Source: a virus
DNA: 25,226 nt
IMG/VR virus record: IMGVR_UViG_3300036859_000139
Span: 1-25,226 of that record
Reading direction: 5' to 3' (one strand)
Below are positions 1 to 25,226 of the stretch, piece after piece (within the stretch, counting starts at the first letter, position 1; every line of letters starts with the position of its first letter). Both the position numbers and the translations under genes were made by a program. A model generated the notes under the pieces. The model was not told the origin of the DNA. It worked only from the letters and a program-made list of their open reading frames with translations, and did not search any database.

Positions 1-43
1 TTGACGGGACCGATCAGACCCTGCGAGAAAGCGCGTCTGCCTA

Positions 44-847
44 GTGGGGGAGGACGCGGCGATCTTGGGCGTGAGCCTCGAGGATGTCGTCTGTCTGCTC
101 TTGGCTGACTACCAGCAAAACGAGCTCGCGCTGCTCCACCGAGGTTTCGTGATCGCGGCGCGATCGGGGAAGGTGGGCGTCCCCATGTTCCCGACGATCA
201 GCGTGGACAACGCTCGGGCCGGCTTCGTCGAGCGAGGCCCCTTCGAATGCCTCTTGCGGAACGCGCCTCCCTACCTCCGCGTGGCGCTCCTGTTCCTCTA
301 TGTGACCGGCTGGCGCCGCAGCGAAGTCCTCGGCCTCAAGTGGTCTCAGGTCGACTTCGACCATGGCGTGGTGCGGCTGGAGCCAGGGACGACGAAAAAC
401 CGGAAGGGCAGGGAGTTCCCCTTCGGCGAGATGCCCGAGCTCGGCCGGGCGCTCCGCGAGCAGCGAGAGTGGACGCACGGGATCGAGCATGCGCGCGGCA
501 TGCTGGTGCCGTGGGTATTCCACAAGAACGGGAAGCGGATGAAAAACTTTCGCAAGGCGTGGACGAAGGTCTGCGAAAAATGCGGGCTGATCCCCGGCCG
601 AGCCGGCCTCGTGCCGCACGACTTCAGGCGATCCACGGTCCGGAACCTCGAGCGGGCGAGGGTAGAGCGGTCGACCGCCATGAAGCTGACCGGCCATCTC
701 ACCGAGTCGGTCTACTCGCGCTACGCGATCAGCAACCATGCCGACCTCGCCCGCGGCGTGTCTCGTCTGGCGAAGCTGCTGAGCGAGGATGGGCGCGACG
801 TCGACCAGGTCGTACTGCCGTTCGCCCGACGGCGAATCTCACGATAG
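44..847 (+). CDS. int: Tyrosine recombinase (phage integrase), N-terminally reduced
   Basis: Site-specific recombinase expected to integrate and excise the phage at an attachment site. The catalytic domain is complete: Arg91 in TGWRRSEVLGL, a beta-hairpin Lys near 118, His192-x-x-Arg195 in PHDFRRS, His218 in TGH and the nucleophile Tyr227 in VYSRYAI. The GTG at 44 is the first start after an in-frame stop at 2-4. At 267 residues the protein is short for phage integrases, which are usually about 350-400. The arm-binding domain is absent and the core-binding domain looks collapsed: residues 12-26 (SLEDVVCLLLADYQQ) resemble the beginning of that domain, and residues 27-45 (LALLHRGFVIAARSGKVG) resemble its end, with about 60-80 residues apparently missing between. 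It may be a decayed copy or a minimal enzyme. The next element is a tRNA fragment, the usual target of such integrases. Family assignment is firm; activity is uncertain. Confidence 0.9.
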   Translation: MGEDAAILGVSLEDVVCLLLADYQQNELALLHRGFVIAARSGKVGVPMFPTISVDNARAGFVERGPFECLLRNAPPYLRVALLFLYVTGWRRSEVLGLKWSQVDFDHGVVRLEPGTTKNRKGREFPFGEMPELGRALREQREWTHGIEHARGMLVPWVFHKNGKRMKNFRKAWTKVCEKCGLIPGRAGLVPHDFRRSTVRNLERARVERSTAMKLTGHLTESVYSRYAISNHADLARGVSRLAKLLSEDGRDVDQVVLPFARRRISR

Positions 848-850
848 TGC

Positions 851-880
851 TTGACTCGCGCGACGCATCTCGCGTACACA
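851..880 (+). promoter_or_regulatory. Sigma70-like promoter upstream of the tRNA fragment
   Basis: A TTGACT box at 851-856 and a TACACA box at 875-880 are separated by 18 bases, the last of which are CGCG. The predicted start near 887 lies about 40 bases before the tRNA-like sequence, a spacing typical of tRNA promoters. Two other sites in the window (7491-7520 and 10437-10466) have the same architecture. Confidence 0.55.
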
Positions 881-925
881 CCTGGACGACGTGACGAGCA
901 GGCGGTAGACCTTTCGAGCATCTGA

Positions 926-970
926 GCCCCCGTAGCTCAGGTGGATAGAGCACAGGATTCCTAATCCCTG
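926..970 (+). tRNA. 5' half of tRNA-Arg(CCT), probable attachment-site remnant
   Basis: The sequence reads as a tRNA up to the anticodon arm. It has acceptor strand GCCCCCG (926-932), TA, D-stem GCTC/GAGC (935-938 and 948-951), anticodon 5' strand CAGGA (953-957) and loop TTCCTAA with anticodon CCT (960-962). The 3' anticodon strand should be TCCTG but reads TCCCTG, with one extra C. Beyond it no pairing T-arm and no CGGGGGC acceptor 3' strand can be found. It is therefore a 5' fragment, not a functional tRNA. tRNA-Arg genes are frequent targets of tyrosine integrases, which cross over in the anticodon or T loop, so I infer an attP or att-junction role. An alternative is a tRNA broken by recombination or deletion. 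Confidence 0.7.
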
Positions 971-1005
971 GCTCTTCGAAGGGTCGCCCGCCCGAAAGGC
1001 GAGCG

Positions 1006-1179
1006 ATGGCCGAGACACCTTCGAGCGGACCCGAGAAGCAGTTCCCCAGGCGGCGCTGCGACCAGTGTCGGCGGTCGTATCGCCCGACGCGAGAGTGGCA
1101 GCGCTTCTGCCGTAGGCTCTGCCGGCTCCACGCCTGGAGGCAACGTCTCGCGCAAGCCGAGACCCGGGCGGCGGGCTGA
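1006..1179 (+). CDS. Small zinc-ribbon-like protein (57 aa)
   Basis: A short ORF starting at ATG 1006, whose TGA (1177-1179) overlaps the next ATG as TGATG. The product is rich in Arg and has a C-x2-C pair (Cys18, Cys21) and a C-x3-C-x2-H group (Cys35, Cys39, His42) around a QRFC motif. This resembles the tiny one-finger modules common in phage early regions, whose usual form is CxxC, about a dozen residues, FCxxxCRxxxW. It probably binds zinc and perhaps DNA; the role is unknown. It is the first gene of the rightward early block. Confidence 0.65.
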   Translation: MAETPSSGPEKQFPRRRCDQCRRSYRPTREWQRFCRRLCRLHAWRQRLAQAETRAAG

Positions 1180-1520
1180 TGTCGCTCTACCGCGATCTCC
1201 CCGCGCAGGATCTCGGCCCGCTGTTCAGGGCGCGGACCTACCCGCAGCACCCAGGCGCGAAGGAGAAGGGCTCGACGAGCGAGCAGGCGGCGCGCGCGGT
1301 CGACTCCGAGGCGCGCACCCTCCGCTCGGCCTGCGTGGGCGCTCTTCGCCGCCACGGGGCGCGCAGCTCTGACGAGGTAGCACAAATCCTCGGGAAATCC
1401 GTGCTCGCGATCAGGCCACGGCTCAGCGAGCTCCGCCGCCTCGCGCTGATCGAGCCCGCCGGCGAGCGCGTGCAGAACGCGAGCGGGATGTCCGCCAAGC
1501 GGTGGCGGGTGGTAGCGTGA
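1179..1520 (+). CDS. Winged-helix DNA-binding protein
   Basis: A 113-residue protein. Residues about 46-113 form a winged helix-turn-helix: a first helix (TLRSACVGALRRHG), an HTH (SSDEVAQILGKSVLAIRPRLSELRR) and a wing (LALIEPAGER...MSAKRWRVV). The phrase RPRLSELRRLALIE is typical of phage wHTH proteins in early modules that resemble MarR or ArsR recognition folds. It probably binds DNA, as a regulator or a replication accessory factor; the target cannot be read from the sequence. Its start overlaps the upstream stop and its own stop overlaps the following GTG, so it is likely translationally coupled to both neighbours. Confidence 0.7.
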   Translation: MSLYRDLPAQDLGPLFRARTYPQHPGAKEKGSTSEQAARAVDSEARTLRSACVGALRRHGARSSDEVAQILGKSVLAIRPRLSELRRLALIEPAGERVQNASGMSAKRWRVVA

Positions 1521-1636
1521 TCCTCGCCCTTGCCGTTCTCGCTCTCGCTGCGGTCGTAGCGGTCATCGTTGTCGTCGGGATCATCATCGGCGGTGCTCGT
1601 TCCTTCGGCCGGATCCATCGGGAGGCGGGCTGGTGA
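1517..1636 (+). CDS. Tiny single-pass membrane protein (39 aa)
   Basis: A GTG start at 1517 overlaps the upstream stop as GTGA, and the TGA at 1634-1636 overlaps the next GTG at 1633. The product is almost wholly a hydrophobic helix (residues 2-25, Ile/Leu/Val/Ala) followed by a short polar tail (ARSFGRIHREAGW). The tight overlaps at both ends and the clean transmembrane profile support a real gene. Function is unknown. It could be an inner-membrane peptide such as a superinfection or lysis modulator, but nothing here decides that. Confidence 0.55.
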   Translation: MILALAVLALAAVVAVIVVVGIIIGGARSFGRIHREAGW

Positions 1637-2571
1637 ACGCCGCCGCCCTCTTCGTCCTCCTACTCTCCTGGGACGGCGCGGACTACCGCCTGGTCTCCCA
1701 GATGCTCGAGTCCGGCGAGCTCGCGCACCTGGCTGAGATCGTCAGCACCGGGACGTTTCAGCAGCTCACCTGCGAGGAGCGCACCATGACCAAGCCCTGC
1801 TTCGCCACCATGCTCTCAGGTTTGCCGTGGTGGGCGCACGGCACCGAATCCAACCTCGTCTACCGGGCGATCCCGCCCGGGAAGTCCATCTTCGAGAAGC
1901 TTCGCGCCCTCGGCATCCCGAGCGCCTATGTGACGCAGAAGTGCCAGCCCGGGAACCACGGGAACCTCTGCGGCGGATCTACCCAGGGCAGCGATGGGGT
2001 GATGGTCCCGAACACCTTCCAAGCGGCCCCCACGAACACAGTCTATTACTCCGCTACGCAGAGCCGGCGAGACGACGACTACCGAGCCTTCATCCCTCCG
2101 CAGACCAAGCGTTGTCGGAAGGGGATCAAGGCCGTTCAGCAGGCGAGCAGAGACGGCCGCGGCATGGTCTGGTGCCACTACGGATGGCCGGACGACGCGG
2201 GACATGCCTTCGGGGGAGCGTCTGAGGAATACCGCGACTCGCTGCGGCTGCTCGACACGCAGATTCCGGGTCTACTCGCGAGACTACCTATCGGCGCCGT
2301 CGTGCTCGTCACCAGCGACCATGGCTTCGAGCGGGCGGGCGAGCCGACTGAGCAGCCGGTCACGAGCCGCTACCGCGACGTCGGGGAGTTCGGGCGGACG
2401 CACTGGTACGAGCCTCGGGCGATCATCGGCTCGAACGTGCCGCTGCTCTCGCCGGCATCCGGGCGCGATATCTTCAAGACGCTGTTCGCGCTGATGGGAA
2501 TCGAGGCGCCGCCGTATCCGAGCGGAAGGAGCCTGTCGCCGAAGCCGCCCCGGAAGCGAGCCGGGCGATGA
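1633..2571 (+). CDS. Alkaline-phosphatase superfamily enzyme (phosphodiesterase/pyrophosphatase-like)
   Basis: A 312-residue protein with the metal and nucleophile layout of the type I phosphodiesterase/nucleotide pyrophosphatase branch of the alkaline phosphatase superfamily. Asp14 lies in LLSWDGAD, a nucleophile-position Thr53 in TMTKPCF, Asp187 and His191 in PDDAGHAFG, Asp229-His230 in VTSDHGF, and a late His257 in RTHWYE. The expected two-zinc ligand set therefore looks complete, so a working phosphoester hydrolase is likely. The substrate is unknown; nucleotides, lipid headgroups or teichoic-type polymers are all possible. No cleavable signal peptide is evident: the hydrophobic start (AAALFVLLLSW) is the first core strand. 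The gene lies in the early block, coupled by overlap to the membrane peptide before it and the zinc-binding gene after it. This class is uncommon in phage early regions. Confidence 0.8.
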   Translation: MNAAALFVLLLSWDGADYRLVSQMLESGELAHLAEIVSTGTFQQLTCEERTMTKPCFATMLSGLPWWAHGTESNLVYRAIPPGKSIFEKLRALGIPSAYVTQKCQPGNHGNLCGGSTQGSDGVMVPNTFQAAPTNTVYYSATQSRRDDDYRAFIPPQTKRCRKGIKAVQQASRDGRGMVWCHYGWPDDAGHAFGGASEEYRDSLRLLDTQIPGLLARLPIGAVVLVTSDHGFERAGEPTEQPVTSRYRDVGEFGRTHWYEPRAIIGSNVPLLSPASGRDIFKTLFALMGIEAPPYPSGRSLSPKPPRKRAGR

Positions 2572-2816
2572 GGCGCTCCGCGCGCCCGCACCATTGCCAC
2601 GCCATCGATTGTAAGCTCGATGTCCCGCCGCGGCTGCTCATGTGCGCGGCCCACTGGGCTCTCGTCCCGGCCGAACTTCAGCGCCGCGTTTACGCCGCCT
2701 ACACCCCCGGCCAGGAACACCTCGGGTATGTCACCGGGGCCTACCTCGAGGCGGCCGCGGCAGCCGTTCAGGCCGTCGCACGCGCCGAGGGGAAAATGCG
2801 GAGGGCCGAGGCGTGA
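2568..2816 (+). CDS. Small zinc-binding phage protein (82 aa)
   Basis: Starts at ATG 2568 inside the upstream stop (ATGA). Residues 8-30 carry H-H-C-H, Cys15 and a later C-x2-H (MCAAHW) around a VPP motif, which looks like a single zinc site. The second half (LVPAELQRRVYAAYTPGQE) matches a small conserved phage family in which CH...C...VPP...MC..HW..VP is followed by a helix ending in GQE. Members usually sit next to replication or recombination genes, as here. Function is unknown. Confidence 0.65.
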   Translation: MRRSARPHHCHAIDCKLDVPPRLLMCAAHWALVPAELQRRVYAAYTPGQEHLGYVTGAYLEAAAAAVQAVARAEGKMRRAEA

Positions 2817-3544
2817 GCGACGGCCGGCGATCCCACAAGGCGAAGCCAGCGGTCCGCGTGCACACCACGTGGCCCAACCATCCCCGCTACGGCCGCGCGT
2901 TCGACGACGTCGAGATCCGCGGCGTGGTCGTCGGGATCTGGATCATGGCCCACCGCGCGCACGCCTCGAAGACCAACGACACGGTCAGTCTGAGCGGCGG
3001 CGATATCCTCGCGATCACCGGCCGAGAGCGCTCCGTAGACGCTGCGAAGGTGCTTCGAACAGCCTGCGAAGCGATGTCGTACGAGCTTCGAAAGACCCCC
3101 GATCAGCCTGCGAGATGGTCGATCCGCGTCCGCAACTTCTCAAGAAAGCAGGGATTCGAAGGGCGCGATGGTAAGCAACCCGCCCCCACTGCGCCCCCCT
3201 CCGAATCCGAGTCCTTATCCCCATCCGAGTCCGCATCTCTATCCCCTACCCCTTCCGCTCCCACGAGGGGCGGCAACGGAGCAGACCGGATCGCCAATCG
3301 AGACCGCCTGAAAGCCCAGAGGGACCTGGTCGTCGACGACATCGTGCGAGCAACCGGAGACGGTCACGACCTCACCCGGAGGCTGTACGAGAACTACGTC
3401 GACCGGCTCGGGGAGCAGGCCGTCAGGGAGCTGATCTCCAGGGTCTCCAAGCCGGAGGTTTTCAACCCGGCTGGGCTGTTCAGCGACCTCGCTCAGGAGC
3501 AGCTCGCCCTCGTCATGGAGCGTAGGGTCGCGCTCGCCCGCTGA
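2813..3544 (+). CDS. Replication-initiator-like protein with Ser/Glu/Pro linker
   Basis: The start is taken as GTG 2813, overlapping the upstream TGA as GTGA; in-frame codons upstream belong to the previous gene. The product has 243 residues. The N-terminal part (about 15-110; PNHPRYGRAFDDVEIRG..., LSGGDILAITG) looks like a winged-helix DNA-binding domain of the type found in phage replication (O/DnaD-like) proteins. A low-complexity linker follows (about 122-152), rich in Ser, Glu and Pro with repeated SES and SPS. A C-terminal helical part (about 160-243; VVDDIVRATGDGHDLTRRLYENYVD) may bind a helicase loader or helicase. The position before a RusA resolvase supports a DNA replication or recombination role. 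No helicase or polymerase gene is in the window. Confidence 0.6.
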   Translation: MSDGRRSHKAKPAVRVHTTWPNHPRYGRAFDDVEIRGVVVGIWIMAHRAHASKTNDTVSLSGGDILAITGRERSVDAAKVLRTACEAMSYELRKTPDQPARWSIRVRNFSRKQGFEGRDGKQPAPTAPPSESESLSPSESASLSPTPSAPTRGGNGADRIANRDRLKAQRDLVVDDIVRATGDGHDLTRRLYENYVDRLGEQAVRELISRVSKPEVFNPAGLFSDLAQEQLALVMERRVALAR

Positions 3545-3561
3545 CCGCTATCGAACAGACG

Positions 3562-3588
3562 AAAAAACCCGCCGGGGATTCACCCGGC
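3562..3588 (-). terminator. Terminator-like hairpin on the minus strand
   Basis: GCCGGG (3571-3576) and CCCGGC (3583-3588) pair perfectly over a six-base loop. The A-run at 3562-3567 becomes a T-run just after the stem when read on the minus strand, the layout of an intrinsic terminator for leftward transcription. No minus-strand gene is supported nearby, so it may block antisense reading or act simply as a hairpin in the leader of the next gene. Confidence 0.35.
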
Positions 3589-3615
3589 ACCATCGGGAAC
3601 GGTGAGGAAACGAAC

Positions 3616-3918
3616 ATGGCAGAGCAGAAGGCATTCCGGATCACGGGGACGCTGCACGGCGTCAAGCGGCAGATAGGCAAGATCGGCGGCGATTACATGG
3701 CCTGCTCGATCTCGAGCAAGGATCTCGCGCTCTGGGATTTCCTGGTCGCGAACGCGGAGCAGGCGGTGACGGTGACGATCGAGCCGGCGCAAGGCGAGCT
3801 CGGGCTGGCCGGCGGTGAGGGCGCAGAAGGCGAAGGCGACGAGCCGGCGGAGAACGGCGATGGGAAGGCGAAGCGGCGCGGTCGCGGTCCTGGCGCCGGC
3901 GCCGAGGCTGCGGAGTAG
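3616..3918 (+). CDS. Unknown small acidic-tailed phage protein (100 aa)
   Basis: I do not recognise a named family. Residues 1-57 form an apparent beta-rich core (FRITGTLHGVKRQIGKIGGDYMACSIS, then AVTVTIEPAQGEL). Residues 62-100 are a low-complexity Gly/Glu/Ala tail interrupted by a basic KAKRRGRG stretch. A GAGG purine stretch lies about 8 bases before the ATG. It sits between the replication-like gene and the pentapeptide-repeat gene, with 70 bases upstream, the widest gap in this block. Proteins with this small-core form occur in phage early regions and may bind DNA or a host protein. Confidence 0.6.
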   Translation: MAEQKAFRITGTLHGVKRQIGKIGGDYMACSISSKDLALWDFLVANAEQAVTVTIEPAQGELGLAGGEGAEGEGDEPAENGDGKAKRRGRGPGAGAEAAE

Positions 3919-3933
3919 TTCCACGAGGAAGCC

Positions 3934-4734
3934 ATGAGAAAAATCACGATCGATGAGCTGAAAGAGATCCTGCATAAGCACCTGCTCTGGCGCCGGGGCG
4001 AGCCGGGGGGGGGCCGCGCGGACCTGCGCGGCGCGGACCTGAGCGGCGCGTACCTGAGCGGCGCGTACCTGAGCGGCGCGTACCTGCGCGACGCGTACCT
4101 GCGCGACGCGGACCTGAGCGGCGCGTACCTGAGCGGCGCGGACCTGAGCGGCGCGTACCTGAGCGGCGCGGACCTGCGCGGCGCGTACCTGCGCGACGCG
4201 GACCTGCGCGACGCGGACCTGCGCGGCGCGGACCTGAGCGGCGCGTACCTGAGCGGCGCGGACCTGCGCGACGCGTACCTGCGCGACGCGTACCTGCGCG
4301 ACGCGTACCTGCGCGACGCGTACCTGCGCGACGCGAGGAACATCCCCGAGGGCATCACGGCAGAACCACCAGGCCCTCCAACGCCGGAGCTCCTCGCGCG
4401 GCGTGCAGCACGAGCGCAGCGCTACCGGCAGCGCTATCCCGAGGTCCCCATCGTCGAGAACCTCGACGCGAAGATCCTGGAGGCAATCGAGGATGGCGGC
4501 ACGCTCGATATGTCCGACTGGCACAGGTGCAAGACGACGCACTGCCGCGCCGGCTGGGCAATCACGCTGGCCGGGAAGGCGGGGCAGACCCTCGAGACCG
4601 ACTTCGGATCCGAGCTCGCGGGCGCGATGATCTACCGCGCGAGCACCGGGCACGTGCCGGACTTCTTCGCCACGACGGAGGTGGCGCTGGAGGACATCGA
4701 AGCGTGCGCGAAGGCGGCGGAAGCGACGCGGTGA
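3934..4734 (+). CDS. Pentapeptide-repeat protein with conserved C-terminal domain
   Basis: A 266-residue protein in three parts. Residues 1-27 include a short helix (TIDELKEILHKHLLW). Residues about 29-135 are pentapeptide repeats of form A-(D/Y)-L-(R/S)-(G/D), expected to fold as a right-handed quadrilateral beta-helix. Twelve of 21 units have Tyr where Asp or Asn is usual, giving a Tyr-lined face. Residues about 165-266 form a separate domain (LDAKILEAIEDGGTLDMSDWH, then CKTTHCRAGWAITLAG) with two Cys and a His that also occurs in other phage pentapeptide proteins. Known pentapeptide proteins such as Qnr and MfpA mimic DNA and protect gyrase, but that function is not shown here. The next gene begins at GTG inside its stop. 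Confidence 0.85.
   Translation: MRKITIDELKEILHKHLLWRRGEPGGGRADLRGADLSGAYLSGAYLSGAYLRDAYLRDADLSGAYLSGADLSGAYLSGADLRGAYLRDADLRDADLRGADLSGAYLSGADLRDAYLRDAYLRDAYLRDAYLRDARNIPEGITAEPPGPPTPELLARRAARAQRYRQRYPEVPIVENLDAKILEAIEDGGTLDMSDWHRCKTTHCRAGWAITLAGKAGQTLETDFGSELAGAMIYRASTGHVPDFFATTEVALEDIEACAKAAEATR
4021..4335 (+). repeat. 21-copy tandem array of a 15-bp unit within the pentapeptide gene
   Basis: Twenty-one perfect-length 15-bp units without spacers. Each is (G/T)ACCTG(C/A)GCG(G/A)CGCG, so only three of the 15 positions vary, and every variation changes an amino acid. Five unit types occur (DLRGA, DLSGA, YLSGA, YLRDA, DLRDA). The AGC form is always followed by GGC. The last four units are identical. 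Confidence 0.97.
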
Positions 4735-5246
4735 GCGAACCGATCCATCACGTCGCCGTCCGGGTCGACGGGCCGCCCTGCTGGACGTGGCGATGCGAGT
4801 TCAGCGTCGAGGGTCTCCCGAAGCCGCAGCCGCGGGCTCGGTCCTTCGCCGTCCGCGGCAAGGGCGGCCAGCTCGTCACGAACGCGAAGGGCGAGCCGAT
4901 CATCCGGCAGCAGGACCCGGGGAGCGCAGAGGGCTGGAAGGCAGCGATCGCTGACGCGGCTGACGCGCACCGTCCGCTGCACCCGCTGACAGGCCCGGTC
5001 TTCGTCCGCGTGCGCTTCGTCTGTCCGCGGCCGAAATCGCTCCGCCGCGCGAAGGATCCGGCGGGGGAGCTCTGGCACGTCGCGGCGAAGGACGTCGACA
5101 ATTTCGCGAAAGCGCTGCTCGACGTTCTGACGGTGATGCGGTTCTGGCTCGACGACGGCCAGGTCGCGAAGCTTGTCGCGTTGAAAACGATTGAGGCGAA
5201 GGACGGCGCGCCGGGGGCCTACGTCGTCGTCGAGGAGATGGCGTGA
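4731..5246 (+). CDS. rusA: RusA-family Holliday junction resolvase
   Basis: An endonuclease that cuts four-way DNA junctions made during phage replication and recombination, helping produce packageable DNA. GTG 4731 overlaps the stop of the previous gene; this start gives 171 residues, somewhat longer than E. coli RusA at about 120. The signature is clear: K120-D-V-D-N124 followed by FAKALLD, then DD at 141-142 (FWLDDGQV). These match the catalytic aspartates (Asp121, Asp123, Asp142) and the Lys127 of the family motif KPDxDNxxKAxLD...DD. The N-terminal portion (FSVEGLPKPQPRAR) matches the usual beta-strand and KxRPR-like start. It lies in the early block ahead of the terminase genes, a common position. 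Confidence 0.9.
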   Translation: MSEPIHHVAVRVDGPPCWTWRCEFSVEGLPKPQPRARSFAVRGKGGQLVTNAKGEPIIRQQDPGSAEGWKAAIADAADAHRPLHPLTGPVFVRVRFVCPRPKSLRRAKDPAGELWHVAAKDVDNFAKALLDVLTVMRFWLDDGQVAKLVALKTIEAKDGAPGAYVVVEEMA

Positions 5247-5437
5247 TGGCGAAGCTCGACTACAGCTACGACCCGACGACAGACACGGCCACGATCGAAG
5301 GCATCCGGTTCAGCGGCGACGTGTTCCGCAATCTCGCCTTCTGGATCGAGCCCGGGCAGTGGTACCAGCTCGTCAGTCGAAGCGATGACGGCCTGCTTGT
5401 GATTCGCAAGCAGCATGAAGGCGAGGGGCCCTCATGA
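5243..5437 (+). CDS. Small hypothetical protein (64 aa)
   Basis: No recognised family. It starts at GTG 5243 (overlap with the rusA stop) or ATG 5246. It is a small, probably beta-rich protein (LDYSYDPTTDTATIEGIRFSG, FWIEPGQWYQLVSR, LLVIRKQH). It is coupled to rusA upstream and to the 45-residue gene downstream through an ATGA overlap at 5434. Small ORFs of this kind often occur between resolvase and terminase genes in phages. Confidence 0.6.
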   Translation: MMAKLDYSYDPTTDTATIEGIRFSGDVFRNLAFWIEPGQWYQLVSRSDDGLLVIRKQHEGEGPS

Positions 5438-5571
5438 AGACGTTGGTGCCGCCCGTGGACAAAGAGGGCAAGCACGTCGATGCGCAATGGTACGACGGGC
5501 CGCGTTGCGAAATCGTGGATCCGAGGGTCGTCGAGATCTTCCCGCGTCCAGCAGTGCCGTCGCCAGGCTGA
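5434..5571 (+). CDS. Tiny hypothetical protein (45 aa)
   Basis: ATG 5434 overlaps the stop of the preceding gene (ATGA), and the ORF ends at TGA 5569-5571. The product is short and Pro/Val rich (MKTLVPPVDKEGKHVDAQWY, then IVDPRVVEIFPRP). The overlap and codon use support translation; there is no domain to name. It is the last gene before the packaging block. Confidence 0.45.
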   Translation: MKTLVPPVDKEGKHVDAQWYDGPRCEIVDPRVVEIFPRPAVPSPG

Positions 5572-5575
5572 GACG

Positions 5576-5584
5576 TGCTACTGT
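5576..5584 (+). promoter_or_regulatory. Possible extended -10 promoter before the small terminase
   Basis: TGCTACTGT has the TGn extension and a TANNNT core. It ends only 7 bases before ATG 5592, so a transcript from it would be leaderless or nearly so. No convincing -35 box lies upstream. This is tentative. Confidence 0.25.
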
Positions 5585-5591
5585 CCACGCC

Positions 5592-6086
5592 ATGAAGCGG
5601 AAACGGCTATCGCTCCGGAGCACCGGCGCAGCGGCAAAGAGGGCGCGGAAGATCCGGAAGGAGCGCTACCTCCTGGCCTACGCACAGACCGGCCGGAAGG
5701 ATGCCGCGATGGCCTCCGCCGGAATCACGTCGCGGTCCGTCTTGACCGCATGGCGTAATCGCGATCCAGTTTTCGCCGCCGCCGAGCGCGAGGCCGGCGA
5801 GGAAGCAGCCGACCGTCTCGAGGGTATGCTCTACATCCGCGGCGGTCCTGGTTACGAAGAGCCGGTGATCTACCAGGGGCAGTTGCAATACCGGAAGGAC
5901 CACGAGGGGAAGTCGGTGCTCGACGCCGAGGGCAAGCCGATCCCGCTCGCGGTCACCAAGTTCGACACCACGGCCGCGATCTTCCTGCTGAACGGGATGC
6001 GGCCGGAGAAGTACCGGCAGCGCGTGGAGCACGGAGTTACGCCCGACGCCGTGCAGACGCTCGCCGACCTGGTGCGGCGTGCCTGA
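5592..6086 (+). CDS. terS: Terminase small subunit-like protein
   Basis: DNA-recognition subunit that chooses phage DNA for packaging. ATG 5592 is chosen because upstream codons overlap two small genes and the protein begins naturally as a basic leader (MKRKRLSLR). It has 164 residues. Residues about 20-75 form a helix-turn-helix of the terminase small-subunit or homeodomain-like type (RYLLAYAQTGRKDAAMASAG, then SVLTAWRNRDPVFAAAEREA). A middle segment (LYIRGGPGYEEPVIYQGQLQ) and a C-terminal helix (AIFLLNGMRPEKYRQRVEHG) match the usual small-terminase layout, where the final part contacts TerL. The next gene starts at GTG 6079, overlapping this stop, as expected for a TerS/TerL pair. Confidence 0.8.
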   Translation: MKRKRLSLRSTGAAAKRARKIRKERYLLAYAQTGRKDAAMASAGITSRSVLTAWRNRDPVFAAAEREAGEEAADRLEGMLYIRGGPGYEEPVIYQGQLQYRKDHEGKSVLDAEGKPIPLAVTKFDTTAAIFLLNGMRPEKYRQRVEHGVTPDAVQTLADLVRRA

Positions 6087-7488
6087 AGCCGCCAGGTCGA
6101 ACGCGAGCGAAAGACGTTTCGCGGGGCTGATCCGAGCGGAGCCGAACTACTTCGCCGAGCGCTGCCTCGGGCGGAAGCCCTGGGCGATGCAGGCCATGAT
6201 CCTCGATGCGATCCGGGACAACGATCGCGTCGCGGTCCGATCGTGCCACGGTGCCGGCAAGAGCTGGATCGCCGCGTGCGCTGTGCTCTGGTTCCTGTTC
6301 ACGCATCGGGATTCGATCGTGATCACGACCGCGCCCACCGGCCGGCAGGTGAAGAAGATCCTCTGGGCGGAGATCCACCAGGCGTACGATAACGCGCCCA
6401 TCGCCCTCGGCGGCCGCCTCCTCGGCGCCGAGCTCGCGATAGATCCGAAGTGGTTTGCGTTCGGCTTCTCGACCGACGTCGGGGACTCGTTCCAGGGGCC
6501 GCACGCCGAGCACATGATGGCCGTGCTCGACGAGGCGAGCGGCGTCGCGCCGGAGATCTGGACGGCAGTCGAAGGCGTGCTCTCGTCGGAGCACGCGCGG
6601 CTGCTCACGATCGGGAATCCGACCGATCCGACGTCGCCCTTCGCTGGGGAGTGCAAGAGCGGCACGACGAAGACGTTTCACATCTCGGCTTTCGACACGC
6701 CGAACTTCACGGCGTTCGGGATCACGCTCGAGGACATCCGCGCCGGGACCTGGCAGGCGAAGATCACCGGGCCGATGCCCTTCCCCCCACTCACCACGCC
6801 GGCCTGGGTTGCCGACAAGTGGAAGCGCTGGGGCGACGAGTCCCCGCTCTGGCTCGCCCGCGTCATGGCCCAGTTCCCGGAGCACTCGACGGACACGTTG
6901 ATTCCGCTCGCCTGGGTCGAGGCGGCGCAGCAGCGGGACCTACCGGCCGGAGATCCTAACGAGCTCGGCCTCGACGTTGCTCGCTTCGGGTCAGACCGGA
7001 CCGTATTCGCGCACCGTCGCGGCCCGCGCGTCCGGATCGTGGAGACGCACGCGAAGGAAGACACAATGCAGACCACGGGTCGGGCCGTGCAGGCCCTCCG
7101 GAATACCAGCGCGACGGCGGTCAAGGTCGATGACATCGGCGTCGGCGGCGGCGTGACGGATCGCGGCCGCGAGCAGAAGCTCCCCTTCGTCCCGATCAAC
7201 GTCGGCGAGGCAGCCACCGATCCGGAGAAGTATGCCAACCTGCGCGCCGAACTCGCCTGGTCGCTCCGCGAGCGCTTCCAGGATGGGACGATCGACATCG
7301 ATCCCGAGGACGACGAGCTCGCGGAGGAGCTGACCACGATCAAGTACAAGTTCCGGAGCGGCGGGCAGATTCAGGTCGAGTCGAAAGACGACGTGAAAAA
7401 GCGGCTGAAGCGGTCGCCCGATCGGATGGACGCGGTCGTGCTCGCGTTCGCTCCGACACCCCGTCAACGAAGGCTCTTCGCGGTGTGA
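6079..7488 (+). CDS. terL: Terminase large subunit
   Basis: ATP-driven DNA packaging motor and headful or site-specific nuclease. It has 469 residues from GTG 6079. The N-terminal ATPase contains Walker A SCHGAGKS (55-62) and Walker B MAVLDEAS with Asp151 and Glu152. The C-terminal RNase H-like nuclease has Asp299 (LGLDVARFGSDRT), Asp351/Asp352 (VKVDDIGVGGGV) and Asp451 (PDRMDAVVLAF), the three acidic positions expected for two-metal cleavage. Length is normal for the Terminase_6 type. It overlaps terS by 8 bases and is followed after 46 bases by the portal gene and a promoter-like sequence. Confidence 0.95.
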   Translation: MPEAARSNASERRFAGLIRAEPNYFAERCLGRKPWAMQAMILDAIRDNDRVAVRSCHGAGKSWIAACAVLWFLFTHRDSIVITTAPTGRQVKKILWAEIHQAYDNAPIALGGRLLGAELAIDPKWFAFGFSTDVGDSFQGPHAEHMMAVLDEASGVAPEIWTAVEGVLSSEHARLLTIGNPTDPTSPFAGECKSGTTKTFHISAFDTPNFTAFGITLEDIRAGTWQAKITGPMPFPPLTTPAWVADKWKRWGDESPLWLARVMAQFPEHSTDTLIPLAWVEAAQQRDLPAGDPNELGLDVARFGSDRTVFAHRRGPRVRIVETHAKEDTMQTTGRAVQALRNTSATAVKVDDIGVGGGVTDRGREQKLPFVPINVGEAATDPEKYANLRAELAWSLRERFQDGTIDIDPEDDELAEELTTIKYKFRSGGQIQVESKDDVKKRLKRSPDRMDAVVLAFAPTPRQRRLFAV

Positions 7489-7490
7489 CG

Positions 7491-7520
7491 TTGCGAATGC
7501 GCGCCTTACGAGCGTATAGA
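7491..7520 (+). promoter_or_regulatory. Sigma70-like promoter before the portal gene
   Basis: TTGCGA (7491-7496), 18 bases, then TATAGA (7515-7520) preceded by GCG. It lies in the 46-base gap after terL. The predicted start, near 7527, leaves a leader of about 8 bases before ATG 7535, with AGGA immediately upstream of that ATG. Confidence 0.5.
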
Positions 7521-7534
7521 GCGGACTCAGGACG

Positions 7535-9685
7535 ATGAGAACCCCGCTCGGCTGGTTCCGCGATCTCCGTAAGCGCTTGTCGTCAGCGCCGCCGCAGCCT
7601 GGCTCGGCGTTCCTGTTCCACGGGATGCCCTATCCGGGCGACGCGCGGTTGTCGGCGAAGATCAACGGCGGATGGAGCTCCGGCGTCGTCATCACGCCCG
7701 CCATGTGGATAGCCCGGGCCTATCCCGAGGCGCCGCTCGTCGTCCGGAAGAAGGCGCACGGGAAGAACCCCGCCGAGGTCGTCGCCGATCACGAGCTCCC
7801 GCAGCTCCTCGAGCGGCCGAACGAGTTCTACGGCGGCGACGCGCTCACGCTGGCGACGCTGCTCTCGTTCGTGGTGACCGGCAATGCCTACTGGCTGAAG
7901 GTCCGGAACGCGCAGTTGAAGCCGATCGGGCTCTGGTGGGCGCCGAACTGGACGATCACGCCGCGCTGGCCGATCGGCGGCAACACGTTCGTATCGCATT
8001 ACGACTACGCGCCAAACGGCTTCCCGATCCGCATCGAGCCGGAGGACGTCGTGCATCTCCGGCACGGCATCGACCCGCAGAACGTGCGGCTCGGGCTCTC
8101 GCCGATCGCGGCCATCTTCCGCGAGATCTTCACCGACGACGAGGCGGGTCGGTACACCGCTACGGTCCTGCAAAACGTCGGCGTGCCCGGGCTCGTGCTC
8201 GCGCCCGACTCCGATACGCTCACGCTGAACGAGGAAGAGGCCGAGGCGATCAAGGCGAAGGCCGTCGAGAAGATCAGCGGCGATCAGCGAGGGCAGCCGC
8301 TCGTGCTCTCCGGCCGGATGAAGGTCACCAAGCTCGGCTTCTCGCCGAGCGAGATGGATCTCTCCGCGCTGCGGGACATGAGCGAGGAGCGCGTCTGCGC
8401 CGCGATCGGGATCCCCGCCGCGGTCGTCGGCTTCGGCTCCGGCCTCCAGCAGACGAAGGTCGGCGCGACCATGCGTGAGCTCGTGCAGCTCGCGTGGAGC
8501 GGCTGCATCATCCCGCACCAGCGGATCATCGGCAGCCAGATCGGGCATTCCCTGCTGCCGGACTTCGAGGAGCGGCCCGAGCTGTTCGAGGTCGGCTACG
8601 ATCGATCGAAGATCGTCGCGCTCGAGGAGGATCAGACGGCGCTGTCGACCCGCCTGACGCAGCAGCTTGAGAGCGGCGGAATCCTGCGCTCGGACTTCAA
8701 GCGGCGCCTCGGATACGAAGTGCTGCCGGGCGACGACGTCTACCTGATTCCGGTTAGCGTGATCGAGGTGCCGGTGGGCGAGACATCGACGAGCGTCTCG
8801 GGTGCCGGCGCTCCCGCCCCGGCGAAGCAGCGGACTAACGGCAAGCTCGTTACCAAGGGCAAGCGCCCTTCCGTAGCGCAGCGCCAGCTACTCTTCCGCA
8901 TGAGCCGCGGCGCGCTGCGCCTCGAGAAGCCCTTCGGCAAGGAGCTCCGGTCGTTCTTCGACGAGCTAGGAGCCGCCGCCGCGGCAGCCGCGCAGCGCTT
9001 CATCGGCAAGGCCGCGAAGCTACCGATCGTCCGGAAGGACACGCCGACCGAGCCGGCCGTCGCGCCGTACGACTTCCTGTCGCGCGAGATTGTGCAGGAG
9101 ATGGGGATCACGCGCGCGTTCGACGAGCTCCGGAAGCTCTTCGGCGGCCACTACCTGCGCGTGTACGAAGACACCGTGATCGGGATCCAGGATATCATCG
9201 GCGTTCTCACGGACCTGCCCGACACGGCCGCGCGGAAGATCGTCGCCGAGGGTGGCCGTCGCGCGGGCCTGGTCGATCTCGAAGAACAGACGCGGCAGCG
9301 GCTTTTCGACGAGCTGCTCGAGGGCCGCTCCGAGGGAGAAGGCCCTGATCAGCTCGTGCAGCGGATCCGCGACTCGATCCCCGCCGGGCCGTGGGGAGAC
9401 GTCGAGACCAGGGCGCGGATCATCGCGAGAACAGAAACCATGCATGCGCAGCGAGGCTCGGCACTGGAAGCCTATCGCGCCGCGCCGAACGTCGATCGCG
9501 TGCAACTATTCGACAACCGGACCGGCTTTAACGACGAGGACTGCACGGAGCGCGACGGGAAGATCGTCAGCTTCGAAGAGGCCGAGCAGGCTATGAACGA
9601 AGAGCATCCGAACGGGACGTTGAGCTTCGCGCCCGTCGTCGGCGATGCAACGAGACTTGCCGCAGAGGCAGCGGCGGAGGATTGA
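7535..9685 (+). CDS. Portal protein fused to a MuF-like minor head domain
   Basis: A 716-residue fusion. Residues about 1-430 are an HK97-type portal: a dodecameric ring at the capsid vertex through which DNA enters. Supporting segments include LLERPNEFYGGDALT, SFVVTGNAYWLKVRN, PEDVVHLRHGIDP and the clip/stem-like region around AAIGIPAAVVGFGSGLQQTK. A Pro/Ala/Lys-rich linker (about 425-445) leads to a helical region and then a C-terminal MuF-like domain (about 490-716), with IIARTETMHAQRGSALEAYR and the Cys/Asp block NDEDCTERDGK followed by HPNGTLSFAPV. HK97 portals alone are about 400-450 residues, and MuF proteins are usually separate. The protease gene follows directly. Confidence 0.9.
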   Translation: MRTPLGWFRDLRKRLSSAPPQPGSAFLFHGMPYPGDARLSAKINGGWSSGVVITPAMWIARAYPEAPLVVRKKAHGKNPAEVVADHELPQLLERPNEFYGGDALTLATLLSFVVTGNAYWLKVRNAQLKPIGLWWAPNWTITPRWPIGGNTFVSHYDYAPNGFPIRIEPEDVVHLRHGIDPQNVRLGLSPIAAIFREIFTDDEAGRYTATVLQNVGVPGLVLAPDSDTLTLNEEEAEAIKAKAVEKISGDQRGQPLVLSGRMKVTKLGFSPSEMDLSALRDMSEERVCAAIGIPAAVVGFGSGLQQTKVGATMRELVQLAWSGCIIPHQRIIGSQIGHSLLPDFEERPELFEVGYDRSKIVALEEDQTALSTRLTQQLESGGILRSDFKRRLGYEVLPGDDVYLIPVSVIEVPVGETSTSVSGAGAPAPAKQRTNGKLVTKGKRPSVAQRQLLFRMSRGALRLEKPFGKELRSFFDELGAAAAAAAQRFIGKAAKLPIVRKDTPTEPAVAPYDFLSREIVQEMGITRAFDELRKLFGGHYLRVYEDTVIGIQDIIGVLTDLPDTAARKIVAEGGRRAGLVDLEEQTRQRLFDELLEGRSEGEGPDQLVQRIRDSIPAGPWGDVETRARIIARTETMHAQRGSALEAYRAAPNVDRVQLFDNRTGFNDEDCTERDGKIVSFEEAEQAMNEEHPNGTLSFAPVVGDATRLAAEAAAED

Positions 9686-9687
9686 CC

Positions 9688-10440
9688 ATGGAGCCACTGT
9701 TCAAGGCGTTCAAGCTGACGAAGGCACCCGGCGAGGAGGGCACCGGCCAGGCGATCATCGCGACGCTTGGCATCCCCGACCACGATGACGACGTGCTGCT
9801 GCCGGGCGTCTTCGGCAAGCAGTCTGCGAAGCTGATCCCGACGCACTCCTGGGACGCCTGTCCGCTCGGCCGCGCCATGATCACCGAGAAGGGCAACGAG
9901 GCGGTCGCGGACTTCTCGATGTATCTCGACATCCCCGTCTCGAAGGACTGGCATACCTACCTGAAGCGGGACTTCGAGAGCGGCACGCCGCTCGCGGAAT
10001 GGAGCTGGGGCTTCTCGATCAAGCCGGGGGCTGCGCGCGACGGCGAGATCGGCGGGAAGCGCGTCCGGTTCCTCGGGCCGCTGCCGGATGGCTCACCCGG
10101 CGTCGAGGTCTTCGAGGTCTCGCCGGTGCTGAAGGGCGCCGGCATCGGGACGCGGACCATCGGCATGAAGTCGCGGCTGACGTTCGCCGACGAGATCGCG
10201 CAGGCCCGCGCCATGCTGACGAGCCTCCGCGACCGCACGAAGCAGGTAGCCGAGCTCCGCGCCAAAGAGGGGAAGAGCTTCTCCGCCGAGCGCGCAGCCG
10301 AGCTCGCCAGCGTGAAGGCGCTGCTCGAGGAGATCGGCGTTCTGGCGGTGCCGGCGGCCGAGATCCGGGAGCCCGATGCGGCATCGCTCGTGGCCGACTT
10401 CGAGCGCATTCAGTTCGAGCTCCGCAGAATCTCCGCTTGA
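9688..10440 (+). CDS. Prohead maturation protease (HK97 family)
   Basis: A serine protease that removes the scaffold domain of the capsid protein and then itself. ATG 9688 is preferred to TTG 9682 because GGAGG (9676-9680) lies 7 bases before it. It has 250 residues. The family pattern is visible: His53 in PTHSW, Ser106 in AEWSWGFS, and Glu143 in FEVSPVLKGAG. The C-terminal third (from about residue 165) is a charged helical region likely to bind scaffold. It is encoded between portal and capsid, the standard order. The -35 box of the downstream promoter overlaps its stop codon. Confidence 0.9.
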   Translation: MEPLFKAFKLTKAPGEEGTGQAIIATLGIPDHDDDVLLPGVFGKQSAKLIPTHSWDACPLGRAMITEKGNEAVADFSMYLDIPVSKDWHTYLKRDFESGTPLAEWSWGFSIKPGAARDGEIGGKRVRFLGPLPDGSPGVEVFEVSPVLKGAGIGTRTIGMKSRLTFADEIAQARAMLTSLRDRTKQVAELRAKEGKSFSAERAAELASVKALLEEIGVLAVPAAEIREPDAASLVADFERIQFELRRISA

Positions 10441-10466
10441 CAACGTTCCGCTGCATCGCGTAGAGG
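10437..10466 (+). promoter_or_regulatory. Sigma70-like promoter for the capsid gene
   Basis: A perfect TTGACA (10437-10442), 18 bases, then TAGAGG (10461-10466) preceded by CGCG. The -35 box includes the stop codon of the protease gene. The predicted start near 10473 gives a leader of about 126 bases before the capsid ATG. Confidence 0.6.
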
Positions 10467-10486
10467 GCGGTCCATCACGCTTCAGA

Positions 10487-10504
10487 CCGAGGTCTTGACC
10501 TCGG
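10487..10504 (+). promoter_or_regulatory. Perfect 8+8 inverted repeat in the capsid leader
   Basis: CCGAGGTC, TT, GACCTCGG: two 8-base arms with a 2-base centre. It starts about 14 bases after the predicted transcription start. As RNA it would form a hairpin at the 5' end of the capsid message; as DNA it could be an operator for a dimeric regulator. No T-run follows, so it is not an intrinsic terminator. Confidence 0.55.
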
Positions 10505-10530
10505 CGAGAAGCAAATCCCAGCACAGCCCG

Positions 10531-10550
10531 CCGAAGTCTTGCTGCTTCGG
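10531..10550 (+). promoter_or_regulatory. Second hairpin in the capsid leader
   Basis: CCGAAG (10531-10536) and CTTCGG (10545-10550) pair over an eight-base loop. It lies between the palindrome and the capsid ribosome site AAGGAG (10582-10587). It has no T-run and might stabilise the message or shape translation. Confidence 0.4.
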
Positions 10551-10598
10551 GGTTCGAGGCAAAGCGCCACGTCCCCAACCGAAGGAGCAGCGAGATCC

Positions 10599-11939
10599 AT
10601 GAAACAACTGATCGAGAAGCGGAAGGAGCTGGAGAGCAAGCAGGCCGCGCTCGCGAAGGTATTCGAAGAGGCGAAGGCCACGCAGGACGGGAAGTCCGTC
10701 CTCGACCTCGGCAAGGTCACGTCGCTCGGGAAGGGCCAGGACGGCAAGGCGTTCACCTCGCTCGAGATCGCCGAGAAGATCCGCGGCATGAACGCGGAGC
10801 TCACCGACCTCGGCAAGGAAGTCGAGACGCTGGTCGGCGTCGAGCTCGCCGAGCGCGATCAGAAGGCTCGCGAGGAGCTGCTCTCGAAGGCGCGGATCGA
10901 GCACCCCGACGGCGGGAACGGGAACGGCAACGGCAACGGCGCTCGCCGCTTCTCCGGAAAGACCATCGGCCAGCTCTTCGTCGAGTCGGCCGCGTTCAAG
11001 CAGTACGACAAGACCCAGCGCCGCGGCCCCACCGTCGAGATCGACCTCGAGAAGGAGATCGGCGAGGGCTACGCCCCCAAGGGCCTGATGGGCGCGATCG
11101 AGCAGAAGACCACGCTCGACACCATCACCGGCTACGCGACGCAGCCAATCCGCCTCCCCGGAATTATCACGCCGCTCGAGATGGGCCTCACCGTGGCCGA
11201 CCTCATACCGCAGGGCACGACCATGTCGAACGCGGTCCCGTACATGGAAGAGACCACGACCACGCCGGCCGCGGCCGAGACCGCGGAAGGCGCGGCGAAG
11301 CCCGAGGCCGCTCTGGCGTTCAGCGAGAAGACCTCCCCCGTCCGGAAGATCGCGGTCTTCCTGCCGGTCACCAACGAGCTCTTCGACGACGTCCCCGCCA
11401 TGCAGAGCTACGTGCAGAACCGGCTCGGGACGTTCGTCAGGCAGCGTGAGGACGGCCAGCTCCTCACCGGCGACGGCGCCGGCGTGAACCTCCGCGGGCT
11501 CCTGAACGTGGTCGGCATCCAGACCCAGGCGAAGGGCGCCGACCCGACGCCGGATGCGATCTACAAGGGCATGACGAAGGTCCAGGTCGTCGGGTTCCTC
11601 GACCCGTCCGGCGTCGTGATGCACCCGAACGACTGGCAGGACATCAGGCTGCTCCGGACCGTCGATGGGATCTACATCTGGGGCAACCCCTCCGAGCTAG
11701 GTCCCGAGCGCATCTGGGGTCTACCAATCGTGAAGACGACCCGGATGACCGAGGGCACCGCGCTCGTCGGCGCATACCGCGACGCGGCGCAGATCTTCCG
11801 CAGGCAGGAGGTTGCCTTCGCTGTCAGCGACTCGCACTCGGATTTCTTCCAGAAGAATCTCTTGGCGATCCGGGCCGAAGAGCGCCTCGCGCTCGTCGTG
11901 GACCGCCCCAAGGGATTCTGCACCGTCACCGGCATCTGA
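10599..11939 (+). CDS. Major capsid protein (HK97 fold) with N-terminal scaffold domain
   Basis: The building block of the icosahedral shell. ATG 10599 is chosen: AAGGAG lies 11 bases upstream, and the earlier in-frame start falls in the leader. It has 446 residues. Residues 1-103 are a charged coiled-coil delta domain (LIEKRKELESKQAALAKVFE), which acts as internal scaffold. A Gly-Asn linker (105-114) precedes RRFSGKTIGQLFVES, a likely protease cleavage zone. The remainder has HK97-fold features: TVEIDLEKE (E-loop region), PNTMSN-like VADLIPQGTTMSNAVPYMEE, KIAVFLPVTNELFDD, and the C-terminal NDWQDIRLLRTVDG and FFQKNLLAIRAEERLAL segments. The neighbouring protease and the scaffold domain together indicate HK97-type maturation. 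Confidence 0.93.
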   Translation: MKQLIEKRKELESKQAALAKVFEEAKATQDGKSVLDLGKVTSLGKGQDGKAFTSLEIAEKIRGMNAELTDLGKEVETLVGVELAERDQKAREELLSKARIEHPDGGNGNGNGNGARRFSGKTIGQLFVESAAFKQYDKTQRRGPTVEIDLEKEIGEGYAPKGLMGAIEQKTTLDTITGYATQPIRLPGIITPLEMGLTVADLIPQGTTMSNAVPYMEETTTTPAAAETAEGAAKPEAALAFSEKTSPVRKIAVFLPVTNELFDDVPAMQSYVQNRLGTFVRQREDGQLLTGDGAGVNLRGLLNVVGIQTQAKGADPTPDAIYKGMTKVQVVGFLDPSGVVMHPNDWQDIRLLRTVDGIYIWGNPSELGPERIWGLPIVKTTRMTEGTALVGAYRDAAQIFRRQEVAFAVSDSHSDFFQKNLLAIRAEERLALVVDRPKGFCTVTGI

Positions 11940-11967
11940 TCCGCTGTCCTCCGCCCAACCGGGGGCT

Positions 11968-12000
11968 CCGCCATCGCGCGGGACTCCCGGTCCCCGGCGG
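11968..12000 (+). other. Nested hairpin between capsid and following gene
   Basis: CCGCC (11968-11972) pairs with GGCGG (11996-12000), enclosing GGGAC (11980-11984) and GTCCC (11990-11994). It stands in the 80-base gap after the capsid stop. No T-run follows, so it could be a stabiliser or processing point rather than a terminator. Confidence 0.35.
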
Positions 12001-12019
12001 ATGAAGGGAGCTACTCGTC

Positions 12020-12616
12020 ATGGAGCACTTGATCGCAGGACTCTCGGGCTGGCTGGGCAGCTACGCCCTCTTCGGTGTTCTCTTCGCCTCGGGCCTCTTC
12101 TTCGCAACGGTGGCCGAGGGCCTGGGCCTCGGCACGCCGTTGCAGAACGCGGGCGCGCCGGTCGCCGGCACCGACGAGGTGCAGACGCTCACGATCGACG
12201 CCACCGGCGGCACGTTCAAGCTCGCCTTCGACGGATTCGTGACGGCGGCGATCGCCTGGAACGCCACGAACAACACGCTCCGGGACAACGTCGACGCTGC
12301 GCTCGAGGCGCTATCAAACATCGGCGCCGCCGGCGTCACGACCGCCGTCGGCACCATGACCGCGGGCGTCGGCACGCTTACGATCACCTTCGCCGGGAAC
12401 CTCGGGAAGAAGGCGGTGAATACGATCACCGTCGCCAACAACTCGTTGACCGGCACTGCGACGTTGACGGTCGCCGAGACCACGCCGGGCGTCGACGCCA
12501 CGGCCCGGGGCTGCGCGCCTGGAGCCCTGCTCGTCGATACGACGAACAAGCTCCTCTACCAGAACACCGGGACCGCGCTCGCCCCGACCTGGACGAAGGT
12601 CGGTACGCAGACCTGA
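12020..12616 (+). CDS. Putative head surface/decoration protein with N-terminal hydrophobic segment
   Basis: A 198-residue protein with AAGGGAG about 10 bases before the ATG. Residues about 5-34 are hydrophobic (SYALFGVLFASGLFFATVAEG), resembling a membrane or signal-anchor helix. Residues about 50-160 form a beta-sandwich-like domain (VQTLTIDATGGTFKLAFDG, LRDNVDAALEALSNIGAAGV, GTLTITFAGNLG) of a type found repeatedly in phage virion proteins. The C-terminus ends in PGALLVDTTNKLLYQNTG, a short fibre-like motif. The position immediately downstream of capsid suggests a decoration or head-fibre role. The hydrophobic start is odd for a virion protein and could bind the virion or a membrane. The family role is inferred. 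Confidence 0.6.
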   Translation: MEHLIAGLSGWLGSYALFGVLFASGLFFATVAEGLGLGTPLQNAGAPVAGTDEVQTLTIDATGGTFKLAFDGFVTAAIAWNATNNTLRDNVDAALEALSNIGAAGVTTAVGTMTAGVGTLTITFAGNLGKKAVNTITVANNSLTGTATLTVAETTPGVDATARGCAPGALLVDTTNKLLYQNTGTALAPTWTKVGTQT

Positions 12617-12653
12617 CGGGATAGGCGTCGAGATCACGAAGGAGGGACCGAGC

Positions 12654-12980
12654 ATGGCAAGCCTCAGAGCGGACCGGCGGCTGTATCTGGCCGCGGACCA
12701 GCAGACGGTGGTCGAGGACGGAGACCCGCGCGCGGCGTTCCTGCTCGCGACCCCGGGCACGGAGATCTCCGAGGCCGACGCCAAGCGGCTGGGGCTTTCC
12801 GAGGAGGAAGGTCAGGTAACCGGAGTGCTGCCCCTACCCGAGGCCCAAGGCACCGGCGAAATGCAGTCCAGTGCTGCCCAGGGAGAAGCGGAGGGCCAAT
12901 CCCAGGAGGCCGACGCCAAGCGGCGGAAGGGCAAGACCGAGGACAAGGAGCGGAAGCCCGAGGGCGACAAAGGCAAGTAG
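12654..12980 (+). CDS. Small head-accessory protein with charged tail (108 aa)
   Basis: GGAGG (12641-12645) precedes the ATG. The N-terminal half (LYLAADQQTVVEDGDPRAAFLLATPG, then SEADAKRLGL) matches a small family commonly encoded just after the capsid genes in siphoviruses. The C-terminal half is low-complexity and charged (Gln/Glu/Lys, DAKRRKGKTEDKERK). The role in the virion is unknown; a capsid-associated or connector accessory is inferred from position. Confidence 0.6.
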   Translation: MASLRADRRLYLAADQQTVVEDGDPRAAFLLATPGTEISEADAKRLGLSEEEGQVTGVLPLPEAQGTGEMQSSAAQGEAEGQSQEADAKRRKGKTEDKERKPEGDKGK

Positions 12981-12983
12981 CCG

Positions 12984-13523
12984 ATGACGCTGCTCACGGA
13001 CACCGAGGCGCGCGGCCTCCTCGAGACGGACCTCCATACGGCTGCGCTCGCGGTCCTGCTCGACGATGCCGCGCTGCTAATCGAGCAGAAGTACGGCCCG
13101 CTCGGCGTCGACGTCGTCGAACGTCGGTTCGTCTCGGACCTCTCCGGGCACTTCTTCCTCCGTCGGCAGGCCGAGGCGCTGGCCAGCGTGAAAGAGATCT
13201 CCGGCGGCACGCCGACGACGCTCGACGCCGCCTCCTACCGGCTCGACTTCGGCGGCAGAGCCGTGCGCCGGCTGAACGCCTCGGGCTGCCCCGGCTACTG
13301 GTACGGGAGCGAGGTCGAGGTCACCTACACACCGAAGGACGATACCGCGGCGCGGAAACGCGTGCAGCTCGATCTGTTACGGCTGGTGCTGACCTTCAAG
13401 GGCTTCCTGAAGGCCGAGGGCTCCGGCGACTACAACTGGTCGGGCTCGCTCCTGACCGGCGGCTACGAGCGGGAGCGCGAGGCGATCCTCTGCTCGCTCG
13501 TCCCCGTGGGGATCGCGGCGTGA
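12984..13523 (+). CDS. Head-tail connector protein (gp6/gp15-like adaptor)
   Basis: Adaptor ring that attaches below the portal and closes the head. It has 179 residues. The N-terminal part is helical (EARGLLETDLHTAALAVLLD, then AALLIEQKYG), followed by a beta insertion (ERRFVSDLSGHFFLRRQAEA, YRLDFGGRAVRRLN, EVEVTYTP) and a final helix (ARKRVQLDLLRLVLTFKGF). This layout fits HK97 gp6/SPP1 gp15 connectors. It is followed by a stopper-like gene through an ATGA overlap, the standard order. Confidence 0.75.
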   Translation: MTLLTDTEARGLLETDLHTAALAVLLDDAALLIEQKYGPLGVDVVERRFVSDLSGHFFLRRQAEALASVKEISGGTPTTLDAASYRLDFGGRAVRRLNASGCPGYWYGSEVEVTYTPKDDTAARKRVQLDLLRLVLTFKGFLKAEGSGDYNWSGSLLTGGYEREREAILCSLVPVGIAA

Positions 13524-13876
13524 CCATCGCTCACCCACGCCAGCGTATGACCATGCGCGCGATCGTCGAGCGGGACATCCAGGCGCACAAGGACGCCTAC
13601 CGGGGCAAGCTGCCCCCCGACTGGCTGCCGCGCCCGACGCTCCCCTGCTTCGTCTGGTCCGATCGCCGAGAGGAAGTCGTCGACGCCAGCCGCACCGTCG
13701 TCATGCAGCACGCGCGAGGAATGTTTCCTGTGAAACAGGATCTCACCGAGAAGGATCGCGTCGTCGAAGTCAGGGACCGGATCGGCCGCGTCCTCTTCGC
13801 CGGCCCGTTCGATATCCGCGGCCTCGAGCGGAAAGAGGGCTGGATCGAAGCCGGGCTCAGGCTCGCAACTTCCTGA
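13520..13876 (+). CDS. Head closure/stopper protein
   Basis: A 118-residue protein with a central beta-barrel-like stretch (RTVVMQHARGMFPVKQDLTE, then DRVVEVRDRIGRVLFAGPF) that fits the stopper type of SPP1 gp16 and HK97 gp7. Stoppers sit beneath the adaptor and plug the DNA channel until the tail joins. The Phe/Val-rich strands and the LxEKDRVVEVRDR segment agree with the fold. Gene order (connector, this gene, small beta protein, tail completion) supports it. Identification is by layout rather than by a strict motif. Confidence 0.6.
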   Translation: MTIAHPRQRMTMRAIVERDIQAHKDAYRGKLPPDWLPRPTLPCFVWSDRREEVVDASRTVVMQHARGMFPVKQDLTEKDRVVEVRDRIGRVLFAGPFDIRGLERKEGWIEAGLRLATS

Positions 13877-13890
13877 AGGAGAAACTCCCG

Positions 13891-14232
13891 ATGGCGAACA
13901 TCGCAGTAGCGTTTCAGCAGATCGTGATCGCGGGCATCGCGCCCGCATATACTGGGTCGCTCTCGGCGTCGAATCAGTACCAGGTGCCGAACGATGGCCG
14001 GGTCTTTTTGCACTTCAAGAAAACCGGCGCCGGCGCCTGCACCGTCACCATCGTAACGCAGAAGGTCTACAAGGGCCTTCAACTGCCGAATCGGACCTTC
14101 GTGGTCCCGGCGACGACGGGGGACGTCATGGCCGGTCCGTGGGAACCGGACCTCGTCAACGACGCGAACCAGCTTTTGAACTTCACGCTCTCGGAAATCA
14201 CCGGCCTCTCGGTGGCGGCGTTATACCTCTGA
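13891..14232 (+). CDS. Small beta-rich virion protein, unknown function
   Basis: AAGGAG (13876-13881) precedes the ATG. The 113 residues are beta-rich and lack charged clusters (ANIAVAFQQIVIAGIAPAYTG, then RVFLHFKKTGAGACTVTIV, LLNFTLSEITGLSVAALYL). It looks like a compact structural protein encoded within the head-tail joining genes, possibly a decoration protein. I cannot assign a named family. Confidence 0.6.
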   Translation: MANIAVAFQQIVIAGIAPAYTGSLSASNQYQVPNDGRVFLHFKKTGAGACTVTIVTQKVYKGLQLPNRTFVVPATTGDVMAGPWEPDLVNDANQLLNFTLSEITGLSVAALYL

Positions 14233-14474
14233 TGCCCGCACTCACCACGCACTGGAAAGCCGATCGCCGGCTCGCGCTCACCGGGGTAGACCAGGAGACC
14301 GGGCATCGGCGGGTCGTCGAGGAGCTCGACCCCGCCGCGATCGATCTCTATTGCGAGGCGGGCGACTGGGTGCCGCTCGAGGTCGTCGCGCTCTTCGGGA
14401 TCAAGCCGCTCCCGCCGGTCGAGGAGCCGGATGCGCCCGCCGCCGCGGCGACGAAGGTCGAGCCGGAGTTCTGA
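14232..14474 (+). CDS. Small hypothetical protein (80 aa)
   Basis: ATG 14232 overlaps the previous stop (TGATG); earlier in-frame starts fall in the preceding gene. The product has an N-terminal segment of about 55 residues (LTTHWKADRRLALTGVDQET, then VVEELDPAAIDLYCEAGDWV) and an Ala/Pro/Glu-rich tail. Position inside the joining module suggests a structural or assembly role. No domain is recognised. Confidence 0.6.
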   Translation: MPALTTHWKADRRLALTGVDQETGHRRVVEELDPAAIDLYCEAGDWVPLEVVALFGIKPLPPVEEPDAPAAAATKVEPEF

Positions 14475-14476
14475 CG

Positions 14477-14833
14477 ATGGCCGCCGACCAATGGAACGGG
14501 GATCAGATCGCGGCCGCCATCGGCCGCGCGTCGCGCTTCGCAATCGATGAGGTCATGTCTGCCTGCGTGCTCTACGCGAAGCAGAATCACCCCGGATGGA
14601 AGAACCGGACGGGCACGGCCGAGGGCTCGATCCGTGTCGTCGACTTCGCGCACGAGGACGAGCGCGGAACGGTCGGCGTCTGGGGCTCCGTCGACGTCGA
14701 CTACATGATCTGGCTCGAGCTGAACCACGGCTCGGCGCTCCGGAACGCGGCCGACAGTCTCTACCCGCGTCTCCACGAGCGCATCAGGGCGGCCTACGAC
14801 AACGAGGTCCGATCGATGGGGGCGGCGCGGTGA
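14477..14833 (+). CDS. Tail completion protein (HK97 gp10-like)
   Basis: The start is ATG 14477, two bases after the previous stop. It has 118 residues. The features fit the HK97 gp10 / tail-completion family: an N-terminal helix (AAAIGRASRFAIDEVMSACV), a central strand region around RTGTAEGSIRVVDFAHED, the typical VDVDYMIWLELNHGS segment before the end, and a final helix (LYPRLHERIRAAYDNEVRSM). Such proteins connect the tail tube to the head or finish the tail end. The next gene overlaps through GTGA. Confidence 0.75.
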   Translation: MAADQWNGDQIAAAIGRASRFAIDEVMSACVLYAKQNHPGWKNRTGTAEGSIRVVDFAHEDERGTVGVWGSVDVDYMIWLELNHGSALRNAADSLYPRLHERIRAAYDNEVRSMGAAR

Positions 14834-15300
14834 GCGAGATCGTCGACGTCACCGCGGCGCTCGTCGCTCTCGCAACCCTGGACGCGGCAGTCGGCGGAGT
14901 ACGCGAGCTCGCCGGAGAGCGGATCTACGGCGAGGAGCTGCCGCGCGAGTACGCGACGCCGGGCGTTGCGCCTCTATATGCGCTCGTCTTCCGCGACAGC
15001 GGATCCGGGGCGCTCCGCGAAGAGCATTTCGCCTACGCCTCCCAGTACCGGATCGACGTCTGGTCCTACGGGCCGACGCCCTTCGAGGCCGCGCGCCTTC
15101 GGCGCCGGATCCAGGGGCTCTTGAAGCAGATGAACCGGACCGTCGTCACCGTTGGCGCCGGGGCCGAAGCCGTCAAAGTCCTGCTCCATTCCGCCATTCG
15201 AACCGCCGGCCCGATCACCTTCCGGGATCCGGTGACCGATTGGCCGATTCAAGTTCTCACGTTCGAGATCGCCGCCGCGGATCTAGCCGTGGCCGCATAG
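14830..15300 (+). CDS. Tail terminator protein
   Basis: GTG 14830 overlaps the previous stop. It has 156 residues. The fold signature is that of gpU/DUF3168-type terminators: an N-terminal helix pair (VTAALVALATLDAAVGG), then beta strands (YALVFRDSGSG, EEHFAYASQYRIDVWSYGPT), a helix (FEAARLRRRIQGLLKQMN) and final strands (WPIQVLTFEIAAADLAV). It caps the tail tube when the proper length is reached and meets the head connector. Its position just before the tail tube gene agrees. Confidence 0.75.
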   Translation: MSEIVDVTAALVALATLDAAVGGVRELAGERIYGEELPREYATPGVAPLYALVFRDSGSGALREEHFAYASQYRIDVWSYGPTPFEAARLRRRIQGLLKQMNRTVVTVGAGAEAVKVLLHSAIRTAGPITFRDPVTDWPIQVLTFEIAAADLAVAA

Positions 15301-15310
15301 GAGACGAGCT

Positions 15311-15910
15311 ATGTCGAGCGCACCCTTCTACATGATCATGGAGCCTGCGAGCGCGTGGGTCGCCCCGGTCGGTACCGCATTCCCGCTCCTGGCTGCGGCC
15401 CCGGCCGGTTCCTGGCTTGCACTCGGCACCGACGGCAACCGCTCGTTCTCGAACGACGGCGTGAAGATCAGCGTTTCGCAGAAGGTCACGCTCGCACGCC
15501 CCGACGGAGCCACCGGCCCCGTGAAGGCGGCGCGCACGGAAGAGGACGTGATGATCGAGCTCACGCTCTGGGATGCGACTGTCGAGCAGGTGAAGCACGC
15601 TCTCAACGAGGCGGCGATCACCACGGTCGCGGCCGGGTCCGGCACCGCCGGTTACAAGTCGATCCCCCTCGGTCGTGGCGCGGCAGTTGCGCAGGTCGCC
15701 CTCCTGGTTCGAGAGGTCAGCCCCTACGGAGACGGCTGGATCTCCCAGTACGAGCATTTCGCGGTCTCCAACACCGGCGACATGTCCATCGTCTACAAGA
15801 AAGGCGGCCCGGCGGGTCTTCTCCTGAAGTTCCAGGCGATGGAGGATCTGACGCAGGTCGGGGCCAACAAGTTCGGCACCTACCGCGCGCAGCACCAGGC
15901 GGCGCTGTAA
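15311..15910 (+). CDS. Major tail (tube) protein
   Basis: A 199-residue protein that polymerises into the tail tube. AGGAG (15299-15303) precedes the ATG. The gene sits between terminator and chaperones, the diagnostic position, and the sequence is beta-rich with GSWLALGTDGNRSFSNDGVK, VMIELTLWDATVEQVKHALN and WISQYEHFAVSNTGDMSIVY. Length is normal for siphovirus tube proteins. No extra Ig-like C-terminal domain is present. Confidence 0.8.
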   Translation: MSSAPFYMIMEPASAWVAPVGTAFPLLAAAPAGSWLALGTDGNRSFSNDGVKISVSQKVTLARPDGATGPVKAARTEEDVMIELTLWDATVEQVKHALNEAAITTVAAGSGTAGYKSIPLGRGAAVAQVALLVREVSPYGDGWISQYEHFAVSNTGDMSIVYKKGGPAGLLLKFQAMEDLTQVGANKFGTYRAQHQAAL

Positions 15911-15912
15911 GC

Positions 15913-16170
15913 GTGACGCCCGAGGCGCAGGCGATCGTGGCCGCCGGCCGAGCGCTCCGCGCCTCGGTCACGAGCCACAAGCGGGCCGAGCGCTGGCACC
16001 GGGAACGCGCAAAGGAAGGTGCCACCGAGCTCGCGCGGATCCGGGACTTCTGCAGCGCTCACCAGATCGAGTTCGTCGACGAGCTCCACCCAACACAAGG
16101 CGAAGAGGAGGTTCCTCATGGCCAAGCGAACGAACGGCACGAAGCACACGTGCGGCAGACCCGCGCCTAG
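15913..16170 (+). CDS. Small charged helical protein (85 aa)
   Basis: A GTG start at 15913, two bases after the tail tube stop. The product is helical and charged (QAIVAAGRALRASVTSHKRA, then RAKEGATELARIRDFCSAHQ). It overlaps the start of the chaperone gene by about 53 bases in another frame; this overlap and the Gly/His/Arg-rich end weaken the case. Its early codons look coding, and small helical genes do occur here. Function unknown. Confidence 0.5.
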   Translation: MTPEAQAIVAAGRALRASVTSHKRAERWHRERAKEGATELARIRDFCSAHQIEFVDELHPTQGEEEVPHGQANERHEAHVRQTRA

Positions 16171-16567
16171 CCAGCCCGTGGGGTCAGATCTCGACCTCAC
16201 GACAGAGCCGACGGAGCCGCGCTTCGTTCGAATCGACGGGCAGCGCTTTCCGTTCCGCGAGCAGACTGAGATCTCGACGATTCAGTGTGTCCGGGCCGGG
16301 ACGCTGGCGACCCGGATGCGCGCGATCGTCGAGGCCGATGACGATTCGGAGAAGGCGGAGAAGCAATTCGTCGAGGCGTTCGTGGCGTTCTGCCGGATCG
16401 TGGTCCCGGATGCGCCCCTGCCGGTCATCGAGAAGCTCCCCGCCGCTCTCAAGATGCGGCTGGTCAGCTTTTTTTTTCGGTGGGAGGGCCAGGCAGCGAC
16501 GCGGAGTTCGACTCCATCGCCCGCCTCCAGCGCTTCTATGGCGGGGCCGACGTCCGCGTCTGGATGA
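16118..16567 (+). CDS. Tail assembly chaperone, short (gpG-like) product
   Basis: Zero-frame product of 149 residues. ATG 16118 has a strong AGAGGAGG site 6-7 bases upstream, so earlier in-frame starts are rejected. The N-terminal part (ready-basic MAKRTNGTKH, then RFVRIDGQRFPFREQTEIST) and the helical part (DDSEKAEKQFVEAFVAFCRI, LPVIEKLPAALKMRLVSFFF) match the gpG role of coating the tape measure during tail growth. After the T-run the zero frame adds about 29 low-complexity residues (SSTPSPASSASMAGPTS) that look like untranslated-quality filler, as in other frameshifting pairs. Confidence 0.75.
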   Translation: MAKRTNGTKHTCGRPAPSQPVGSDLDLTTEPTEPRFVRIDGQRFPFREQTEISTIQCVRAGTLATRMRAIVEADDDSEKAEKQFVEAFVAFCRIVVPDAPLPVIEKLPAALKMRLVSFFFRWEGQAATRSSTPSPASSASMAGPTSASG

Positions 16568-16812
16568 GAATGCCCTACTCGATCTCGAACGCACTGGCTC
16601 GGCAGATCGATCGCCTTCGCGGCGAGGAGCTACTCGAGCTGAGCTATGCCATCGGGATCGCGGTCGGCACCGTCGGCGATATCCAGCGAGACGCCATCTT
16701 CGCAAGATGGGAGGGCCGGACCCAGGACGCTCCGAAGCGCCCCTCACATGACGAGCAAGTCGCCCGAGCGCGCGCCATGGGGATCACAGTCGTCGAGGTA
16801 GCCAATGGCTGA
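16118..16812 (+). CDS. Tail assembly chaperone, -1 frameshift fusion (gpGT-like)
   Basis: Reading -1 at the T-run joins the first 120 codons (16118-16477) to the frame continuing from 16477 to the stop at 16810-16812, giving about 231 residues. The added part (SDAEFDSIARLQRFYGGADV, then RMPYSISNALARQIDRLRGE, ELLELSYAIGIAVGTVGDIQ) is well ordered and resembles the T domain, which recruits tail tube subunits onto the tape-measure complex. The tape measure gene begins at 16805, inside the end of this frame. This matches the widely conserved G/GT arrangement of siphoviruses. Confidence 0.75.
16469..16477 (+). promoter_or_regulatory. Programmed -1 frameshift slippery site (nine T)
   Basis: In the zero frame the codons are AGC-TTT-TTT-TTT-CGG; a T-TTT-TTT slip at 16471-16477 moves ribosomes to the -1 frame. 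A short hairpin, GGAGT (16503-16507) with ACTCC (16511-16515), lies about 26 bases downstream and may assist. The nine-T run stands out in such GC-rich DNA. Confidence 0.75.
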
Positions 16813-19090
16813 TTCCCCCCTCGGCACATCCACCCTCGAGCTTCGCACCGACGACACCGGGCTGAAGCAGGGCCTGGCGAGCGCCAAGTCCGAGATCGGG
16901 TTGTTCCAGAGCTTCACGATCGGTTTCGTGTCAGGCTTCGTGCAGGAGCTCACCCGCCAGGGCTTCGCGCTGATCGGCGATGCCGTCTCGGGGACGATTA
17001 GCACCGTCAGGGGCTTCATCACCGAGGCGGCGAATGCCGAGGATGGGATCGTACGCCTCAACGCCGCTCTTCTCGCATCGAAGGACTTCACGACCGCCGA
17101 CTCCGAGTCGTTCCAGGATTTCGCCAACAGCCTGCAGGCCGTCACGAAGCAGAGCGGCGAGGCGATCCTGAATGTCGAGCAACTCTTTGTCTCGATGGGG
17201 GCGACCCATACCGCCCAAGTGCAGCGGATGACGCGCGCCGCCCTCGATCTCTCGGAGGCGCTCGGGATCGATCTCGAAACCGCAGCGCGGGCGCTCGGCC
17301 GAGCGATGCAAGGGAACACCGACGCCCTCGCCAAGTTCGGCATCCAGGCCGACGCAACGAAGCGCCAGTCGGACGATCTGGCCGCGAGCCTCCAGGGGAT
17401 CGAGACACAGTTTGGCTCGAAGGTCGCGAGCGAGGCGAAGCAATACGCCGAAGGGCTGCTCGAGATCGAGCGCGGGTACGGGAACACCGGAGAGAAGAGC
17501 GCCGCTCTACACGACGCACTGGTGCGGATCCGAACTGACTTCAACCAGGACGCAGCGGCGGCGGTCCAGACCTACGCCGAGCAGAACCTAAAGCTCGCGA
17601 GCGCGCAGCAGGCCGGCGCGAGCGCCTCGGAGAAGTTCGAAGCCGCGCTGAAGGAGATCGAGGAGCGCTTCGGTGGTCAGGCTGGCGCCGGCGGCAACAC
17701 GTTCAACGGGTTGGTCGCCCGCGCGGCGAATGCGATCGACGATTTCCGGAAGGGGCTGGGGCAACTGATCACGGAGAGCCCGTTTCTCCGAGGCGTGATC
17801 GAAGGCGTGCAGGGGGCCTTCGAGAGACTCTCCGGCTGGCTCGCGACCAATGCCGCCGACTTCAAGCAGTGGGTCGATACCGCGATGAAAGTAGCGGTCG
17901 CCGGCGTCCAGCAGTTCCTCGACAAGGTGGGCGCGATCGCCCAGGCCTTTGACCTCGCGAGCATCAAGATCGCGACCGAGGGAATCCGCGGCTTCATCTT
18001 CGACATCACCAAGTCGGCCGACGACGCGCAGATTGCCATCACCCTGGTCGGCAATACCTGGACCAACGTGAAGAGCCGGATCGAGGCTGCGGGCATCAAG
18101 CCCGAGCTCGACAAGGAGGGTGCGCTCGCGCAGCTCGAGGCGCTCGAGGACAGAGCGATTGCGGTCCTGTTCGACACTGGAAATAAGGCGGGCGCGGCCT
18201 TCGTTGACGCTTTCACTTCGAAGGTCGTGGGCATTGCGGGGGACATCGCCGCGGCAGTCACCGATCCGACCGCCTGGGCGAACGCCGGCAGCAATGCGGC
18301 GAGCTACTGGTGGAACGCATTCAAGAGCTTCATGGCCGGTGCGGCGACGCCGGGAACCCCGGCCTCACCGGGCGGCCTGCTCGGTGGCTTCGAGACCGGC
18401 GCCGGCTCTCCGTCGACACCGCCGGGTGGCATCGCCCCGTCCTTGTCGGCGGAAGGTCTGGCGAACTTCCAGACCACGATCAACGGCGCGCTGGCCGGGC
18501 TCAGCATCCCTCCGATCGAGATTCCCGTCATGGCGAGCGGCTCTCCATCGCTGCCGTTCTCCGACTACTTCGGGCAGTACGTCCCGTCGGTACTCCACAA
18601 TCTAGGGTACATGACCTTCGACCAGACGATCCAGTTCAACACCAATCTCGGTTCCGCGCTCGACATCGCGCGCCAGGGAATGCACGCGACGATCAGCGAC
18701 CTGAACGGCGCGATCATCACGCTCCGGTCGATGCTCGAGAAGAACGGCCCCTTCGCGAACCTCGGAGACGACCTCCGGACCTTCAGCTCTGGCCTTCGAA
18801 ATACCGACCCGCAGAACGTCCAGATCTTCGCTGACAACAATGCCTTCTGGAGCCAGGCGAAGGATCTGCTCGGGCAGCTCGTGCAGCGGCAGACCGAGCA
18901 ATTGCGCATGGGCTCCGCCTTCGGCGTGGAGCAGCTCGCCGTCGCGCGTGATCAGATCCGGGCGACGCACGAGGTCTCGCAGGCCGTCGTCTCCCCGTCG
19001 TGGGGCGGCACGATTGCGGCCTCACTCGAGACCGCAATCCGCCGCTCCACCGGCGACCGCGGCTTCACGCTCGTGCAGGTGGTGCGTTGA
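16805..19090 (+). CDS. Tail tape measure protein
   Basis: A 761-residue protein that sets tail length and travels in the tail lumen. ATG 16805 overlaps the chaperone stop. Long helical and Ala/Gln-rich regions dominate: a helical opening (TGLKQGLASAKSEIGLFQSF), a membrane-like hydrophobic patch (FTIGFVSGFVQELTRQGFAL), a conserved tape-measure core (LFVSMGATHTAQVQRMTRAA, LGIDLETAARALGRAMQGNT) and helices rich in Ala and Gln. Pro/Gly-rich segments are present near residues 515-545. With the usual 0.15 nm per residue the tail would be roughly 115 nm long. No transglycosylase or peptidase domain is apparent. Confidence 0.9.
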   Translation: MADSPLGTSTLELRTDDTGLKQGLASAKSEIGLFQSFTIGFVSGFVQELTRQGFALIGDAVSGTISTVRGFITEAANAEDGIVRLNAALLASKDFTTADSESFQDFANSLQAVTKQSGEAILNVEQLFVSMGATHTAQVQRMTRAALDLSEALGIDLETAARALGRAMQGNTDALAKFGIQADATKRQSDDLAASLQGIETQFGSKVASEAKQYAEGLLEIERGYGNTGEKSAALHDALVRIRTDFNQDAAAAVQTYAEQNLKLASAQQAGASASEKFEAALKEIEERFGGQAGAGGNTFNGLVARAANAIDDFRKGLGQLITESPFLRGVIEGVQGAFERLSGWLATNAADFKQWVDTAMKVAVAGVQQFLDKVGAIAQAFDLASIKIATEGIRGFIFDITKSADDAQIAITLVGNTWTNVKSRIEAAGIKPELDKEGALAQLEALEDRAIAVLFDTGNKAGAAFVDAFTSKVVGIAGDIAAAVTDPTAWANAGSNAASYWWNAFKSFMAGAATPGTPASPGGLLGGFETGAGSPSTPPGGIAPSLSAEGLANFQTTINGALAGLSIPPIEIPVMASGSPSLPFSDYFGQYVPSVLHNLGYMTFDQTIQFNTNLGSALDIARQGMHATISDLNGAIITLRSMLEKNGPFANLGDDLRTFSSGLRNTDPQNVQIFADNNAFWSQAKDLLGQLVQRQTEQLRMGSAFGVEQLAVARDQIRATHEVSQAVVSPSWGGTIAASLETAIRRSTGDRGFTLVQVVR

Positions 19091-22000
19091 GAACCTTCGG
19101 GCTCGACTTCGCAGCGGAGATCCTGAAGAAGAGCTGCAAGCCCTTCTGGAGCGCGGTCCTACATTTCCCCGGCCGCGACGTGTTCTTTGCCCCGAGGCCG
19201 TCGGAAGCGTTTGGCGTCACGCATGATGTCGTTCTCAGCGGCATCGGCGACATTCGGACCATCGTCGACCGCCGCGATCCCCGGCGCCTCGACCTTCCGA
19301 CTTGCGACCTCGCCTTCACCAATCTCCCGGTGCTATCGACAGGCGAGCGGGTGACGGGCCTCTTTGGCCCCGACCTTGAGTCGGTCGTCGCGGAGGTCTT
19401 TCTGAACTTCGAGCTCCCAGACGGCTCGTTCATCCAGGAGGTGATGCTCCGAGGCATCGTACAGTCGCCCGCCGGTTACGATTTCAAGCGGGGTGCAGTC
19501 AGGGTCATGGCCGAGTCCGAGCGCTTCCTGAACGCGCCAGTGCTGCCGATCCTCGACGAAGGGCACTATCCGCAGATCCGCGACGCCGACAACGGGCAGA
19601 CGATCCCGATCATCATCGGGAAAGTCTCGAAGGCCCCCGGCCGTGTGGTCAAGGAATCGATCGTCTCGAACCCGAAGCCGGGCGGGAACAATACGGGCAC
19701 GGGAGCACTGTCGAGACCTCTTCCGGGCGCTGGCGCGACGACGCAGGACTGGGTTGCGACAATTACGGCTCCGGAGACGCAGGAGCAGGTGACAGTCGAC
19801 GGTGAGAGCGAGGTCGGAAAACGCGTTGCATCCGGGGTCTCCGTGATCTTCGACAATCATGCCGCAGTGGCGACGGTAGGCTCTTCGGTGACTATCCCGG
19901 GCTTTGTGGTCGGCACTGGGACAAACCGTCAGATCTTCTTCGGCGTGCACACGAACGGCGCCATCGTGGTTTCCATCACGGCCGGCGGGCGCATCCCGTC
20001 CTTCGTATCGTCGGCCATTCTTCCGAATGCCCGAGTCTTCGTCTACAAGCTCGACAACCCGTCCTCCGGGCCGATGAGCATCGTCGCGCAGTTAAGCACC
20101 ACCAATGCGAGCGTGGTGCTGACGGCTAGGAGCATTTCAAATGCTCAACTTGGTAGTTCGATCAACGCGCTTTCGAAGACTGATCCGTCCAATGGCTTAA
20201 TGAGCAATGCCCCGAGCTCGGAGGCATCCGCTGGATGGATGTTCATCGATTTTCTGACGACCGCCGCAGCTACTCCGACCGAGAGCGGGGCAGGCCAGCA
20301 AGACGATCGACTTAACGCGGGTGGGGCAATCTGGGCGGCGGGGGCTCACCTCGCGGTGGCGACAAACGGCGACTACACGATGCAATGGACGATGGATTCG
20401 CCCTGCCCACTTGCCTACGTATCGCTCCGGGTCCATCCCATTCTACCCTTCGATTTCGATCAATACGCGCAGAGCTTCCAGACAGCCTCGAATCGCCCAC
20501 TTTCGGGCGCAAATCTATACCTCCGCAAGAATCCCGCCTTCATCGGCGCAACCGCGGCCGCGACAGTCGAACTTCGCACGAACGCTGCTGGCAATCCGGG
20601 CACGATCCTCGCAACGACGACTATCAACTTCACGTCGACGGTCGCGGGCTTCGTCACCGTGAGCCTCGAGGTAAGCCTCGTCAGCGGGGTAGCTTACTGG
20701 CTCGTCGTTCGCGCGACCGCCGACGCCTCAGGCCATGGCGCCGTCCTCTGGGGAAAGAACTCGGCGGGAGGGTACGCGAGCGGGAACGCCAATGCCGGCA
20801 ACACCAATGGGGACACCTGGGCCGGCGGGATGTCGGGCCAGGACTTCGCCTTTCAGGTTCAGTTCGCCGGCACGACCTACGCTCTAGTGGGAAGCGTCAC
20901 GGGGGCAGACGGCACCGGCACGGTCGGGGTCGACTTCACCTCCACCAGCGGCCAGGTAAATATCCTCGCCTCGATGTGGAGTGGTTCACCGGCCGGCGGG
21001 GACAAGTTCCGGTTCAGCTACGACGGTTCGAGGGCGCAGGTAGTCTTCTCGCTCTCGCCCCCCGAGACGCCGATCCGCGCCATCAGCCAGGTCTATTGGG
21101 ACGACCAGCCGATCACCGCGGGATCGGTCGAGCAGCTCGTCGATGACACCACCATTGACGTCGGCAACGCTACGAACTTTGCAGTTGCGCAGCAGATTGT
21201 CTTGGCCGCTCCGACCCTCGTTCGAGAAATCGCCGTGCGGCTCCGCCTCGTTGGTACGCCCACATCTCCGGTCATCGTGTCGCTCAAGGAAGAAACGTCG
21301 ACGATTCCGGGCTCGCGCGTCTTATTTCAGCGGACGATCGACAGCACGCTCCTCACAACGAACCCAACCGAATACGTCGCGTCGAACACCTCGCTCACCG
21401 TACTTCCAGCCGGGAACTACCAGCTCGTCGTCGAGACAGCGCAGAGCGATGCCGCGAACTACTACCGCGTGCGGTACCAATCGACCAACGTCTATACGGG
21501 CGTGCTCAAGACGAAAACGAGCGCTGGCTGGGGAACGGTCACCGGCGACATGTTCTTCAAGGTCACCGCGGTCGTGCTCGACCAGCAGCTCTCGACGCAG
21601 TCCGGGCCCTACGACGTGGCGCGGGTACGCTTCGAGGGCATCGAGATCCCGGCCTCCGTTCAGATCACCGCCGATGTCGTCGGCCTGCAGGACGACACGG
21701 TGGGCACCTATACAGGCACGCCGCAGGGGCTCATCCGCCGGCCCGACAACGTATTCTACCGCCTCCTTCGTCTAGCGGGAGTCCCGATGAGCAAGATCGA
21801 CGTGAACGGCACGTTCGCGCAATCAGCCCTGAGCTACGGGTCGATCTACGGTTTTGACGGCGTGATCCAGGACCAGCAGACGTGGAAGCAACTTTTCCTC
21901 GGGCTCGCCTTCCAATGCCGGAGCGCCTTCGCTTGGGGAGCCGAAAAAGCGCAACTGAAAGTCCTGCCGACGACTGCGACCGCGGCGGTCCGCACGATCA

Positions 22001-22527
22001 CCTTCGCCGATCTGGTGCGAACGGGCGAACGGATTCCCGATCTCAAGATCGACCGGATCCCGGTCGAGGAGATCATCAACACGATCGAGCTCAAGTGGAA
22101 GCGGGCGCCGGCAAGGAGCGGGGAGACCGCCTACGACGCCGTTCTCCCCCGTCGGGACCAGGTCTCGATCGGGCGCTTCGGGCCGCTCGCCAGACCCGAC
22201 CTTTTCAACTTCGACTTCGTCGCAAACGAGACGATGGCCACGGATCTCGGCGACTTCTACCTGGCACGGTACGCATCCACGAAGAAGCGTCGGGCGGCCC
22301 CGCGCGGCGTCCTGCCGTTCCTCGACCTCGAGTCCGACGACGTCGTCGCGTTCAATCTCATCAACCCGGCCGGTCCGAGCGGGGCATTCCCGATCGACCT
22401 GAACAGCACGGGGCCGAACCTGGCGGATGCGTTCGACGGGCTCGACGGCGGACAGTTCTTCCAGCTCGAGACGGTGGCGGACCGAACCTCCGACTTCACC
22501 GTGGAGCTCGTGGCGAGGGAGCTCTAA
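19087..22527 (+). CDS. Tail hub/tip protein with three inserted beta-sandwich regions
   Basis: The start is TTG 19087, overlapping the tape measure stop as TTGA; it gives 1146 residues and the natural beginning MRTFGLDFAAEILKKSCKPF. Residues 1-230 and 833-1146 look like the base of a siphovirus tail-tip hub (DLAFTNLPVLSTGERVTGLF, QTIPIIIGKVSKAPGRVV; later FYRLLRLAGVPMSKIDV, WKQLFLGLAFQCRSAFAWG, LKIDRIPVEEIINTIELKWK). Between them are three beta-rich regions: about 240-452 (adhesion-like, GFVVGTGTNRQIFFGVHTNG), about 455-594 (SGANLYLRKNPAFIG, then VELRTNAAGNPGTIL) and about 684-832 (REIAVRLRLVGTPTSPVIV, then GNYQLVVETAQSD). The last two resemble each other. They may bind carbohydrates on the host surface. 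The hub assignment is from position and terminal parts. Confidence 0.7.
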   Translation: MRTFGLDFAAEILKKSCKPFWSAVLHFPGRDVFFAPRPSEAFGVTHDVVLSGIGDIRTIVDRRDPRRLDLPTCDLAFTNLPVLSTGERVTGLFGPDLESVVAEVFLNFELPDGSFIQEVMLRGIVQSPAGYDFKRGAVRVMAESERFLNAPVLPILDEGHYPQIRDADNGQTIPIIIGKVSKAPGRVVKESIVSNPKPGGNNTGTGALSRPLPGAGATTQDWVATITAPETQEQVTVDGESEVGKRVASGVSVIFDNHAAVATVGSSVTIPGFVVGTGTNRQIFFGVHTNGAIVVSITAGGRIPSFVSSAILPNARVFVYKLDNPSSGPMSIVAQLSTTNASVVLTARSISNAQLGSSINALSKTDPSNGLMSNAPSSEASAGWMFIDFLTTAAATPTESGAGQQDDRLNAGGAIWAAGAHLAVATNGDYTMQWTMDSPCPLAYVSLRVHPILPFDFDQYAQSFQTASNRPLSGANLYLRKNPAFIGATAAATVELRTNAAGNPGTILATTTINFTSTVAGFVTVSLEVSLVSGVAYWLVVRATADASGHGAVLWGKNSAGGYASGNANAGNTNGDTWAGGMSGQDFAFQVQFAGTTYALVGSVTGADGTGTVGVDFTSTSGQVNILASMWSGSPAGGDKFRFSYDGSRAQVVFSLSPPETPIRAISQVYWDDQPITAGSVEQLVDDTTIDVGNATNFAVAQQIVLAAPTLVREIAVRLRLVGTPTSPVIVSLKEETSTIPGSRVLFQRTIDSTLLTTNPTEYVASNTSLTVLPAGNYQLVVETAQSDAANYYRVRYQSTNVYTGVLKTKTSAGWGTVTGDMFFKVTAVVLDQQLSTQSGPYDVARVRFEGIEIPASVQITADVVGLQDDTVGTYTGTPQGLIRRPDNVFYRLLRLAGVPMSKIDVNGTFAQSALSYGSIYGFDGVIQDQQTWKQLFLGLAFQCRSAFAWGAEKAQLKVLPTTATAAVRTITFADLVRTGERIPDLKIDRIPVEEIINTIELKWKRAPARSGETAYDAVLPRRDQVSIGRFGPLARPDLFNFDFVANETMATDLGDFYLARYASTKKRRAAPRGVLPFLDLESDDVVAFNLINPAGPSGAFPIDLNSTGPNLADAFDGLDGGQFFQLETVADRTSDFTVELVAREL

Positions 22528-23112
22528 ATGGCAGCGGACTTCCCCGGTTCGCTCTTTAGCTCGGCCGGCTCGATTCGAGACGGCACCCTCACACAGTCCG
22601 AGTGGATCCATCTCATCGAAGAGGTCGAGGCGATCGAGGCGGCCCTCGGGGTAAACCTGTCGAAGGTCGACCACGTACTCTTCGCGACCACCACCGCGGT
22701 AACGGTACAGAGCACGACTACCGAGACGAACCTCATTACCTTTTCGGTGCCGGCCAATACGTTGAACGCCGACGGCCGCGGACTCCGGATTCGCGCCGCA
22801 GGTCTAACGGGCGCGACATCCAACAACAAGACGATCAAGTTCCTCTTCGGTGCGGCGTCCGTCTCGTCGTCGGCCGTCGCGCTGAATGCCACTAGCTGGT
22901 TCGCCGATGTGACAATCCTTCGGAGTGCGGCCAACGCCCAGCAGATCGGTGGCCTCATCACCCGCGCCTCCGATGGTTCCCTCAGGGGCGTGACGGCGAG
23001 CGGCACCGAGACCGACACCGGGGCAATCACCGCGAAGTTCTCCGCGATTCCCGCAACCAGCAGCGCCAACGACTCGATCACCCAGAATTGGATGACCGTC
23101 GAGAGTATCTAG
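22528..23112 (+). CDS. Putative tail appendage protein
   Basis: ATG 22528 follows the hub stop directly. The 194 residues start with a helical segment (TLTQSEWIHLIEEVEAIEAA) that could trimerise or attach, then form a beta-rich body (ITFSVPANTLNADGRGLRIR, KTIKFLFGAASVSSSAV, FADVTILRSAANAQ, AKFSAIPATSSANDS). This body matches the composition of phage virion surface or fibre domains. The position among tail-tip genes supports attachment to the tip. No named family. Confidence 0.6.
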   Translation: MAADFPGSLFSSAGSIRDGTLTQSEWIHLIEEVEAIEAALGVNLSKVDHVLFATTTAVTVQSTTTETNLITFSVPANTLNADGRGLRIRAAGLTGATSNNKTIKFLFGAASVSSSAVALNATSWFADVTILRSAANAQQIGGLITRASDGSLRGVTASGTETDTGAITAKFSAIPATSSANDSITQNWMTVESI

Positions 23113-23119
23113 TAGGACG

Positions 23120-23512
23120 ATGGATATCTTTCCCTTCCAGCTCCTGTACCCGACGCACGTGAGCCCGACGCTTACGTGGTCGCCGAGCATCAACCCCTCG
23201 AAGAGGCGCTCCCTCGGCCACTATGTTCCGGCGATCATCCATCAGATGGCCGATCTGAAGACGGCCTACGGCTATGCCATCGGCGAGCCTGGCGAGGAGT
23301 ACGTTCTCGAGTTCGAAGCAATCACCGAGGCGGAGCGGGTGAGCCTCCAGACATTTCTCGACGCTGTCCTGATGGCCCCGTTCGAGTTCCGCGACCACAT
23401 CTCGGGCAGCTACCTCTCCGCCATCTTTCACCCAGAGATGAACCTTCGGTTCACAGCGCAGCGCTATGCGGCCGATTTGTGGACCATTCCGCTCAGGCTG
23501 CTCACCCAATGA
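23120..23512 (+). CDS. Tail tip protein (minor tail type)
   Basis: A 130-residue protein with AGGA about 4 bases before ATG 23120. The segments LQTFLDAVLMAPFEFRDHIS and LTWSPSINPSKRRSLGH resemble small minor-tail proteins, such as those in the distal tail region that carry a FLDxxxxxxxFxFxD phrase. It lies between the appendage gene and another tail gene. The specific role (distal tail, hub accessory) cannot be decided from the sequence. Confidence 0.55.
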   Translation: MDIFPFQLLYPTHVSPTLTWSPSINPSKRRSLGHYVPAIIHQMADLKTAYGYAIGEPGEEYVLEFEAITEAERVSLQTFLDAVLMAPFEFRDHISGSYLSAIFHPEMNLRFTAQRYAADLWTIPLRLLTQ

Positions 23513-23525
23513 GGGCATACGCACG

Positions 23526-24188
23526 ATGAGCGCTTACGCACCGTTGTTGGTCAGTTGCCGCCCGCCGCGAACGGAGGATCTCTATCTCCCACCGATAGTG
23601 AAGAAGCTCGACATGGCGCTCGACTTCGCCCTGGTCGACGGATTCGGAGGTCGCGAGGCGATCGACTCGACGCGCTTCCTCTTCGCTCTCCGCGCTGCGG
23701 CCGGCGGCTCGAATGTCATCATCGCGGACTCCACGGTCGTCGGATCGGGCTGGACCAAGAATCTCACCGCGAAGCTCGCGCGCCTAGTCGTCGGCGCCGG
23801 CTCGACCGATCTCCTAACTGGCGGCGTCGACTACGCCTTCGACGTCGAGATCGAGACGGCGCTCTCGGAGCGGTCGCGGATCGCGCAGTGCTCGCTCATC
23901 TCCGCCGTCGCTCCGATCGGCGACCTCGGTGCAGCTCCACCTCCCGGACCGCCGGGATTCCAGCGTGTCTACCAGCTCTCGTTTACCGGAGCCGAGGAGC
24001 TGAAGTCCGTCGTCTTCAACGTCAGTCGGGACACCAACTACGGCGTGACCTTCGGTATCGCCGGGACCTTCATCAACGCACACGTTCTCCTCCCCGTGCG
24101 GACTAACGGCTTCGATCTCGAGCTCGGGACGTCGCCGGGCGTCGGCAACACGACGCTGGTCACGTGCAGCGTGCAGGAGCTCGCATGA
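23526..24188 (+). CDS. Tail-associated protein, unknown function
   Basis: A 220-residue protein from ATG 23526. It is beta-rich with two parts. The first (SRPP-like start, TEDLYLPPIVKKLDMALDFA, RFLFALRAAAGGSNVIIAD) seems globular; the second, after a Pro-rich hinge (APPPGPPGF), is strand-rich (RVYQLSFTGAEELKSVVFNV, YGVTFGIAGTFINAHVLL). The following fibre gene starts inside its stop (ATGA). Position argues for a baseplate or fibre-anchor role. No family is recognised. Confidence 0.55.
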   Translation: MSAYAPLLVSCRPPRTEDLYLPPIVKKLDMALDFALVDGFGGREAIDSTRFLFALRAAAGGSNVIIADSTVVGSGWTKNLTAKLARLVVGAGSTDLLTGGVDYAFDVEIETALSERSRIAQCSLISAVAPIGDLGAAPPPGPPGFQRVYQLSFTGAEELKSVVFNVSRDTNYGVTFGIAGTFINAHVLLPVRTNGFDLELGTSPGVGNTTLVTCSVQELA

Positions 24189-25226
24189 GACGGAGCCTCG
24201 GAATCGCCCTCGCCATCCTCCTCGCGCCATCGCTCGCGCTCGGCGCCGAGCAGATCTTCGGCGACATCAACGTCAAGGGGACGGCGAAGGTCAACGTCTT
24301 CTCCCTGCAGCACACGCCGACGCCCTGCACCGCGGGCAACGTGGCGATCGGAGTCGACACCGCCCTAAACGCCGTCTGCACGGCGGGCGGCGGCGGAAGT
24401 GGCACGGTGAGCTCAGTCGGGCTCAGCGCCCCGACCTCGCTCTTCTCCGTCTCCGGCTCGCCGGTGACGACGTCGGGCGTGCTGAACTTCTCGCTCATCA
24501 CGCAGGTCGCGAACTGCGTGGTGGCTGGCCCCTCGAGCGGAAGTGCGGCCTCGCCGACCTGTCGCGCCCTGGTCGCGAACGACGTCCCAGCGCTCTCCGC
24601 GCTGAACGGCGCAGTCACGGACTCGCAGATCCCCTCGGGGATCGCCCGCGATGCCGAGCTCCCCGGCTTCTCGACCAGCGCCGGCCTCGCCGGTTTCCTC
24701 TCCGACGAGACTGGCACCGGCTTCTCGGTCTTCTCTGCGTCGCCGATCTTCACCGGACAGCCAACGATCCCGGACTTCACCCTCTCCGGGCACTCGCACC
24801 TGAACGCCGCCGGCGGTGGCCAGATCAGCCTGCCCAACGCGACGACGGGGGATCTGCCTCTCGGCTCGAGGACAAGCGGAAGCTACGCTGCGGGAGATGC
24901 AGAGGCAGGCGCCGCCCTAACCGGCGACAGCGCGACCGCGTTTTTCGCCGCAGGGCAGATCGAGAGCGCCCGCGGCGGCACGAACGCCGATTCCTCGGCG
25001 GCCACGGGGATTGCGCATGTCGCTGCCGGTGCGTGGACCTTCTCTGCCGTGGGCCTAGCGACGGCGGACGTGTCCGGCACTCTGCCCGTGGCGAACGGTG
25101 GAACGAATGCCGCCACCACGCAGGGTGCAATCAACAACATCTCCCAGCTCACCACCGAGGGCGATTTGCTGTTTCGCAACGCCACCAACTCGACTCGGTT
25201 GCCTCGTGGAGCCAATGGCGAGTGCC
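24185..25226 (+). CDS. Tail fibre/receptor-binding protein with signal-peptide-like start (partial)
   Basis: ATG 24185 overlaps the previous stop (ATGA), and the frame stays open to the window end (347 codons visible). Residues 1-20 look like a Sec signal peptide: RR, a hydrophobic core (LGIALAILLAP) and an A-L-G cleavage pattern before AEQ. Then comes GDINVKGTAKVNVFSLQ, a short anchor-like part with two Cys, followed by fibre-type repeats: GTVSSVGLSAPTSLFSVSGS, VAGPSSGSAASPTCRALVAN, SGTLPVANGGTNAATTQGAI. These SGxLxxANGGT phrases are widespread in tail fibres. A signal peptide is unusual for a cytoplasm-assembled fibre. Confidence 0.75.
   Translation, partial: MRRSLGIALAILLAPSLALGAEQIFGDINVKGTAKVNVFSLQHTPTPCTAGNVAIGVDTALNAVCTAGGGGSGTVSSVGLSAPTSLFSVSGSPVTTSGVLNFSLITQVANCVVAGPSSGSAASPTCRALVANDVPALSALNGAVTDSQIPSGIARDAELPGFSTSAGLAGFLSDETGTGFSVFSASPIFTGQPTIPDFTLSGHSHLNAAGGGQISLPNATTGDLPLGSRTSGSYAAGDAEAGAALTGDSATAFFAAGQIESARGGTNADSSAATGIAHVAAGAWTFSAVGLATADVSGTLPVANGGTNAATTQGAINNISQLTTEGDLLFRNATNSTRLPRGANGEC

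Follow-up and report, generated by a model that had tools for sequence, protein, structure and literature searches.

The window analysed here, a virus record of 25,226 bases, encodes a protein that its sequence supports well as a metal-dependent phosphodiesterase/pyrophosphatase-like hydrolase. Our preferred reading, to which we give about an even chance, is that this is a compact and apparently intact two-metal hydrolase of the NPP branch, carried as a mobile cargo gene for general nucleotide or phosphodiester hydrolysis. The NPP/alkaline phosphatase superfamily is widespread in cells and nearly absent from phage records. The present lineage was seen in two unrelated phages only, is shared as a single gene and is under purifying selection, suggesting that phages do use the NPP/alkaline phosphatase fold.

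Family assignment and active site

The first-pass annotation of this DNA had proposed a phosphodiesterase/alkaline-phosphatase-like enzyme with a full set of seven catalytic residues. Profile searches agreed with this class: PF01663 (type I phosphodiesterase/nucleotide pyrophosphatase) matched residues 8-235 of the window protein with an E value of 1.7e-15. The score of 57.9 bits lies above the curated cut-off of 23 bits and places the protein in the family, as does that of its 84% identical relative (64.1 bits, E 2.3e-17). All seven residues were found at the positions listed: the nucleophile T53 (codon at 1789) and the metal ligands D14 (1672), D187 (2191), H191 (2203), D229 (2317), H230 (2320) and H257 (2401). 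H257 lies outside the Pfam match and was assigned from position alone (THWYEPRAIIG after SDHG). The complete set is kept in the relative.

The closest solved structures by sequence are NPP7, a bacterial NPP and phosphonoacetate hydrolase, all of which are hydrolytic; the best matches thus did not fall in a non-hydrolytic group. Alignments to these three proteins jointly cover the motifs of D14, T53, N74, D187/H191 and D229/H230. N74, in the HGTESN segment, aligns with HGVVHN of NPP7, so the Asn typical of NPPs is present; its counterpart in the Xanthomonas NPP is N111. A wider profile, to which distant cellular relatives had been added, recovered the whole NPP family, partly because those relatives were included in it. 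The AlphaFold model, built from a two-row alignment, had a mean pLDDT of 32, too low to be relied on.

Like the NPPs (the bacterial NPP 2gsn and ENPP7, 5tcd; PF01663), the window enzyme has the TxxP nucleophile motif, the DxxGH metal pair, SDHG and a late His, and in both the Asn follows the nucleophile by 21 residues. It is much shorter, at about 300 residues, and only 27 residues separate H230 from H257, whereas the corresponding stretch of NPPs spans about 100. The overall match to NPPs is weak (single-sequence E about 1e-4 to 1e-5). The N-terminal DG and T motifs of phosphonoacetate hydrolase (PhnA, TIGR02335, 1ei6) align with window residues 9-77, but the protein scored only 19.3 bits against the TIGR02335 equivalog, whose curated cut-off is 407.55, and is not a member. 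The alkaline phosphatase PafA shares PF01663 with the window enzyme, and its T to N spacing is likewise 21. It was not ranked in single-sequence searches with the window enzyme, and its Lys/Arg phosphomonoesterase pair was not recognised there by eye.

We infer catalysis and metal use from these likenesses. The enzyme would belong to the NPP branch of the alkaline phosphatase superfamily and use two metals, probably zinc, at sites formed by D14/D229/H230 and D187/H191/H257. Thr53 would attack the phosphorus to give a phospho-enzyme between the two metals, and Asn74 would help to hold the phosphoryl oxygen.

A coupled early operon on a phage contig

Six consecutive genes on the plus strand, from 1006 to 3544, each overlap the next by 1-4 bases (in order, TGATG, GTGA, GTGA, ATGA and GTGA; Table 1). 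The first-pass annotation had described the enzyme gene as coupled to a membrane peptide and a zinc-binding gene, and the coupling is borne out by stop/start overlaps on both sides, GTGA at 1633-1636 and ATGA at 2568-2571. The downstream protein has the Cys/His pattern HHCHAIDC...MCAAHW, from which zinc binding may be supposed. The codon usage of the enzyme gene lies inside the range of the other genes of the window phage. Together with the overlaps and the GGAGG site, this indicates that the enzyme gene is well integrated into the early operon. We considered whether a frameshift might fuse the 39-residue peptide to the enzyme; the two reading frames are not the same and a GGAGG site stands ahead of the GTG, which makes separate coupled genes the simpler explanation.

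Table 1. Features of the coupled early operon in the window
Position	Strand	Feature	Basis
1006..1179	+	Cys-rich protein, 57 aa, weak NinG/HNH-like matches; start of the chain	profiles, overlap
1179..1520	+	113-aa protein, phrog_1123 (unknown function), weak winged-helix-like matches; coupled upstream	profiles, overlap
1517..1636	+	hydrophobic one-helix peptide, 39 aa	hydropathy, overlap
1621..1625	+	GGAGG Shine-Dalgarno site, 7 bases 5' of GTG 1633	sequence
1633..2571	+	PF01663 metallo-phosphodiesterase-like enzyme, 312 aa, GTG start, no signal peptide	profile, alignments
2568..2816	+	small Cys/His protein, 82 aa, phrog_18063 (unknown function)	PHROG match, overlap
2813..3544	+	early protein, 243 aa, no family match; GTGA overlap with the preceding gene	overlap

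The partners do not lie beside the relative. Relatives of phrog_18063 occur in Variovorax, Mycobacterium and Myxococcus phages, and none of these phages matched the enzyme; the phage with the second copy of the enzyme yielded no relatives of the 82-residue protein or of the membrane peptide. The check proposed in the first-pass annotation, to look for homologues near the same partners, thus came out negative for the only relative found, and neither partner is peculiar to the enzyme.

The window also carries terminase, portal, major head and tail genes, and a profile match identified an integrase. It is very improbable that a binning or assembly artefact caused a host gene on a fragment to be wrongly taken for phage. 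PF01663-like matches among phage records are indeed mostly host-like mutase genes or short fragments lacking annotation, but here the enzyme gene shares its contig with the terminase and structural genes just named, and the overlaps tie it to members of phage families, phrog_18063 immediately downstream and phrog_1123 two genes upstream. The contig of the relative has portal, terminase-like and DNA polymerase genes as well.

Adjoining the integrase, positions 927-975 look by eye like a tRNA-Arg(CCT) gene cut down to its 5' half and form a possible attP; ARAGORN and Rfam reported no tRNA there. The early region also encodes, at 3934-4734, a pentapeptide-repeat protein (PF00805, E 9.7e-38), a type of protein that in some cases mimics DNA or targets gyrase.

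Rarity among phages and sharing of a single gene

Such enzymes had been called uncommon in phages, and our searches agree. No PHROG matched the enzyme, no match to it was found among 50,697 phage records, and 2.9 million viral contigs, scanned by pattern and by peptide, yielded a single relative, on IMGVR_UViG_3300036859_000303. Three distant cellular PF01663 queries, run against the phage records, found nothing but phosphoglycerate-mutase genes and short fecal fragments without annotation. Cellular relatives in plasmid records were distant (~25% identity at best). Scanning 84,980 species genomes with two peptide patterns only gave no relatives, which makes very close relatives in sequenced species unlikely, distant ones being outside the reach of such a scan. 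We also found no phage-borne PF01663 enzyme in the literature searched.

Several candidates were discarded. An RNA phage contig (L014) from the viral-contig pattern scan was a chance match, as were all nine other contigs from another viral-contig scan. Matches in Halorubrum and Haloarcula viruses (E 0.02-0.2) were calcineurin-type proteins and not relatives, and a Limnohabitans phage paper citing NPPs concerns MazG, not a phage NPP.

The contig of the relative (G001; 29,647 bases) is also a phage, with genes for an SU10-type portal, a terminase-like protein, a UDG-DNA polymerase A and a PD-(D/E)XK protein. By protein and DNA comparison, the enzyme gene is the only gene common to the two phages. 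Its two copies are ~78% identical in DNA and 84% in amino acids, with DNA identity dropping to background outside codons 4-303, and the protein similarity likewise runs from residue 4 to 303. Comparison of the copies gave dN 0.12 and dS 1.16, a ratio of about 0.1, indicating that the protein is under purifying selection. One gene shared between otherwise unrelated phages fits a mobile cargo gene, and the pattern as a whole fits a selected, separately moving one. Such a gene, of auxiliary or moron type, would move singly between unrelated phages and be kept by selection. In the phage with the relative, a uracil-DNA glycosylase domain is fused to DNA polymerase A (L007:13914-16559), and the contig with the relative has an IS1-type transposase match (L006:6464-7414), which is unusual for a phage record.

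Export signal and possible roles

The relative starts with MKLMCAIVLLAIASLIAARAQA-AD, which by eye and hydropathy is a classic Sec signal peptide. The window copy starts with MNAAALFVLLLSWDG, directly at the enzyme's first strand, and by inspection has no leader; the part shared by the two copies begins at the end of the relative's signal. We rejected the idea that a signal peptide lies concealed further upstream in the reading frame of the enzyme, since that stretch is polybasic and offers no ATG, GTG or TTG as a start. Because only one copy has a signal peptide, the relative is expected outside the cytoplasm and the window copy inside, which points to a substrate of the relative that would lie outside the cytoplasm. 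This difference argues against one simple shared role and weakens a single defence-messenger explanation; one broad activity may be used in two places. The pair, one copy with and one without a signal peptide, lets one compare, as a natural experiment, the places in which such an enzyme benefits a phage.

We infer substrate, location and benefit along these lines under the preferred reading of general hydrolysis. In the window phage, an early-operon enzyme without an export signal would find its phosphodiester or nucleotide substrates in the cytoplasm, and in the other phage the enzyme would be exported. Its most likely use would be general hydrolysis that supplies phage or host with nucleotide or phosphate, not dedicated antagonism of defence.

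Host takeover or counter-defence had been put forward in the first-pass annotation, and here its whole claim divides: enzyme class, active site, coupling and rarity stood, and this function found no specific support. Phages do carry phosphodiesterases such as the anti-CBASS and anti-Pycsar nucleases Acb1 and Apyc1, which destroy nucleotide second messengers of defence and offer a possible functional analogy. Acb1 is a 2H phosphoesterase and Apyc1 a metallo-beta-lactamase, folds other than that of the window enzyme. An unlikely alternative is that a cytoplasmic enzyme destroys CBASS, Pycsar, Thoeris or type III CRISPR nucleotide messengers early in infection. It would suit the window copy, which sits in an early coupled operon and, having no signal peptide, would stay in the cytoplasm. 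Phage nucleases that degrade messengers exist (PMC9117128), and NPP-type enzymes are able to cleave cyclic dinucleotides, as does the animal NPP enzyme ENPP1, which degrades cGAMP (PMC9173814). The Sec signal peptide of the 84% identical relative, however, is a misfit with destroying a cytoplasmic defence messenger, at least for that copy. The partners are not conserved beside that relative, no defence-related neighbours of the enzyme gene were recognised, and our analysis found no known counter-defence protein of the PF01663 family. PADLOC defence families gave no match to the enzyme up to E 1, which is weak evidence because PADLOC lists defence and not counter-defence. A new NPP-fold phage counter-defence enzyme, combining cytoplasmic messenger destruction and single-gene mobility with an exported version acting outside the cytoplasm, appears quite unlikely.

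Lysogenic conversion would account for the exported copy in another way: the enzyme would strip a phosphate-linked group from a lipid or surface polymer, blocking superinfection or altering the host surface. The signal peptide of the relative and the integrase of the window phage are in line with such envelope modification, and envelope-modifying enzymes occur in the alkaline phosphatase superfamily. We nevertheless consider it improbable, since the window copy has no export signal, its start being well supported by GGAGG and the coupling, and its gene sits in an early operon, not in the independent position typical of a moron.

General hydrolysis, the reading we prefer, touches on phosphorus supply, where phages carry other phosphate-ester hydrolases. 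The phosphorus-acquisition genes phoA, phoD and ugpQ are likewise phage-borne but of other families; such genes are established in soil phages, and NPP/PafA-type genes are absent among those named in the part of PMC10987575 considered here. No phosphate-stress genes were recognised among the enzyme's neighbours. Periplasmic phosphate scavenging by a PafA/NPP-like auxiliary metabolic gene, with the window copy as a derivative that lost its signal, has a small chance of being correct. PafA was not ranked by the narrow sequence searches, and the window copy would not reach the compartment where such scavenging takes place. On the other side, PF01663 also covers the PafA phosphatases (PMC8812569), soil phages carry phosphorus genes including phoD (PMC10987575), and the relative has a signal peptide.
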